Positions 1 through 64,000 of a DNA stretch of 64,000 nucleotides are shown in pieces. The notes beneath the pieces are model-generated. The model was not told the origin of the DNA and did no database searches. It was given only the letters and a program-made list of their open reading frames with translations. How positions within the stretch are numbered: the first letter of the stretch is position 1; the number at the start of each line of letters is the position of its first letter. Source of the stretch: Lyngbya sp. CCAP 1446/10. Lineage in GTDB: Bacteria; Cyanobacteriota; Cyanobacteriia; Cyanobacteriales; Microcoleaceae. The stretch lies in contig NZ_JAIGNI010000014.1 in the NCBI RefSeq assembly GCF_026130175.1, positions 1 through 64,000 on the forward strand, read 5' to 3'. The translations under genes and the position numbers were made by a program.

Positions 1-1
1 T

Positions 2-115
2 CTCGACGCAAAAAGTCTTCAAGATTGGCTATTTAACCTTCTCTCTCTTGAGTTTTTGAGCAACAGCTTGCCGGATCTTCCAAGGCAGCTACTTTTAGAT
101 GCGATCGTTTTTTAG
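2..115 (+). CDS. C-terminal end of an unidentified protein (partial)
   Basis: An open frame enters from the left edge and stops at TAG 113-115. The 37 visible residues are leucine-rich (ends DLPRQLLLDAIVF) and could be a helical C-terminus. I do not recognise the family, and there is too little sequence to exclude a chance open frame. The following ~260 bases up to 375 hold no convincing gene. Confidence 0.3.
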   Translation, partial: LDAKSLQDWLFNLLSLEFLSNSLPDLPRQLLLDAIVF

Positions 116-374
116 TCTAAACTCCAGTTACTCAACGCTTCCCTTACCATCATTTCACGCTCATGCCAGTGATCGCCATCCAGAACTTGGAAAGCACAGA
201 ACATTGGCTCTAGGAAAACCGGCGATAAAAACTAACACCTCCAGCCACCGCCCCCTGGTTTTTTGAGTTTGTGACTCCAGGGCTGACCGTCGCGGACTCG
301 AAAACTTGAGAAGCCACCGCCACACAACCACTGTTAAGCTTGCTAAATTGGGAGTAGTTTAAAAAATCAACCTT

Positions 375-698
375 ATGAATTTCATCACTTTCTTGCAAAA
401 TATCAACAGCAACATCTTCAGCAGCATCGCTATTTTATTGAATTTGGTGCTGTTCGTTCAAATGATGGACGCCTGTTGCCGGGGAATTCGTCGGGGCTGG
501 ACGATCGGTGAAGCAACCACTGGCAAAATAACCGAACTCGGTTTTTACACAGCCATGCTGTTTGGTGCGTGGCAGTGGTGGCCGCACAAGTTGGTTTTGT
601 TAACTATATTTCCTCAATGCGCGTTTGTGGTGTTTGCTGGGGGATTGGTCGGCTGTACGGTCAAGTGGGGTGTCGATCGAACGTTTTGGCGTAGCTGA
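375..698 (+). CDS. Small predicted membrane protein
   Basis: A 107-residue protein with a hydrophobic N-terminal stretch (about residues 15-32) and a second hydrophobic part (about 55-95), so two or three membrane spans are likely. A GGAG lies upstream of the ATG, rather far away. It shows no catalytic motif and I do not recognise the family. The minus-strand gene downstream seems to overlap it only because that gene's frame runs on past a frameshift. Its repaired end is at 732, so the two genes converge without overlap, which supports this one as real. Confidence 0.5.
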   Translation: MNFITFLQNINSNIFSSIAILLNLVLFVQMMDACCRGIRRGWTIGEATTGKITELGFYTAMLFGAWQWWPHKLVLLTIFPQCAFVVFAGGLVGCTVKWGVDRTFWRS

Positions 699-731
699 TA
701 ATTTAAGGATACTGCTTCACTTGCGATCGCC

Positions 732-1081
732 TCACACCGAATCGTCCATCCATCCGCACTCCGAACAATCCCAATGCACCGGGGTATTTCGTACTTGGGG
801 AACGGATGCGAGCACTGGGGACACCGGCCGGTAAACAAAGGGTGCGCGTCCAGTAGTTCTAATTGTTCCGCTGCCGTCCACCGCAGCCTCGGTTGCGGGA
901 TGAGTTCGCCGTTGTAGTAACTCACCCCTTCTGGTTCCCACAGTTCATCGGGTGCCGTGTTCGGATCTTCACGGAAGTCCAAGCAAGTGTCGGCTGTCGG
1001 GCCCGTGGGATGGACGGCACAGATTAAGTGGGGGTTGCGGGCATAGAGGAGACAGCGATCGCACTGGGGAAGTTTGGGCAT
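732..1081 (-). pseudogene. Conserved cyanobacterial zinc-ribbon protein with a C-terminal frameshift
   Basis: The N-terminal ~95 residues start MPKLPQCDRCLLYARNPHL and carry CxxC pairs (CDRC; CPQC near residue 87), typical of a small cyanobacterial zinc-ribbon family of unknown function. After the motif HPFPKYEIP the frame turns to an unrelated tail that runs to 614. The neighbouring frame reads VHWDCSECGWMDDSV and stops at 732, which gives the expected last CxxC and acidic end. Restoring one C in the four-C run (GGGG at 781-784 on the plus strand) joins the halves into ~117 residues. This is either a sequencing error or a recent inactivating mutation. Confidence 0.7.
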
Positions 1082-1161
1082 GGCGCAGCGGTTGGGTGTT
1101 GGGGGTTGGTTGAGTTTGGCTCAAAATCTGAGATGGAGGACGATCGCTGGCGTTGTGTAGC

Positions 1162-2616
1162 TCAGACTCCTATTAGTTTTTTTGCTCCTTCAATATAGAA
1201 AAGTCTGAGACGTTCGTTAAAAGCAGTTAAGTCAGGTTCGCCATGTAAAGGAGTTCTTAAAAGTTCCACTTTTTCTCCATTTACTTCTGCCAACAAAACA
1301 AGTTCATTACCTGTTGCATATCCTCTAAATTTAGGAAAAAAACTATCTGGTAAAAATCCGTTGGTGATCCCGTGGTTTTCTGAGAAACTTAGCTGAGTCC
1401 AATCAATGTCAATCCTATCGAAATCACGGCTTTTTAAGTATACTTTAGTGTGAACTGTACCAAAGCCTTTTCCAAGTTCGCCTGCAACAGTTCGACTCAT
1501 GTTATAAAGTTCCCGATTAAGCTGTTTGGCAAGTTCTTTAAAAGACTGGCGTTGGGCATAATCAGATGAAGTTGATACTTTATTTTGGATTTGAGCAATA
1601 TATTGTTCGGCATTGTGAATGTTCTGATTTGTGTCAAGGCAAGCTATCAAGGCTTGTTGTAGCTCAGGTATAGATTGCCAGCGGTAGTCGATATGAGTTG
1701 CAAAAGCTCGGTCAAAGATTCCCTTCACTTTAGCCAGCAAATCGTTAGGGTGTTTCGACAAAGCCCTTTGACTTTCCGGTCTTTGATGAGGCATTCTTCC
1801 TTCGTGGTCGAGCAAAGTGACAGGATGCGAGCCGGCGATGGTAAAAAATAATATCCCGCAGCATTGCGTAATATCAGCCCTGGGGTCACGCTGCATACTG
1901 CTATTTACCTGAAGTTCGGGAAGTGCTAAAAATCTGTTTCCCAGTTGCTGCCCAGCGGGGGTCAAAATAGTTTTGTCAGCATCAGATTCATTAAATGATA
2001 TGCCAAAATCTATCACAACTGGCTCGCTAAGGTCATCGTTGCGGATGATAATGTTATCCGGCTTGATATCTCGGTGGACTATGCCAGCATTGTGACAGTA
2101 TTGTACAGTCTTTAGAAGTTTCAGAACAAGATTAACAGCATCCGCAATCTCCACAGGTTGAGCGGAGTCTAGGAATTGTGAAAGTGTTTTTCCTTCAATG
2201 AACTCACCAACCATATAAAGCGGAACATCAAGACAATCAAATTGCTCGAAATTCGATTCAATCAAGCGCGGAATGCCTGGGGAATCGAGGGTTCTCAACG
2301 CAGCAACCTCTCTGTACATTCTCCTACGTCTTTCAGGAGCTTTCTGATTTTTGAGTATTTTTAAGACAAAACTCTGAGACAAAGTTGCAGAATCTTTAGG
2401 TTTGACAAGAAAAGTATCTCCCTGCCCGCCACCCCCAATAGACCTGACAATTTCCCATTTTTCATCCCAAGGTTTGTTTTTCTGTTTGACCACATTCTTT
2501 ATCCTTCTTTCCAAACTTGGGTTGCTTATCTGTTTCTGATACCCGCAGTACGCTCGTTCCCTCAGAGCAAGCCAGTCGGCATCAAGCACGAGAGAGCTAA
2601 ATATAGGGGTAATCAA
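1162..2616 (-). CDS. Ser/Thr protein kinase with a unique C-terminal domain
   Basis: Eukaryotic-type protein kinase of 484 residues. The glycine-rich loop GGGGQGD is at 61-67, the ATP-binding Lys is in VLKIL near 86, the catalytic loop HRDIKPDN is at 181-188, and DFG is at 203-205, so it should be active. The kinase domain ends near residue 330. The last ~150 residues are an uncharacterised soluble domain, and there is no transmembrane segment. Its start overlaps the stop of the upstream HEPN-like gene by 20 bp, which indicates translational coupling and a shared role. A kinase that controls or responds to the HEPN protein is a reasonable inference, not shown. Confidence 0.88.
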   Translation of the reverse strand: MITPIFSSLVLDADWLALRERAYCGYQKQISNPSLERRIKNVVKQKNKPWDEKWEIVRSIGGGGQGDTFLVKPKDSATLSQSFVLKILKNQKAPERRRRMYREVAALRTLDSPGIPRLIESNFEQFDCLDVPLYMVGEFIEGKTLSQFLDSAQPVEIADAVNLVLKLLKTVQYCHNAGIVHRDIKPDNIIIRNDDLSEPVVIDFGISFNESDADKTILTPAGQQLGNRFLALPELQVNSSMQRDPRADITQCCGILFFTIAGSHPVTLLDHEGRMPHQRPESQRALSKHPNDLLAKVKGIFDRAFATHIDYRWQSIPELQQALIACLDTNQNIHNAEQYIAQIQNKVSTSSDYAQRQSFKELAKQLNRELYNMSRTVAGELGKGFGTVHTKVYLKSRDFDRIDIDWTQLSFSENHGITNGFLPDSFFPKFRGYATGNELVLLAEVNGEKVELLRTPLHGEPDLTAFNERLRLFYIEGAKKLIGV

Positions 2617-3919
2617 ACAGCTTTAGCAGGACAATCTCTAGGTAGCGCAGACCGAGACTCCATGCTTCCGTTCCGATTTCTTGCGAAGATCCGCATCCTT
2701 TATTATGGTGATTTTTCGGGTTGTAATGAACGATGGCGTTCCGTATTTCAGTAATCGCCTGCGGGCCATCTACCCAATTTAGTTGATTCGCTAACTTAGT
2801 CAAATTAATTAAGTCAGTGGGTAGTTTTAAGTCTATCCCCAAAGATGACAGCAAGAGTCTCACTTGATCGGCGGCTGGGAGCTTTTGAAACCCATTTTGA
2901 CTGAGGCTGCGTTTATCTTGTACCAATAAGACCCATGCCAGTCGTTCTAATGCTGTTTGCTGTAAAACAATCGCACCATTTACTCCTCCAGCTTGCTTTT
3001 TACTCTCCACATACCAGTGAATAGAGTCTTGCACCAACTCCCGCCAGTTTTTATCCTGCCATCGGCGCATAAAACCGGGAAAGGCTTCAACTAGCTCGGT
3101 TGAATCTGTATCAAACCACGTATCAGTGTTTTGCCACGAGTCAGCCCGACAAGCTGACCATTCCTCAAAAACCTGCGTCCCTTCGGCATCAAAACCAGCA
3201 ATCAGCATGGGAGCCAGCCACAGTCCTCTGGCAAATGAAAGGTAATAGGAAAATGCTTCTAACAGGTCGCGAGCATCGTTCATTGAGAAGGGGGTTCGAT
3301 CTAACCGCTCCAGTTGACAGATATGGGTTAGACTATAGCCACCTTGAGACTGAAGCAACTCGTAAATATCCCAACTGTCGGGAAGAGTTGCTAATACTAT
3401 CCGCCAATCTCCAGTCTTAAAGGCCAACTGCCCGTCAAACCTCCATTGCAACCAACCTTTTCGTTCTTCTTCTTCATCTTCATCTTCTTCATTCATTCCC
3501 AATGTGTTGAAAATGTTGAAGAACAGAAAGTTAGGTAAGTGAAACACTAAGAATGTTAATTCCTGACCCTTGCTTTTTACAATTGTTTCGCAAGAATAGC
3601 CTGATATTACAGACCTATTGTCTCCAGAATATATTGTCCTTTGTGAAATGCGAACTTTTACGCTGCTGCCAATCTCTGTCAGTATTAGGGTAATATCATT
3701 CCCATCAATCCGCGTCTCGGTGAAATGAATAAACTCAAACTTAACGCATGGAGATGGGAACCACCCAAAGGTTGCGGTTGCTTGACCTTCAATGACCTGT
3801 TCATCTTTAATCAACTCAGCAAAACCTTGGTACAGTTGTATCGGCTGATTGGGATAGTGCCCTAAATAAAGTGTGGGCTGAGGGAGATGATTGCTCGAAA
3901 CCGAATTAGCAGAACTCAT
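2597..3919 (-). CDS. HEPN-like protein, candidate RNase/abortive-infection effector
   Basis: A 440-residue protein. The N-terminal ~140 residues look beta-rich, the middle is mixed with an acidic patch (EEDEDEEEE near 142-150), and the last ~130 residues are helical. The C-terminal part contains TEIRNAIVHYNP, which fits the R-x4-H motif that forms the active site of HEPN ribonucleases. The layout (N-terminal sandwich plus C-terminal HEPN-type helices) resembles ApeA-like abortive-infection proteins, but this is judged by eye. The downstream Ser/Thr kinase overlaps it by 20 bp. Function is inferred. Alternatively it is a non-catalytic HEPN adaptor. Confidence 0.55.
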   Translation of the reverse strand: MSSANSVSSNHLPQPTLYLGHYPNQPIQLYQGFAELIKDEQVIEGQATATFGWFPSPCVKFEFIHFTETRIDGNDITLILTEIGSSVKVRISQRTIYSGDNRSVISGYSCETIVKSKGQELTFLVFHLPNFLFFNIFNTLGMNEEDEDEEEERKGWLQWRFDGQLAFKTGDWRIVLATLPDSWDIYELLQSQGGYSLTHICQLERLDRTPFSMNDARDLLEAFSYYLSFARGLWLAPMLIAGFDAEGTQVFEEWSACRADSWQNTDTWFDTDSTELVEAFPGFMRRWQDKNWRELVQDSIHWYVESKKQAGGVNGAIVLQQTALERLAWVLLVQDKRSLSQNGFQKLPAADQVRLLLSSLGIDLKLPTDLINLTKLANQLNWVDGPQAITEIRNAIVHYNPKNHHNKGCGSSQEIGTEAWSLGLRYLEIVLLKLFDYPYI

Positions 3920-4108
3920 ATAGATTTTTTCGGGAGTTTGATTTCAGTGTACTACACAATGTACGACAAACTCTAATTTGATACAACAAAATCAGTTAAT
4001 CCCTTTGGGAAAGTACAAATCATCCCCCGGAAGCCGTCGCTCGATAACTTCTTGTCGATTCTCAAACAACACTGACTGATAGGTCTGAGTAAAGCGCAGA
4101 TTATACTC

Positions 4109-4118
4109 AACCTGAGTG
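4109..4118. repeat. Target-site duplication, left copy
   Basis: AACCTGAGTG directly abuts the left inverted repeat of the IS and is identical to 5602-5611. Confidence 0.93.
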
Positions 4119-5601
4119 CAATGGCACTGAAAAAGACTTAATCACGTTCGCAGTTTAGCTTTCAAGACAGAGCGAGGTTCCTGCATTCGAGGATACGGTT
4201 TCGGTCTGCGTTTCAAAACTCGCTTGTTCAGAACGGTCGGGTCGAATCGTGAGTAAATTAGTTGCCACCTGTTCCAAAAGTAATTGACGCCATTGTCGCT
4301 GTTGACATTTTCCTGTAGTTGCCAACAGCGTCAATAACAGATTAAACTGCTGCCTGGTTGATTGGAATGAGAGTTGAAAAACTGTATTTTTTGACGAAGA
4401 TACAGCCTGCCACATAATGGTACGCAACAAAGTGTAAGCTAATAAATGTGTCCAGATTTCTTTTCTCACCATCACCGGAGTTTTAGCTGTTAACATCTCC
4501 ATTTTCAGCGTTGTTTTGACATAGCGTAAATTTACTTCTGCTGCCGACCAACGAAGTCCATATAAAGAAGTCAACCTTTCAACAGTATACCGTTTGGCAT
4601 CCACCAATGTGGTCACTATAATAATACGCTCAGCTCGGAAGCCTCGGCGTTTAATTCGCAGGCATACTTCTCGGACGATGAAACTAGAAGGTAATGCCTC
4701 GAATTCCTCAATAGTCATATGGTTGGGACACTGCCGGGGCTTATTCCAGACGACTTTATGGTCGCCAATTCCCAACTTCTTTCCCCGTCTAAAGTCAGTT
4801 TTACGGAGATGATTTTTCCGAAAAACAGCATCGGCGCCTCGCTCTTTTACGCTTGACTAAATCGACATAATTACCATAAGCTTGATCCGCCAATATCACA
4901 TCGTCGGGGACTAAATTTGCATAAATTAAACGGCTCATCACAATCTCACTGCTTGCCAAGGATGCTATGCCAGCAGATACCACAGCCCCTGTCACCAATG
5001 AAAAGAGTACCACCATTTTAGCGATGGGAAACCCACACCCTGGTTTTTGATTGCTGTGTTGCGGATACTCGGCTTGATTTTCAGGAGTATCGCTCATCAA
5101 CACTGTTGTTCCATCTAGTACCCGCACTCGTCGTCCACACCATTGTTGTTCTATGGGAACTTGCGCTTCTAAAGCAAGAGCGACTATGGGTACTAACTGT
5201 TGAACGAGTTTTTCTGGTAATCGCTTACGAGCTTTACTGTATGCCCCGGTGTCAGAAGAAGGAGGCTTGAGTCCGGCCGCACTTAGCCATGTACTCATCC
5301 GCTTCACGGCTTGACTCAAGCTTTTGTCGGGATCGAGTACCTGGGATACCATCGCCCACAAGGTGACTATCGGTGTGTAGATGCTTTGGTAGTAGGTGAT
5401 TTTCTGATTCGCTAGAAGCGAATGGACTAGCTCATCTGGCAGTAGCTTCTCCCAAGGTGAGGCAACGCTCTGCAAAAATTGTTGTTTGAGAATGCACGCA
5501 CGATTTGGCATAATGGAGAGAGATATTTTGGTTTGTAAGGCAATGATCTATATATATATTGCCTTACAGATTTTTTTTTGCTCACTTTTTCAGTGCCATT
5601 G
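4119..5601. mobile_element. Complete IS4-family insertion sequence, 1483 bp
   Basis: Both ends carry the inverted repeat CAATGGCACTGAAAAAG (17 bp, identical), one reading inwards from 4119 and the other from 5601. The perfect 10-bp direct repeat AACCTGAGTG flanks the element at 4109-4118 and 5602-5611, in the 9-12 bp range typical of IS4. It splits a host gene. Its single transposase gene is frameshifted, so this copy is probably non-autonomous now. Confidence 0.92.
4155..5511 (-). pseudogene. IS4-type transposase, split by a +1 frameshift
   Basis: The N-terminal part (5511-4801) contains VRVLDGTTVLMSDTP and ILADQAYGNYVDL, the regions expected to carry the first catalytic aspartates of the DDE fold. 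The C-terminal part (from about 4840 down to 4155) contains LYGLRWSAAEVNLRYVKTTL, the YREK-like region with the catalytic Glu. The frame breaks near 4845 in an AAAA run. Removing one A gives ...VKRKERGADAVFRKNHL.., which continues smoothly. The shift needed is +1, unlike the usual programmed -1 slippage, so an inactivating insertion or a sequencing error is more likely. Confidence 0.85.
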
Positions 5602-5611
5602 AACCTGAGTG
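5602..5611. repeat. Target-site duplication, right copy
   Basis: AACCTGAGTG directly abuts the right inverted repeat of the IS and is identical to 4109-4118. Both lie inside the reading frame of the interrupted gene. Confidence 0.93.
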
Positions 5612-5988
5612 CGCTTGATTTCAAATGCCACATCAGCCCGCCGTTCTATGGATTCTGCCATGCTAGCTTGGACTAAAGCTTGGGCTTTCTGATTGCCTTT
5701 GTTTGCTTGATTGAGCCAGTATGCCGTAGCTAATACAATGGGAATAGGCTTGATTAATTGAGCGTCACCTTCTACGGGAATGCTTTCAGCTTGGGTAAAG
5801 TTATAGCCGCTAAAAGGCAGAGCTAATGGTGATTTGCCATTGATAAAGCGGGTCAGCGATTGTTTTTGCTTGTCCACAGCACCCATAACGCCAATCGCAT
5901 CGACTTTATAGCCGCCATCGGGGAGCTGGTAAACAACCAGCGGAATTACACCTAAAAGGATGGTGGCAGAAATAGCTTTAACTGTCAT

Positions 5989-6318
5989 CTGTTAGTTCAA
6001 ATAAATTGTAATTGCTAGAGATTAGCCCCTGTTTGACTAATTAATCAATAATACTTGTGAGCAAAGAATTTAGTTTGCGGACTACCGAACCTAGTTAGTT
6101 CGGTTTACTGCACTATGACGTTGCATAGCTCAAGCGATTGCCCGTCCGTTCGCCTGATGTTTCAAAAACTCTGCCTCGCCTCTCGTCGCGTAGGATGCTA
6201 CAGTTTTGGCGATCGTACAAAAAAATTTGCCTCCGTTGAAGGTAATAGTGGAAAGCACTTTACAGGAATTGGGAAACATGAGTTCAGCAACCGGTTTTGA
6301 GCGATACCTGGAAAATAT
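5989..6318. other. Intergenic stretch, no gene seen
   Basis: About 330 bases between the interrupted gene and the WD40 gene. It holds a short hairpin, CCGAAC/GTTCGG, at about 6085-6103 that could act in transcription ending. The open frames here are short and show no recognisable protein. Confidence 0.5.
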
Positions 6319-8526
6319 TCATGACAGCGATCGCTCTTTGAATCCATCCATGCCTTCCAACCGTAAAAAACTTATTCTATCTGAGCGTCCACCAGCAACA
6401 ATGGTCACTCCATCAGGAGAAATAGCACAAGCGTTTACCTCTCCCTCACAGTCAAAGGTTGTAAGATCCTCACCACTATTTAAATCCCAAACTTTTATGG
6501 TTTTATCCCATGAACCCGAAACGACAAATCGCCCATCCGGTGTAATCGCGACTGTCTTCACCCAATAGTAGTGACCAATCAAAGTATTCAGTTCTGTTCC
6601 ATTATTGATATCCCAGACCTTAAGAGTATTGTCATTAGATGCTGAAACTGCTAATTTTCCGTCTGGAGTAATGGCTACTGCATTTACTAAATCAGTATGT
6701 CCAGTAAGAGTATGCAGTTCTGTTCCACTATTGATATCCCATACCTTGAGGGTTTTATTTCGTAAAGCTGAAATAGCGAGTCGTCCATCAGGAGTAATGA
6801 CAACTGCTGATGCAGACTGTTCATTTATCACACGAAGTTCTGTTCCACTATCAAAATCCCAGACTCTAAGACTTTTGTTGGGAGATTCAGAAATAATCTG
6901 TTGACCATTAGGAGTAATAGCAAGTACCTCTCCGAAATAGTATCCAGTTATAGTACGAAGTTCATTCCCACTATGTAAATCCCATATTCTAATAGTGCGA
7001 TCGTCAGAAGCGGAAATAACGTGTTTGCAATCAGGAGTAATCACCACTCCATTTACATGGTCTTTATGTCCAGTTAAAGTACGTATTTCAGTTCCAGTTG
7101 CTAAATCCCATATTTTGAGAGTACGGTCTTCGGAACTGGAAACAGTAAGTCGTCCATCGGAACTAATGACGACTCTATTTATCCAGTCTTCATGCCCGAT
7201 TTTACCAATATCTTCTGCTGATAAATCCCAGACTCTAAGGGTATTATCTGAGGAAGCAGAAACCGCCCATTTTCCATCATGGGTAATAGCAATTGCATTC
7301 ACAATTAAGCTATGTCCAGAAAGAATTCGGAGTTCTTGCCTTGTTTGCAAATCGTAAACTTTAATAGGACTGGCATTTGAACCACAAATAGCTAGTTTTC
7401 CATCTGGAGTAATAGCTACTGAGTGGAAACGATAAGCCTCTTCTATGACAATAGATACTTCATTTTCACTACTTAAGTCCCAGACTCTGAGAGTATCATC
7501 ATCAGCAGCCGAAACCACCCATTTCCCGTCTGGAGTAATAGCCACTGCTCGTACTGCGCCAGTATGTCCAGTGAGGATACGCAACTCGGTTCCTCTCTGC
7601 AAATCCCAAACTCTAAGAGTTTTATCCCATGCGCTAGAGACTGCTAGTTTACCATCAGGGGTAACGGCAACTGCATTCACCGACTCCGTATGTCCGATGA
7701 GGGTATGTACTTCGTTTCCACTATTCAAATCCCAAATTTTGAGAGTATGATCTTGTGAAGCAGAGATAATAAGTTTACCATCTAGAGTAATAGCAACTGC
7801 ATTTACCCCATTTTTATGCCCTGTTAGGGTACGCAGTTCACTTCTATTATGTAAATCCCAAACTTTGAGAGTACGATCGTTGGAAGCGGAAATCGCTAAT
7901 TGTCCATTAGGAGCGATCGCAACCCCATTAATCTCACCAGCGTGCCCAGTGAGGGTATACAACTCAACTCCAGTGTATAAATCCCAGACTTTGAGAGTGC
8001 GATCGTCTGAACCAGAAACAGCTATTTTTCCATCAGGGGTAACAGCAACTGCTTTCACCCAGTCACGATGTCCGGTGAGGGTGCGGACTAATGTTCCTTC
8101 TGGTGGTGTCAGATTAGATGTCAAAGGACGCAACCAGGGATATCCCAATTCCTTTGTTTGAGCAAGCATTGCTTGAAGTTCAGGCTGTTTGAAGGACAGT
8201 AAACGACCCCAGAGTTGTCCTGGTAGTTGTGCTGGATCATCAGCCAAAACATTTGCCGCTAAGTTAATTGCACTTTTAATTAATTTCAGACTAGCTTTTT
8301 TTTCATCAGATATCAGAATATCAGGTGCTAAAGCTAAATCATAATCTTCAATTAATACCTGTGGTGTTAAATCATAAACCTTAGCCTCAATGAAATCAAA
8401 ATCAGTCAAAAAGCGAAATAATTTATTGTTATGACCAGCTTGTGCCATGTGAAATGGTAAGTTTTTCAAGGCATAATTTCGATTGTCATCAGATAAACTG
8501 GCTAACCAATCAAATATCTTCATCAT
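6319..8526 (-). CDS. WD40 beta-propeller protein, likely sensor half of a STAND system
   Basis: About 735 residues. A helical N-terminus (to ~140, with LTDFDFIEAKV as seen in cyanobacterial NACHT-WD40 proteins) is followed by about 14 WD40 repeats of the form LTGHxxxVNAVAITPDGKxAVSASxDxTLKVWDL. This is enough for two seven-bladed propellers. The start is ATG 8526 or 8523, inside the end of the upstream STAND gene (overlap 14-17 bp). A single-base change at the overlap would fuse the two genes, so they are probably two halves of one STAND-WD40 protein or a coupled pair. The propellers probably bind a trigger ligand (family knowledge). Confidence 0.9.
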   Translation of the reverse strand: MMKIFDWLASLSDDNRNYALKNLPFHMAQAGHNNKLFRFLTDFDFIEAKVYDLTPQVLIEDYDLALAPDILISDEKKASLKLIKSAINLAANVLADDPAQLPGQLWGRLLSFKQPELQAMLAQTKELGYPWLRPLTSNLTPPEGTLVRTLTGHRDWVKAVAVTPDGKIAVSGSDDRTLKVWDLYTGVELYTLTGHAGEINGVAIAPNGQLAISASNDRTLKVWDLHNRSELRTLTGHKNGVNAVAITLDGKLIISASQDHTLKIWDLNSGNEVHTLIGHTESVNAVAVTPDGKLAVSSAWDKTLRVWDLQRGTELRILTGHTGAVRAVAITPDGKWVVSAADDDTLRVWDLSSENEVSIVIEEAYRFHSVAITPDGKLAICGSNASPIKVYDLQTRQELRILSGHSLIVNAIAITHDGKWAVSASSDNTLRVWDLSAEDIGKIGHEDWINRVVISSDGRLTVSSSEDRTLKIWDLATGTEIRTLTGHKDHVNGVVITPDCKHVISASDDRTIRIWDLHSGNELRTITGYYFGEVLAITPNGQQIISESPNKSLRVWDFDSGTELRVINEQSASAVVITPDGRLAISALRNKTLKVWDINSGTELHTLTGHTDLVNAVAITPDGKLAVSASNDNTLKVWDINNGTELNTLIGHYYWVKTVAITPDGRFVVSGSWDKTIKVWDLNSGEDLTTFDCEGEVNACAISPDGVTIVAGGRSDRISFLRLEGMDGFKERSLS

Positions 8527-9928
8527 TATCAAACAATCCTTTTGTTAAACTATTGACTATTAATTGATTTATCCCTGGGATTGTCAGCCCTGTTTCCTCT
8601 AAAATGTCCTTACGGTGCAAAAAATCCCGAAAACTGGTGTGGTAAACGCTATAGCGCTTTTGATGCTCTTTGATGAAATTGTGCAAAAACTGTTCCCACT
8701 CATTCAATACAGGTTGCACTATACGACTATCCTCTCCCGAAAAATCACAAATTTGTTGGCGAGAAACAGGTTGCTTCACCTCTCCTAGAATGTAGACAAT
8801 TTTAATTTTTGCATCTGGCAAGGGATTAGCTGTCATTCCCATGCGTCGCCAGTGAAAACTATAGTAACCTTGCAGACCTTGGGGAAAGCTTTCGAGAGTT
8901 AAATCTTTATATAATCCTTTTTCAATGTCTAGCAGAACATAGCACAAGTACATGAAATTGTTTTCACTTTTATTTGCTATGTTATCAGTAAATGCAATGA
9001 TTGTTTCTTGGCGTTCATCAATCTGCTGCCGCAGATTCTCACTGCCATCAACTCGGTTCTGAATGTATAGACGCACATCACGCTGGCTATCAATCTCATA
9101 GTCCAGCAAACTGATAATCTGCACGGGTGCGTAGGTTGTAAAAGGCACTTCTACACCCCGTCGCCTGGTCATTATGAAGTACACCCCATCAGGTAAGTGA
9201 GGTGGCAGGTATAAGATATTTGCATCCCTGTAACTGCCTGAGTCAACTTCATCCAAAGCATCAATAGCTATTACTACAGGTTGACCATTCCTTCTTTGGG
9301 CTACTTCGTCCAACAAATGCCCCAGAAATTCTCCATCTTGTGTTGCATTCGATGGTAAAGGGTCATAAGGAAGTTGGTAACGGGCAATCAGTTGTTTGCT
9401 GACACTTTCCAAGAATTGGTCTGCTCGATTGGGCCCTTGCAGTTGCACGTTGAAATGGGCGATGCACCCAGTATCTTGCACGTACTTTGCCAAGATTGCG
9501 CTTTTACCCTGCCCGGGGTCGCCAATAATAGTGAAGTAGCCCTTTTTGTTTTCTTGTATGAAGGTTTGGATGGCATCAAACACGTACTCGCGCCCAACGA
9601 AACCTTCTGTTTTGTCTTGGATTAGTGACTGAAACTGGCTCAAAGAAGTAAAACTTGCAGATTGTCCTGAACCTGAACGGTGAGACAGAAGAGATTGTAT
9701 TATTTGTGCATCAGATCCATAAATAACAATGTTGCCATCGCCAGTCACATTGTTATTTCCTGGTACAATCTGCGAATTTGTCACATCTCCACCCACACCC
9801 ACTGCTCCAGGGGCACTAGCTAGAACAAGTTTCCCTGTTTGAATTGCAGCCGCAAGCGCTTGAATATCTGTTTCATTGCGACTCCCTGCTTTTACTCGTT
9901 CAACGATTTCTTGAAGATTGTCTGACAT
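8510..9928 (-). CDS. STAND (NACHT-like) NTPase with N-terminal adaptor and GDxN element
   Basis: A 472-residue protein. Residues 1-38 form a short helical adaptor (LQEIVERVKAGSRNETDIQA). Residues 40-70 carry the element GGDVTNSQIVPGNNNVTGD. The P-loop is GDPGQGKS at 136-143 and Walker B is VVIAIDALDEVD at 218-229. The rest is the winged-helix region expected of NACHT/STAND switches. It lacks sensor repeats of its own because the WD40 part is in the next, overlapping gene. In characterised STAND systems ligand binding drives oligomerisation and effector activation. Here the effector is most likely the caspase encoded just upstream (inference from order and the shared element). Confidence 0.88.
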   Translation of the reverse strand: MSDNLQEIVERVKAGSRNETDIQALAAAIQTGKLVLASAPGAVGVGGDVTNSQIVPGNNNVTGDGNIVIYGSDAQIIQSLLSHRSGSGQSASFTSLSQFQSLIQDKTEGFVGREYVFDAIQTFIQENKKGYFTIIGDPGQGKSAILAKYVQDTGCIAHFNVQLQGPNRADQFLESVSKQLIARYQLPYDPLPSNATQDGEFLGHLLDEVAQRRNGQPVVIAIDALDEVDSGSYRDANILYLPPHLPDGVYFIMTRRRGVEVPFTTYAPVQIISLLDYEIDSQRDVRLYIQNRVDGSENLRQQIDERQETIIAFTDNIANKSENNFMYLCYVLLDIEKGLYKDLTLESFPQGLQGYYSFHWRRMGMTANPLPDAKIKIVYILGEVKQPVSRQQICDFSGEDSRIVQPVLNEWEQFLHNFIKEHQKRYSVYHTSFRDFLHRKDILEETGLTIPGINQLIVNSLTKGLFDNDEDI

Positions 9929-9960
9929 ACCTTAACTCACCTGTTCCTTTATTTGTATTT

Positions 9961-10869
9961 TTATAAATTCTCAAAAGTTGGCTCTGGTTCAGTGAATCCT
10001 CGCCAAAGATAATCCGTTAATGCTTGCCCCATTCGTTGTTCTTCCGTTGGATTTGTCGGTAACTTCCACCGCAATGACTTGTAGAGAGCCGTGCGATACA
10101 GGTCAAATACTGACTCCAGCAAGTCTCCATAAATGACAGCCGCATCTAGCATCCAACAATGAGCAAACCATGCTGAAACGATTCCCACTGGAATTGCCCA
10201 CCACGCCCAGATGCCCCACACCAGAAATAATACACTCCAAATCCAAACCCGAACCATTGTGTTGAGTTGAGTTCGAGCCTCAGTTAGTTCTGTCTTGACT
10301 TCATTCGGTAACAGTAGCCATAATCGCGGAAAACAAACTACAGCTTCCAACCCATACTTTTCAAGCGGACGGCGCTCCGCAGCACGCAGGATATTTCCCA
10401 ATCGAGTAGGCATTAAGCGATCGCTCTGCGTTGGAGTTTGCTTCAGTTGCCAATCCAACCGAACATATTCATCGGTTTCATCAGGCGTTAGCTGTTCTAA
10501 CCCTTTGGCTGCCAATCCCTGAAATCGTTTCTCTGCTCTATCTTTTAGAGTTACCTGTCTTTTGACGAACCAGCGTCGCAGGGGCTGCATCCAACGGGGC
10601 CAGTAGCCTTCCAGCAGCCGCAGTACAGGTAATTCAAACTGCCGAAGTGCGATCGCAGAAACAGCCACTACCAACAAACCTGCAATCAGTTGAGCAATAG
10701 GTAAAGCCGCCGACTTTTGAGTTAGTACCTGTTCCAATTGTTTGAAGCCAAACCGCCAACCCCATGCCAGCAAACCTCCAAACCAAAAAATACAAGCTGG
10801 GGTAAGGACTTTAGCAACCCATTCCTTAGCCAGGTTGTCACCCAGACTCTCCAAAAATTTCGGTAGCAT
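9961..10869 (-). CDS. Predicted multi-pass membrane protein of the caspase/STAND cluster
   Basis: A 302-residue protein with hydrophobic segments near 22-40, 58-78, 208-226 and 228-248. A basic, probably cytoplasmic region lies at 90-150 (PRWMQPLRRWFVKRQ). There is no enzyme motif and I do not recognise the family. It sits 8 bp downstream of the caspase gene and 32 bp upstream of the STAND gene, so it is in the same transcription unit. It could be a membrane anchor or a pore-forming effector of the module (inference only). Confidence 0.72.
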   Translation of the reverse strand: MLPKFLESLGDNLAKEWVAKVLTPACIFWFGGLLAWGWRFGFKQLEQVLTQKSAALPIAQLIAGLLVVAVSAIALRQFELPVLRLLEGYWPRWMQPLRRWFVKRQVTLKDRAEKRFQGLAAKGLEQLTPDETDEYVRLDWQLKQTPTQSDRLMPTRLGNILRAAERRPLEKYGLEAVVCFPRLWLLLPNEVKTELTEARTQLNTMVRVWIWSVLFLVWGIWAWWAIPVGIVSAWFAHCWMLDAAVIYGDLLESVFDLYRTALYKSLRWKLPTNPTEEQRMGQALTDYLWRGFTEPEPTFENL

Positions 10870-10877
10870 GGCAATCC

Positions 10878-12122
10878 TTAAGATTTGAGAACTGGTATTA
10901 ACTCAACATCACGATGAATTGAACATTTAGGAATTGTCTGTCCAACAGAGCGCCGAATCCAATACATATCGCAATCTGTATGGGGACAAACGTATTTTGT
11001 AGAAGCTATTGGTTGTGCCTGTCCCGGTAATGGCTCAAAACTTTTGGCATTTCCACCCATTTCTGAATCTTTTGACTTTTCAGAATTAATGTTTCTGCCT
11101 TGTTGGACAATATTACCGCTGCCTACCACATTGCGATCGCCCGGAAGGATTGTGCTGTTGTCAGCCCTTCCTCCGATTGCCACGCTTCTTTGCCCTTCTG
11201 CATGAACAATATTATTGCCAGCAACATTTATTGGTAATTGCTTGACAGCCTCCCAACCTTCTGCCGGAAGTCCCTTGCCACCACGTAGGAGGGCGATCGG
11301 AAAATTTGTTGTCTCACCCCTAAACCAAGGTTGCTGGATTGCTGAATGTTCCTGAGATGCACTTTTCGGTACAGCCTTATCCAGATGTTTCATAATATCC
11401 GCAACACCAACCTTTGTCTCTCCCGGCAGATTTGCAGCTCCCTCCAACGCTTCAATTAGATGATAAGTATAGATGCTCATAGAGTCATCCTTACGAATCC
11501 AGGATTTTTGGCTTCCCCCACAGGATGTAAACACGGCGCGACCTTTGCCTTTAGCTAATTCATCAAGCCGCCCTTTGGCCGGAACTGCTGGCACAAAACC
11601 CGGCGGTAATTTTAGGTCAGCCTCCCCAGTCTTAGCGGCAGCCATTCCCTGAGCGTGGCAACAGTCAATTATAACTAGCAGACGCTGTGACTGTATCTCC
11701 GACAGTGCATTGGTGAAGTCAACAGCAGACAGGGCTGAGGCAGAGATGTCAAAATCAATATCGTGTGGAATTAGATAATAGCAATCTGTGGATTGGTCTA
11801 ACCAACCATGACCGGAGTAATAGATTACAACTGTTGATTCTGGATGGGCAGCAACTTGTTTCTTAAGCCAAGCGAGACCGTCTAAGATGGCAGTGCGCGT
11901 TGCTCCAGCATCGTGTAGCAAGCGGATGTGCTGGTCATCATTGGGGTAAGCACAGAGGTTGGGGTCGATAAGGATCTTTCGGAGCGCCTGAACGTCTTTG
12001 ACTGTAACAGGAAGCGAGTATTTTTGGTGAGCGGATTCGCCAACACCGATGAGCAAGGCATAACCAAGAGTGAATGTGTCTGACATACAAAGGGTAGATA
12101 TTGTGGGTTTAAACTCAGCCAT
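10878..12122 (-). CDS. Caspase-like (C14/metacaspase) protease with GDxN element and zinc-binding tail
   Basis: A 414-residue protein. The caspase fold spans about 15-280, with the catalytic His in YYSGHGW (His105) and the Cys in IIDCCHAQG (Cys155). Residues ~305-345 carry GGRADNSTILPGDRNVVGSG, the same element found at the N-termini of neighbouring STAND proteins. The last 40 residues have CPHTDC...CSIH (Cys379, Cys384, Cys400, His403), a probable zinc knuckle. The likely true start is Met13 (12086), where the conserved part (MSDTFTLGYALLIGVG) begins. Expected role: executioner protease switched on through the shared element by the STAND partners. Confidence 0.9.
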   Translation of the reverse strand: MAEFKPTISTLCMSDTFTLGYALLIGVGESAHQKYSLPVTVKDVQALRKILIDPNLCAYPNDDQHIRLLHDAGATRTAILDGLAWLKKQVAAHPESTVVIYYSGHGWLDQSTDCYYLIPHDIDFDISASALSAVDFTNALSEIQSQRLLVIIDCCHAQGMAAAKTGEADLKLPPGFVPAVPAKGRLDELAKGKGRAVFTSCGGSQKSWIRKDDSMSIYTYHLIEALEGAANLPGETKVGVADIMKHLDKAVPKSASQEHSAIQQPWFRGETTNFPIALLRGGKGLPAEGWEAVKQLPINVAGNNIVHAEGQRSVAIGGRADNSTILPGDRNVVGSGNIVQQGRNINSEKSKDSEMGGNAKSFEPLPGQAQPIASTKYVCPHTDCDMYWIRRSVGQTIPKCSIHRDVELIPVLKS

Positions 12123-12191
12123 TTTAGATAGTTTATCTTTTTTTCGGAAACCTACCGAGGTAGAGGCGATCGCTATCGCGTCTGAGTATTC

Positions 12192-15100
12192 CTACCCGTT
12201 GCGTTCCTCAAATTCCTCACGTCCTAATTCACGTTCCAAGTCTTGCTCTAATGATTCCTTCATTTGCTTTGCAAAACTGCGAACTCGAAAGTTTTCATCT
12301 TGAAGCCAGGGAGTTATCTCTTCTAAACGCCTTCTGTTGAAGGCAGAGAATCCACCAAATATAGCCCCTGGTGTTGAGCTAATAGAACAAGAAATGGAGT
12401 CTAATACAGCCTTATCATTAGTACGGCAAATTATTTCTCGACACAAGCTGTAGAAAAGTTGACCACTTTTAAACTCCTGCAAAATTTTAGCTACCGCATG
12501 GACTTTTTGAATGTCTCCTGATTCAACCCACTCCATTAACACACTATAGAGAGGCTCTTCTAAGCTACCATTAATTTCCTTCAATACGTCAGGAGCCTCA
12601 TAAAACCAAAAACCATCTCGCAGCATCCAGTCCCGCACACGGCGCAGGATATCAGGATATTCAAAACTAGAACGTATGCTTTTTGGTGCAATGGAATAAG
12701 AAAAATGGATTGCATTATAATACCCTGTCCTGCCAGAATTTTTTGCTTTATTTATGAGTCGCTGTTCGATAAAGTTTAGCAGTTGGATTGGGGAAATCTT
12801 TCCTAGCCGATTTAGACAGTTTTCGACATTATAGTTGAATGTAGAAAGGCGTTCAAATTTTTGGACAATAGCAACAAAGTCATCATTTTCTATAAACTTT
12901 AGTCCCCAATTATCTCCGCAAGATTCAAAGGATGAATACAGAACATCTGCTACACGCAGCAGTACACTTTCATTAGAGCTAGCAGCAAATAATTTTATAA
13001 GCTTAATTGCTTCCGGGGGATTATGGGGTGCAAATCGTGAGATAATTTTAAGAATTTCGCAATCAACAGATAAAGAGTGTTTGGTTGTCAGGTAGTGCAA
13101 AACTTCCCATTCTTGATTTTGGAATCGACTCCAATCCATAAAATGGTAACTTTTTGCAACAGCAAACCAGAGAACTAGATCGTCACTATCAGTCCAAGAC
13201 TTGACATAAGACCAAGCTACTTCTAAATCTGATTGATACAACCCTCCAATAACATGACCAAGGTGATGCTTGATACTTAGATTTTCTGTAATTGCTTTTT
13301 CTACCAGTTGCTGTGCAAGATTGGGATATTTTTCTCCTAGCTTATAAAACAATAAATTAAGCCAATGTGTATTACTTTCGCCTGCCTGTAGACACTGTTC
13401 TACTATTTTTTCTATCTCGCAGATAACCGATTCCATTGTAGCCGGCAAAATGCCTTCTAGATACTGCTCAATTACCTCTAGCTGGCGTTTCTCAATTACT
13501 TCCCAGTCGGAATTATCGTAGTCTGAATCACCCAGCAAGCGATTGCTAATCAAGACCCGATATAGCTGATACAGCTTATTATTTTGTAAGTGCTGTTTCA
13601 ATTGTTCAAATTCATCTAACTGGTAGCGACTGAAGCGAGGAGCATACCAGATCCACTCGGCTACCGCATCCAAAACAGGTAATTCTGCTTGAGGTATTAC
13701 CCGATCTAATAAAAACTTAGCTGTCTTTTGGCAGTCTGATTGTAGCCACGCCCAAGTTTCAGTGGCGATGTCTTCAGCACTGATGGAACCAGGCAAAAAC
13801 ACGGAACCATTTAAAGCTTTAATAATCTTTAACTTATGTGACAATTGATCGGATTTATTATACGATTGGTAGAGAATTTCTAAAGCTTGTTCGCGAATTT
13901 GACGTAAAGGTTCAGAGGGTGCCAACATAAATTGTCGTATAAGAATGTGCCGGGGCTTAGTCGGGTCTATTCGAGTACCATCAAATTCCATATTGAGCAT
14001 CGGTCGAATCAAGGAAAGGCTAAGCTCTAAGTTGTTGGTAAAATCATTTTCGAGCCAGACCTCTAGCTTCTTGAGAAGGGTTAGTTGCATTGCATACGGC
14101 TTATTTAATTTAAATTTACCCATCTCAACCAGCGCTTTACTTGCTTGTTCGCGTACTTGAGCATACTCTGCGACATCAAGCCGATATCCGGCAAGTTTGT
14201 GCAGATAGTCTATAGAATCGTTCAGGCTATTCCAGTAGGTATGGCTTAAAACATCTACTGCTTCACGCAATACCATTTCGTGCTTTATTTCTAAGCAATT
14301 TTGCCAAAGTAGTTGATAAGATTCAGGGGGTAATTCTTGCCCATCCACAATATCTGCTACAATCAACAGTACATCATCAGAACGCAAGTAATCTACGTCT
14401 CGTAACCATTTCAGCACTAATAGTCTGGCAATGTTTCCCCGATTATTTACTAGATCGTGCAGTTCCCGCAATTTCGGCCCTAGTAACAGACCCGCTTGAC
14501 GTTCACCTTTGACTTCTGCTTGTGCCAAAGTTGTCATAATCTGTTTGGGTTTTAGTTGAAAAAATGGCTCAATAATTTTCTTTTCATAGTCTGCTTGTTT
14601 GGTCTGGAAAAAGTGGTGAATTAAAATGTGGTCAGCCAGAACTTCAGAAGTAATCTTTAGTGTCATCCAGTAGCGATCAATTAAACCAGCTTCTACCAAT
14701 CGCCAAATAATACGGTCTTCATCAGGTTGTGAGATACCGACAACTAACTGTACTTTCTTTCGTAACTGCTGATTATTGAGGTCAAGCGTACCTAAAGCCG
14801 CTAAAACCTCTAGGTAGCTGATATAGCGATCGCTAAACTCAGATTCATCCAAATCGCGAATGATGTCATTCAAGTAGCGGGTAAGTACATCGTCGCGGTT
14901 AATCTTTATTATCGACTCGCCGCGCTGAACTAAACGAGCGGCAATACCAGCAATAAGCGGTTCCCCTTTAGCAAAACTGACTATGGCATGGCGGGTATAT
15001 TCGTCAGTAATTTCGTAGGGTGGGGTTTGCAAGAGTTGGTCTATGTCAAGGTTTTTTAAAGCTTCAACCTCGATTTCCTTGAGCTGATAGCCAGCAGGTA

Positions 15101-15836
15101 GACCTAATTTATCTTTGACTGAATCTTTGAAAACGCTGCGCGTAGCAAGAACAAGCGTGATTTTGCTAGCTAATTCGGGATTAACTAATACTTCACCTAA
15201 TTGGTATAAAAGTTGAAATCGATGAGCATCGTCTACAACGATTACATGATGGCTATTGGGATCTAATGAAGCAAGGTCGTACTGTACAGACTCAGCGCGG
15301 ATGCGAACGTACCGCAGAGATTTTTCACTAGGAATAAGTTTGGGAAGCTCTAGTAACAAACGAGTTTTGCCAATCCCACCTGCTCCATGCAGTATGATCG
15401 CATCGGTTGGCTCAGCTAGGAAGGATTTAATCTGAACGAGCTGTTCGTCTCGTCCTACAGGAACTTCCCAATAGCCAGCCAATTTTTCGGCAGCAGCTAC
15501 CGCCGATTTAGAAAATTCAGAGTGGGTGAGTAAGGCGGAAGGCTTAAAGGATTTTAGAATCTCTTGAACCATTTTGTAGATGGCTTCAGCATCGGAACCT
15601 TTATAGACGACTTGATTGTTATCGCCAATCACGTTGTTATTACCAATCACGTTGTTATTGCCAGTGATGATGATAGAATCGGCGATACTGCCATCTACAG
15701 CTATAGCCCGTTCCCCAGTAGCTAACATAATTTGTCTGGTTTCCAGAGCTTGGCATAAAATCTGGTAGTCAGCGTTGGTACAAGTCTTTGCCGCTAGTCG
15801 TTCTATGATTGCTCTGAGTTCATTAATATCTATCAC
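12192..15836 (-). CDS. Large STAND NTPase with N-terminal adaptor, GDxN element and helical sensor region
   Basis: A 1214-residue protein. Residues 1-40 are the helical adaptor (ELRAIIERLAAKTCTNADYQ). Residues 44-78 hold the GDxN element with an internal six-residue duplication (NNNVIG twice, then GDNN). The P-loop is GAGGIGKT at 151-158 and Walker B is VIVVDDAH at 198-205. From ~400 to the end it is all-helical without a clear repeat consensus, probably a HEAT/TPR-like solenoid acting as sensor. It is the first large gene of the minus-strand run leading to the caspase (69 bp upstream of it). It is a second sensor beside the WD40 one, so the module may have two triggers feeding one effector (inference). 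Confidence 0.86.
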   Translation of the reverse strand: MIDINELRAIIERLAAKTCTNADYQILCQALETRQIMLATGERAIAVDGSIADSIIITGNNNVIGNNNVIGDNNQVVYKGSDAEAIYKMVQEILKSFKPSALLTHSEFSKSAVAAAEKLAGYWEVPVGRDEQLVQIKSFLAEPTDAIILHGAGGIGKTRLLLELPKLIPSEKSLRYVRIRAESVQYDLASLDPNSHHVIVVDDAHRFQLLYQLGEVLVNPELASKITLVLATRSVFKDSVKDKLGLPAGYQLKEIEVEALKNLDIDQLLQTPPYEITDEYTRHAIVSFAKGEPLIAGIAARLVQRGESIIKINRDDVLTRYLNDIIRDLDESEFSDRYISYLEVLAALGTLDLNNQQLRKKVQLVVGISQPDEDRIIWRLVEAGLIDRYWMTLKITSEVLADHILIHHFFQTKQADYEKKIIEPFFQLKPKQIMTTLAQAEVKGERQAGLLLGPKLRELHDLVNNRGNIARLLVLKWLRDVDYLRSDDVLLIVADIVDGQELPPESYQLLWQNCLEIKHEMVLREAVDVLSHTYWNSLNDSIDYLHKLAGYRLDVAEYAQVREQASKALVEMGKFKLNKPYAMQLTLLKKLEVWLENDFTNNLELSLSLIRPMLNMEFDGTRIDPTKPRHILIRQFMLAPSEPLRQIREQALEILYQSYNKSDQLSHKLKIIKALNGSVFLPGSISAEDIATETWAWLQSDCQKTAKFLLDRVIPQAELPVLDAVAEWIWYAPRFSRYQLDEFEQLKQHLQNNKLYQLYRVLISNRLLGDSDYDNSDWEVIEKRQLEVIEQYLEGILPATMESVICEIEKIVEQCLQAGESNTHWLNLLFYKLGEKYPNLAQQLVEKAITENLSIKHHLGHVIGGLYQSDLEVAWSYVKSWTDSDDLVLWFAVAKSYHFMDWSRFQNQEWEVLHYLTTKHSLSVDCEILKIISRFAPHNPPEAIKLIKLFAASSNESVLLRVADVLYSSFESCGDNWGLKFIENDDFVAIVQKFERLSTFNYNVENCLNRLGKISPIQLLNFIEQRLINKAKNSGRTGYYNAIHFSYSIAPKSIRSSFEYPDILRRVRDWMLRDGFWFYEAPDVLKEINGSLEEPLYSVLMEWVESGDIQKVHAVAKILQEFKSGQLFYSLCREIICRTNDKAVLDSISCSISSTPGAIFGGFSAFNRRRLEEITPWLQDENFRVRSFAKQMKESLEQDLERELGREEFEERNG

Positions 15837-15959
15837 AGATTTTGCCTCTTAGTTCAAAAATTAAGCATTATCCTTACTTTTGTCTGTGTCACCATACCTG
15901 ATTGGGAATTGTTGGCGATCGCTACTTTCTTATCATAGCCAATTTTTGCTGCACTGCTT

Positions 15960-16209
15960 TTAACACATGACGTTTAGATTATTATTGCCAGCGTTAATAA
16001 TGCCGCTCACTTTGCCGCCAGTAGCAGTAAAGCGATCGCCACTCGCAATAACAGAAAAGGCGGTCAATTTCTACCTGTTTACCTTGCACTTTACTTTCGA
16101 TCTTGCGATCTAATAACCTTTCACCACTTAGCACGCGATCGATTATTCTGCCAGCTCTAATTACTTTTCTATTCTTCATAGAATGTAAGTCTTTGTATAG
16201 GTTATTCAT
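15960..16209 (-). pseudogene. Degraded GDxN-element protein (frameshifted)
   Basis: A 71-residue frame (16209-15994) starts MNNLYKDLHSMKNRKVIRAG. Its C-terminal residues look unrelated, but the adjacent frame over the same bases reads SVIASGDRFTATGGKVSGII and then NAGNNN before a stop at 15960. That is the glycine/asparagine element of the neighbouring STAND and caspase proteins. The frame change near 16065 suggests a short adaptor protein now broken, or a remnant of a STAND gene start. It lies between two intact carriers of the element. Confidence 0.5.
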
Positions 16210-16211
16210 AG

Positions 16212-16976
16212 CTATCTACTATTAAAAAAGTAGTTGATAATTTTCTGAATAAAATAGATATGAGTTTGAAAAACAGCCCAGAAAGGACATACTATGCAAA
16301 ATAATAAATTTTCCATGATTTTTATGCTCTTCAACTGAATGTAGCACGATCCTATAATTGTATAAGTAAACAGAATTATTCCGAAGCCATAAACACTATT
16401 TTTAGATGTAATTATGTACAGATACTCAAAAATCACTGCCAGCAAAAATTGATAGCAATAAAGAAAAATAATAAACCAGATTGGCAAGAGAAGAGTTTTT
16501 GACCACAATCGTCTACTATTAAATTGAAGTATCATACAAATCCCTATAAGGATAATAATGAATTGGTAATAAATAATAATTAATTGATTAAATCTTACAA
16601 TTATATTCCCCAAAATACTTGCTGTAATAGAAGTAATATTCCGATAAAGAAATGAAATTAAGATACTTATAAATACCCAACCGATAAGCAGAAATAAGAA
16701 TGAAGTAAATTTGTAAAATCTGTTTTCTTTCGGCCTATTCGGCCTATTCGGCCTATTCAGGTGATCGATAACTTGAGCGATAACTTCAGGAGGTAAAATA
16801 TAAGATATCTTGTTGTGATCGCCAGTTATGATGACGGAGTTGTTAGCATCGCCTGCAATCGCAACTGCCCTTTCTTCATATGCAAGCGCGAGCTTTTCAA
16901 CATCGGCTTGACTGTAATCTTCTTTTTCGATACGTTTAAGGATGGCATCTAGCTCGTTTTGCATAGCGTAAAACAC
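16212..16976 (-). CDS. Membrane protein with N-terminal adaptor and GDxN element
   Basis: A 254-residue protein. Residues 5-37 form the adaptor (ELDAILKRIEKEDYSQADVE) and 38-58 the element AGDANNSVIITGDHNKISY. A short Arg-Pro-Asn triplet repeat (about 76-84) comes from three copies of a 9-bp DNA unit at 16731-16757. At least five hydrophobic segments fill residues ~90-250. The conserved start is probably Met5. The layout is adaptor plus membrane domain, as expected of a membrane-acting effector recruited through the adaptor. It ends 2 bp before the next small reading frame, which suggests co-transcription. Confidence 0.72.
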   Translation of the reverse strand: MFYAMQNELDAILKRIEKEDYSQADVEKLALAYEERAVAIAGDANNSVIITGDHNKISYILPPEVIAQVIDHLNRPNRPNRPKENRFYKFTSFLFLLIGWVFISILISFLYRNITSITASILGNIIVRFNQLIIIYYQFIIILIGICMILQFNSRRLWSKTLLLPIWFIIFLYCYQFLLAVIFEYLYIITSKNSVYGFGIILFTYTIIGSCYIQLKSIKIMENLLFCIVCPFWAVFQTHIYFIQKIINYFFNSR

Positions 16977-16980
16977 ATAA

Positions 16981-17247
16981 TTATACAGTAGTCCGTGTAC
17001 GAAGTCTTGAAGTCCATTTTAGTCGAACAGCAATACCAAAACCAAAACGCTCTTGCACTAAAGCTAAATTGTTAAGGATGGCACTTTGCTGAATAAACTC
17101 TCCAGCTTCTTCTGCTAGCTGGCTTGCTTGTTCAAATAGAGTAGTGCCACCCTCTAAATCACCCTCGGACAGTAAAAGATTAGCTTCCTCTACCAAATCC
17201 ACATGGTTTTTAGACGTATTATTTGATATTTTGTCAGATTTTTGCAT
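16981..17247 (-). CDS. Short TPR-like protein, probably truncated
   Basis: 88 residues. The section LVEEANLLLSEGDLEGGTTL and the following EQASQLAEEAGEFIQQSAI fits one and a half tetratricopeptide units. The last ~18 residues (RLKWTSRLRTRTTV) are basic and unlike a TPR, so the frame may be shifted or the gene cut short. It is immediately upstream of the adaptor-membrane gene (4 bp gap) and probably part of the same unit. Confidence 0.5.
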   Translation of the reverse strand: MQKSDKISNNTSKNHVDLVEEANLLLSEGDLEGGTTLFEQASQLAEEAGEFIQQSAILNNLALVQERFGFGIAVRLKWTSRLRTRTTV

Positions 17248-17398
17248 GAAAGTTCAATTGTGTAAATTATATTTTTTAATATCTTATGTTCCGCAATAAT
17301 GAGAACGAGCCAGTTTTTTGTGCGGCTCAAATGTGCTATTTTATCGATTGTTGTGGCAGACAAAGGAAACTTATTCATAATTATAACTAGATTTGATA

Positions 17399-18304
17399 TC
17401 AGTAGCCACCGAGCGCATCCACCTCAACATCACTCAGCACCTTGGGTTCCATCTCATACAAATCATTCAAAATGAGCTTGACATTGGGAAAAACAAAATA
17501 CTCGGTCAGCTTCCCAATCCGATAATTAAAAGGCTGATATCGGTGCTTAAAATACAGTTCCACATTCCCCCGGTGTTTCCACAATCCCAGCAGGTTTACC
17601 ACCACATCCGAATAATGCGATCGCATATCCCGCTGCACTTCGGCGATACGTTGCTCAATCTGACGAGTAGTAACACCAATCTTGTAGAACGTTTGACCGT
17701 CAGCTTTCACCTCAAGAAAGTACAGCGAATTGATGAGAATCCGTCGAAGCTGCGATCGATAAATCTGTAAGTCAGCCAATCTCTCGCCCGCACAGGAAAG
17801 TTTAGCCGCGACCGCCACCGCCACAGAGTTCTCCAATCTCGTCAACTCCGATAGCAGCAAAGGTTCCTGAACTCGATTGAACAACGCCAGGGGAAGCGCA
17901 CCCACCGGGATTTTTCCGAGATGAGTGAACTGATAAGTGCGAACGCCCTCCGACTCCACCAACCCTTTGAGTTCCCACCGAAAGCTGATTAAATCTTTGG
18001 GAATAGCGTAATCCCGTGCACCGTATTCTTTCCACAGCACTTTTAATTGTTCGAGTTCATCACCCTTGAGTTGCACATGAAAGTTGTCATAGAGGGGCAG
18101 CGCGGGAAATGTTTTGGTCTTGATTCTCTGAGTGACCGGTTTGCAAGTTTCCTGTGTGTGAGAAAAGTGATGCTCTTTCACAGAGCCTTTTTTTGCCGTG
18201 AGGAAACCGCCACAGTAGAGACACGCGAGGTTAGTTTTTCCGCGCGCAACATCATCTATGCCCGCCAACTCGCCGCTGGGAGCAACACCGTATTTTAGCC
18301 ACAT
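17399..18304 (-). CDS. GIY-YIG (T5orf172/Mug113-like) protein with N-terminal zinc-binding module
   Basis: A 301-residue protein. An N-terminal Cys/His region (CLYCGGF near 28-34, then EHHFSH and a later Cys) resembles the zinc-binding start of CoiA-like proteins. The C-terminal third contains SLYFLEVKADGQTFYKIGVT followed by QIEQRIAEVQRDM, which matches the GIY-YIG variant of the T5orf172/Mug113 families. A role in DNA cleavage or processing is inferred. It is a separate transcription unit from the conflict module next to it, although on the same strand. Confidence 0.68.
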   Translation of the reverse strand: MWLKYGVAPSGELAGIDDVARGKTNLACLYCGGFLTAKKGSVKEHHFSHTQETCKPVTQRIKTKTFPALPLYDNFHVQLKGDELEQLKVLWKEYGARDYAIPKDLISFRWELKGLVESEGVRTYQFTHLGKIPVGALPLALFNRVQEPLLLSELTRLENSVAVAVAAKLSCAGERLADLQIYRSQLRRILINSLYFLEVKADGQTFYKIGVTTRQIEQRIAEVQRDMRSHYSDVVVNLLGLWKHRGNVELYFKHRYQPFNYRIGKLTEYFVFPNVKLILNDLYEMEPKVLSDVEVDALGGY

Positions 18305-18688
18305 CGCTCTTGAATTCTCCTAAAAGCAGGTTTTTGTAGGTGCACCCACTCAATGATTAGAAATTCTCACAAATCAGGGCTCAAAGACCTTTGTCTTTGC
18401 TCATTAAACTAAGTATGAGCCAAAAACAAGCGAACCATAGTGTTTTTCTCGCAGTCAGTCAGCCATTATTCGGCTACTTTTTGACTACGGTGATTCGTCT
18501 TGTAGAGATTCTTTGCTTTGAAACTGGGGTCGTCAATCTCAGCCCAATGTAGATGATTTTTCGTTCAACTAGCTTCATATTCTGCCTTCTTCTTTGCCCG
18601 ACGACGATCGGCTGAACGTTTGCCGTTAATCATCTACACCGCATAGATATGTAAAGTTTAAGCTAGTTTTGTGCAGAAAATCAACTAA
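18305..18688. other. Intergenic region with possible degraded coding remnants
   Basis: 384 bases without an intact gene. On the minus strand two short frames follow each other: MINGKRSADRRRAKKKAEYE (about 18635-18565), then HLHWAEIDDPSFKAKNLYKT ending at 18466. The second resembles the N-terminal region of IS200/IS605 TnpB proteins, where an AKNLYN-type motif is common. This is a weak match. No promoter or terminator is clear. Confidence 0.3.
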
Positions 18689-21600
18689 CTATTCTATACT
18701 CTGTGACAGCGGAATCTCCATAACAAACTCAGCTCCCCGCCTCGGTGCTGAAATGCACGTTAGCTTGCCACCGTGTTTTTGTACAATAATTGAGTGCGAA
18801 ACAGACAAGCCCAGACCAGTCCCCGAACCTACAGGCTTAGTTGTAAAGAAGGGGTCAAATACCCGCAGGCGGACTGATTCATTCATTCCAAGTCCATTGT
18901 CCGCAATTGAGACGATCGCGCTAGTGCCTTTTACCTCTGTGCGAATCCGAATCGCAGGTGTTGGGCACTGTTGGTTATCCAGCAGTGCCAGCGCATCGAT
19001 CGCATTGCCTAGAATATTCATAAACACCTGATTGAGTTCACCTGCATAACACTCGACCAAAGGCAGGTTCCCATATTCTTTAATAACTTGAATTTCTCTA
19101 TCCGTAATGCCGACAACCTCACCGCGCTCGTCTCCATCTTCCAACTGTACCGTTGGATGCAAGCGGTGTTGCAAAATCAGCAGCGTACTCTCAATCCCTT
19201 CGTGAATGTCAACCTGCTTCATCTCGCTCTCGGAAAGGCGCGAAAAATTCCGCAAACCTATCACAATATTGCGGATGCGCTCAACTCCCACCTTCATGGA
19301 CTTCAAAATTTTAACCAAGTCTTGTTGGAGGAAATCAAGTTCAATTTCCTCTGTTACTGCTGCCAATTCAGGAGTAAGATTCGGGTAGGTTCGCTGATAA
19401 ATATTGATTATTTGCAGCAAATATTGCATATATTCAGTTGCGTGAGTAAGATTGCCATAAATGAAATTAATCGGATTATTAATTTCATGAGCAATTCCTG
19501 CAACTAGCTGTCCCAAACTTGACATTTTTTCAGTTTGAATCATTTGAGCCTGAGTCTGCTGCAATTCGATCAGAGCAATTTCTAGCTGAACTGCTTGTTC
19601 TTTTAACTGCACTTCTGACTGCCTCAAAGCCGATTCAGTAGAAATACGCTCCCTAATTTCCTGCTTGAGGAGCGCATTTTTTTCTGTAACTTCCCGCGTT
19701 CTCTCTTGCACTTTCACCTCTAAAGTCTCGCTGTACTCCTGCAAGTTTTCATTAGCTACCGACAAACTTTTATAAAGAAAAGCATTTTCTAAAGAAATTG
19801 CAGCCTGAGTAGAAAGAAGCTTTAAAACTTCCTGCCGTTCTTCTGTAAAAGCACCCGTTACCAGATTATTTTCCAAATAAAGCAGAGCGATTAAACTGCC
19901 GCGATTAATGATAGGAACACATAAAAGAGACTGGGGATTATTTTTGACAATGTAAATATCATTTTTAAATAATTCATCCTTCCCGGCATTATTTAAAACA
20001 ACATCTTTTTTCGTTCGTGCTACATAATTTATTACAGATAGGGGCAAATCAGGGCTGAAAGCGATGGGGAGGGACTGCTGCACTATTACCTCATCTAGCT
20101 CAACCGAACCAGATGCTTCTATGAGCAAATCGCCATCTTTTGCTAAAATCAAAATACCGCTTTGTGCGCCAGCGTTCTCCATCACAATTTTGAGCAATTT
20201 TTCTAGCAATTTGCTCAAAACAACTTCGCTCGCTAAAACTTGCGAAGCCTTCATCACTGTTGCTAAATCGAGGAAAGAGTTACTTGTGCTACTATTTGTA
20301 GCTGTTGTAGTTGTTGTAGAGATGGTTCCCTCAATGCTGGTGTTCCCAGTAGCAGATATCAAAGAAAGAAGTTGCGGATATCTTGACTCCAAATCTACCA
20401 CCTTAGTCTTCGCTCCCCACCGAGCGTAGCCGTAGTAGGCTGATGCCATGTAAGTCTGACCAATCTCTTCTCTTCTGGCTGCTAAATAAAATTCAGCCGC
20501 CCGCTCGTAAGCTAAAGCTTCCTCCTGAATGTACCCCTGTTTTCTAGCTCCTGCGATGGCGAGATCGTAATACTTCATCGCTTCCCAATTTTGCCCTTTC
20601 ACCCGCGCTATTTCTGCCTCCACTAGCTCGTATTTGTGCTGATAATTAGCCGGAGCACGATCGGCCCAGTTCTTCATTTTTTCCTGATTCAACTCCACAA
20701 TAGCCAAAGCTTCTTGTCGCTTTCCCTCCCTGCCAAATTCAGCCTGAGATTGGGCATTGGCATACTGACTCCCAGATTCAGCCTGAGATTGGGCATTGGG
20801 ATACTGAGCCAGAAGAGCTAGCGAATAGTAGAAATTGTGGACAGCAACCGTCATGTGCCCAGGTGCTGAGGCTTTGTATTTCTCAGCGATTGAAGCATTT
20901 TCAATAGCAGCAGCAAACTCTTTAAATAAGTAAGACAGAATTGCTTTAGCAAGATATGTAGCAAAAAGGGATAACTGATTATTTGCTGTTTCTAATATCG
21001 GCAGCATTTCTTCTTCATCAAAGCTCTCGCCAATCAAACAACATTTGTCAGCAGTAGGTCGCGATAGATTCAAAACTAACTGCCTCCATATCTTAACGTA
21101 GTAGATGCCAAATTCTTGTTTAAGTTTCAGCAATAAATCGAGGTAATAAGCTTGGCGCGACTCTACAGAGTCTAGGTAGTTTCCAATTAAAAATATATGA
21201 GCGCAAGAGTTCAAAGCACAATAGCCAGCATATTCTACATCTCCAGTATCCAGACCGCTTTGAACCCCGAATTGCAAAGCATCTATTGTTTCCCTAGCGT
21301 GTTCTTTCCAATGCCTGATAGTAACGTTGAACAGAGTGTAAACTTTAGCTGTGAGTTCTTTAGCATTAAATTGCTCTAATAGCTTCAAAGCGATCTGACC
21401 CGAATAATATCCTGTTTCGGTTTCTCCCAGTGCTGCACATAGCAGCAAGCCATAAATGCTGTAGGCGTAAGCTGCTAGCGCTGAATGACCGTTTTCAATG
21501 CAGAGATTAATTTGAGTCAGTACGATCGGCAAAACCATCTCTGGATTGGCAATCGAAGCGGGAGCCGAGATAGTCATCAGCAACCGCATCGCCGCCAGCT

Positions 21601-24298
21601 TATCAGGATCTGTCATTTCGGGAGCCGTTTGCAAGTCGGTCAGCGAAGGCAATTTCACTGCGGCATTCGGGTCTGTTAGCAACCTGGGAGACACGCCCAG
21701 CATTGCCAAAACTTCCCAACCCGTATCAATAGCTTTGATGAGCTGGTTTTGAGCAATATAAGATTGAATTTTTAGCTCGTATACTTTCACTTTGTCAAGG
21801 AGATTTTTTGCCTGTTGTAAAACAGAGTTGGCTAGTATTTCCGCTCGCTCGAAATTAGTGGTTAAAAACTCGGCTTCTACTGCTTCTACATAAATATTGA
21901 GAGTCAATTCATACTCATCATGCCAGCTATTAGCAGTAAGGAGCTCTCGACCAATATTCAGATACTTGGCAGCAGATTCATAAGCGGTCGCTGCCTTGGC
22001 TTTCTGACCCGCAATTAGATTTAAGAAAGCTAATTCATCTTTTTCTATTTGCTCAATCATTAAGTCAGTGCCAAAATTTAGTTGATTGACCAAAGCAAAG
22101 ATATTTTCTTTTCTATCTTCCGGGCTAGTTTTTTGCAGCAGTAGTTTGCCAATGCTCAGGTGAGTCGATTTTTTATCCTGCTCTGGAATCAAAGAATAAG
22201 CGGCTTGCTGCACGCGATCGTGCAAAAACTTATACTCAACTATAGAATCGCTAAGGATAAGTTCGCCCAGTTCTTCCTGTCCTAAAATTAGGGGAATTTT
22301 GTAGTTTTCAGTCAGAGGTAAAATTAGACCGGACTGAAGTGACGGCCACAACTGAGAAGCCGTCCTTAATTCTGATTCTTCATTGACAATTGCTAAAATG
22401 CTTAAATTAAAATTGCTGCCAATACAAGCCGCCAATTTTAAGAGTTTTTGGGTTGAGTCTGGTAATTCTTGAATATTTTTGGCGATCAGTTCAACGATAT
22501 TGTAATCGGCAATGCCAATGCTTTGAATTTGTTCGATGTCCCAGTGCCAAATACCGCTAAAAGTGTCGTAAGCTAGCAGTCGTTCTGAAAACAGGACTTT
22601 CAGTAGTTGAGTCAAAAAGAAGGGATTGCCTTGGGTTTTGTTGAAAAGTAGTTCTGAGAAAGATTTTATACGGCCCGCGAGTGGAGATTCATGAAAGGTG
22701 TCGGCAATTAGCTGTTGGACATGGTTTAGCTGTAAAGCTTTAACAGTAATATTATTGAGGGTTGCCCTACTTGATCGAATCTTTTCTAATGTCTGAGTTA
22801 AGGGATGAGTTGAACTGACTTCGTTATCTCGGTACGCTCCTATAATTAACAGATATTGACTCTCACAGTCGCCAATCAGCATTTGGATTAATTTTAGTGA
22901 TGCTGAATCAGCCCACTGCAAGTCGTCTAAAAAGAGCACCAGGGGGTGAGAAGGTTGACAAAAAACTCTGAGGAACTGTTGAAAAACGCGATTGAAGCGG
23001 TTCTGAGATTCAGACGAACTCAGTTGTGGCACTTCTGGCTGATCGCCAATAATCAGTTCTACTTCTGGGATAACATCAATAATCAGAGAGCCATTTTGAC
23101 CCAGTGCCGTTAAAAGTTTTTCTCTCCAAACAGCTATTTTTTCAGAATTTTCTGTTAATAGTTGGCGCAGCAGGGACTGGAAAGCTTGAATCAGGGAAGC
23201 ATAAGGAATATTGCGCTTAAACTGGTCAAATTTACCAGCAATAAAATATCCGCGCTTGGCTACAATCGGTTTGTGAACTTCATTCACTAAACAAGATTTG
23301 CCTATTCCTGAATAACCGCAAACCAGCATTATTTCTGCTGTACCGAGGCTGGTTCGCTCAAAGGCTTCCATTAATGCAGCTACCTCTTCTTCCCTACCGT
23401 AGAGTTTCTGCGGGATTAGCAGTTGATTGGATAAATCTTTGGCTCCTATAGTAAAATGGGTAATTGTGCCCCTTTCCTGTAACTGGGTTAGGCAAGTTTC
23501 TAAGTCAGCTTTTATTCCGTCAGCAGTTTGATATCGCTCTTCGGCAGTTTTGGCTAATAATTTGAGTACGATGTCAGAAACTGATGAGGGAATTTCGGGA
23601 TTTAACTGAATCGGCGGAACTGGTTGTTTTGCTAAATGGCAGTGAACCAATTCCATTGGGTCAGTGGCTGTAAAAGGTAGGGAACCTGTCAGCATTTCAT
23701 AAAAGGTTACACCCAAGGAGTAAAAGTCAGTGCGATAGTCGATCGACCGATTCATCCTACCAGTTTGCTCTGGGGATATATAGGCTAATGTGCCTTCTAG
23801 AGCATTAGGATTGTTAATTGTTTGGTCTTCTCTGCTCAGGCGGGAAGAAATGCTAAAATCTGTAAGTTTAACTAACCAAGTCTCGGTATTGATAATAATG
23901 TTTTTCGGTTTAATATCTTTATGAACTATCTGCTGTTTGTGCAATTGACCTAAAGTTTCAGCTAACTGAATTGCTATTCTCAAAAAACCGATTATATTGT
24001 TCTTGAGAGCAGGAAGGATGTAATTTAAAGATTTACCGCCAAAATCTTCCATAATTAAGGCAAAGCTATTCCGGTATCTTTCCAGATTCAAGGAGTCAAC
24101 CACTCCTGATAGCTTCAAGTTTTTGGTAATTTCATATTGATACTTTAAATTAGCAACATCAATAGGAAGGGGATACTCAGAGTTGAGCAGCTTAATAATA
24201 ACAGGTTGTTGGTTCTGAACGTTCAGCCCCCGATAAACAACTGTTTTGACTCCTTCATTGATTTTGTTCAAATTTATGTAACCCGGCAGATTTAGCAT
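18689..24298 (-). CDS. Hybrid Ser/Thr kinase - AAA ATPase - GAF - histidine kinase (HstK-type)
   Basis: 1869 residues. An N-terminal Ser/Thr kinase (1-270; HKDIKPKN, a DFS in place of DFG, and a GTLAYISPEQTG activation segment) is followed by an AAA module (P-loop CGYSGIGKS near 330, Walker B LVLFLDDLQWAD near 456). A long helical TPR-like region (~650-1290), a GAF domain (~1340-1500), a coiled coil and a C-terminal histidine kinase complete it. The phospho-acceptor is in VAGIAHEINNP (near 1600), with ATPase boxes NILGNAIDAL and GTGLGLSVSH. This is the layout of cyanobacterial HstK proteins. There is no receiver domain, so the partner regulator is elsewhere. DFS is common in this family. A 13-residue tandem duplication sits near 1160-1185. 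Confidence 0.93.
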   Translation of the reverse strand: MLNLPGYINLNKINEGVKTVVYRGLNVQNQQPVIIKLLNSEYPLPIDVANLKYQYEITKNLKLSGVVDSLNLERYRNSFALIMEDFGGKSLNYILPALKNNIIGFLRIAIQLAETLGQLHKQQIVHKDIKPKNIIINTETWLVKLTDFSISSRLSREDQTINNPNALEGTLAYISPEQTGRMNRSIDYRTDFYSLGVTFYEMLTGSLPFTATDPMELVHCHLAKQPVPPIQLNPEIPSSVSDIVLKLLAKTAEERYQTADGIKADLETCLTQLQERGTITHFTIGAKDLSNQLLIPQKLYGREEEVAALMEAFERTSLGTAEIMLVCGYSGIGKSCLVNEVHKPIVAKRGYFIAGKFDQFKRNIPYASLIQAFQSLLRQLLTENSEKIAVWREKLLTALGQNGSLIIDVIPEVELIIGDQPEVPQLSSSESQNRFNRVFQQFLRVFCQPSHPLVLFLDDLQWADSASLKLIQMLIGDCESQYLLIIGAYRDNEVSSTHPLTQTLEKIRSSRATLNNITVKALQLNHVQQLIADTFHESPLAGRIKSFSELLFNKTQGNPFFLTQLLKVLFSERLLAYDTFSGIWHWDIEQIQSIGIADYNIVELIAKNIQELPDSTQKLLKLAACIGSNFNLSILAIVNEESELRTASQLWPSLQSGLILPLTENYKIPLILGQEELGELILSDSIVEYKFLHDRVQQAAYSLIPEQDKKSTHLSIGKLLLQKTSPEDRKENIFALVNQLNFGTDLMIEQIEKDELAFLNLIAGQKAKAATAYESAAKYLNIGRELLTANSWHDEYELTLNIYVEAVEAEFLTTNFERAEILANSVLQQAKNLLDKVKVYELKIQSYIAQNQLIKAIDTGWEVLAMLGVSPRLLTDPNAAVKLPSLTDLQTAPEMTDPDKLAAMRLLMTISAPASIANPEMVLPIVLTQINLCIENGHSALAAYAYSIYGLLLCAALGETETGYYSGQIALKLLEQFNAKELTAKVYTLFNVTIRHWKEHARETIDALQFGVQSGLDTGDVEYAGYCALNSCAHIFLIGNYLDSVESRQAYYLDLLLKLKQEFGIYYVKIWRQLVLNLSRPTADKCCLIGESFDEEEMLPILETANNQLSLFATYLAKAILSYLFKEFAAAIENASIAEKYKASAPGHMTVAVHNFYYSLALLAQYPNAQSQAESGSQYANAQSQAEFGREGKRQEALAIVELNQEKMKNWADRAPANYQHKYELVEAEIARVKGQNWEAMKYYDLAIAGARKQGYIQEEALAYERAAEFYLAARREEIGQTYMASAYYGYARWGAKTKVVDLESRYPQLLSLISATGNTSIEGTISTTTTTATNSSTSNSFLDLATVMKASQVLASEVVLSKLLEKLLKIVMENAGAQSGILILAKDGDLLIEASGSVELDEVIVQQSLPIAFSPDLPLSVINYVARTKKDVVLNNAGKDELFKNDIYIVKNNPQSLLCVPIINRGSLIALLYLENNLVTGAFTEERQEVLKLLSTQAAISLENAFLYKSLSVANENLQEYSETLEVKVQERTREVTEKNALLKQEIRERISTESALRQSEVQLKEQAVQLEIALIELQQTQAQMIQTEKMSSLGQLVAGIAHEINNPINFIYGNLTHATEYMQYLLQIINIYQRTYPNLTPELAAVTEEIELDFLQQDLVKILKSMKVGVERIRNIVIGLRNFSRLSESEMKQVDIHEGIESTLLILQHRLHPTVQLEDGDERGEVVGITDREIQVIKEYGNLPLVECYAGELNQVFMNILGNAIDALALLDNQQCPTPAIRIRTEVKGTSAIVSIADNGLGMNESVRLRVFDPFFTTKPVGSGTGLGLSVSHSIIVQKHGGKLTCISAPRRGAEFVMEIPLSQSIE
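20737..20814. repeat. 39-bp tandem duplication inside the hybrid kinase gene
   Basis: Two adjacent 39-bp units begin ATTCAGCCTGAGATTGGGCA at 20737 and 20776 and differ at few positions. On the minus strand they encode YPNAQSQAESGSQ followed by YANAQSQAEFGRE. The length is a multiple of three, so the frame is kept. It looks like a recent in-frame slippage event in a loop of the helical region. Confidence 0.85.
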
Positions 24299-24544
24299 AT
24301 TTTGTGAAGTTTTTAGCGAACTTAATTATTGATGGTATTAGACATCGGAAAGCCAATACAGATTAGACTTCAGCTTTCTTGTTTTTTCGCAGATATTACT
24401 GTAATTCGTCATTACTAAGCTGTACTGCATTAAAAAAATTGCGTATTTAGGATGGGTTCGCGTGCAACGGCTCGCAAGAGTTTGATTGCTTCTGGAGATG
24501 CAATGTTTATTTGCGCTCGCGAGCTTGCATCCCTCATACAGCTT

Positions 24545-26920
24545 TCACAACCAGGAATCCCTCTCGCCAATAATTTTTTTGGCATACTCAATTCCAAAAA
24601 TTTGTTTCAAAATAGCACGAGCAGCCTGCATCGCTGACATAACGGTTGCTTCGACACAGCCGGAATTGTAACCGTTGTCGATCCAGTCGCCAGTCAAGTA
24701 GAGGTTATCGAAGCCAGACTCATCAGTTTTGAGCCGATACTTGGTACTTCCGGGAACCGAGAGCACGTAACGCTCTGAAGGATCGATGTTAACTCGCCAG
24801 TATTGGGAATAGAAGCGTTTCTGTCCCTGCTGGTTTTTGAGATCGACAAGCAAATCCCAATTTAAACCTTGAGGATTTTCTGGAGTGGTGGCTTGAGGCC
24901 ACAGGTGACCAATGTGGTTTTCAAGGAAGTTGATAGCCTGTTTTTCTACTTCCTCCTGTTCCCTTTTTGGGAAATCGCGCTCGCTGCTGGGAGGAATTCC
25001 TGAGTCTGCTATTACGCCTGTAAAATAAGCAAGATTGTAGGGATAATGTTCAGAAGACCAATTTTCGCGCTGGATCAAATCGCTCATATCGGCATAAGTA
25101 TCGAGGGGTTCTACATAAGAACCGACCACAGGACTGCCCCCAGCCCATCCCAACTGCTGTAAATTAGATTTAAGCCACAACTGCCCGCCTTGAGTGGGAA
25201 CTGTTTCGATCTGATTCACCATATTTGCCCATTTTTGATGAGCGGGATTTTTTTCAGCATTAATCAAGTTGTTACAGATAAAGGGTAAAGCTCCTAAAGA
25301 AATGCCGAGAATTACCAAGTCAAAATCTTCTCCAACATTGAGAGTGACAGGGGTTTCATTATCTTGCCACGGAGTCCAGAAAGACTCCAAATTTACCTGC
25401 TGTTGCTGAAGTTCTTCACCTTCTACAATTTGCTCGTAGAGGGGTTGGCTCGGCCAGCAGAGAAGTCTCTTAACTTTAATCAGCGGGTCGTATTCCCCTT
25501 CCGGTTCTTTGAGATTCACCTGGCGTCCCAAAGAAATGCTAGCGATCGACTGCTGCGAATCGTCGAGGTGCAACTGTTTCACGCGATGGAAAAACTCAAA
25601 CTTGACACCTCGACGTTTCAGCACTTTATAAAGCGGAGCAAAAATCGTATCTCCCATACCAGCTTGCATTTTCCACATAATCGCTCCGTTGTACTGGAAA
25701 ATTACGGTTGTTAGGATGCGGATAGCCGTTCCTGCTGCTAGTCTGGGTTGCTGAACGTTCCCCTTTGGGAAGGCATAAACAAGGTCGTACAAAACGCGGA
25801 TAAATGCTGAATTGATGCTGGTTTCAAGCGCGCCGTGTTTTTGCAGCCACTCTCTATAATCATACTCGTCTAAAGAGTCTAAAGAACCAGAATAAATTAT
25901 TTCTTCTGAAAAGAGTCCCCGAATATTGGCAAATGCTAAATCTAACAAAACTAACAGCCGAAATGTATCGTCGTCTTGCTCAATTTCTGATTCTATCAAG
26001 CTTTTCAACCGCTGCATAAATCGCTCTAAAAGCTTAAGAATGATCCTGTGGTGTTCGGGGCGGTGAATGCGGGTATCGTCCGGCATTGATTTTGCTAACT
26101 TGTAAGCCAGATCGAGAAATGTTCCTTCTGATGTTAAATCAATCGTGTCTAAGGTAGTTCCTATCTGTTTCATCGCATTTTCCAACCATAAGCACCAGCG
26201 ACCTGGTTCATTGAGAAGTAGCTGAACCAGTTGGTCGGGAAGATGAAGCGGTGCAATTTCTGACGTAAGTTTAATAGTTTCTGTGCCAATATCTATCTGT
26301 TTGGCAAGAAGTTCTAACCAGTTTGGGATTTGCTGATTACTGGATAATCTGTTAACTGAACACTGAGATTTTAAAGAATTTGAACCTTCAAATCCATCAT
26401 ACATTAATTTAATCAGGGAGCAGATATGCTCCCACATCGAGAAATAGCCCCCTCCTTCCCAAGGAAGCAATTTATTCGTGGGGAAGTTGAAGGGCCATTG
26501 AACCCACCGACCGTTAATATATTCTTCAAGAACTATCAGACTGTGAGGCTTAAAGGCATCTTCAATGCTCAAAAATGGGCCATCTTCTCCTAATTCATCG
26601 TAGCACTGCTTCATCACTCGAAAAGCATTCTCGTAGAATCCAAAGAAAATGTGCAGTCCATGTTCTTCAATGCGGTAGGTTGGTTCATGGTACGGTGGGT
26701 TCGCCTCCACATTACGTCCTGATGCGCCCTTACCTCCCAAACGCCAGCCCTGTTGGTACACGGTAATGTCGTAGAGGGCATTCCATCCAGGTTTGCTGGT
26801 GAGTTCAAAAGCTGTGGTTAGGGAGGCTACTCCCCCTCCCAAAATGGCAATCTTTTTGAGTTGTGGTGCTGATGTCATGTGTTTATTAAGTAGATTCTCT
26901 ACTTGGAAAAGTACATCCAT
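24545..26920 (-). CDS. NAD(P)/FAD-binding Rossmann-fold oxidoreductase (amine-oxidase/carotenoid-desaturase-like)
   Basis: Up to 791 residues. The dinucleotide-binding start KIAILGGGVASLTTAFELTS is close to Met15 (26878), the more likely start. GWRLGGKGASGRN and EEHGLHIFFGFYENAF follow, as in the COG3349 group related to phytoene desaturase and hydroxysqualene dehydroxylase. The C-terminal NLYLTGDWIDNGYNSGCVEATVMSA closes the FAD site (quoted in parts: LYLTGDWIDNG, CVEATVMSA). The insert of ~350 residues between the N-terminal fold and the C-terminus is long for the family. It lies 89 bp downstream of the decarboxylase-fold gene on the same strand, and the pair probably acts on one metabolite. 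The substrate is unknown. Confidence 0.85.
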   Translation of the reverse strand: MDVLFQVENLLNKHMTSAPQLKKIAILGGGVASLTTAFELTSKPGWNALYDITVYQQGWRLGGKGASGRNVEANPPYHEPTYRIEEHGLHIFFGFYENAFRVMKQCYDELGEDGPFLSIEDAFKPHSLIVLEEYINGRWVQWPFNFPTNKLLPWEGGGYFSMWEHICSLIKLMYDGFEGSNSLKSQCSVNRLSSNQQIPNWLELLAKQIDIGTETIKLTSEIAPLHLPDQLVQLLLNEPGRWCLWLENAMKQIGTTLDTIDLTSEGTFLDLAYKLAKSMPDDTRIHRPEHHRIILKLLERFMQRLKSLIESEIEQDDDTFRLLVLLDLAFANIRGLFSEEIIYSGSLDSLDEYDYREWLQKHGALETSINSAFIRVLYDLVYAFPKGNVQQPRLAAGTAIRILTTVIFQYNGAIMWKMQAGMGDTIFAPLYKVLKRRGVKFEFFHRVKQLHLDDSQQSIASISLGRQVNLKEPEGEYDPLIKVKRLLCWPSQPLYEQIVEGEELQQQQVNLESFWTPWQDNETPVTLNVGEDFDLVILGISLGALPFICNNLINAEKNPAHQKWANMVNQIETVPTQGGQLWLKSNLQQLGWAGGSPVVGSYVEPLDTYADMSDLIQRENWSSEHYPYNLAYFTGVIADSGIPPSSERDFPKREQEEVEKQAINFLENHIGHLWPQATTPENPQGLNWDLLVDLKNQQGQKRFYSQYWRVNIDPSERYVLSVPGSTKYRLKTDESGFDNLYLTGDWIDNGYNSGCVEATVMSAMQAARAILKQIFGIEYAKKIIGERDSWL

Positions 26921-27009
26921 TGAAAATGGAGGTGGTCAGCCAATGGTGTCATGCCAAAATGGCAAGTTATTGTACGCTTTTGTACAATTTTACTCACAGA
27001 AAAAATTAC

Positions 27010-28263
27010 CTAAGAATGCGCTTTCCAAACAGTAGTACCGTTTTCGACTGTGAAATCAAAGTTGAGCCAGAAAGCTAACTTCGGCTGTATGTTTACTGGT
27101 TGTTCTGGTTGTGTACTACCTTTATATAGTCCAAGTTCCTTAACAATAGGGTGGCTGGCAAAATCGTAGAATGTCACATCGAACTGAGAACCCAATGAAT
27201 CAAAACTCAAAAGGCATCCTGCATGAAATTTTGACACTTTCATGGGAATTTCTACGATAGATTGATAGCAAGCTTTTTTGCCGTTTTGTTCATCGCGAAA
27301 CTGCTTGAGCATGACTACAGGAATTTCTGCATTGAGCAGGTAATTCAAGAGATTGAGCGGCAGCCCCAAGCCGGGAACTTCAATGAGGCCGTCGTTCTCG
27401 AAAAGTAAGTGCGTGATGTTAGTTACTGCTTCAGAATAACTAGCCCAGGTTTTAGGCAATTGGCTTTCGCTCTCTACCTTATTTTTGGATGATATTCTGA
27501 TGAGCTGCTCCCATTGGGCTTCTGTTTGAGCCGTTAAAGTTTTCCACGTATAAGTGTGCAAACTGAAGGGTTCTTGGAACTGACTAATTGGGGGAATTTT
27601 GAAACTGCCAATTTCCTTCGGGATGCCGTACACCTCACGACCTGAAACTAAAGCCGGTGAGTTGCTGACAAATATGTAGGGGACGAACCAAGCAAAGCGG
27701 TCTATTTTAAAGACTGGGCCACATTGTTTCCCGACCATAGTCAAGACCCAAATCACAACTTCTTGCTCGTCAATATAACCTCTGTCGCGATCTGGCTTGT
27801 CTCTAGAAGCAAGGGAGTCTATAGTTCCAAAGGTTAGTAGGATATAGTGTGTGGCTGGTCGATACTCGATTTGTGGGCTGGTTAAATTATTGAGGTATTT
27901 GTCGCACAAATTCTGGAGTTGGTGCAAAGAACTTTCTAACACAAATCCATAGAGGTTTGTGCCTTTGATGTCGTAGGGTTGCAGAAAACACTGTTCGTTA
28001 GCTCGTTCAATGTATTGCGGAGGTTTTGAATGATTACTGCCGCCCGATAAAAAGGTTTCACCAAATTTTTGTGCTTCTTGTTCTATGCTTTCACCTCTGG
28101 CAGCAAGGTCTTGGAGCAGTTGCTCTGGTGAGGATTGCGGCCCGTTGGTGAGGATGTCTGCTAATTTTTGCGGGTTATGGAGCAGTTCCGCGATCGCGCT
28201 GCTTGCCCCTAGTGCTGTGCGAAAGCCTGTTTGCAGAAGTTGAGCGGCGCTGTTAACATTCAT
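27010..28263 (-). CDS. Acetoacetate-decarboxylase-fold protein
   Basis: A 417-residue protein. The first ~75 residues are helical. From ~110 on it has features of the acetoacetate decarboxylase superfamily: FKIDRFAWFVPYIFVSNSPA then SGREVYGIPKEIGSF, the 'GRE.YG.PK' segment that in this fold lies near the active site. The Lys in GIPKE could match the Schiff-base lysine region, but this needs alignment. It is upstream of, and probably co-transcribed with, the Rossmann oxidoreductase. Many members of this fold are not true acetoacetate decarboxylases, so the reaction is left open. Confidence 0.78.
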   Translation of the reverse strand: MNVNSAAQLLQTGFRTALGASSAIAELLHNPQKLADILTNGPQSSPEQLLQDLAARGESIEQEAQKFGETFLSGGSNHSKPPQYIERANEQCFLQPYDIKGTNLYGFVLESSLHQLQNLCDKYLNNLTSPQIEYRPATHYILLTFGTIDSLASRDKPDRDRGYIDEQEVVIWVLTMVGKQCGPVFKIDRFAWFVPYIFVSNSPALVSGREVYGIPKEIGSFKIPPISQFQEPFSLHTYTWKTLTAQTEAQWEQLIRISSKNKVESESQLPKTWASYSEAVTNITHLLFENDGLIEVPGLGLPLNLLNYLLNAEIPVVMLKQFRDEQNGKKACYQSIVEIPMKVSKFHAGCLLSFDSLGSQFDVTFYDFASHPIVKELGLYKGSTQPEQPVNIQPKLAFWLNFDFTVENGTTVWKAHS

Positions 28264-28312
28264 TGCTTCATAACCTCATAGTGAGTTAGCTTACTTCCTT
28301 CTTATATTTCAG

Positions 28313-28777
28313 TCATATCACAAATAAACTAGCAGACCGTTGCCAACGCGGTAAGAAATCATGGAAAGTTCCGCGATCGCTCCTCTGACTTGTTCTGGCC
28401 GCCACCAGGCCAGAGGCTGCCTCTGGATTCATGTGCTTCCAGCGGTGGTTGAGGTGGCGGCTGGGGAACAGGTAGGGGTGATCGGGATGCTTATAGGTTT
28501 CTAGCAGCAGTTTCAAATCTTGAATAATCGGGATAGTCCGAGTGCCGAGCTTGCCTTTGGTGTTGCCCTTGCGAATGACCATTTCAGACCGCACGACACC
28601 CGCCGGGGTAAAAACATCGATGACTCTGAGGCTGCACGCTTCCGCTACTCGGCAGGCGGCGTAGAGGCAAATACCGAACACAGCACGATCGCGATGAGTC
28701 TGCAAACCATCGTTAAATAACAGTTCGATTTCCTCTTGAGTAAGGATTTTTGCTTGTCCGTGTCCCTCAATCTTCAT
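28313..28777 (-). pseudogene. Tyrosine recombinase/integrase, truncated
   Basis: The first ~120 residues match small cyanobacterial phage-type integrases: GHGQAKILTQEEIELLFNDG, a catalytic Arg in AACRVAEACSLRV, and the beta hairpin with KGNTKGKLGTRTIP. The expected second half with the HxxR box and the Tyr nucleophile is missing. After HMNPEAAS the frame passes through GTFHDF, perhaps the degenerate HSF box, and ends. The protein should be inactive. A frameshift near 28340 (TALATVC in the next frame) fits progressive decay. Confidence 0.8.
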
Positions 28778-28819
28778 GCTTTGTGTACTCTACCTGACAC
28801 CAGAAAGTTTGCCGCAAAT

Positions 28820-28875
28820 ACTGCATTGCTGCATCAGTCTGAGGGATTTCTTAATGCGGTGGTGGCGGGCGATCG
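28820..28875. repeat. Copy 1 of a diverged repeat (ALLH..EGFLN)
   Basis: This stretch shares GCATTGCTGCATC, then GAGGGATTTCTTAA, then GGCGATCGCT with 29490-29567. On the plus strand it reads TALLHQSEGFLNAV in a 60-residue frame (28736-28918) and VALLHRFEGFLNEA in the second copy. The similarity is visible at protein level, so these may be two remnants of one small coding family and not a non-coding repeat. Confidence 0.5.
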
Positions 28876-29111
28876 CTACAGATTAGCTGAGTTGCTAAGC
28901 GTTGTCTTTGCGTGGTGACGCTAGTTTGAGTGTGTCAGCCATAAGAACCGTTAGCTCAATCAACAAAAAGGTAGAGGGAATGTTGGGCTTATTGGCATAA
29001 AGTAAAAAGCGTCAGCCAAGTATTTTAAAATAATGACAAATACTGCATTCGATCAAATATTCCGGGATAGCAACGGCGAAATTGTGAGAGCTGCGGCCGC
29101 CAAACCTACCG

Positions 29112-29315
29112 TTGATTGTCACGATAGCAGCGAGTTTGCTTAAACTTGTTTTAACAACCGGTGAAATCTATACAGCGTTAGACTTGGTAGCTTTTGGCTC
29201 TTTGTTTACTTGGGCGTGGGAGGAATTATTTCAAGGTGTGAATTATTTTCGGAGAGCGCTAGGTTTCTGTGTACTGATTGGTGCGATCGCATTCAAAGTC
29301 CTCAAGTTATATTAA
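29112..29315 (+). CDS. Small predicted membrane protein
   Basis: A 67-residue protein with two hydrophobic stretches (about 2-16 and 22-62) and the segment TWAWEELFQGVNYFRRALGF between them. The start is TTG, with no good ribosome site, so the true start is uncertain. I do not recognise a named family. The smooth amphipathic pattern and the final Lys-Leu-Tyr suggest a real small integral membrane protein. Confidence 0.45.
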   Translation: MIVTIAASLLKLVLTTGEIYTALDLVAFGSLFTWAWEELFQGVNYFRRALGFCVLIGAIAFKVLKLY

Positions 29316-29489
29316 TAACCTTTCAAGCGCACGGTAGCATAAGCGTGGGAAATACATTAGATTGACTCTGCGTGGGATAAAGGAAGTGGTAGTGCAAACT
29401 GCGATGGAGTTATTGGAGCGATTGTCAAACAACATCCGGTTGTAATGGTATACGGTGAGCTACTTCAGACGTGCTGGAAAAGTTGAGAG

Positions 29490-29567
29490 TGTTGCATTGC
29501 TGCATCGGTTCGAGGGATTTCTTAACGAGGCGGTTCAGAAGTCGTCAAGTTTTGGAAGGCGATCGCT
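29490..29567. repeat. Copy 2 of a diverged repeat (ALLH..EGFLN)
   Basis: Second copy of the sequence at 28820-28875, longer by an insertion before the terminal GGCGATCGCT. The bases from 29316 up to here contain no gene I can support. Confidence 0.45.
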
Positions 29568-29619
29568 CCGGGGATTTGATATGTTTGGTTAAGGATACAA
29601 GTGTTGCGTTTGAGGTGAA

Positions 29620-30744
29620 ATGATGCCGTTGAGAGCATTTTTTGCAGGCCGAGAGCTATTAGCCCCTGTGATGTCCGATGAAGAATGGCTCAATTTGAAA
29701 GCTCAGCGCCCACAAGTTAGACTGTGCTGTTGTGACTCTACTGGGTACTTACGCACATCTAAACTCGGCACCAAGCATTTTGTTCATGGCAAGGACAAGA
29801 TTTGTAATTGGGCACCGGAAACGTGGCAGCATCTATTAGCCAATACTGAAATTGTTCGAGTCTGTCAGCAATTTGGCTACGATGCCAAAACAGAAGTTTC
29901 AGGCTCTGATTGGAGAGCGGATGTTCTAGCCACCCAAACAGACCGGGGACAGTTAATCAAGCTAGCTTTTGAGGTGCAGTGGAGTTCGCAAACTTTAGAA
30001 GAAACTGCTGCAAGGCAAGCCAAATATCAGCGGGACGGCATCCGTTGCTGCTGGCTGTTTCGTAAACTTCCTACATCTCCTGATTTTAGTTGCCAAGACT
30101 TACCTATGTTTAAGTTGTGGCTGGAATCAAAGGATGCTCTAAGGGTTGATGCCCCTAGCAGAACCCTGACACTTTCTGAATTTATGGCAGCGCTGCTGTC
30201 AAGGCATTTTAAATTTGCTTCTCATTACCGAGTCCGTCAAACTCAGCAAGTTAAGGTAGTTTTTTTTGCTGTGTTTTGTTGGAGATGCCAACAACAGCAC
30301 TACCTTTATTACATCCCCAATCCTGGTTATTATTCAGAATGCGGAATAAAAATAAATGAGGGAGCTTTTGGGGATTTCGACAGCAACTTTTGGCTGTTTA
30401 GACCCGAACTTATTCAAGCAGTCAAAAACTATTTAAAAACAGAGGGTGGTCAAACAATCCGCATGGGAGAGATTAAGAAACGGTACAGCAAGACAGTCAG
30501 GCGCTCTTATATGTCGTTTGGATGCCAAAAATGCGATGCCATTTGGGGCGACCATTTTTATTTTGAGGCTATGTCAGAAGCTTGGTACGGTTATATTCCT
30601 ACCATCGAACAGGATTTGCAAATAAGCTTAAATACTCCCCTTAATTTGAATTCACGACCTCATTGGTGCTATTCACCCACAGGTAGCTTTTGCGATATCA
30701 TTGAGCATGAAACAAAACAAGCAACAGCTTGCTACTGCCAATAA
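29620..30744 (+). CDS. CoiA-like competence/nuclease family protein
   Basis: A 374-residue protein. An N-terminal Cys-rich segment (RLCCCDSTGYLRTSKLG) precedes the nuclease core, SDWRADVLA and then LAFEVQWSSQTLEETAARQA near residues 107-140. The D...E-x-Q pattern and the following REG-like region fit the PD-(D/E)xK fold of CoiA. The C-terminal half has two further Cys pairs (CWRCQ and CQKCD) that could bind zinc. CoiA helps process incoming DNA during natural transformation. Here a role in DNA uptake is possible but not shown. The gene stands alone on the plus strand. Confidence 0.75.
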   Translation: MMPLRAFFAGRELLAPVMSDEEWLNLKAQRPQVRLCCCDSTGYLRTSKLGTKHFVHGKDKICNWAPETWQHLLANTEIVRVCQQFGYDAKTEVSGSDWRADVLATQTDRGQLIKLAFEVQWSSQTLEETAARQAKYQRDGIRCCWLFRKLPTSPDFSCQDLPMFKLWLESKDALRVDAPSRTLTLSEFMAALLSRHFKFASHYRVRQTQQVKVVFFAVFCWRCQQQHYLYYIPNPGYYSECGIKINEGAFGDFDSNFWLFRPELIQAVKNYLKTEGGQTIRMGEIKKRYSKTVRRSYMSFGCQKCDAIWGDHFYFEAMSEAWYGYIPTIEQDLQISLNTPLNLNSRPHWCYSPTGSFCDIIEHETKQATACYCQ

Positions 30745-30836
30745 AATCAAAAAGTGGATTCAAGCCACTAAGGAAATTGAAAAAACTCGATTTGCCATAC
30801 CGATAACCAGGCTGACGAGTATCAAAAGTCTGTGCG

Positions 30837-31073
30837 TTGATGAATGAAGTCGCCGCCGAAAACTTTGCGCTCTACATTGCTCAACGGGTGCAGCAGCAGA
30901 TGAATCAGGCGACTTGTCCCGAACACTTCAGCGGAGAAGAATGGACACACCAACAACAGTTAGTGGATGAGGCAATCTTGCTGATGCAAAGTTACCGAGA
31001 AAACCCTAGTTACGAAAGCCGACAATTTCTGAGAAGCTTATTGAGAGACATTGATGGCTTGCAAGGGGAGTAG
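30837..31073 (+). CDS. Small helical hypothetical protein
   Basis: 78 residues, predicted all-helical and charged (FALYIAQRVQQQMNQ, SYESRQFLRSLLRDIDG). It starts 92 bp after the CoiA-like gene on the same strand and may be co-transcribed. I do not recognise the family. Confidence 0.5.
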   Translation: MMNEVAAENFALYIAQRVQQQMNQATCPEHFSGEEWTHQQQLVDEAILLMQSYRENPSYESRQFLRSLLRDIDGLQGE

Positions 31074-31115
31074 AACTGTTTGATGTTTGATGAGGTGCGG
31101 TTTTTTAGTTTCTTT

Positions 31116-31202
31116 TATAGCGGTTCTCAGAAAGATGAGGATAGCCCTATGCCTACGGAGGCCTATACCCAGTCGTACCTCACCTTTTTGAGAAAGGCTA
31201 TA
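31116..31202. repeat. Imperfect palindromic element, copy 1
   Basis: 87 bp. The left arm TATAGCGGTTCTCAGAAA pairs with the right arm TTTTTGAGAAAGGCTATA. Inner sequence also folds (TATGCC/GGCCTATA). A related element is at 47105-47213. It looks like a cyanobacterial mobile hairpin (MITE or REP class). Confidence 0.72.
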
Positions 31203-31556
31203 ACTGTTCAATCTCCTGTTGCTGCTATTCGATGTGGTGTTGTTTTTCTGCCAGTTTTCGTTGTTGTTGTTTTAGCTGCTGCTGTTGTTTGAGTAGCCAT
31301 TCTCCGAAAGACAACACTGCAATGGCCATCTTCTCTACTACAATGGCTATCTCTACTGGTTGGTTTGTCACCGCTGTTGGATTGGGCATGACAGCTACTA
31401 TACTCTATTTTTACCTATTTGGCTCAAACTCTTACCACACTTGCTCTCCCGCAAGCTATGAGCCATCATTGGCTATATCGCAACGCAGTTGCGGTGAGCA
31501 GTTACCTTAATAAACCAAGAATAGGCTGTATTAGTTAGCCTTGAAATATCCGCCGT
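31203..31556. other. Intergenic, low-complexity, no supported gene
   Basis: Between the palindrome and the GGDEF-EAL gene. It contains TTGTTGTTG/GCTGCTGCTG-type triplet runs (31255-31300). Open frames here translate to low-complexity Val/Cys- or Gln/Thr-rich peptides and are not supported. Confidence 0.5.
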
Positions 31557-33299
31557 TTAAGCATCGCCCAAGAGCGTTGCAGCACTCAACAGAGCAACAG
31601 CCCCTTCCTCATCCAAAGGTCGCGAGAAAAAGTACCCCTGATAGGAATTGCATCCCAAAGAACGGAGTATAATTAGTTGCTCTTGCGTCTCCACCCCTTC
31701 TGCGATGGTCTCTAATTCCAAAGAACTCGCCAGATTTAGAATCGCCTCCAGCAAAGTCAAATGTTTCCCTCCTTTCTCCAGGCTGGAAACAAAAGAGCGG
31801 TCAATTTTGAGAGTATCAATCGGCAGCAATTGTAAGTAAGATAAATTAGAATAACCAGTACCAAAATCATCCAGACAAACCTTAACCTGTCGAGCTTTCA
31901 ATAGCTCTAGCACCCCAGCGGCCTCCTCAGCATTCTCCATTAAAACACTCTCGGTAATCTCTAACTTCAAAAATTCGCCCTTCAAATTATGCACTCGCAG
32001 CAGTGAGTCTAAATGCGGTAACAAATTAGGAGCAAATAGCTGAATTCCCGATAAATTAACACTCATGTTTAAAGGCAAATAGTCAGGGAATTGCAATTGC
32101 CATTTACTTAAACAAGCCACTGCTTCCGACAGTACCCACTCCCCTAGTGCCACAATCAAACCCGTTCTTTCCGCCACTGGAATAAACTCGCTCGGAGAAA
32201 CCAACCCGCGCGTCGGATGCCGCCATCTTGCCAACGCTTCAAACCCCACTATTTTACCAGTTACAAAAGATACAATTGGCTGATAATTCAAGTAAAACTG
32301 TTGTAAATTAATTGCATTTTGCAAGTCATTTTCTAACTGGAGTTGCTCTAAAGCTCTCGACTGCATACCAGCATCAAATACCACAGTGCTACTAGCACCT
32401 CGAACAAAAGCCTCATGTCTAGCCGCGTCAGCCGCTCGCAGTAAATCTTCCGGCTCTTCTGTGCCAATTGCACCTAAAGCAATGCCAATACTAACGCTAG
32501 AAAAGACCGCAGTTCCATTTAAGTTAGACGGTATTTCTAATGCTTGACGAATGTGTTCTGCTGCATCTAAAGCTAACTGAGAATTAGTAATATTTTCCAG
32601 CCAAATCGCAAACGCATCTTCTCCCACTCTTGCTATAAGATTCATATTCAAACCCCAAGCCTCTAACCGCCGTGCTACTTCTACTAGCAACTGCTCTGCT
32701 CTAGAATGACCTAAGCTATATTTAACAATTTGATAACGGTTAAGAGTCAGAAATAAAATAGCTTCTAAATGACCCATTTCTATTATAGAATTCCTGCCAC
32801 TACGCATCTCCTTTAAGAGCAAATTACGGTTAGGTAAACCTGTCAGCTCGTCGTAAAATGCTTGGTAGCGGATTTGTGCATTCGCTGTAGCAAGTTGCTG
32901 CTCTTTTTCCCTAGCAAGTCGCACAAACTCTAAAGTTTTATTAATTGTAATTTTTAAGTCATGCAAATCAATCGGCTTCGTTAAAAAATCAAAAGCACCC
33001 CTATTCATAGCTGTCCTAATATTTGGCATATCCCCATAAGCTGAAACCACTACAGCTTTGAGCGTCGGGTCAATAGCTGGCAGATTCTCTAGCAAAGTTA
33101 AACCGTCCATTTCGGGCATACTAATATCAGTTAGCACTAAGTTAAAGGAGCCATCAGCTTGCAGTTTATCTAAAGCTTGGACTCCATTAATTGCAAAAGA
33201 AAACTCAAATTCTTGAGTGCTGATTTGACGCCGAAATAGCTGAAGGATTAGATATTCTAAAAGTGGTTCGTCATCAACTACTAAGATTTTAGCTGTCAT
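31557..33299 (-). CDS. Response regulator with degenerate GGDEF and EAL domains
   Basis: 580 residues. The receiver domain is 1-125 (LVVDDEP, phospho-Asp in [13 protein letters not shown], Lys in FLTKPID). A coiled linker follows. The GGDEF domain has [10 protein letters not shown] in place of the signature, so cyclase activity is unlikely. The EAL domain (~325-570) has [15 protein letters not shown] and [10 protein letters not shown], as in active phosphodiesterases. Expected activity: c-di-GMP hydrolysis controlled by phosphorylation. It is last in a minus-strand signalling run below a receiver-histidine kinase whose receiver domain is very similar (both start [11 protein letters not shown]). 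Confidence 0.93.
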
Positions 33300-33444
33300 G
33301 GAATTGCTCTTGTTAGCAAGTAACCAGGAGTTTAATTCTCTGGTAAGGACAATCCCCCTGTGATTGCCCCTCTGGGTTGCACCGTAAGTAAGTTTTGGGC
33401 AGGCAGGAAAGCACTGCTCCTACAGAAAACTCATCATTTTCAGG

Positions 33445-33538
33445 ACTTACGCTCCTAAACCGGGTTTATCTACAAAATTGAAGATTCTCACTAGAAACCT
33501 ACGAAGAAACCCGGTTTCTAGCCTAGACGTGCGTAAGT
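33445..33538. repeat. Nested inverted repeat between signalling genes
   Basis: The outer arms are ACTTACGC and GCGTAAGT. The inner arms are AAACCGGGTTT and AGAAACCCGGTTTCT. This is a type of small palindromic element common in cyanobacterial intergenic DNA. It may also end transcription of the upstream receiver-kinase gene. Confidence 0.65.
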
Positions 33539-33562
33539 GTTGATTTTATCAGTTCCCAACCA

Positions 33563-34837
33563 TTAAGTGGGAATTTCAATAATAAATTCCGTTCCCTCGC
33601 CTGGTGTAGAGTTACAACTGAGCCATCCCTCGTGTTTTTCTTCAACAATAGACCGCGAAATTGATAAACCCAATCCCGTCCCTTTACCCACAGATTTTGT
33701 AGTAAATAAGTGGTTAAATACCCGCTGTTTCACTTCTTCTGTCATCCCCATCCCGTTGTCAGCAATAGAAATTATAACATGAGAAGTTGAATTGTCTTTC
33801 ATATTTTTTTCACTATCATTGGTAAGGAAAGTGCGAATCGTAATTTTATTAGGATTCGCCTTAATTTCATCGCGACTCCGCCCTGCATTCCACTCTTCCA
33901 ATGCGTCAATGGCATTAGCAATGATATTTAAAAACACCTGGTTTAACTGTCCGGGATAACACTCTACTGGGGGTAATTCTCCGTAGTTTTTTAGCACTTG
34001 AATTTCGGGTTGACCCTCATTCGCTTTGAGCCGATGTCTCAAAATTAATAAGCTACTATCAATTCCTTCATGGATATTGAAACGAACTTTGGATTTAGTA
34101 TCTGCCCGCGAAAAAGTCCTCAGAGAAATGCTGATTCCCCGAATGCGCTCAGTTCCTTCTCTCATAGAACTGAGCATTTGTGGCAAGTCTTCTAAGAGAA
34201 AAGGGAGGTCAAGAGCTTCAATTTGATTTTGTAATTCTGGATTATTTAGGGAGCAGTGTTGTTGATAAATATTGAGAGCAGTCATCAATTCTTGAAAGTA
34301 GCTTTCGGCGTGTTCAATGTTTCCTATAATGAAGCTGATGGGATTGTAAATTTCGTGGGCAACTCCGGCCACTAACTGGCCGACGGAAGCCATTTTTTCG
34401 TTTTGAATGAGTTGAGTTTGCACCTCTTGAAGTTCTGTTAAATTTTGTCTGACTTGTTTAACAGTTTCTAAGGCTCTTTGGATGGTGATTTCCATGTCCT
34501 GAAAATCAATGGGTTTTGTCAAAAAGTCAAAAGCTCCCCGGTTCATGGCAGTTCTAATGTTTTGCATATCTCCATAGGCGGAGATGACGACTGCTTTTAA
34601 TGTATTGTCGATTTCTGAGAGTTTTTCTAGTAAAGTTAACCCGTCCATTTCGGGCATATTAATATCTGTTAGCACTAAATCAAATGGTGGAAATTCTGCA
34701 ATTTTTTCTAAGGCTTCTCTGCCATTGTGAGCAAAGACAAATTCAATTTCTTTGCTCCGAATCTTTTGCCTGAATTTTTGTTGAATGACGTATTCTAAGA
34801 GTTGTTCATCATCGACGACTAGGATTTTGGCTGTCAT
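33563..34837 (-). CDS. Receiver domain - histidine kinase hybrid
   Basis: 424 residues. An N-terminal receiver (LVVDDEQ; Asp in LVLTDINMPEMDG; FLTKPID) is joined by a coiled coil to a histidine kinase with the acceptor His in VAGVAHEIYNPISF (near 182). The ATPase boxes are NIIANAIDAL, IADNGMGM and GKGTGLGLSIS. There is no sensor or membrane domain, so it probably receives phosphate from another kinase and passes it on. It lies between the second HstK-type kinase and the GGDEF-EAL regulator, all on the minus strand, which suggests one phosphorelay ending in c-di-GMP turnover. Confidence 0.92.
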   Translation of the reverse strand: MTAKILVVDDEQLLEYVIQQKFRQKIRSKEIEFVFAHNGREALEKIAEFPPFDLVLTDINMPEMDGLTLLEKLSEIDNTLKAVVISAYGDMQNIRTAMNRGAFDFLTKPIDFQDMEITIQRALETVKQVRQNLTELQEVQTQLIQNEKMASVGQLVAGVAHEIYNPISFIIGNIEHAESYFQELMTALNIYQQHCSLNNPELQNQIEALDLPFLLEDLPQMLSSMREGTERIRGISISLRTFSRADTKSKVRFNIHEGIDSSLLILRHRLKANEGQPEIQVLKNYGELPPVECYPGQLNQVFLNIIANAIDALEEWNAGRSRDEIKANPNKITIRTFLTNDSEKNMKDNSTSHVIISIADNGMGMTEEVKQRVFNHLFTTKSVGKGTGLGLSISRSIVEEKHEGWLSCNSTPGEGTEFIIEIPT

Positions 34838-34948
34838 GGGGAGCTATTCTGTATCCTATGGTAAAAATAACTAGGGTGATTAGCTTACTATACCGCGTTG
34901 TTTAAATTTTGTGAAAAATTAAATTAATTGATCGGTATCGATGCCCGT

Positions 34949-35160
34949 AGTAGGGACACGGCAATGCCGATTGGTGTCAACTTAACGTCAAACCCTTAAT
35001 CCGTAAGGGACTTAAGTCCCTGCCTCAAAGCTTAAGTCCTCTAAAGAGGACTAAATAATTCATTAGTCCTCTTTAGAGGACTTTAACTATTAGACAGGGA
35101 TTTAAGTTGCTGGCGGGTTTCACCTTAAGTTGACACTAATGGGTATTCCCGTGTCCCTAC
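34949..35160. repeat. 212-bp nested palindromic element (MITE-like)
   Basis: The outer arms GTAGGGACACGG and CCGTGTCCCTAC continue as GTGTCAACTTAA / TTAAGTTGACAC. AAGTCCTCTAAAGAGGACT-type repeats flank the centre at about 35033-35082. The GTAGGGACACGG palindrome is a motif I have met as a dispersed cyanobacterial repeat. It fills most of the gap between the hybrid kinase and the receiver-kinase and could form a long cruciform. Confidence 0.8.
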
Positions 35161-35226
35161 CTCTTCTTAATCTAAATATTTAACATTAAATTAACACCAA
35201 TGGTTGCACTTTAGCGCCAAAACTAT

Positions 35227-38200
35227 TCAACTTTTGGGCAAAGTAATGATAAATTCGGTGTAGTTTTCAGTTTCAGTTTGCACTTCCAAATTACCTCGGT
35301 GTTGCCCAACAATGATATCATGAGTGATGGATAAACCTAAACCCGTTCCCTGTCCGGGAGGCTTGGTAGTGAAGAAAGGGAGAAATATTTTTTGTTGATT
35401 TTCTTGAGGAATGCCGATGCCGTTGTCACGAATGCGAATTTCTATTGCAGTGCCTAGATTTTTAGTGGTAATAGAAACTGTGGGATTGAAATCTGCGGTC
35501 ACTTTAAATTGTTTAATATGGGAGGCATAGCAAGCATTATCGATAATGTTAATTAAGGCGCGGCTGAGGTCAGAAAAGGCGACATCTAGTTCTCCAATTG
35601 ATTGGTCATAGTCGGTTTCAATGGTAAGGTTGAAGGTTTTATCTTTGGCACGAATGCTGTGGTAAGCTAATTGTAGGGCTTGAGCGACAAGGGCATTGAT
35701 GTCGGTTTTTTGGCGGGTACTGCCCTCGCTGCGAGCGTGCATGAGCATACTTTGAATTATGCTGTTTGCCCGTTGCCCTTGTTCGTTAATTTCTGATACG
35801 TTGCGCTTAAGATAAGTCAGGTTTTCGTTAATTAATTCCAGGGATTCTGAGTCTAAATTTTGGAATTGGCGGTCTATTTGTTCTGCGATTTCAGAGGTTA
35901 ATTCTTCTGAGAGAGTAGCCAGAGAAGTGACGAAGTTGAGGGGGTTGCGGATTTCGTGGGCAACACCTGCGGTGAGGGCTCCGAGGGAGGCGAGTTTTTC
36001 TGAGGCTACTATTTGTTTTTGAGCTGTTTTTAATTCGGCGGTTCGTTCTTCAACTTTCTGTTCTAGGTTTTCCGAATGTGCTGCAAGTTGTTGGTTGGCT
36101 TGTTCTAAATTTTGGTTTAGTTGATTGACTTCTGCGTAGAGTTTGGCATTGGTAATGGCGATCGCAGCTTGTCCCGATAGCATTTGTAAAACTGTGAGTC
36201 TGTCAGCGGTAAAGGCAACGGTTGTCAAATTATTTTCGAGATAGATAATTCCTGTAAGTTGACCTTGATTGAGTAGAGGCGTACACAAGATTGATTTGGG
36301 CTGATTTTGTTGGATGTAAGGGTCTTTTTTGAAGATTCCTTCGTGGCTGGCATCGTTTAAAACGACTGTTTCTTTAGTACGGGCAACGTAGTTAATAATC
36401 GCGACTGGAACTGCATTTCCTAGTAGAGGAACGGAAGTATTTTCTTGTTCTGGTTGTTGAGAATTGGTCAATACGGTGAGGTCGTTACCTTCCACGATAC
36501 CGTTAGCTGAAATCACCCACTGATTGTCGCTTTGGTTAGATGAAAAAGTTGGTTTGGTGAGCAATGAGCCGCGAGTAGCGCCAGCATTTTCTATGACAAT
36601 AGTCATTAATTTATTTAGCAGTTCGCTGAGAACAATTTCCCCAGATAACGCCTGTGCTGCTTTCATAATTGTACCGAGGTCAAGTGATGTTGAATGACCG
36701 GAAGTAGAGGTTGTTGTCCAGTTTGAGGTGGTTGTGCTAGTGGAGTCGAGGCTGATAGTTTCAGGCTGCTGGGTGCGGGAGATGAGATGGGGATATGTTT
36801 CTTCTAAGTCTCTGACTTTGGCGATCGCTCCCCAGCGAATGTAGCAGTAATAGGCTTCGGTCATGTAGGTTTTGGCGACTTTTTCTCTACCGAGGGCTAG
36901 ATAAAATTCGGCGGCGCGTTCGTTAGCAAGGGCTTCTTCTTGGATGAATCCTTGTTCTTTGGCTCCGTTGATGGCTCGTTCGTAGTAGGTTATTGCTGTC
37001 TCGTTTTGTCCTAATACTCGTGCTTTTTCTGCTTCTACGAGTTCGTATTTATGTTGGAAGTTCATGGGGGCGTGGTGCGCCCAGGTTTTCATTTGTTTTT
37101 GATAAAATGCTACTTTTTTCAGGTATTGTTTTTGTTCGGTTTTGGTGGTGGTGGGATAGTGAGCGAGAAGGGCTAAAGAGTAGTAAAAATTGTGTTCTGC
37201 TGCGTGCATGAGCGCACCCAGATTTTCTTTGTATTGTTCTGTTAATTCTGCCGTTTTAACAGCCTGAAGGTTATTTTTAAACAAGTAAAATAAAATTAAT
37301 TTAAAAAGGTAATAATAAATAATTACCAAGTTATTATGACTTTTTATAAAAACAGGCATCATTTTTTCTTCATCAAATTGATCTCCAACTAATCTACATT
37401 TATCGGCAGTTGTATCCATAAAATTCAACACGAATTGATGCCACATTTTAGCATGATCGCTCACCATATATTGTTTGTATTTTAGCATCACATCAATATA
37501 TTGCTTCTGATTTTTAGCCACTAATTCCAAATGCTCCCCACTCCAAAAAGGATAGTTAGCGTAGCCCCAACCTGAGTAACAAGCATATTCTACATCTCCA
37601 GTTTCTAACCCACTTTGAAATGCCTCTATAAAAGGTTGTACTGTTTCCTTGATATGCTCTTTCCAATGCCTAATGAAACTATTAAAATGAAACTCAATTT
37701 TAGCCTTGAGTTCTTTAGCAGCAAATTGTTCCACCAGCTTGACAGCCAGTTTACCAAATTGATATCCCGAATCAATGTCAGACAGCACTCCACAAAGCAG
37801 CATCCCATAAGTCACATACCCAAAAGCAGACAGGGGCGAATTACCATATTGAAGAGAAAGATTGACCATCTTAAATACAATCAGCGGAAAAAGCATAGGG
37901 TTTGCCATAAAAGCAGCCGGAATTATAGCGATTAAGATCCGCATGGCTGCAAGCTTATATGGGTCAGTCATTAAAGGGAGAAAAGCTAAATCCTCAATCT
38001 GTTTACCGCCTATTGCTATTTTGTTGCGAATCAATCCCATCATAATACTAAATTTTGTTGGATTTCTAGGGAGAGATACTCCCAGAATTATTAGGACTTG
38101 CAAAGCTGTCTCTAGTGCTGCTTGTGGCTGGTTTTGCTGTAAGTAAAATGGGATTCTGAGTTCATAAACTTTGACTTTTTCTAGCTGACTTTTAGCTTGC

Positions 38201-40677
38201 AACAGAATAATTTTCGATAAATGTTGTGCTCGTTCAAAGTTAGTATTGAGGTATTCGGATTCTAGTGTTTCTAAGTGGAGATTCCTGGCCAAATCGTACT
38301 GACTTTGCCAGCTAGATTCTGGCAGAAGTTCTAACCCTACATTCAAATATCTGACAGCAGCTTCATAAGCTGTCGCTGCTTTTGCTTTTCGTCCAGCAAT
38401 TAAATTAAAGTTGGCGAGTTCATCTCTTTCTGACTGCTGCGCGATGAATTCCACGCCAATATTTAACTGGTTAACAATATCAAATATATTCTCTTCTAGG
38501 GCGTTTTCTGCGTATTGATGCAATAAGAGCTTACCAATTTTCAAGTGAGTTGCTTTTTTCTGATTTTCAGGAATCATTGAATAGGATGCTTGTTGCACCC
38601 GGTCATGTAAAAATCTGTAGCCAACTCTCGATTCATCAAAAAGTAGCGGTTTCTGTTCTTCTGACTGAAAAGCTAGAGGAATTTTGTAGTCGTTACTGAG
38701 GGGCAAAATGAGACCTGATTGAAGTGCTGACCACAAATCATCGGCTGTCTCTAGCGGAGATTTTTCATTGATAATCGCGCATACATCTAAGTTAAAACGG
38801 TTGCCAATACAAGCGGATAATTGTAATATTTTTTGGGTAGCTTCTGGCAGTTTTTGGATATTTCTGGCTACCAGTTGGACAACGTTATAATCAGCAATTC
38901 CCAGGGATTGAATCTGGTTGATGTCCCATTTCCAATAACTTTTGATAAAATCAAATTTTACCAGTTCTTCAGAGTGGAGAGTTTTGAAAAGTTGTGTTAA
39001 GAAGAAGGGATTTCCCTGAGTTTTATTGAAAAGTAAGTCGGCTAATTTGAGTGAATTGTTATCTTCCTGAAGAGTATCGGCGACTAATTGACGGACGTTG
39101 CTAATATCTAAAGCCTGGAGGACGATATTATTCACAACCGCACCTGTTTTTTCAATCTCTTCAATGGTTTGGATCGTCGGATGAGTTGGGCTGACTTCGT
39201 TATCTCGATAAGCTCCAATTAGTAACAGATATTCGCTATCGGTGTCTGTTATCAAGAGTTGGAGCAATTTAAGGGAGGCTGAATCTGCCCACTGTAAATC
39301 ATCTAGGAACAGAACAAGCGGATGTTCTAGTTTAGTGAATACATGAATAAATTGTTTATAAACTCGGTTGAAGCGATTTTGAGATTCTGTTGGCCCTAGC
39401 TGGGGAACTTCTGGCTGTTCGCCCATAATCATTTCTACTTCAGGAATTACGTCGATAATTACCCGTCCATTTTGTCCCAAAGCTTCTACAAGTTGCTCTT
39501 TCCAAATTTCTATATTTTCCGAGTTTTCTGTTAACAGTTGTCGGATTAATTCTTGGAAAGCTTGAATTAAGGCTGCATAGGGAATGTTCTTTTTAAATTG
39601 GTCGAATTTGCCGGCGATAAAATAACCTCGCTGGCGTACTATGGGTTTATGAATTTCTTGCACAACGCAGGTTTTTCCAATGCCTGAATAACCGCTGACG
39701 AGCATCATTTCTGTTGAGCCAACGGCAACTCGTTCAAAGGCTGTCATTAGGGTTGCAACTTCTGTTTCTCGTCCATATAGTTTTTGAGGAATGAGAAATT
39801 GACCGAATCGATCCAATTTACCCGCTGTGAAATCTTTAATTTGTCCAGATTCTTCTAATTGTTTAAGACATTCTTCTAAATCGGCTAAAAGTCCACGAGC
39901 GCTTTGGTAGCGGTCTTCAGCAGTTTTAGCTAATAATTTCATTACGATGTCAACAACCGCGTTGGGAATTTCTGGATTTAGCTGATTTATCGGTGCGGGT
40001 TGTTTGGCGATGTGGCAATGCACCAATTCCATTGGGTCGTTAGAATTAAAAGGTAGCTGACCCGCAAGCATTTCGTAGAAGGTAATGCCAAGGGAGTAAA
40101 AGTCTGTGCGGTAGTCTATTGACCGATTCATTCTCCCAGTTTGTTCGGGAGACATATACGCGAGAGAGCCTTCGATGTGGTTGGGGTTACTGATGGTAGG
40201 ATTTTCTTTTTCTAGGCGGGTGGCGATGCTAAAGTCGATGAGTTTTATTTCTTTGGTTTCTGGTTTTATGAGGATATTCTGGGGTTTAATGTCTTTGTGA
40301 ATAATTTGATTTGTATGCAGTTCTCCGAGAATTTGGGCGAGTTGACTGGCGATTTGAAGAAAGTTTATTAAGGAAGTTTTTTGGGAGGTAATATATTGTT
40401 TGAGGGTTTGGCCGCCAAAATCTTCGAGAATCAGGGCAAGTCCGTGTTCGTAAGGTTTTAATTCGATGGGCTTGATAATGCCTGGGATGTTTAAAGAGTG
40501 GAGGATTTGATATTCGTGTCTGATTCGGGCGATTTCTTCTAGGGTCGGATACTCGGCTTTGAGAGTTTTAATGATGACAGGAGTGTGTTCTAATTCGTGG
40601 CGACCTTGATAAATAACGGTTTTTGTACCTTCGTGGATGGTGGAGATCAGTTGGTATCCGGGTAGAGGGGTTCTCAT
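35227..40677 (-). CDS. Hybrid Ser/Thr kinase - AAA ATPase - GAF - histidine kinase (HstK-type), second copy
   Basis: 1816 residues with the same order as the gene at 18689-24298. Ser/Thr kinase (1-270; HKDIKPQN, DFS, SLAYMSPEQTG); AAA module (P-loop SGYSGIGKT near 330, LVLFLDDLQWADS near 456); helical TPR-like region; GAF (~1340-1490); coiled coil; histidine kinase with His in TAGVAHEIRNPLNF (near 1575) and ATPase boxes INIIDNACYAS and GQGTGLGLSITHD. The histidine-kinase part differs clearly from the first copy (NACYAS against NAIDAL), so the C-terminal modules may have been exchanged. It is upstream of the receiver-kinase and the GGDEF-EAL regulator, which are likely partners. Confidence 0.93.
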   Translation of the reverse strand: MRTPLPGYQLISTIHEGTKTVIYQGRHELEHTPVIIKTLKAEYPTLEEIARIRHEYQILHSLNIPGIIKPIELKPYEHGLALILEDFGGQTLKQYITSQKTSLINFLQIASQLAQILGELHTNQIIHKDIKPQNILIKPETKEIKLIDFSIATRLEKENPTISNPNHIEGSLAYMSPEQTGRMNRSIDYRTDFYSLGITFYEMLAGQLPFNSNDPMELVHCHIAKQPAPINQLNPEIPNAVVDIVMKLLAKTAEDRYQSARGLLADLEECLKQLEESGQIKDFTAGKLDRFGQFLIPQKLYGRETEVATLMTAFERVAVGSTEMMLVSGYSGIGKTCVVQEIHKPIVRQRGYFIAGKFDQFKKNIPYAALIQAFQELIRQLLTENSENIEIWKEQLVEALGQNGRVIIDVIPEVEMIMGEQPEVPQLGPTESQNRFNRVYKQFIHVFTKLEHPLVLFLDDLQWADSASLKLLQLLITDTDSEYLLLIGAYRDNEVSPTHPTIQTIEEIEKTGAVVNNIVLQALDISNVRQLVADTLQEDNNSLKLADLLFNKTQGNPFFLTQLFKTLHSEELVKFDFIKSYWKWDINQIQSLGIADYNVVQLVARNIQKLPEATQKILQLSACIGNRFNLDVCAIINEKSPLETADDLWSALQSGLILPLSNDYKIPLAFQSEEQKPLLFDESRVGYRFLHDRVQQASYSMIPENQKKATHLKIGKLLLHQYAENALEENIFDIVNQLNIGVEFIAQQSERDELANFNLIAGRKAKAATAYEAAVRYLNVGLELLPESSWQSQYDLARNLHLETLESEYLNTNFERAQHLSKIILLQAKSQLEKVKVYELRIPFYLQQNQPQAALETALQVLIILGVSLPRNPTKFSIMMGLIRNKIAIGGKQIEDLAFLPLMTDPYKLAAMRILIAIIPAAFMANPMLFPLIVFKMVNLSLQYGNSPLSAFGYVTYGMLLCGVLSDIDSGYQFGKLAVKLVEQFAAKELKAKIEFHFNSFIRHWKEHIKETVQPFIEAFQSGLETGDVEYACYSGWGYANYPFWSGEHLELVAKNQKQYIDVMLKYKQYMVSDHAKMWHQFVLNFMDTTADKCRLVGDQFDEEKMMPVFIKSHNNLVIIYYYLFKLILFYLFKNNLQAVKTAELTEQYKENLGALMHAAEHNFYYSLALLAHYPTTTKTEQKQYLKKVAFYQKQMKTWAHHAPMNFQHKYELVEAEKARVLGQNETAITYYERAINGAKEQGFIQEEALANERAAEFYLALGREKVAKTYMTEAYYCYIRWGAIAKVRDLEETYPHLISRTQQPETISLDSTSTTTSNWTTTSTSGHSTSLDLGTIMKAAQALSGEIVLSELLNKLMTIVIENAGATRGSLLTKPTFSSNQSDNQWVISANGIVEGNDLTVLTNSQQPEQENTSVPLLGNAVPVAIINYVARTKETVVLNDASHEGIFKKDPYIQQNQPKSILCTPLLNQGQLTGIIYLENNLTTVAFTADRLTVLQMLSGQAAIAITNAKLYAEVNQLNQNLEQANQQLAAHSENLEQKVEERTAELKTAQKQIVASEKLASLGALTAGVAHEIRNPLNFVTSLATLSEELTSEIAEQIDRQFQNLDSESLELINENLTYLKRNVSEINEQGQRANSIIQSMLMHARSEGSTRQKTDINALVAQALQLAYHSIRAKDKTFNLTIETDYDQSIGELDVAFSDLSRALINIIDNACYASHIKQFKVTADFNPTVSITTKNLGTAIEIRIRDNGIGIPQENQQKIFLPFFTTKPPGQGTGLGLSITHDIIVGQHRGNLEVQTETENYTEFIITLPKS

Positions 40678-40746
40678 TGTATTTCTTTAAGAGGGGTACA
40701 GTAGTGAAAAAGCATAATACTGATGAACCATGAGTTAAGTAACCAC

Positions 40747-40815
40747 ACAAAATTAATTACATGAAGACTCCTTGCTAGGCAAGGGTTTCAGTAGAAAGAT
40801 TGTGTAATTAATTTT
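40747..40815. repeat. Inverted repeat with inner hairpin upstream of the hybrid kinase
   Basis: The arms are CAAAATTAATTACA (40747-40760) and TGTAATTAATTTTG (40802-40815), both 14 bp and perfect. Between them is a second hairpin, CCTTGC tag GCAAGG. It lies in the promoter side of the minus-strand hybrid kinase. A mobile hairpin or a regulatory structure are both possible. Confidence 0.65.
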
Positions 40816-40896
40816 GAACAACTACTTAATATATTATGTTATCAGTTTTTGAAATTTTACCTTTGTATCGAAGATTACTTCTCATATAAAACAAAA

Positions 40897-40926
40897 ACTT
40901 AAGATTTAATTAATTAAATCTTAAGT
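40897..40926. repeat. Perfect 30-bp AT-rich palindrome
   Basis: The half-site ACTTAAGATTTAATT is followed at once by its exact reverse complement. A perfect 30-bp palindrome with no spacer is unlikely by chance. It overlaps the left edge of the neighbouring MITE-like element. Confidence 0.85.
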
Positions 40927-41107
40927 CAATACTCCGGACAGTTTTTGGAACGAGACTACAAGCTTTACAGGGCAAGGATCATAAATAGAGTCGAATTAAA
41001 AGCAAGTCAGGGGGTGGAGCTGACATTGATTTAATTATCCACAGTGGCTCAAAGCTAAGCGAGAATAAGCCATTGGGCCATATAAAACTGTCCGGACTAT
41101 TGTTAAG
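40921..41107. mobile_element. MITE-like element, about 187 bp
   Basis: The ends are inverted: CAATACTCCGGACAGTTTT on the left and the complement of CAATAGTCCGGACAGTTTT on the right, with CTTAA outside each. No gene lies inside. It may be an internally deleted insertion sequence. Together with the two palindromes to its left it occupies the 511 bases between the hybrid kinase and the KAS III-like gene, which hold no protein gene. Confidence 0.72.
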
Positions 41108-41188
41108 TATGGATAGTCCCCCGAAATGCCTGTCGCATTTTCCTAAAGGTGAGCTGTTAAAGCGATGATCTATTAGGCTGCTTAGTAT

Positions 41189-42322
41189 CTACCGCACCCC
41201 TACAGGTGTGCGTATTAAGTTTGCTGAGGGAGCAGGTAAAGGTCCCAGCGCAACATCGCCCCAGCGCATCACTACTGCGGCTGCGCTAGCTACAAAGCCA
41301 TGATTATAAACAAGAACTAAGTCGTTAGGGCGAATTTTATCCAACTGTGCGGCGTGGTACAAAGTGGCAACAGTAGATGCTGCGGAAATGTTTCCATACT
41401 GGGGATAGATGTCAATTGTCCGCTTTGGATCTATACCTAGTTCGCGGACACAGAAATTTCCATACCAAGCAGTAGCCGTGTAGAAAACAAAAAAGTCGAT
41501 TTGATCGAGGGTGACATTGGCAGCATCAAGAGCACCTTGATAACACTCACGAAAGTATTTCAAAAACAAATGAGGCATCTGTTTGCTGGCGTTTTTATTT
41601 GCTCGTATAATCATTCGTGGATTCCCCTGGGCATCTGTGGTCAGTTCATTATAGAAAACACCACATGATTCTTTAGTATTGATAATTTTCTTGCCAATGA
41701 TGCCCTGGTTTGCTTTAAGTGAGCTGACCACAAAGGCTCCAGCACCGTCACCTACAAAAAACGAGAGGGTGTCATTCTCATCCCAAAAACGAGAGTATGT
41801 ACATGAAGTAACTACAAGTACATTACGGTACTCTCCACTTCGCACTAGGGCACAAGCATTATGGAGTGCAACTATGGCACTCGCACATAGTGAATCGAGA
41901 TTCCAAGCAGCACCTTGTAAACCTAGTTGACTAGCAAGAAAGGCAGCATTTCCAAGTTCGATATGCTCGGGAAACATGGAGGCAACGATCATCAGATCAA
42001 CTTCTTCTGGAGAAAGTTTTGCAGCGTCGAGAGCATCATAGGCTGCACGATATTCTAATGTTAATGAAGACTCATTACAGTCAAGTACCCGTCGCTCAAT
42101 AGCACCCCGGAAGGGATCGGATAAGTACGGCATCATCTCTTGTGTCCACAAGTCAATTTCTTTGCTTTCAGAGATAGGTTTAGCAGGTGAAAAAGCTCTC
42201 GCTAAGCCTTTTTCTTCCGCTGTGGCAATCAAATCAGGGTAGTTTTCTCGGAAATAATCATTGGTGCGGATAACACTCGGAAAACTGACAGCAAGTGAAC
42301 GAATTCCTACAGGATGATACAT
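41189..42322 (-). CDS. KAS III-like beta-ketoacyl synthase with an altered active site
   Basis: 377 residues from the Met at 42322 (MYHPVGIRSLAVSFP); an upstream ATG at 42361 would add 13 residues. It has a thiolase fold of the FabH group. The nucleophile is Cys146 in LDSLCASAIVALHNA, and Asn311 is in QYGNISAAST. The site where FabH has HQAN reads FYTATA here, so the usual His is missing. It is therefore unlikely to be housekeeping FabH. It may catalyse acyl transfer or ester/amide formation, as some KAS III relatives do. It follows the CoA ligase by 82 bp in an operon with an aromatic ammonia-lyase, so an aryl-acyl substrate is a fair guess. Confidence 0.82.
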   Translation of the reverse strand: MYHPVGIRSLAVSFPSVIRTNDYFRENYPDLIATAEEKGLARAFSPAKPISESKEIDLWTQEMMPYLSDPFRGAIERRVLDCNESSLTLEYRAAYDALDAAKLSPEEVDLMIVASMFPEHIELGNAAFLASQLGLQGAAWNLDSLCASAIVALHNACALVRSGEYRNVLVVTSCTYSRFWDENDTLSFFVGDGAGAFVVSSLKANQGIIGKKIINTKESCGVFYNELTTDAQGNPRMIIRANKNASKQMPHLFLKYFRECYQGALDAANVTLDQIDFFVFYTATAWYGNFCVRELGIDPKRTIDIYPQYGNISAASTVATLYHAAQLDKIRPNDLVLVYNHGFVASAAAVVMRWGDVALGPLPAPSANLIRTPVGVR

Positions 42323-42404
42323 GATGATGAACTCTTTTTTACAGTGTAACTTTTTGTGCAACTATACTCGGAAAAAATTGACTGGCAAATCAATGTTCTC
42401 AGCT

Positions 42405-43991
42405 TTACTCGCTAGCACTCAAAGGCGCTTGCAGCAATGACGCTGCTTCAAAAACAGGTAAAGTCTCAAATTTCTGAACTCGGTGCTGGCTGGGTTGGGT
42501 ATGGGACTCCCGTAAAACTCGTTTTAACACCTTACCCGCCGCATTCTTCGGAAGGGAATCAACAAACTGGACAAGGCACGGCACCTTGTAAGCGGCGATC
42601 CGCTCCGAACAAAAAGCGATCGCATCTTCGGCTGCCAGCAATTGACCGGATTTCAGCAAAATATTTGCCTTGACGATCTCACCCTTAACCGGATCGGGAA
42701 CCCCATAAACCGCCACTTCAGCCACCGCTGGATGCGTAGTAAGCACCCGCTCAACTTCATTGGGATACACCTTAAAGCCAGAAACATTGATCATGTCTTT
42801 CAAGCGATCGACAATGTAAAAATAGCCATCATCATCCATCCAGCCGAGGTCGCCTGTATGAAACCAACCGTCTTTCAAGACTTTGGCCGTTTCAGCAGGG
42901 CGATTCCAGTAACCCAGCATCACATTCGGCCCGCGAATGACAAGTTCTCCCACTACCCCTGGCGCGACTTCTTTACCATCGCGATCGATGACCTGCATTT
43001 CCACATTTTCAATCGGCATTCCAATCGAACCTGGTTTATATTTCAATTCGTGGTTGTAGCAGGCAAAAGGAGAAGTTTCAGTTAAGCCGTACCCTTCATG
43101 AATCACCAAATTGTGAAGCAATCGCCACTGCTGAACAATCTCCCCTGACATAGGAGCAGATGCAGTAAAGTAGTAACGGACTGAACTTAACTCGCACTCA
43201 GATGGGTGCAGTTCTAACAGTTTGATGAAAACTGCCGGCACGCCAAAAAACATCGTGATCCGTTCGCGTGCGATCGCTTTCAGAATTTCCGCAGGAGCAA
43301 AACGGCGCTGCAAAACAATCGTTGCACAAGCATTAAAAGCGCTATTGAGAATAGCGTTTTGACCGAAACAATGGAATAGCGGTAAGTACAGCAGCAACCG
43401 ATCTTCTGGCTGCATTTTACAGCAGCGGTTTTTGGCATAAATATTGGAAATGACATTGCCGTGCGACAAAGTAGCTCCCTTGGGAAAACCTGTAGTTCCC
43501 GATGTATAGAGAATCGCTGCTGGCTCATGTCGCCCCATTTTAATAGCCCGTGCTTCCGGCGAAGCATTTGCCATCATTTCTTCCAGACTGGTTCCTTTGT
43601 TCGCTTCACTTTCAGCAATCAAAATGTGTTCGAGATAAGCTAAATCCGCATCTGGGACTTGTCTACTCAATGATTCGGTGGTAATAACCACCTTAGCTTC
43701 ACAATCATTAAGGATAAATCGAACTTCATCACATTTGAGCATCGCACTAATAGAAACTGCGATCGCTCCAATTTTGAGAATGCCCAAATAAGATATGACA
43801 AATTCAGGAATATTAGGAAGGAAAAGAGCGACGCGATCGCCCCGCTTGACTCCCAATCCTTGCAAACCATTAGCAGCGCGATTTACCAATTGGTTAAGCT
43901 GCTTGTACGTGAAAGATTTGCCTTCAAAAATTAAGGCGGGTTTGTGAGGGAAAAACTTGCCTCCTCTCTCGATATGCTCTGCAATGTTCAT
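42405..43991 (-). CDS. Acyl/aryl-CoA ligase (ANL superfamily)
   Basis: 528 residues from Met at 43991 (MNIAEHIERGGKFFPHKPA), preceded by GAGG at a good distance. The longer frame from 44027 would run into the upstream gene. Motifs: P-loop YTSGTTGFPKG, EGYGLTETSP, GWFHTGDLGWMD, and the catalytic Lys in LPKNAAGKVLKR. It is full length for fatty-acyl- and 4-coumarate-CoA ligases. Between the ammonia-lyase and the KAS III-like gene, the simplest reading is activation of the lyase product (cinnamate-like) to its CoA thioester. A fatty acid substrate cannot be excluded from sequence. Confidence 0.88.
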   Translation of the reverse strand: MNIAEHIERGGKFFPHKPALIFEGKSFTYKQLNQLVNRAANGLQGLGVKRGDRVALFLPNIPEFVISYLGILKIGAIAVSISAMLKCDEVRFILNDCEAKVVITTESLSRQVPDADLAYLEHILIAESEANKGTSLEEMMANASPEARAIKMGRHEPAAILYTSGTTGFPKGATLSHGNVISNIYAKNRCCKMQPEDRLLLYLPLFHCFGQNAILNSAFNACATIVLQRRFAPAEILKAIARERITMFFGVPAVFIKLLELHPSECELSSVRYYFTASAPMSGEIVQQWRLLHNLVIHEGYGLTETSPFACYNHELKYKPGSIGMPIENVEMQVIDRDGKEVAPGVVGELVIRGPNVMLGYWNRPAETAKVLKDGWFHTGDLGWMDDDGYFYIVDRLKDMINVSGFKVYPNEVERVLTTHPAVAEVAVYGVPDPVKGEIVKANILLKSGQLLAAEDAIAFCSERIAAYKVPCLVQFVDSLPKNAAGKVLKRVLRESHTQPSQHRVQKFETLPVFEAASLLQAPLSASE

Positions 43992-43998
43992 CCCTATT

Positions 43999-44331
43999 TC
44001 ATCCTCGGTAAAAATGCTGCCAAACAATAGGCTTCGTGTTCATGATTTGGATGCACTGGTGCATTGTCGCTAAAGCCAATAGAAAACCACTACGTAAAGC
44101 TTTTGAGCGATATTTTTTTTCTGAGAAAACATCCCCTACGCAACCAGGATGAATTGCCTGATAAAATTGTTGCCAATCACTTGGTTCAAGTTGATAGATT
44201 TTGACGCACTGGCGAACAGTATCCGTCAAAAAGTGTTGCTGATTTGACAATCTCTCTGCTTTTTTAATTCGGTAAATATCTACCTGAAAAGCAGTTTCAG
44301 AGATGTTAGCTGAAATATTGTGAGTAACCAT
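43999..44331 (-). CDS. Small unknown protein of the ammonia-lyase operon
   Basis: 110 residues, soluble, mixed helix (VRQCVKIYQLEPSDWQQFYQ; RSGFLLALATMHQCIQIMN). It ends 7 bp before the CoA ligase start, so it is almost certainly co-transcribed. I do not recognise a family. A carrier-protein role is not supported, since there is no phosphopantetheine Ser motif (DSL). It could be a small enzyme or accessory protein specific to this pathway. Confidence 0.62.
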   Translation of the reverse strand: MVTHNISANISETAFQVDIYRIKKAERLSNQQHFLTDTVRQCVKIYQLEPSDWQQFYQAIHPGCVGDVFSEKKYRSKALRSGFLLALATMHQCIQIMNTKPIVWQHFYRG

Positions 44332-44562
44332 TTTTGTGTCTTTGTGTAACGTTTAACAATCCTTATGCAGCAGAAATATTGCGAATGCTTTTGTAACAGA
44401 CAAGCAGCGCTGAAAGAGTTAAATTGTCAACTCATTTTTTACACCGTTTTGCAGGCTATTATTAGCTACAAATGGATTGTTTTACGCAGGGAATAAAGAG
44501 CAAAAAAGAGAAAAAATAATGTGAGTTTTTTTCAAAACTTCTTACCCTTCTCCTTCCTCTTC

Positions 44563-46260
44563 CTACTTCAAACTTGATAAAATCTGGTTCACAGCTTGCA
44601 CAATCCGTCCTTCCTGTGCAATGTCAGCAGCAATCATGGCAATGTGTATATCCAAAGATTGCTCGTTGTCATTCCAAATGTAAGATTTTTCAACATTAGG
44701 CGGCTGTCCCACAACTTCGCGCACAGCCTCATATAGCGGCAAGCTAAGTGGCGACAAACATTCCCGTGCATCATAATGACCGGCGACTTGATGGGTTCGC
44801 AAGTCAACAGCTTGGACAGCAAACATTAGAGCTACTGCCATATATTGCTGGAAGATTTCAATTGAGCGACGAGCTAAATTAGCTGAAGCGAATCCTTGGC
44901 TATTGATGTTTTGATTGAATTGTTCGGCGTGAGTGGGAAAGCGATCTGCTATCGAATTGCCATAAAAAGTCAACAGCGGCATAATCGAGTTTCCAGTTAT
45001 TTGCAGAGCTTTTAGACCCATGTTGACCTTACGGCTCGTGTTACCAACTAAAGACGGTGACAGCCCGTTATTAAATTCCGGTGCAACCAACAGCGCTATT
45101 TGCACATCCAAGTGCTTAGATAGCAGACCTAAGAGATACCGCAAACGATCCATTCCCACACCAACATACTGTCCCAGAAAATTGCCGCCGTGATAGCTGG
45201 CTTGATTCTCAACGTCGATCAAAGGGTTATCTGTTACCGAGTTTATTTCTACTTCAATTTGCTGAACAATCTCTGCCAATCCATCAACAATTGGCCCCAG
45301 ATATTGAGGCAAGCAGCGAAGCGAATAGCGGTCTTGAATTGGATCTGCACCCCGGTAGTTGTGCTCACCATCTAACTCGTTTCGGCTCAAGCACGAATCT
45401 TTAAGGAGTTCGACCATTTGGGAAGCTGCCCATATTTGACCAGAATGAGGTTTGAGCGCGTGAATAAAAGGATGAAACGATTGATTAGTACCCCCTAATC
45501 CTTGAATCATCAGGGCATGAACGCCCATTGCTAGGGCAAGCAAGACTTGCGCGTCGCGGAGGCACAGGGCCGCGATACCAGTCATAACAGAGGTACCGTT
45601 CATCATTGCTAACCCTTCTTTGGGGCGCAACGTCAGGGGGGGTAAGCCAAGCTTCTCAAGCGCTTGTACGCATGACATCTCCTCACCTTGAAAGTCAACG
45701 GTAAAGGATTTGTCCAACCCAATCAGCGATCCAGTAATGTAAGCTAGGGGTGTAAGGTCGCCGCTAGCGCCGATAGAGCCAAATTCGTAAACGTGAGGTG
45801 TTACTCCTTCGTTGAGGAAGGTTGTCATGCGCTCCACCAGTTCCAACCGGATGCCAGAGGCACCGTATAGATGCGAGTTGATCCGCAGGATCATCGCGGC
45901 CCGGACATCAGCGATCGGCAACCGCTTACCAGCCCCAGCCTTGTGATACCAGACGAGATTATTTTGTAGAGAAGTCGCATCTTCAGTAGAGATTACAGTA
46001 TTGGCCATCCCTCCAAATCCTGTTGTCACGCCGTAAATCGGCTTTCCCGACTCGACAGCATCCATAATGTAGTCGCAGGATGCCTTTATACCATCGAAAA
46101 TTTCATCCCGATTCGTTAAATAAACTTGCGAGGAGTTTCTGGCAACGTTGACTACTTCATCTACAGTCAGCGATCCGTTCCCCACAGTTACGTTACTCAA
46201 ATTAGGCTCAGGCCATTTGGGTAATTTTAGAGAAATCGGCTGTGTTAAGTTTCTTGACAC
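44563..46260 (-). CDS. Aromatic amino acid ammonia-lyase (PAL/HAL family)
   Basis: 565 residues, full length for cyanobacterial PAL and very like the Anabaena variabilis enzyme (EINSVTDNPLID, GNSIADRFPTHAEQFNQNIN). The MIO-forming triad Ala165-Ser166-Gly167 is in GSIGASGDL, and the catalytic Tyr76 is in PIYGVTTGFGG. The selectivity pair that is Phe107-Leu108 in the Anabaena enzyme reads Tyr105-His106 here (NLVWYHKAGAG). It deaminates an aromatic amino acid to the arylacrylate. Phe is not certain because of this pair. It is the first gene of the operon with the small protein, CoA ligase and KAS III-like enzyme. Confidence 0.92.
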   Translation of the reverse strand: MSRNLTQPISLKLPKWPEPNLSNVTVGNGSLTVDEVVNVARNSSQVYLTNRDEIFDGIKASCDYIMDAVESGKPIYGVTTGFGGMANTVISTEDATSLQNNLVWYHKAGAGKRLPIADVRAAMILRINSHLYGASGIRLELVERMTTFLNEGVTPHVYEFGSIGASGDLTPLAYITGSLIGLDKSFTVDFQGEEMSCVQALEKLGLPPLTLRPKEGLAMMNGTSVMTGIAALCLRDAQVLLALAMGVHALMIQGLGGTNQSFHPFIHALKPHSGQIWAASQMVELLKDSCLSRNELDGEHNYRGADPIQDRYSLRCLPQYLGPIVDGLAEIVQQIEVEINSVTDNPLIDVENQASYHGGNFLGQYVGVGMDRLRYLLGLLSKHLDVQIALLVAPEFNNGLSPSLVGNTSRKVNMGLKALQITGNSIMPLLTFYGNSIADRFPTHAEQFNQNINSQGFASANLARRSIEIFQQYMAVALMFAVQAVDLRTHQVAGHYDARECLSPLSLPLYEAVREVVGQPPNVEKSYIWNDNEQSLDIHIAMIAADIAQEGRIVQAVNQILSSLK

Positions 46261-46430
46261 TTCTTAGATCCTAAATTTATAGATAGATGCCACTAAAATG
46301 TGACTTTAGTCACAGCACACTCGAAACCAGGATGTTATTTTGAATTCAATGACGGAGAAATATGACTCGACACCATACTCTGCCATTGCTACTCAAATCT
46401 TTCACTTCGTTTCGTAAAACAAGCCGTAGC

Positions 46431-46508
46431 CATTAGACATCACCGATAATGAGCCTGCAAGCCTTATTGCGTTAAGGCTGGAAGCTTAAATTCGGTTGGT
46501 GTCTAATG
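46431..46508. repeat. Nested inverted repeat upstream of the ammonia-lyase
   Basis: The outer arms are CATTAGACA(T)CACCGA and GGTGTCTAATG. An inner pair AGCCTTA / TAAGGCT surrounds ATTGCGT. It lies ~170 bp upstream of the lyase start. The rest of the gap 46261-46673 shows no gene. Confidence 0.62.
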
Positions 46509-46673
46509 TTCTCAGAGCAAAATAAGACTGCGCCGACGCTACATTATGCGGGCAGAGTTATAATTGATTGAGTTCTTAAAGCTGGTAGGCTGTTACAGGG
46601 GCTATTGACCGATAACTAAATGACATTACCACCGTTAAAGGGTAATCATACATTTTTGTAACAAAACTTTACA

Positions 46674-47066
46674 ATGATTTCCGAAATTTTTAGGATGACT
46701 ATTGAACGCTACGGGATATCTGGAAAACAGTTATCCAAGTTTTCAGGCGTTAGCGAAAATCATATTTCTGAGTTTCGGCGGGGGAAGACTGGCATCTCTA
46801 CGGAGGTGCTGTGGAAATTAATTCAGGCAATGGACGAGATTAAGCCGGGAGCCCGCGTTTACTTCTGTAATCGGCTGACGGGGGGAGAGGGATTTGGCAA
46901 CAGCAGCCAGATGTCAGTGCCAAAGCAACTAGAGTCTTTGTTAGATATGCAGATATTGGTTGATGGGTTCTCTGACGACAGTTTGGCCTTGCTACTGATG
47001 GTGGTGGCGGCGCGGATCAAGAATGGTGTTTCCTCTGATGCGAAGGGTTTTGAGCTCATTGGCTAA
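46674..47066 (+). CDS. XRE-family helix-turn-helix protein
   Basis: 130 residues. The helix-turn-helix is at about 13-55 (GISGKQLSKFSGVSENHISE, then FRRGKTGIS). The C-terminal ~45 residues are hydrophobic-helical (SLALLLMVVAARIKNG) and may mediate dimerisation. Small cyanobacterial proteins of this type are common DNA-binding regulators. It is on the opposite strand from the ammonia-lyase operon, separated by 413 bp, so a role in that operon's control is possible but unproven. Confidence 0.8.
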   Translation: MISEIFRMTIERYGISGKQLSKFSGVSENHISEFRRGKTGISTEVLWKLIQAMDEIKPGARVYFCNRLTGGEGFGNSSQMSVPKQLESLLDMQILVDGFSDDSLALLLMVVAARIKNGVSSDAKGFELIG

Positions 47067-47104
47067 TAATTTAACCGCTAGTTTGTCAAGGCAAGAATCC
47101 ACAG

Positions 47105-47213
47105 ATATAGCCTTTCTCAGAAAAATGATGTATGGCGAGGTATGCTGCAACCCTTACATGATCAAGCTTTTCATGGCAAAATTGGTATCTCACCTTTTAG
47201 AGAAAGGCTATAT
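47105..47213. repeat. Imperfect palindromic element, copy 2
   Basis: 109 bp with arms ATATAGCCTTTCTCAGAAA and CTTTTAGAGAAAGGCTATAT. The ends and inner GAGG/CTCACC segments match the element at 31116-31202. It begins 39 bp after the XRE gene. Confidence 0.72.
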
Positions 47214-47384
47214 TGCCCCATTTCTGAAACCCTTGCTAAACAAGGATTAAGAGAGATTACGCTGATTTCACTAATTTTTTTATCTTTGAAAAATCAGTGA
47301 AATCCTTTGAAACCTCAAGAATTAGAAAAGAGCGGACAGTCTCCCTTAAGACAACTTTAAAAGAAGCTAAACTTTATCAATATC

Positions 47385-48281
47385 ATGACAGATAGCATCC
47401 AGCATCTCATCGAGCCACACATTCAAGATTTGGGTGGATTCCAAGCCCGTCGCCTGCTTCCCTCAGACGTTGTGACGTTGGTAGGCCCTTTCATATTTTT
47501 CGACCATCTCGGCCCTGCGGTGTTTGCACCCGGTCAGGGCGTAGATGTCAGACCGCATCCGCACATCAACCTAGCAACCGTAACCTACCTGTTTGAAGGT
47601 GTTTTGCTGCATCGCGATAGTGTCGGCAGCGTTCAAGAAATCCGTCCCGGTGCAGTGAATTGGATGACGGCAGGGCGAGGTATTGTTCACTCCGAACGCA
47701 CACCTGATGACGATCGCAGCAAAGAAGCTATCCTGCACGGCATCCAAACCTGGGTAGCACTTCCCGATGAGTACGAAGAAACTGACCCCTGGTTTAGACA
47801 CCATCCGGCAACTGATTTGCCTGTTTGGGAGGATGCAGGAGTTTCGTTCACCCTGATTGCGGGTGAGGCATACGATCGCACTTCCCCTGTTCAAACATTT
47901 TCACCCATGATTTATTTGGACGTGCAACTTGCCGATGGCAAGCAATTTACCTTACCGGGCAGTTACAGTGAACAGGCGGTTTATAGTGTAACAGAGGGGT
48001 TGGCGATCGACGGAGTGCCTTTGGAACAACATCGGTTGGCGGTTCTCACTTCAGGCGCATCGGTAAGCATTTCTGCCAATGGCAACGCTCGCTGTATTGT
48101 GATTGGCGGTGAACCTGTGGGTAAGCGGCATAAATGGTGGAATTTTGTTTCGAGCCGAGACGAGCGCATTGAGCAAGCTAAACACGATTGGGTGGAGGGG
48201 CGATTTGCTCCGGTTCCTCAAGAAACAGAATTTATTCCGCTGCTCAAGGAGTCGCCGAATCAAACGGAACAGCCGTTGTAA
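47385..48281 (+). CDS. Pirin family protein
   Basis: 298 residues, bicupin. The N-terminal cupin carries the metal-binding set expected of pirins: His in RPHPHINLATVTYLFEG (two His), a later His in GRGIVHSE and the following Glu. LLPSDVVTLVGPFIFFDHLG is the usual pirin start region. Pirins include quercetin dioxygenases and redox-sensing regulators, and which applies here is not visible. It stands alone on the plus strand, with a decayed TnpB gene directly downstream. Confidence 0.9.
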   Translation: MTDSIQHLIEPHIQDLGGFQARRLLPSDVVTLVGPFIFFDHLGPAVFAPGQGVDVRPHPHINLATVTYLFEGVLLHRDSVGSVQEIRPGAVNWMTAGRGIVHSERTPDDDRSKEAILHGIQTWVALPDEYEETDPWFRHHPATDLPVWEDAGVSFTLIAGEAYDRTSPVQTFSPMIYLDVQLADGKQFTLPGSYSEQAVYSVTEGLAIDGVPLEQHRLAVLTSGASVSISANGNARCIVIGGEPVGKRHKWWNFVSSRDERIEQAKHDWVEGRFAPVPQETEFIPLLKESPNQTEQPL

Positions 48282-48309
48282 ATAGCGCCAGCCATCTAAT
48301 TATTGATGA

Positions 48310-49293
48310 ACTGTTTTTTGGATTCATTCTCAGGTTTTACAGAATTGCATTGAGAGGGTCAAAAAAGCTTTTGACCGATATATCAAGGCTGATAAATCTG
48401 GCAAGCACTCTGGGAAACCTAGATTTAAGGGGCGTGGTAGATATCACAGCTTTACCTATACCCAGATGAAACAGGATTGCATCAAAGGTAATCGCATTAC
48501 TTTACCGAAAATCGGTGATGTGAAGATAATTCTGCATCGTCCTATCCCTGATGGGTTTAAAATCAAAACTGCTCAAATTGTCAAGAATGCGATGGCTATT
48601 ATGTTGTGCTGACATTGCAAGATGTCACAGTGCCCACAATGAGCCTCGATGTCAATCTTGATAATGCTGTTGGTATTGATATGGGACTGAAGGATTTCTT
48701 GATTACCAGTGATGCTGAGACAGTCCCTATTCCTCAGTTTGCCAGAATTGCCCAGAGCGATAAAAAGCTCCGAAATAAGGCTGTTTATCGTAAAAAGAAA
48801 GGCAGTAATCGTAGACGGAAGGCTGTTAAGCGTCTTGCTAAACATCATCTGCATATTGCAAAGCAACGTAAAGATTTTCATTGTAAAGCTGCAAAGCGAT
48901 TACTCGACAAGTATGATGTGATTGGCTTTGAAGATTTGAATGTCAAAGGTTTGGCAAAAACTAGGATGGCAAAATCGATCCTAGATGCTGGTTGGAGTGA
49001 ATTCCTCGATATTCTGGTTTGTAAGGCCGAAAGTGCTGGCAAATTAGCTATAGCTGTGAATCCAAATGGTACTACCCAAAACTGTTCTAATTGTGGTACT
49101 CGCATCCCTAAAACCATTGCCGACAGGTGGCATAGTTGCCATGTTTGCGGCAGGCGAATTGGATCGGGATGTAAATGCCGCGATTAATGTTAAGAACTTG
49201 GCTGTCGGGCGGACAGTCAATAAAGCTCAGCGTGTTTCCGATGCAGACGCAGGATTAGCCCAGAAGCCCACCCTATACTCGTCCGCGAGTTAG
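48310..49293 (+). pseudogene. Decayed IS200/IS605-type TnpB (RuvC-like RNA-guided nuclease) gene
   Basis: The gene starts mid-protein (WIHSQVLQNCIERVKKAFDR) without its N-terminus. One base is missing near 48590: QIVKNA continues in the next frame as YYVVLTLQD. A second indel near 49150 breaks the zinc ribbon; the following frame gives ELDRDVNAAINVKNLAVG. The RuvC residues are still readable: Asp in GIDMGLKDFL, Glu in GFEDLNVKGL, Asp in DRDVNAA, with CSNCG and CHVCG ribbon pairs. Three lesions make it a pseudogene. No TnpA is nearby. Confidence 0.88.
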
Positions 49294-49300
49294 GGCTGGG
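49267..49300 (+). ncRNA. Right-end hairpin of the TnpB element, possible end of its guide RNA
   Basis: The arms CCCACCCTATACTCG and CGAGTTAGGGCTGGG fold into a 15-bp stem with a 4-base loop, and the hairpin covers the TnpB stop. In IS605 elements the guide (omega) RNA overlaps the tnpB 3' end and finishes at this boundary. Whether anything is still transcribed here is unknown. Confidence 0.5.
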
Positions 49301-49374
49301 AGTCGTCACGATTAATTTGATACCAATCGGTGCAGCGCGCACCCTACAGATAGAGTGCCTGCATCCAAGACTGC

Positions 49375-52300
49375 TTAATCGGGTTGAACTGCCGCTAGAA
49401 TTTGTCCGGCTGTTACGGTTTGTCCCTGTTGGCAAAACAACTCTGCCACAGTACCCGCCACATCAGCAGTAATAGCAATTTCCATTTTCATCGCTTCCAA
49501 AATTAACAGGCGATCGCCCTCTGCAACCGCATCTCCAATATTAACCAACACCTGCCACACATTCGCCGAAACGTGAGCGACAACTGCCTCACAACCAGCA
49601 GGCAAAGCAACATCCGCCGCTGCCTCAGCAAGCATATCCACCGACGCTTCTGCTACAGATTCAGAATCAAATTCCCCGGCGGCAGCCCATCGATCGCGCT
49701 CTGCATTAAATGCGGCCTGCTGATTCGCTTTAAACTCAGCCGCACTGCTAGCAATAGAATGCAAAAACTCATTGTATTCTCTCAACTTAAAAGTGATTTC
49801 CTCAACCTTTAATTGAAACTTACCTTCGATAAATTCTTCCCGACAGCGCAGCAATTCCTCATGAGAAACTGGATAAAATCGGATTTGGTCAAAAAAGCGC
49901 AACAGCCAAGGTTTACCAGACTGGAAATCCGCCGTTTGTTTAAACCGATTCCACATTTGTACCGTGCGGCCGACAAATTGATAACCTCCCGGGCCTTCCA
50001 TTCCGTAAACGCACAAATACGCGCCGCCAATGCCAACTGCATTTTCGGGAGTCCAAGTGCGGGCGGGATTGTATTTAGTAGTAACTAAGCGGTGGCGCGG
50101 ATCGAGGGGAGTTGCGACTGGTGCGCCTAAATAAACGTCTCCCAAACCCATCACTAAATAGCTAGCATTAAAGACAATTTCTCTGACTTGTTCGATGCTG
50201 TCAAGCCCGTTGATGCGACGAATAAACTCAATATTGCTGGGACACCAAGGTGCATCCGATCGCACAGACTGCATATATTTTTCAATCGCCAACAGCGTCG
50301 ATTCATCTTCCCAAGATAAAGGCAAGTGTACAATCCGCGCCGGCACTTCCATATTCTCGATCGCCGGAAGTTCCGTCTCCGCCGCAATCAGCGCCTGCAT
50401 TAGCTGCTGTTGCGAAATCTGGCGGCTCTCAAAGTGAATTTGGAGCGATCGCATCCCCGGCACTAATTCGATAACTCCCGGCAACGGATTTGCTGTCAGC
50501 CATGCCATCAAGGAGTGGGCCCGGAAACGCAAATTTAAATCAAGCACCAACGGCCCGTATTCAACTAAAATATATTTATCGCCAGCTTGACGGTAAGTAA
50601 CAGCAACCTGTCCCGAAGATTCAGAGATTTTGTGCAAAACAGGAGAACCGAGAAGCTGAAACAAACCCTCAGATTTTTCATCAGAAACCGGGAGACAAAA
50701 AGTAGAAATTTGCCTTTCTTGCTCTAATTCCTGCTGCAAAGCTTCAGCAAAACTCAAACAGTAAAAGCGAATACTGTCCCCCGGTTTCAGTTGTCCGATT
50801 TTCCACAATTGGGACTGCACAATAGTAGCAGGACAGACAAAACCCCCCAAACTCGGGCCGTCCAGACCGAGAATTACAGGCATATCGCCCGTAAAGTCGA
50901 TCGTGCCGATCGCATAAGCGTTATCATGAATGTTAGACGGGTGCAAACCCGCTTCTCCGCCGTCTTGACGCGCCCAGGTAGGTTTCGGGCCGATCAGCCG
51001 AATCCCCGTCCGCGTCGAGTTGTAATGCACCCGCCATTCTGTTGAGAAAAACATTTCGATGTCTTCCTCAGTAAAGAAATCCGGCGCGCCGTGGGGCCCG
51101 TACAAAACACCAATTTCCCAATTATTGCTGTAAGTTGGAATCAGTTCGGAAGGCAAAGATAATTCCGCTTCCAGAGTTGCCGTTTGGTGCAGTTTCAGCA
51201 CATCTCCAGGGCGCAGGGTGCGACCAGCGTGACCGCCAAATTTTCCCAGTACAAACGTTGATTTGCTGCCCAAATATTCAGGTACATTAAAACCGTGTTT
51301 CACCGCTAAATAAGTGCGATAGCCGCCGCCTTCAATGGCTTTTAACTTGAGAATGCTGCCCGCTTTTACAGGAATTGCCCGCCAAAACTGCACCGATTCT
51401 CCGTTGAGCGTTCCCTTCATAGTTGCACCAGTCAAACTAATAACTGTATCTGCATTAAATCGCAGAGTTGGGCCTGTGGCTGTGAACTCCAATCCTGCTG
51501 TTGATTCGGGATTTCCTACTAAACGATTTGCCGATCGAAATGCAAGATGATCCATCGGGCCAGAAGGCGGCACGCCAACATCCCAATAGCCAATCCGCCC
51601 CGGATAATCTTGAATGCTGCTGTAGGTTCCACCATCCAATACATCGATCGTTAAAGGGGCGTATTCAAAAGAGTTTAAAAAGCGCGTGCTCAGTTCGCCC
51701 CGGTTGAATCGGGAATCGTCCAAAATCTGGCGGAGGTAATCTAAATTAGTTTCAATTCCCGCTATTTTACTGGCATCTAAAGCAGCTTTGAGTTGGGCGA
51801 TCGCCTGCGCTCGATTTTCCCCGCAAACGATGACTTTGGCTAGCAGCGGATCGTAAAAAGGAGTAACCTCCGTTCCGGTTTCTATCCAACTGTCGCAGCG
51901 GACGTTTTCGGGAAACGCAACTAGATTTAGCAACCCGGAACTCGGATGAAAATTCTTGGCGGCATCTTCGGCATAAATCCGCACCTCAATTGAGTGTCCT
52001 TGCGGCTGATATTGGTAATTTTGTATAGGAAATAAATCCCCGGAAGCCTGTTTTACCATCCACTCAACGAGGTCGATGTTGTTGACAGCTTCAGTCACGC
52101 CATGTTCGACTTGCAAGCGCGTGTTGACTTCCAAAAAGTAGAATTGTTTCGCATCAACATCAAACACAAATTCTACGGTACCTGCTGATTGGTAATTTAC
52201 CGCTTTTCCCAGCCGCACTGCTGCACCGTACAACTGATTTCGCTGTTCGTCGGTAATCGCAGGGGCGGGGGTTTCTTCTATTACTTTTTGATGGCGCCGC

Positions 52301-52992
52301 TGCACCGAACAATCTCGCTCGCCCAAGGCTATGACATTGCCTTTGCCATCTCCAAAGATTTGGACTTCAATGTGTCTGGCTGTTTGAATGTATTTCTCTA
52401 AAAAAACGCCGCTTTGTTTAAAGTTGCTTTGGCTCAAACGCTGTACTTTTTCAAATGCTTCTGCTAAATCTCGATCGCCAAAACAAGCCTGCAAACCGAT
52501 ACCGCCGCCGCCTGCGGTACTTTTGAGCATCACCGGATAGCCGATCGCCCCAGCAGCCCTTTCCGCATCCTCTAAACTTGCTAAAAGTTCGCTTCCGGGA
52601 GTTAGCGGCACTTGATTTGCAGCGGCTATTTCCCGCGCGGTGTGCTTCAATCCAAAACACCGCAACTGAGCCGGAGTCGGGCCAATAAATGCAATATTTT
52701 CGCTGATACAAGCTTCGGCGAATTCCGCATTTTCGCTCAAAAAGCCGTAACCCGGATGAATAGCTTGAGCTTTTGTTTGGCGCGCCACTTCGAGAATGCG
52801 ATCGAACCGCAGATAACTCTCGGCGGCGGCTGCTGCGCCGATACAAACGGCTTCGCTGGCGGTGAAAACGTGCTGGGCGCGCGCGTCTGCTTCTGAATAT
52901 ACTGCTACCGAAGCAATTCCGAGGCGATCGAGAGTGCGGATAATTCTGCAGGCAATTTCGCCGCGATTGGCAATCAGAACTTTGTTAAACAT
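49375..52992 (-). CDS. Biotin-dependent guanidine/urea carboxylase
   Basis: 1205 residues from Met at 52992 (MFNKVLIANRGEIACRI). A longer frame from 53088 only translates the upstream heptamer repeat. Order: biotin carboxylase (1-450; TAGGGGIGLQ, EVNTRLQVEH), the paired carboxyltransferase-type regions related to KipA/KipI (~460-1090; SIQDYPGRIGYWDVGVPPSG, GIGGAYLCVYGMEGPGGY), and a C-terminal biotin domain with LEAMKME. It adds carboxyl to its substrate at the expense of ATP. Family members linked to DUF1989 genes and a guanidine riboswitch prefer guanidine, so guanidine carboxylase is the better name. It is the last gene of the riboswitch-led operon. Confidence 0.92.
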   Translation of the reverse strand: MFNKVLIANRGEIACRIIRTLDRLGIASVAVYSEADARAQHVFTASEAVCIGAAAAAESYLRFDRILEVARQTKAQAIHPGYGFLSENAEFAEACISENIAFIGPTPAQLRCFGLKHTAREIAAANQVPLTPGSELLASLEDAERAAGAIGYPVMLKSTAGGGGIGLQACFGDRDLAEAFEKVQRLSQSNFKQSGVFLEKYIQTARHIEVQIFGDGKGNVIALGERDCSVQRRHQKVIEETPAPAITDEQRNQLYGAAVRLGKAVNYQSAGTVEFVFDVDAKQFYFLEVNTRLQVEHGVTEAVNNIDLVEWMVKQASGDLFPIQNYQYQPQGHSIEVRIYAEDAAKNFHPSSGLLNLVAFPENVRCDSWIETGTEVTPFYDPLLAKVIVCGENRAQAIAQLKAALDASKIAGIETNLDYLRQILDDSRFNRGELSTRFLNSFEYAPLTIDVLDGGTYSSIQDYPGRIGYWDVGVPPSGPMDHLAFRSANRLVGNPESTAGLEFTATGPTLRFNADTVISLTGATMKGTLNGESVQFWRAIPVKAGSILKLKAIEGGGYRTYLAVKHGFNVPEYLGSKSTFVLGKFGGHAGRTLRPGDVLKLHQTATLEAELSLPSELIPTYSNNWEIGVLYGPHGAPDFFTEEDIEMFFSTEWRVHYNSTRTGIRLIGPKPTWARQDGGEAGLHPSNIHDNAYAIGTIDFTGDMPVILGLDGPSLGGFVCPATIVQSQLWKIGQLKPGDSIRFYCLSFAEALQQELEQERQISTFCLPVSDEKSEGLFQLLGSPVLHKISESSGQVAVTYRQAGDKYILVEYGPLVLDLNLRFRAHSLMAWLTANPLPGVIELVPGMRSLQIHFESRQISQQQLMQALIAAETELPAIENMEVPARIVHLPLSWEDESTLLAIEKYMQSVRSDAPWCPSNIEFIRRINGLDSIEQVREIVFNASYLVMGLGDVYLGAPVATPLDPRHRLVTTKYNPARTWTPENAVGIGGAYLCVYGMEGPGGYQFVGRTVQMWNRFKQTADFQSGKPWLLRFFDQIRFYPVSHEELLRCREEFIEGKFQLKVEEITFKLREYNEFLHSIASSAAEFKANQQAAFNAERDRWAAAGEFDSESVAEASVDMLAEAAADVALPAGCEAVVAHVSANVWQVLVNIGDAVAEGDRLLILEAMKMEIAITADVAGTVAELFCQQGQTVTAGQILAAVQPD

Positions 52993-52994
52993 TA

Positions 52995-53063
52995 TGGGGG
53001 GAATTGGGAATTGGGAATTGGGAATTGGGCATTGAGAATTGGGCATTGGGCATTGGTAATTGG
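52995..53063. repeat. Heptanucleotide tandem repeat (GGGAATT/GGGCATT)
   Basis: About nine imperfect 7-bp units directly before the carboxylase start codon on the minus strand. They lie in the 5' leader between the 213-residue DUF1989 gene and the carboxylase and overlap the ribosome-binding area. Slippage here could alter translation. Confidence 0.85.
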
Positions 53064-53128
53064 TAGTGAGGACTTTATTACTCATCAATAAGGACTGAAG
53101 TCCTCACTACAAACCTGGTATTTTCCGC

Positions 53129-53770
53129 TTACACAGCATCCCAAACAATCAACTGAATCGGCGTAGGATTGTAAGCATTGCAAGGATTGTTCATTTGCGG
53201 GCAGTTAGAAATTGCAACTAGCGCGTTCATTTCGGCTCGCAAATCAACTGTACTTCCCGGATCTGAGATGCCGTCAACAATTTCTAAAGTGCCATTTTTG
53301 CTAACTGGCACATTCATAAAAAAGTTGATATTGCTGACTAAATCTCGCTTGCCCAAACCGTAGGGAAGAATTGCGGCGAGGAAATTTTCAACGCAGGCGT
53401 GCTGGTATTTTTTATCTAGTCCAAACCGCACTGAATTGCTCTCGCAGCTACACGCGCCGCCGGAGGTATCGTGCCGCCCGCAGGAGTCAGCAATTATGGT
53501 CATCATGGTTCGCCCTTCGTTGGAAATGAGTTTGCTGTTTGTAGTGACAAAGATGTTGCCTTGATTGACGATTGTATCGGGGGCGCTATAGCGTTCTGAA
53601 GGGTCATCGGCATTGTAAACTAAAAAGTCTACTGCTTGATTTCCGCCTAAATCTACTATGCGGAGAATCTGTCCTTTTTTGATAACGCGAGACCAAGGAT
53701 GTCTGGCTGGTAAAACTTCGTTGTAAATGGCTTTTTTGGGATCGAGGATTTGTTGAGTATTTGCAGTCAT
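53129..53770 (-). CDS. DUF1989 protein, carboxyguanidine deiminase subunit (urea carboxylase-associated type 1)
   Basis: 213 residues. A Cys/His cluster, SCGRHDTSGGACSCE (near 90-105), is a probable metal site. NFFMNVPVSKNG and DLRAEMNALVAISNCPQMNN follow, as in urea carboxylase-associated proteins. In the known pathway two DUF1989 proteins form the deiminase that turns carboxyguanidine into allophanate and ammonia. The paralogue is directly upstream and the carboxylase directly downstream. I assign type 1 from gene order, with moderate certainty. Confidence 0.85.
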   Translation of the reverse strand: MTANTQQILDPKKAIYNEVLPARHPWSRVIKKGQILRIVDLGGNQAVDFLVYNADDPSERYSAPDTIVNQGNIFVTTNSKLISNEGRTMMTIIADSCGRHDTSGGACSCESNSVRFGLDKKYQHACVENFLAAILPYGLGKRDLVSNINFFMNVPVSKNGTLEIVDGISDPGSTVDLRAEMNALVAISNCPQMNNPCNAYNPTPIQLIVWDAV

Positions 53771-53961
53771 GGTTCACTTTTGATTGATTTACAGCATTTT
53801 TTACCGCTGATTAGTGCGGATTAGATATAGTTTGAAAATCTGGTTGATTAGGTGTCTTGCATCAGTTTTAGATTGCTCTTTTAACCGCAGATGTTAGGCA
53901 GATGCAACACTGATAAACGCAGATGATTGCGGGAATTGGAGGCGATTAAATGCAGTGCAGT

Positions 53962-54687
53962 CTATTGCAGGAACAAAGCATCGGTGTTGGTGAAGCCGCG
54001 CACAGCTTCCGGGTTGGCGGTGCGGCACAAGTCGTCTGCTGCGGGTGCGGGGGATTTCCAAATCTGAATTTGGATGGGTTTTGGATCGTAAATGGGGTTT
54101 GAATGCAGGATATGGGGGCAGTTTGAGATAATTGTTAATACGTTCATTTCGGCTCGTAAATCGATAAAACTACCTGGTTTTTCGCTGCCTTCGCGAAACT
54201 CCATCGTGCCGTCGGGTTTGATGGCAATTCGAGTAAATAAGTTGAGGTTTGGCATGATGTCTTTTTTGCCTAAACCCCACCGAGTTAGGGCTTTGAGGAA
54301 GTTGTCGCGGGAGTTTTTCCAGTCTCCAGGGCCGTATTTTTTACTATTGCTAATGGCGTTGCTGCATCCGGCTAGCAAGTCGTGACAGCCTGATGTGTCT
54401 TGGGTGATGGAAAATAGGATGCGTCCCATGTCTGTGTAGATTACTGTGCCTTGTTTGAGAAAGGCGTTGAATTGAATTTTGGCGGTGTCTGCTGCGTTGA
54501 AGCGTTCGATCGCATTGTCGGCATTGTAGCACAGCAGGGAAACGCCGCGAGAGCCTTCTAGATCGGTGATTCGCAGGGTGTTTCCCCGCTTGATGATTCC
54601 CGACCAGTACGCGCCGCCCGGTACGGTTTCTTCGATTAATACGAGGCTTGAATCGATTTGTGAGTTTTTGTCGATCGATAGTTGCAC
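53962..54687 (-). CDS. DUF1989 protein, carboxyguanidine deiminase subunit (urea carboxylase-associated type 2)
   Basis: 241 residues, a paralogue of the next gene with the same landmarks (TSGCHDLLAGCSN; DLRAEMNVLTIISNCPHILH). It keeps fewer cysteines in the metal-site segment and has a ~25-residue C-terminal extension (PAADDLCRTANPEA). The two subunits probably form a heteromer, and one may be catalytically weaker. It follows the ABC ATPase gene by 170 bp. That gap carries a GC-rich palindrome (GTTGCACGGCG / CGCCGTGCAAC, ~54803-54842). Confidence 0.84.
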   Translation of the reverse strand: MQLSIDKNSQIDSSLVLIEETVPGGAYWSGIIKRGNTLRITDLEGSRGVSLLCYNADNAIERFNAADTAKIQFNAFLKQGTVIYTDMGRILFSITQDTSGCHDLLAGCSNAISNSKKYGPGDWKNSRDNFLKALTRWGLGKKDIMPNLNLFTRIAIKPDGTMEFREGSEKPGSFIDLRAEMNVLTIISNCPHILHSNPIYDPKPIQIQIWKSPAPAADDLCRTANPEAVRGFTNTDALFLQ

Positions 54688-54857
54688 TATAAATTCCTCC
54701 TGATATATTGAGATAGTTTAGCGAAACAAAACAATAGTATCTTGTCGCTATCAAACCCGCCCTCTCCCAAAGTAATATTTATTTTCCCTTACTTAAGTTT
54801 GCTGTTGCACGGCGTTGCGCGGGTGCAAACGCCGTGCAACGGCAAACCTATGTCTAT

Positions 54858-55634
54858 TTAAGCAGCCATTGCAACTGCTTCCTGTCCGTGTTTCCGCATC
54901 AAATCCATGAGTTCGTCGCGGTAATCGTGGAATTTGGCGTGCCGTTTAATGCTGGGAGTGCGATCGGGTAAATTAATCGACATTTCCTTTCTCACTGTAC
55001 CGGGACGAGCGCCCAAAGCATAAATCCGATTGGAAAGAAACACCGCTTCTTCGACATCGTGGGTAATCATAAAGATTGTAATCTGAGTGCGGCGCCACAA
55101 ATCGAGCATGAATTCGTGCATCGATTCTTTAGTGTGGATATCCAATGCGCCGAAAGGTTCATCCATTAATAACACTTTAGGTTCAGAAGCGAGGGCGCGG
55201 GCGATCGCCACCCGCTGTTTCATCCCGCCCGACAATTCCTTCGGCAACGACTTCGCAAACTCCGTCAATCCTACCACACTCAAATAATAACTCGCTTGTT
55301 CGCGCCGCTTTTGCTTGGACAAGCCTTGAAGTTTGAGGCCAAATTCGGCATTTTCCTGCACGTTCATCCAAGGATAAAGAGTGTAATGCTGAAATACCAT
55401 ACCTCGATCCGGCCCAGGCGAAACAACTTCCTTGCCATCAATTTTAACTTCCCCTGTTGTCGGCTTGTCCAATCCCGCAATCTGCCTCAACAGAGTAGAT
55501 TTGCCAGAACCGGATGCGCCTACCGCGCAGATAAATTCGCCTTGCTTGATGCTCATATTGATGTCCTTGAGTACCACTAATTTACCGTTTTTCGTTTCAA
55601 AGTTTTTGTGCAGATTGTTGATTTGCAGAAACAT
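54858..55634 (-). CDS. ABC transporter ATP-binding protein (NitT/TauT type), guanidine locus
   Basis: 258 residues. Walker A is GASGSGKST, the signature is LSGGMKQR, Walker B is VLLMDEPFGALD and the switch His is in ITHDVEEA, so all parts are intact. It belongs to the nitrate/sulfonate/bicarbonate-type importers. With the permease and lipoprotein next to it, it forms an importer whose likely substrate, given the riboswitch and the enzymes, is guanidine or a guanidine-related compound. Confidence 0.93.
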   Translation of the reverse strand: MFLQINNLHKNFETKNGKLVVLKDINMSIKQGEFICAVGASGSGKSTLLRQIAGLDKPTTGEVKIDGKEVVSPGPDRGMVFQHYTLYPWMNVQENAEFGLKLQGLSKQKRREQASYYLSVVGLTEFAKSLPKELSGGMKQRVAIARALASEPKVLLMDEPFGALDIHTKESMHEFMLDLWRRTQITIFMITHDVEEAVFLSNRIYALGARPGTVRKEMSINLPDRTPSIKRHAKFHDYRDELMDLMRKHGQEAVAMAA

Positions 55635-55750
55635 GAGTTTATCCTCTGTATTGTAAGTAAAAAATTGATTTTTTCATTCCCAAAATATGTAAATTTTAGG
55701 ACTAGCAACGATATCTAGCGTGGGTTTCAATTTTATTTTAGACCACTGCT

Positions 55751-55788
55751 TTCTTCCTTCTTCCTTCTTCCTTCTTCCTTCTTCCTTC
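55751..55788. repeat. Heptanucleotide tandem repeat (TTCTTCC)
   Basis: 5.4 perfect copies of TTCTTCC between the permease and ATPase genes of the importer. On the coding strand this is a purine-rich GGAAGAA run. Confidence 0.92.
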
Positions 55789-55797
55789 AACATCTGG

Positions 55798-56649
55798 TTA
55801 CTGTTTCTGGCTTGACCATTTACAAGAAACCCGCAGCAGATATTGAAAAAGCAAGTCAAAAGTCAGTCCGATCGCCCCAATAACAATCAGCCCCACAAAA
55901 ATTTCATCGGTTCGGAGAAATCGACCTGCGACACTGATTCGGCGGCCTAAGCCTTCGGTTGCCGCAATCAATTCCGAGACAATTACCAATTGCCAAGCCG
56001 CAGCTAGGTTGATGCGGCTTGCATCAAGAATTCCCGGCAAAACGTGGGGAAAAATAACTTGAGTAAGGATTTCCCAGCGATTCCCGCCCAACATATAAGT
56101 AGCTTCGATCAAGTCTTTGGGAACAAACTTGACTGTATCCATCACCATCAGCGAATTGAAGAAAAAGACGCCGATAAATATCAGCATTATTTTGGGTTCT
56201 TCGCCGATTCCCAAGTAGAGAATTAATAGGGGAATGAATGCTGGTGCGGGCATATATCGCATCAAGCCGAACATGGGTTCCAGCAAGGCGCGAATACTGG
56301 AAAAACTGCCCATCAGCACGCCAATTGGTATGGAAAAAACCAAGGCTAACAGAAAGCCCACTCCCACCCGCCACAAACTCGCTACTGTGTCTTTCAAAAG
56401 TTCACGAGTGTTCCACAGCCGACCAAATGCCTCTAAAACTTTGCCGGGTGAAGGTAAAAATTTGGGGTCTACGTTGGCGAAGGTTGTTACTAGCCACCAC
56501 AGCAGCAGCGGCAGTGCGATCGATGTGACAGTTAATCCAATATTGAGGGGTTTTGGTATCTCTTCCGCAATCCGCCAAAAAACCGTGGGATTTAGGCTTT
56601 TTTGCTTGAGGTGGGATTGGATAGATCCGGGTTCGGGATTTGGTGGCAT
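55798..56649 (-). CDS. ABC transporter permease (NitT/TauT type), guanidine locus
   Basis: 283 residues with six or so membrane segments. It shows the typical binding-protein-dependent permease region (YMLGGNRWEILTQVIFPHVL, the cytoplasmic coupling loop). It starts MPPNPEPGSIQSHLKQKS, a soluble N-terminus. It is 107 bp downstream of the solute-binding lipoprotein and belongs to the same operon. Confidence 0.92.
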   Translation of the reverse strand: MPPNPEPGSIQSHLKQKSLNPTVFWRIAEEIPKPLNIGLTVTSIALPLLLWWLVTTFANVDPKFLPSPGKVLEAFGRLWNTRELLKDTVASLWRVGVGFLLALVFSIPIGVLMGSFSSIRALLEPMFGLMRYMPAPAFIPLLILYLGIGEEPKIMLIFIGVFFFNSLMVMDTVKFVPKDLIEATYMLGGNRWEILTQVIFPHVLPGILDASRINLAAAWQLVIVSELIAATEGLGRRISVAGRFLRTDEIFVGLIVIGAIGLTFDLLFQYLLRVSCKWSSQKQ

Positions 56650-56756
56650 AATTTAGTTGCAGAACGGTTAATCGAGTAATTTGAGTGATTTATGCAATCC
56701 CAGAAATAATATTTGTGAAATTTTGATTTATTTGCGATTTGCTTACTTTGTGCCTT

Positions 56757-57824
56757 TTAGCTTTTACCTTCGGCGTAAGCTTTGATAAAGCGATCGTCAA
56801 ATAACTTGCTAATATCTGGTTGGGTTTTTGCTAAACCTACATCTACCAAAAATTTAGTCATTTCCGCCGCCGCAAACTGCAATGATGTCATGTCATTTCC
56901 CGGTTGAAAGGCTTTCAAGTTTTCCTCGACGGTAAATATTTGAGTGCCGTTTTCATATTCCTTGTATTCCGCAACGCTAACTCCGGCGCGGTTGGCGAGA
57001 ATTTCGTAAGATTTCTCTTTATTGGCTTTCATATATTCTAAGGTTGCAAACCATGAATTAACCAGGGCTTGCACTCGATCGGGGTGTTCGTCGATAAACT
57101 TTCGCGTAAATACCAAATGGTCGGAAATTGCCCCAGGAAAATCTTTTGAACTAAACAATTCCTTGCTGTTCGATCGTTTTAATGCCTGCGTGGTGAACGG
57201 TGCAAATACTGCCACTGCATCGACTTGACCTCCCACAAAAGCCGCCGCAGCTTTCCCGGTTTCCAGCGGTACAAATTGAATGTCGCGCACTGATAAACCT
57301 GCTTTTCTTAGCCCCAAAAGCAAGAGGAAGTGATCGACTGTACCTTCCTCTGCTGCAACTTTTTTACCTTTTAAGTCGGCAACGGAATTGATGCCTTCTG
57401 CGACAATAACTTTGTCATTTCCCGTCGAGTTGTCGTTGACTAAAACAATTACTTGATCGGCACCACCTGATATAGAGTTTACTGTATCGCCGAGGGTTTG
57501 GCTGTTAGCATCTATCTGTCCTGCTGTGAGGGTACTGATCGATTCTAAGTAGCCGTCAAACCATTTTAAGTCTACTGCAACATTGTTGGCTTCAAATATC
57601 TTTTGTTCTTTGGCAATTTGCCACGGAAACCAGCCTGGCCACGCGCTGAATCCGAGGCGAACTGCGTCAGCACTTACTGAAGAAGCTGCTTCTGTTTCTG
57701 TCGTGGTTTTGATATAAATTGCTGGGTTGACGCAGCCAACAGCGAAAAACAAGGTGATGAAAAATATGGCGCAGTAGGATAAGGGCGATCGCGTTATTTT
57801 TGGGGAGCAATATCGGATATTCAT
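56757..57824 (-). CDS. ABC transporter solute-binding lipoprotein (NMT1/SsuA-like), guanidine locus
   Basis: 355 residues. The N-terminal signal ends in a lipobox, FFAVGC, with Cys31 as the lipid-modified residue. The mature part has VRLGFSAWPGWFPWQIAKEQ and DLKGKKVAAEEGTVDHFLLL, as in the NitT/TauT binding-protein group annotated with urea carboxylase operons. It is the first structural gene after the riboswitch, ~140 bp downstream of the aptamer. The start codon is preceded by no strong ribosome site. Confidence 0.9.
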   Translation of the reverse strand: MNIRYCSPKITRSPLSYCAIFFITLFFAVGCVNPAIYIKTTTETEAASSVSADAVRLGFSAWPGWFPWQIAKEQKIFEANNVAVDLKWFDGYLESISTLTAGQIDANSQTLGDTVNSISGGADQVIVLVNDNSTGNDKVIVAEGINSVADLKGKKVAAEEGTVDHFLLLLGLRKAGLSVRDIQFVPLETGKAAAAFVGGQVDAVAVFAPFTTQALKRSNSKELFSSKDFPGAISDHLVFTRKFIDEHPDRVQALVNSWFATLEYMKANKEKSYEILANRAGVSVAEYKEYENGTQIFTVEENLKAFQPGNDMTSLQFAAAEMTKFLVDVGLAKTQPDISKLFDDRFIKAYAEGKS

Positions 57825-57918
57825 AGCATATTCTGGTTGCTGGTTAGAGGTGAATATGTCGATCGAGCTTTTGCACCTTCGTTGGTTTCCTTAGCTCCCG
57901 CAAAACCCCGATATACAA

Positions 57919-57985
57919 GGATAAAGCCCGAGAGCTAACGAACCGATCCTGCAAGATCGATCGCGTTTCTCCCGGGCTTTTATCC
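57919..57985 (-). terminator. Riboswitch expression platform, candidate terminator hairpin
   Basis: The 3' end of the aptamer (GGATAAAAGCCCGGGAGA) can pair instead with TCTCGGGCTTTATCC at 57933-57919, with an inner stem around GATCTTGCAGGATC. The two structures exclude each other because the 3' aptamer strand is shared. The T run after the hairpin is short, so termination may be weak or factor-assisted. Confidence 0.65.
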
Positions 57986-58112
57986 CGCCGTGTAACTGGC
58001 TAGTGTTTCCCAAAAATTAAAATATTGGGACAACCAGTCTGCTTCTCTCGGACCAGCACTTGAACTGTCTAAGCTGAGTTAGAAACTCGTTCAAATCGGA
58101 ACCCTAGAAGCT
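57968..58112 (-). promoter_or_regulatory. Guanidine-I (ykkC-type) riboswitch aptamer
   Basis: On the minus strand the conserved blocks appear in order: CTAGGGTTCCG (58107-58097), CTGGTCCGAGAG (58056-58045), then ACACGGCGGGATAAAAGCCC with GGGAGA after it (ending at 57968). These match the guanidine-I consensus in sequence and spacing. It precedes the importer-DUF1989-carboxylase operon. Guanidine binding stabilises the aptamer and turns the operon on (known for the class). Confidence 0.95.
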
Positions 58113-58115
58113 GTT

Positions 58116-58683
58116 ATTTTTTTTCGATTTTTGTCTGTATAAGTCCTGTTTGCAACCCAAGGAGTTATGCGAGACTGTCGGTAACAACAATGCACTTAGC
58201 TTTTTTAAAGGTAAGCATACTGTAGCTTGCAATCTTACTAGATTGCTACGTTTCAAACGGTAACAGCTAACTTGATAGTAAAATGTGTAAAATGTTACAA
58301 AAAACGTTTTTTCTGGGATTTATCAAATTAAGATTTTTGGAAGATTAAACCGGGCGATTGTGCATCGCGAAGTTGACCTGCACACACTGACCAAACTCGC
58401 AAGACAAGGATTGAATATTTATCGAGAAATACTTCGATCGCCCTAGACTGGATGCGGAGGCGATCGCCAATGCGGTAAAGTAACGTCCTATTTGTAATAA
58501 CTGAGATGTTCCACCATTCTCAATAAGCCTTTTATGGGCGGGTAGGATGCCCAACCCCTACTCCCCACAAGAAGAAAGAAATACACTCTTTGTGGAACAG
58601 GCCGGAAAGCCTGTTAAGAGAGAATGGTACTCTGGGCGTGAGTAATAACGATCGCCAAACACAGCCTGTGAAGTCAACTCTTC
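58116..58683. other. Divergent intergenic region between the guanidine operon and allophanate hydrolase
   Basis: No supported gene. It must hold both promoters. At 58506-58521 ATGTTCCACCATTCTC faces GAGAATGGTAC (58619-58629). A smaller hairpin, AACAGGC cggaa AGCCTGTT, is at about 58597-58617, probably part of a mobile palindrome. An NtcA-like pattern near 58240-58260 matches only one half-site. Confidence 0.5.
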
Positions 58684-58714
58684 AATCTAAAATCTAAAAT
58701 CTAAAATCTAAAAT
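58684..58714. repeat. Heptanucleotide tandem repeat (AATCTAA)
   Basis: 4.4 perfect copies, ending 16 bp before the ATG of allophanate hydrolase. It lies in the 5' leader, just upstream of the ribosome-binding region. Confidence 0.92.
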
Positions 58715-58730
58715 CGACAGACGGTGCATT

Positions 58731-60545
58731 ATGGAAAAAGTTAACTACAGTAACAATCTCGACATTCATTCGCTGCTTGATCGCTACCGCACAGGCTCGA
58801 TCACGCCCGCAGATGCGATCGCTCAAGTTTACGATCGGATCGAACGCTATGCAGATCCGGCCGTATGGATTTATTTAGCACCGCTGGCGGAAACCCTCGA
58901 ACGCGCCAAAGCCTTGCAAAACCTCGACCCGCAACAATTGCCACTCTACGGAATACCGTTTGCGATCAAAGATAACCTCGATTGGGCGGGCGTTCCCACT
59001 ACGGCGGGATGTCCGCAGTTTGCTCGCACCCCAGCGCGATCGTCCGCAGTCGTAGAGCGCCTGTGCGCGGCAGGTGCGATCGCGATCGGCAAAACAAACA
59101 TGGATCAGTTTGCCACAGGATTAGTGGGAACCCGCACGCCTTATGGAGTTTGCCGCAATCCGTTCGATCGGCGCTACATCCCCGGCGGATCGAGTTCCGG
59201 TTCCGCCGCAGCAGTCTCGGCCGGATTGGTGAGTTTTGCTCTGGGTACCGATACCGCAGGCTCGGGGCGGGTTCCCGCTGCTTTTACCAACATTGTCGGG
59301 CTGAAGCCAAGTTGCGGCTCTATAAGCACTCGCGGGCTGCTGCCGGCGGTGCGATCGCTCGATTGCGTTTCTGTGTTCGCTCTCACCTGTGCGGATGCGG
59401 CCTCCGTGCTGCAAGTAGCCAGCGGTTTTGACGCTGAGGATGCGTTTTCTCGCCACCCTGAAACCAAAGTTTTGCCGGATTTATCCCGCTTGCGGGTGGG
59501 AGTTCCCGGAGACGGCGAACTCGAATTTTTCGGGAATGCAGAAGCTGAACAGCGCTACCGAGAGGCGATCGGGCGCTTACAATCATTGGGCTGCACGATC
59601 GCACATATTGATTTCAAACCGTTTGCGGATGCTGCCGAACTGCTCTACGGCGGCCCTTGGGTAGCAGAAAGGTTGGCGGCGATCGGCGATTTTCTCGACG
59701 CGCACCCAGAGGCGATCGATCCGATCGTCTACGAAATTATCAGCGGCGGCAAGCGCTACGATGCCGTCGCGGCTTACCGCGCGTCGTATCGGTTGGCCGA
59801 ACTCCGCCAACAGGCAGAAATTCAGTGGCAGTCAATGGATGTGTTGGCGGTTCCCACGACAGGTACGATTTATACTGTCGCAGAAGTTGCAGCCGAGCCG
59901 ATCGCCCTCAACACCAATCTCGGACGCTACACGAACTTTGCCAATTTACTCGATTTGTGCGCGATCGCAGTTCCCAGCGGGTTTCAAAGCAACGGATTGC
60001 CCGCAGGATTGACACTGATGGCTCCGGCGTGGCACGATTTATCGCTCTGCCGCCTGGGATCTGCTTTCCACGCTAGCTTGGGGGGAACTTTGGGCGCAAC
60101 CAGTCAGGCGCTGCCAACAGTCCCGGAATTCGCGATCGCACCAAAATCTTTGTCAGAAGAACGAGTCAAAATAGCCGTGGTTGGCGCTCATTTGAGCGGT
60201 GAGCCGCTCAATTATCAACTTATCGAACTCGGAGGCATTTTGGTTCGCGCCTGCCGTACCAGCCCGATTTACAAGCTGTACGCTTTGACGGGTACTGCTC
60301 TGGGCAAGCCGGGATTGGTGCGTCAGTCAGAGGGCGGTAGCGCGATCGAGGTGGAAGTTTGGGAGTTGTCGATCTCCGCTTTCGGCCGATTTGTGGCTCA
60401 AATTCCGTCGCCGCTGGGAATTGGTACGCTGGTGTTGGAGGATGGCTCCACGGTGCAGGGCTTTTTGTGCGAATCTTATGCTGTCGCAGGTGCGATCGAT
60501 ATTTCTCATCTCGGCGGTTGGCGAGCTTTTGACTCCGGCTTTTAA
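58731..60545 (+). CDS. atzF: Allophanate hydrolase
   Basis: 604 residues, usual length for the stand-alone enzyme. The amidase-signature domain (1-~440) has Lys80 in YGIPFAIKDNLDW, the cis-Ser within GGSSSGS (152-158), and nucleophile Ser178 in GTDTAGSGRVPA. The C-terminal ~130 residues (KIAVVGAHLSGEPLNYQLIE onward) are the allophanate hydrolase C domain. It splits allophanate into two ammonia and CO2, completing guanidine breakdown. Its base composition is richer in GC and in GATCG words than the neighbouring operon. It is transcribed divergently from the riboswitch operon and so has separate control. Confidence 0.95.
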   Translation: MEKVNYSNNLDIHSLLDRYRTGSITPADAIAQVYDRIERYADPAVWIYLAPLAETLERAKALQNLDPQQLPLYGIPFAIKDNLDWAGVPTTAGCPQFARTPARSSAVVERLCAAGAIAIGKTNMDQFATGLVGTRTPYGVCRNPFDRRYIPGGSSSGSAAAVSAGLVSFALGTDTAGSGRVPAAFTNIVGLKPSCGSISTRGLLPAVRSLDCVSVFALTCADAASVLQVASGFDAEDAFSRHPETKVLPDLSRLRVGVPGDGELEFFGNAEAEQRYREAIGRLQSLGCTIAHIDFKPFADAAELLYGGPWVAERLAAIGDFLDAHPEAIDPIVYEIISGGKRYDAVAAYRASYRLAELRQQAEIQWQSMDVLAVPTTGTIYTVAEVAAEPIALNTNLGRYTNFANLLDLCAIAVPSGFQSNGLPAGLTLMAPAWHDLSLCRLGSAFHASLGGTLGATSQALPTVPEFAIAPKSLSEERVKIAVVGAHLSGEPLNYQLIELGGILVRACRTSPIYKLYALTGTALGKPGLVRQSEGGSAIEVEVWELSISAFGRFVAQIPSPLGIGTLVLEDGSTVQGFLCESYAVAGAIDISHLGGWRAFDSGF

Positions 60546-60565
60546 GCTAAGTTAGAATGGCAAAT

Positions 60566-60609
60566 GGCATTGCTGAATCAAGGTATGGATACCTTGATTC
60601 AGCAATGCC
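60566..60609. repeat. Perfect 21-bp-arm palindrome after allophanate hydrolase
   Basis: GGCATTGCTGAATCAAGGTAT is followed after two bases by its exact complement. No T run follows (GGGGAG), so it is not a classical terminator, although it may stop transcription or protect the 3' end. The motif looks like dispersed cyanobacterial palindromes. Confidence 0.85.
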
Positions 60610-61297
60610 GGGGAGAAACTGCAACATTTGTACAAGCTTTTAGCAGCTTACAGACAAATTGTCAATCAGCGGTTTTTGGGGGGAAATGTTGAACAGTTGC
60701 CGACTGTCGCGTAAAAAACTAGAGGAATTGACACTCTCAGGGTTAAAACCACGCTCGATTCTTAATTCAGCGAATGACCTTTAAGCGTTACGTCCTTTCG
60801 GCAATACTCCGACCTCTTAACCGTAGAAACCTACCAATTAACGAGCCTGATTCGCAGCCACCCCAGAGAGTCTATCTCCAAAAGCGTACTAGGATATTAG
60901 CCTAGAGTTTGGGTATGCCCTACCCTACTTAACAAAAAGGAAATTATTTTGTTTACTGGATTTAGGACTGTTTTATTTAGTCCCCGACTGTTTATAGAGT
61001 TTTCGTCGCTCTTTGTCCCTCAGTTTATGCCTAAAAGTGTGTCTTAGTCTCTGTTTCACTTCGGGCAAAGGAGTTTAACCTTGACTATTACAGTATAGCA
61101 CAATTGCTGAAATTTCCCGTAGTTTTAGGAATAGATTCACAAGAAAGATTGAATGGGACTGAAGTCGCTCGCCTCGCTTACATCGAGCGAACTGAAGTCT
61201 CTGAGTTTTCCGCTTCCCGTATTTCCTTTTATAAGTTTATATTGTGTGAGGCTGTTTGAGAAGCTTAATATCAGGAATAGCCACTCCAGCCTAACAT
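60610..61297. other. Gene-free region with a possible IS200/IS605 end
   Basis: About 690 bases with no supported protein. Around 60728-60920 the minus strand has a structured-looking GC-richer stretch ending in GAGAGTGTCAA, a type of ending I associate with right ends of cyanobacterial TnpB elements. It may be a solitary, gene-less element end or guide-RNA scaffold. The match is by memory and weak. Confidence 0.35.
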
Positions 61298-61816
61298 TTA
61301 TGATGCTTTAGCTGTCAGGTTGATTTTTTCCTTTCGCCACTTCCTGGCACTCTGTTTAACAGCTTCTATTTCCTCAAAATCCACTCTAATCGCGGCAATT
61401 TCAAATTCTACGCCTAAAACCGTACTAACTTCGAGGATTTCTACAAAACTAGCACATTGATAATCTGTATCTTCATACTGCCTAACCCGTTGTTCTTCAA
61501 TTCCTAGTATTTGAGCCAGTTCTTGCTGGCTGATTTTGGCAGCTATTCGAGCTTTAATTAAAGCATCTGGCAGCTTATTTATGCTGTCAACTTTAATTAA
61601 AATCGGCTGACTTCGCGAGCAGTTAATTAGTGTTTCGTATTCAGCAATTTCTGCTTGTAAAGCCGTTAAATGAGATTGTTTGACATCGCGAGAAAGTTGC
61701 CAACCATCTGGATCTTTTTTCTTCAGTTCTTCATCTTGCTCTAACACCTTAAGAGAATCTTCAAATCTGCGGGCACACTCTTGGCTGGATTCGTACTCTT
61801 TTGCGTTTTTAATCAT
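61298..61816 (-). CDS. XRE-type antitoxin/regulator of a nucleotidyltransferase pair
   Basis: 172 residues from the ATG at 61816; an ATG at 61825 would add three. The N-terminal half is helical (DPDGWQLSRDVKQSHLTALQ). The helix-turn-helix (~88-140) is ALIKARIAAKISQQELAQIL then GIEEQRVRQYEDTDY. The ATG overlaps the stop of the upstream gene as ATGA, the coupling often seen in toxin-antitoxin pairs. Such regulators usually repress their own operon. Confidence 0.78.
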   Translation of the reverse strand: MIKNAKEYESSQECARRFEDSLKVLEQDEELKKKDPDGWQLSRDVKQSHLTALQAEIAEYETLINCSRSQPILIKVDSINKLPDALIKARIAAKISQQELAQILGIEEQRVRQYEDTDYQCASFVEILEVSTVLGVEFEIAAIRVDFEEIEAVKQSARKWRKEKINLTAKAS

Positions 61817-62259
61817 GGTTCCCACCTTATTAAATCTATCGCTATAATCCCTTTGGGATTTAATTCTCTGTCGCGCAGAAAGAATTCTAAAGAAGTTAAT
61901 CCGCTATCTCCTACAGGTTGATCCGAACGAAAAATTTCACCTTTATATTTAGATTTCTGCGCGCTGCGGTCTAAATTATTTAGCAATTTCGGAGCATTTT
62001 TTCGCAGATAATCGTAATCCACATCTTCCGGTTCCCAACACGCATCAAAATCACCTGGTTTGGGCTTACTGCTAACAAAACTACCGTTAATATAAATAGT
62101 TCTACAGCCGGCTGCTTTTAATTGAGCGAGTGCCAATTCCAAACCATCTATCATTCGCTGCCTCGTAGAATTAGTACCAAATCTCTCTTTAAACTCCTCC
62201 CATTCACACCAATACACTCCCGGTGGCAGATTGCCGTTCTCATCAAATTCTGGAATCAT
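61813..62259 (-). CDS. Nucleotidyltransferase-like (DUF6932-type) protein, candidate toxin
   Basis: 148 residues. TIYINGSFVSSKPKPGDFDA (near 53-73) has the Gly-Ser...Asp-x-Asp-like pattern of the polymerase-beta nucleotidyltransferase fold. A third acidic residue is likely in IIAIDLIRWEP at the C-terminus. It is translationally coupled to the XRE gene downstream. The layout resembles nucleotidyltransferase toxin modules, but the toxin role is inference; the protein is at least a good NTase-fold candidate. Confidence 0.65.
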   Translation of the reverse strand: MIPEFDENGNLPPGVYWCEWEEFKERFGTNSTRQRMIDGLELALAQLKAAGCRTIYINGSFVSSKPKPGDFDACWEPEDVDYDYLRKNAPKLLNNLDRSAQKSKYKGEIFRSDQPVGDSGLTSLEFFLRDRELNPKGIIAIDLIRWEP

Positions 62260-62455
62260 GCCCTCACACCTTTACACCTTAACACAATTTTATTGTCAGT
62301 TTTTAATGACTGTTGGTTTGCTCAGCATACCTGAATGTTTTGGAAAAAGCGATCGCCCTTGTGCGATAATTAATAAGTTGTAACAGTACGAGAGACAATC
62401 TCCGGTTCTTAAACAATAGAACGAGTGCCACCGACGGCAACCCCCTCATACCAAT

Positions 62456-62620
62456 TTAATATGAAGCTGCATATAATAGGGCTTCAAGAATAAACTTGTA
62501 AGATGACAACGAACTAATTTGCTTAGGAGTGATTTTTTCAATAACTTGTTTCAAGCGCTCTCGTAATTGCTCAAGTGTTGTGATCCACATTCCGCACTTC
62601 AATTTGTAGTATACCAAGGA
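62456..62620 (-). pseudogene. C-terminal remnant of an IS630-type transposase
   Basis: The frame from 62662 contains TTLEQLRERLKQVIEKITPK and then QISSLSSYKFILEALLYAAS. This resembles the end of cyanobacterial IS630 transposases (...LTGWDFILDAL..AG). The catalytic DDE region is absent. Upstream residues come from the inserted MITE-like element, so the real remnant is shorter than the open frame. Confidence 0.55.
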
Positions 62621-62748
62621 ATACGATAATTCTGAGTTATTTGACGTTTTGTTTGCGTACAAATACTTAGTTTTTTCTATTTTGGTGTTTGCAAAACCAC
62701 CAAATGAGTGTAATAATTACATATTACATTCCGAAGTGCGGAAGGTGG
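62585..62748. mobile_element. 164-bp MITE-like element with 16-bp terminal inverted repeats
   Basis: The ends are CCACATTCCGCACTTC and the complement of CCACCTTCCGCACTTC (one mismatch). GAT is found immediately outside both ends, a possible 3-bp target duplication. There is no gene inside. It sits between two transposase fragments. Confidence 0.72.
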
Positions 62749-62881
62749 GATTAAATGTTCTCGCTTCGCTCAGTTCGACAGATTCAAAGTTTTCTAGATT
62801 GTCTACTGGGGGATTCTTATAAAGGATCTCGGCTATTTCTTGGATATTTATTTTGATTTTCTGCTGTTCTTCTGGGATCAT
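62717..62881 (-). pseudogene. N-terminal remnant of an ISKra4-like transposase
   Basis: A 54-residue frame starting MIPEEQQKIKINIQEIAEIL, followed by a segment (ENFESVELS) like the first 40 residues of ISKra4-family transposases. It then runs into the MITE-like element and stops. GCGAAGCGAGAAC near 62760 may be a further small insertion. Confidence 0.5.
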
Positions 62882-63067
62882 GCTTTCCTTGGATTATGGT
62901 AATTTATCTGCTTTCTATTATCCCATCAACTTAGACAGACAATTGTCTGAGTATTTATACTGATTGCCCAAGTGGGATGCTCCCAACTCGAAATCTATAA
63001 ACCAATGCTTAAATAAAGTTTGCGCGATCGCTTACTCATTCCAAAACTAATTAGAAATACTAGCGAT

Positions 63068-63646
63068 TTATATTAATTCCTCAAAAACAATATCCTCATA
63101 AACCGACTCAATGGGAAAGCTTAAATCAATACTTTGTAGATAGATATTATCCCCAGACTGATAATTAAAAATCTCCCAATTACCGCGATCGTTTTTACGG
63201 TATAAATCGATGGCTATTTTCTCAGCATCAACCAAAACATAATCTTGCAAACTAGGATTGCGACGATACAATCTAAATTTATCCCCTCGGTCATAACTGG
63301 CCGTACTTGGAGATAAAACCTCAACAATTAAACAGGGAAATTGAATCGCTTGGATTGCAGTACGATCGCGATCATCGCAAGTAACGCTCACATCAGGATA
63401 AATATAATTTTTCGTTTCAAAAACATTTACCCGACAATCGGAATTGCCAACCTGACACCCACCGCCCCGTAAATGACCTTTAACAATGAAAATAATATTA
63501 CTAGCAATTCGTCCATGATTTTGAGTCCCCCCACTCATGGCGTAAACTTCACCATTAAGATACTCATGGCGAAGCAGTTGTTGTTCTTCCCAAATAAAAT
63601 ATTCTTCAGGTGTTAACTTAGGAAACTTGTCTTTTACAGCAATCAT
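63068..63646 (-). CDS. Uma2 family endonuclease (DUF820)
   Basis: 192 residues, full length. LTPEEYFIWEEQQLLRHEYL then NGEVYAMSGGTQNHGRIASN is the standard start. The PD-(D/E)xK-type core is YPDVSVTCDD followed by CLIVEVLSPSTASYDRGDKF. These restriction-like nucleases are abundant in cyanobacteria, and their function is mostly unknown. The start is supported by the conserved N-terminus. Confidence 0.93.
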   Translation of the reverse strand: MIAVKDKFPKLTPEEYFIWEEQQLLRHEYLNGEVYAMSGGTQNHGRIASNIIFIVKGHLRGGGCQVGNSDCRVNVFETKNYIYPDVSVTCDDRDRTAIQAIQFPCLIVEVLSPSTASYDRGDKFRLYRRNPSLQDYVLVDAEKIAIDLYRKNDRGNWEIFNYQSGDNIYLQSIDLSFPIESVYEDIVFEELI

Positions 63647-63677
63647 TTTTTGTTACCTCATGGGCGATCGACACAAA

Positions 63678-63734
63678 TTAATATAAACTTTCTATAACTA
63701 TGGGATTGAGCTTTTTCAAAATAACTTGAGTCAT
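63678..63734 (-). pseudogene. Truncated antitoxin start
   Basis: An 18-codon frame, MTQVILKKLNPIVIESLY, with a strong AAGGAG six bases upstream. The sequence matches the N-terminus of FitA/ParD-like antitoxins (MTQVILK.L.P.VIE.L), but a stop cuts it off. No toxin gene follows before the Uma2 gene. The rest of the window, to 64000, has no gene I can support. Confidence 0.55.
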
Positions 63735-64000
63735 ATTCATCTCCTTAAAAATCAACTAACTCGTCATTACAAATAGAGGCTTGAAGCCCCGATCGCCCCT
63801 AACACTTTGGAGGGTAACACCATTCAATCAGCCCCGATCGCTCAAAATACAACCCAAAATTAAGGGGTGAACGGCTATAAACCAGACGATCAGGGCATAA
63901 CGGAGGGTCAGATTATACATTATACCTCTTGCGAAACTAGCTGAAACTCGCATAATTCCCTTCGCAAATCATCTCCCATTACCCCACAACATCAGACAGC

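Follow-up and report, generated by a model that had tools for sequence, protein, structure and literature searches.

The closest described systems are built around the domain EAD10 (Pfam PF19954; Kaur et al. 2020/2021), and the passages of Kaur et al. (2020) drawn on here propose that homotypic EAD contact couples neighbouring genes. A second literature describes BASS1–10, several families of motifs of 20–40 residues, which sit N-terminally on NLR/STAND proteins and C-terminally on an adjacent Bell effector (Dyrka et al. 2020). In the fungal NLR/HET-S and HELLP systems and the mammalian RIPK1/RIPK3 RHIM, a receptor beta motif templates the like motif of the executioner. These accounts were taken from passages of PMC7159879, PMC8195603, PMC8086366, PMC12261475, PMC7889193, PMC8283722 and PMC10907252. 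Signal transfer from bacterial STAND sensors to separate proteases has so far been largely predicted. This study focused on a gene cluster of the filamentous cyanobacterium Lyngbya sp. CCAP 1446/10, lying within a 64,000-nucleotide stretch of DNA (the window), in which a caspase carries part of EAD10 beside STAND genes that carry the whole domain.

Layout of the locus and the shared domain

The ORF positions and their minus-strand orientation were as given in the initial annotation, and the features are as follows.

16212–16976, minus: TM254; EAD10 (helices plus a short GDxN beta part), followed by roughly six TM stretches; putative effector at the membrane
16800–16877, minus: beta element of TM254 (genome-wide profile search)
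15960–16209, minus: possible decayed element copy (profile search and shuffles)
12192–15836, minus: SOL1214, solenoid STAND; EAD10, P-loop STAND NTPase and a long helical, probably repetitive region; sensor
15558–15830, minus: EAD10 domain of SOL1214, beta element at 15618–15722 (profile searches)
10878–12122, minus: C14 caspase (PF00656); His codon 11808–11810, Cys codon 11658–11660
11094–11201, minus: EAD10 beta half alone, in the caspase C-terminal tail (neighbour-trained profile and genome search)
10887–11006, minus: Cys/His ribbon (CPHTDC...KCSIH) downstream of the caspase tail; also in the Lyngbya caspase
9961–10869, minus: MEM302, a membrane protein that lacks the element; 8 nt downstream of the caspase
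8510–9928, minus: STAND472, EAD10 and STAND NTPase (Pfam)
9686–9925, minus: EAD10 domain of STAND472, beta element at 9725–9820 (profile searches)
6319–8532, minus: WD40 propeller protein (PF00400 etc.); listed overlap with STAND472 of 23 nt

It had been claimed that a short Gly/Asn element is common to four minus-strand proteins (two STAND NTPases, the caspase and TM254) and that three of them share an N-terminal helical adaptor, and both observations were borne out. With a 17-row element profile, whose E-values are partly circular because the window's own rows sit inside it, a search of the whole 6.75-Mb genome returned the four proteins at E≤1e-10, all at the locus, and no further carrier at E≤0.01; the next-ranked matches were a second stretch of STAND472 (0.04) and two elsewhere (0.6 and 1.7). 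The caspase tail scored E=6e-16 in this partly circular search and E=1.7e-11 with a less circular profile built from 15 segments of neighbouring EAD10 proteins (three from the window and none from caspases). An origin as chance low-complexity sequence was rejected, the element being confined to the locus in this genome. The possible decayed copy matched the element profile at E=90 and 29 and did not appear among the genome matches at E≤10; the score of its frame, which was chosen by eye, was equalled in just 1 of 2000 shuffles.

Taken together, adaptor and element are the already published domain EAD10. Relative to the PF19954 cut-off of 24.1 bits, STAND472 (E=2.5e-5, 24.7 bits) and SOL1214 (E=1.6e-6, 28.5 bits) lie above and TM254 (E=0.0033, 17.9 bits; 16806–16961 with E=0.0037 in the genome scan) lies under. 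The genome holds three PF19954 matches at E≤10, all inside the cluster and on genes with different other domains. EAD10 was not called by Pfam in the caspase, which lacks the helical half, and the beta half is therefore separable. It spans about 25–35 residues and would form a pair of short strands flanking a G[DN]xN turn. The structure prediction for EAD10 is weak (pLDDT 66 overall, about 48 in the beta part, with the helices modelled better); among solved structures the best match reached only E=0.24. The turn reads GDRN in the caspase tail and GNNN, GNNN and GDHN in its three partners. A Pfam scan of 80 of 96 non-redundant EAD10 proteins (leaving out 10 with bodies under 90 residues and six others, including those over 1500 residues) found one protein in which full EAD10 is fused to a caspase-fold CHAT domain, so the beta-only form is no rule for peptidases.

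The caspase domain is well supported (PF00656, E=2.4e-18, 67.1 bits against a cut-off of 21.4), and the His and Cys of its dyad are invariant in 10/10 and 34/34 aligned rows. In the AF2 monomer the catalytic domain is mostly at pLDDT 78–96, residues 141–160 excepted, and its best Foldseek match is the MALT1 paracaspase (E=7e-10). The beta element lies within residues 283–356, where block-mean pLDDT is 30–46 and the tail is predicted to be disordered in the monomer; the ribbon that follows (73–77) is a putative metal-binding site. Partial hits of PADLOC models (caspase, STAND_TPR, Avs1b, HEAT-ARM_XIII and OloA) amounted to a complete system in none.

SOL1214 matches AAA_16 at E=2.2e-6, under the AAA_16 cut-off, and its body is 63–66% identical to homologues at loci L152, L155 and L153 and 48% to that at L145. 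The WD40 protein and STAND472 are two overlapping genes, not one; the same split, with 8-nt overlaps, is found in genomes G197 and G305, so a sequencing error or frameshift artefact was judged unlikely. The WD40 protein is presumably the sensor half of a split STAND-WD40. The initial annotation had placed two membrane proteins in the network; TM254 bears the element, and MEM302 does not. A simple hydropathy count gives TM254 six hydrophobic 19-residue stretches, and its TM part had no homologue among the loci gathered when it was compared. MEM302, which has no Pfam match, occupies the same place in Lyngbya (L150), and a CHAT gene lies upstream of its homologue in 8/8 other loci (L252–L259); it is likely to be an output of the proposed caspase device.

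Linkage of tailed caspases to EAD10 genes in relatives

From 150 caspases, 127 were kept as having a near-full catalytic domain and 102 after removal of 95%-identity duplicates (L155 being merged into L153). The beta tail is present in 48 of the 102 and absent from 54, and its motif ends at most 12 residues from the C-terminus in 35/48, against 78 residues in the window caspase. EAD10 genes occur in the fetched locus of 36/48 tailed and 3/54 untailed caspases (Fisher p=1e-13), two loci that match the EAD10 helices only (L017, L018) not being counted. The association persists when the window and the loci sourced through EAD10 are excluded (30/41 vs 2/53, p=3e-13) and within the caspase subfamily of at least 45% identity (n=70; 32/42 vs 2/28, p=6e-9). 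In none of the 36 coupled caspases did a match at E≤1 start in the helical half of EAD10. The nearest partner ORF is within 400 bp in 29/36 loci, and in 27 of these 29 it shares the strand of the caspase. There are exceptions of both kinds: 12 of the 48 tailed caspases lie in loci devoid of EAD10, six of which extend 6 kb or more to either side, making locus truncation no explanation for those six, and three loci have EAD10 with a caspase lacking a recognised tail.

These surveys bear out the expectation that the genes adjoin elsewhere: in Iningainema, Nostoc mirabile and Nodularia a tailed caspase comes after the solenoid STAND, and in Lyngbya HA4199-MV5 the order is caspase, MEM302, EAD10 protein. 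Nor did the element turn up in unrelated contexts where these were checked: it is confined to the locus in this genome, and a GDxN profile matched 3/373 genomes of the phylum, the check covering the two besides G355 (a single weak hit).

The EAD10 beta half comes in two subtypes, GDxN and GKYN. In all 31 of the 31 single-subtype tails with EAD10 neighbours, tail and neighbour subtype agree; five two-subtype tails match trivially, and the Lyngbya HA4199-MV5 caspase has a tail of this kind. Tails match their own locus better than permuted loci (p=5e-5), also when caspase identity is controlled (partial Mantel r=0.41, p=2e-4), and for 15/36 loci the tail is matched no less well by 10 or more others. 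STAND472 is identical to its counterparts at 279/359 body positions in G197 (77.7%) and 268/363 in G305 (73.8%), yet there both EAD10 and the caspase tails are GKYN. The SOL1214 homologue of G408 gives the same contrast with a body 47.6% identical, and G399 has a private variant on both genes (tail NINLGNIGQARDITLG, neighbour NINLGNIGQARDINIG). Tests on the caspase tree agree in direction with coupling and subtype match, yet lack power: tail versus EAD10 neighbour gave 4.3 pairs for, 0 against and 4.7 undecided (median p=0.125, not significant), and subtype 2.6 for, 0 against and 0.4 undecided (median p=0.25, not significant). A tag of the same kind on the caspase and on the neighbouring sensors suggests that the protease is recruited like to like, in a manner resembling the assembly of animal and fungal cell-death complexes.

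A putative signalosome and its alternatives

We consider it probable that the locus encodes an EAD10-class signalosome running from STANDs to a caspase, comparable to an apoptosome or inflammasome. Its basis, at the level of sequence, is the shared motif, the beta-only caspase form, the recurrent gene coupling and the matched subtypes; the earlier suggestion that the element is probably what brings the complex together was likewise supported. The two STAND NTPases (SOL1214 with its helical solenoid, STAND472 with a WD40 propeller encoded by a separate, overlapping gene) would sense an invader or damage signal, oligomerise and display clustered N-terminal EAD10 domains, whose beta halves would contact the like motif in the caspase tail and at the TM254 N-terminus. 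The caspase, thus concentrated, would be activated by proximity, with its operon neighbour MEM302 as membrane partner, either substrate or output, and the likely outcome would be that the cell dies or stops growing, limiting the spread of phage within the filament. Two private sensor–effector pairs were rejected, since the element scores (STAND472–SOL1214 91, caspase–STAND472 85, caspase–SOL1214 79) give no clean pairing within the window. The multi-input, multi-output network proposed earlier has partial support and stays conjectural.

Templated cross-beta stacking of amyloid type is one form that the contact between like motifs might take. It is quite possible, if tentative, that EAD10 is more than a plain adaptor and has two working parts, the beta half being an amyloid-type signalling motif whose variants (GDxN, GKYN and private ones) make up a recognition code. 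The STANDs would then template the disordered caspase tail into such a stack, and a two-subtype tail would enable a single protease to answer to two families of sensor. If so, this would be a bacterial inflammasome resting on amyloid instead of death folds.

Coupling could instead reside in the helical half, in death-fold fashion, the beta part being a linker or inherited decoration. Most EADs are helical, EAD10 is described as one alpha+beta domain (Kaur et al. 2020, in the passages drawn on), and the helices are the better part of its model; the reading is nevertheless unlikely, given 36 coupled caspases with the beta half and no helical match, three partner proteins (L145, L150, L219) that carry only beta near the N-terminus, and subtypes that reside in the beta half. 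Ordinary shared ancestry, through local domain duplication and sequence exchange between neighbours without specific contact, is about as improbable: resemblance of locus-mates is described as general for EADs in the sections of Kaur et al. (2020/2021) consulted and the tree-controlled tests are underpowered, but the coupled caspases carry no more of EAD10 than its beta half, and sensor and protease both differ in subtype between loci whose STAND bodies remain 74–78% identical. Sequence exchanged between an N-terminal site in one gene and a C-terminal site in another would, moreover, presumably be retained only under selection.

It is very improbable that the beta motif serves as a cleavage site or docking signal for the protease, with the caspase cutting its EAD10 partners and its own tail mimicking the product. 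Arg or Lys follows IG(D/N) in 59/81 GKYN-type EAD10s against 7/45 caspase tails, where Val (18) is commonest, and cleavage following basic residues has been reported for orthocaspases (PMC6426788); in the window, however, the Arg sits in the caspase tail and is absent from the partners. For the signalosome reading, the loci with similar STAND bodies amount to natural swap experiments, in which the tags of sensor and protease are both of the other kind, and they single out a 25–35-residue piece, specific pairs and mismatched controls for a direct binding test.

Relation to known systems

Novelty of the adaptor and element is not supported, since they were already published as EAD10 and homotypic coupling of neighbours was proposed in 2020. 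The window shares with the EAD10 systems of Kaur et al. the domain on three proteins, the coupling of neighbouring genes and the STAND setting, and relatives include a PIN-TPR-GreABC protein in a like setting. It differs in the beta half alone in a C-terminal caspase tail and in the two matched subtypes, neither of which was met in the passages of Kaur et al. consulted; nor was either found in the portions of open-access literature searched, a search that lay outside the text of Dyrka et al. (2020). No experimental work on the locus came to light either. The caspase domain is similar to that of EACC1-caspase systems (NCBIfam NF047832, 1.9e-26), but at 92.8 vs 140 bits it falls under that cut-off, and no EACC1 match was seen among the neighbours scanned with Pfam-A, which is meaningful only if Pfam-A includes an EACC1 model. 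In the CHAT operons a MEM302-family membrane protein likewise lies downstream of a caspase-fold peptidase; there CHAT replaces C14, and no EAD10 was found in the eight loci.

With BASS the window shares a short motif that comes in several families, N-terminal on the receptor and C-terminal on the adjacent effector, here in 36 loci with an EAD10 or beta-only neighbour, not all of these neighbours being STANDs. The effector is a caspase instead of Bell and the receptor carries a helical part in addition; the likeness drawn here is one of described layout. The likeness to HET-S, HELLP and RHIM signalling is drawn as one of working principle rather than of homology, the executioner in the window being a protease. 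Like-to-like binding of the tags would join the EAD and amyloid-signalling literatures, which treat similar layouts separately.

EAD10 in the window cluster

The genes from 17247 to 6319 are a real and coherent cluster that, judged from its sequence, would constitute a predicted EAD10 signalosome. In the host genome (6.75 Mb) these genes all lie on the minus strand and are separated by small gaps, except for about 375 nt ahead of SOL1214.

17247 to 6319, minus strand: in order, TPR fragment, TM254 (transmembrane protein), SOL1214 (STAND-solenoid protein), C14 caspase, MEM302 (membrane protein), STAND472 (STAND NTPase) and WD40 gene
16981-17247, minus strand: TPR fragment; over 77 residues it shares 73% identity with the N-terminal portion of an ORF of 605 residues in genome G352
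4155-5511: two ORFs adjoining the cluster, which we take to be transposase-like

The TPR fragment looks like a remnant; the G352 contig bearing its homologue also carries a MEM302-CHAT set.

Pfam places EAD10 (PF19954) at the N-terminus of STAND472 and SOL1214 above the cut-off, and of TM254 below it. According to Kaur et al. (2020), EADs are small domains that recur in adjacent genes, joined to varying effectors; homotypic EAD contacts are predicted there, and EAD10 counts among the three EADs of alpha+beta character. Kaur (2021) ties a TPR-GreA/B-C-PIN system to EAD10. From these matches and descriptions, the helical adaptor plus GDxN element pointed out in the initial annotation can therefore be identified as EAD10. 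The Nodularia relative of the window locus (L153) encodes a PIN-TPR-GreABC protein (4.9e-31). In an alignment of 50 EAD10s, the window GDxN form and the GKYNVNIGxGxDIHIGD form take the same two strand positions of the beta half. Of 386 cyanobacterial genomes, 16 had PF19954 (E ≤ 0.001), which frequently clustered in islands (e.g., 12 matches inside 33 kb of G167), and the GDxN profile matched three of 373: the window genome, G060 (one locus) and G355 (a single weak match). Domains among 80 EAD10 proteins scanned (E ≤ 1e-4) were EAD10 (78), NACHT (21), FGE-sulfatase (7) and WD40 (6).

The beta half as a caspase tail

The window caspase has an intact catalytic dyad and a predicted fold matching MALT1. 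Pfam gave no EAD10 match on it; its tail was matched at 1.7e-11 by a profile trained on non-caspase EAD10s only. This tail, C-terminal of the catalytic domain, shows disorder in the monomer model; behind it comes a small Cys/His ribbon that the Lyngbya caspase has too.

Caspases were drawn from 46 genomes (of 388 in the order) with close caspase relatives, from EAD10 matches, and from the top 80 of 457 named matches; 150 ORFs were reduced to 102 non-redundant, near-complete ones. Neighbours were scored when EAD10 or its beta half occurred in another gene within up to about 10 kb per side, or a shorter stretch where the contig was short. Of the 102, 48 have a beta tail, and such neighbours accompanied 36 of these 48 versus 3 of 54 other caspases (Fisher p = 1e-13), an association that held after removing the window and the loci sourced through EAD10 (p = 3e-13) and inside the caspase subfamily (32/42 versus 2/28, p = 6e-9). 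In 29 of the 36 coupled loci, no more than 400 bp separates the caspase from the nearest partner ORF. The caspase tree offered only nine well-supported independent contrasts; the informative ones all agreed, but short of significance (median p = 0.125). Half of the 12 partnerless beta-tailed caspases are flanked by 6 kb or more in each direction, so the partners of some tails are elsewhere or absent.

The motif ends within 12 residues of the C-terminus in 35 of the 48 beta-tailed caspases, and no match starting in the helical half was found in any of the 36 with EAD10 neighbours. Full EAD10 is fused to CHAT in at least one EAD10 protein, so the beta-only form is not universal among peptidases. 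GKYN-type EAD10s and caspase tails are asymmetric at the residue after IG(D/N), which is Arg/Lys in 59 of 81 GKYN-type EAD10s but in only 7 of 45 caspase tails, where Val is found in 18.

Caspases without a beta tail end otherwise, e.g., in a helical segment (five scored, none with an EAD10 neighbour). Sister caspases with a LAILEEQAAGYG-like helical segment replacing the beta tail (L120, L122, L136, L137, L163, L164, L167, L178) probably carry another adaptor in it. Proteins of about 1300–1650 residues (L107, L112, L113, L118, L142 and similar) finish with the same caspase domain and, C-terminal to it, a different Gly/Asn-rich tail (e.g., NISHINVSGNSQTSITIGDIG in L113); no EAD10 was seen near them, and their tails are probably further tag families. 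A conserved ~306-residue protein, with no Pfam match above cut-off, stands beside GKYN-tailed caspases:

L053:1104-2021, ~306-residue protein
L035:2416-3336, ~306-residue protein
L048:12962-13894, ~306-residue protein

Twelve of 48 beta-tailed caspases have it no farther than 600 bp away, against 2 of 54 others; it is not beside the window caspase, where MEM302 occupies that place.

Matched subtypes and natural swaps

Tails of a single subtype occurred in 31 of the 36 coupled loci, and the neighbour subtype was identical in all 31 (29 GKYN and 2 GDxN; in one GKYN locus the sole partner is beta-only). The other five tails carried both subtypes, their full-EAD10 neighbours being GDxN in three and GKYN in two. 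The Lyngbya caspase is of this kind, and both kinds of partner are present at its locus: five GDxN EAD10 proteins and a protein of 401 residues whose N-terminus bears a GKYN beta half. Tails resembled own-locus partners more than in permuted loci (p = 5e-5); with caspase identity controlled, tail similarity correlated with that of the partners (r = 0.41, p = 2e-4). Against specificity, at least 10 foreign loci equalled or beat the own-locus match in 15 of 36 loci. For subtype, the tree gave only three well-supported independent contrasts, the informative ones all agreeing but short of significance (median p = 0.25).

At Scytolyngbya L057:4280-8441, what are presumably vWA and MoxR genes adjoin an EAD10-like protein and a two-subtype caspase; L057 and L210 are one contig, and the locus there is of the GDxN kind.

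Sensor bodies also occur with either subtype. The STAND472 body is identical to its homologues at 279/359 (G197) and 268/363 (G305) positions; in both genomes the homologue's EAD10 and the same-locus caspase tail are GKYN, where both are GDxN in the window. The STAND472 and WD40 parts are encoded by two distinct genes that overlap, by 23 nt in the window as listed and by 8 nt in each of G197 and G305. SOL1214 homologues of Iningainema, Nostoc mirabile and Nodularia (63–66% body identity) keep GDxN and adjoin GDxN caspase tails; the G408 homologue (48%) and its caspase are both GKYN.

Membrane partners and likeness to known systems

The MEM302 family was present in 9 of 373 genomes. MEM302 directly follows the caspase in Lyngbya, as in the window, and lies 2.4 kb downstream of a caspase in Thiomargarita (L228); each of eight loci around further homologues (L252–L259) has a CHAT-domain gene upstream, at about 2 kb or closer. 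From this recurrence, MEM302 is a membrane protein that repeatedly accompanies caspase-fold peptidases, perhaps as substrate or as anchor. The L252–L259 loci share a recurrent gene set of CHAT (with TPR in 7/8) and MEM302, to which several add a small ~157-residue protein; the set may be a CHAT-membrane system that is as yet undescribed. In TM254 some six TM stretches were counted, and its TM part had no homologue among the loci compared.

The EAD principle is already known; what this analysis adds is the caspase-tail form and its matched subtypes, and the caspase arm suggests that the EAD10 beta half acts as a matched tag that can stand apart from the rest of the domain. The pairing of EAD10-STAND proteins with caspase tails has a layout like the one described for BASS pairs and for fungal NLRs with their partners, and this likeness makes it attractive to think that the beta-half contact might be of amyloid type.
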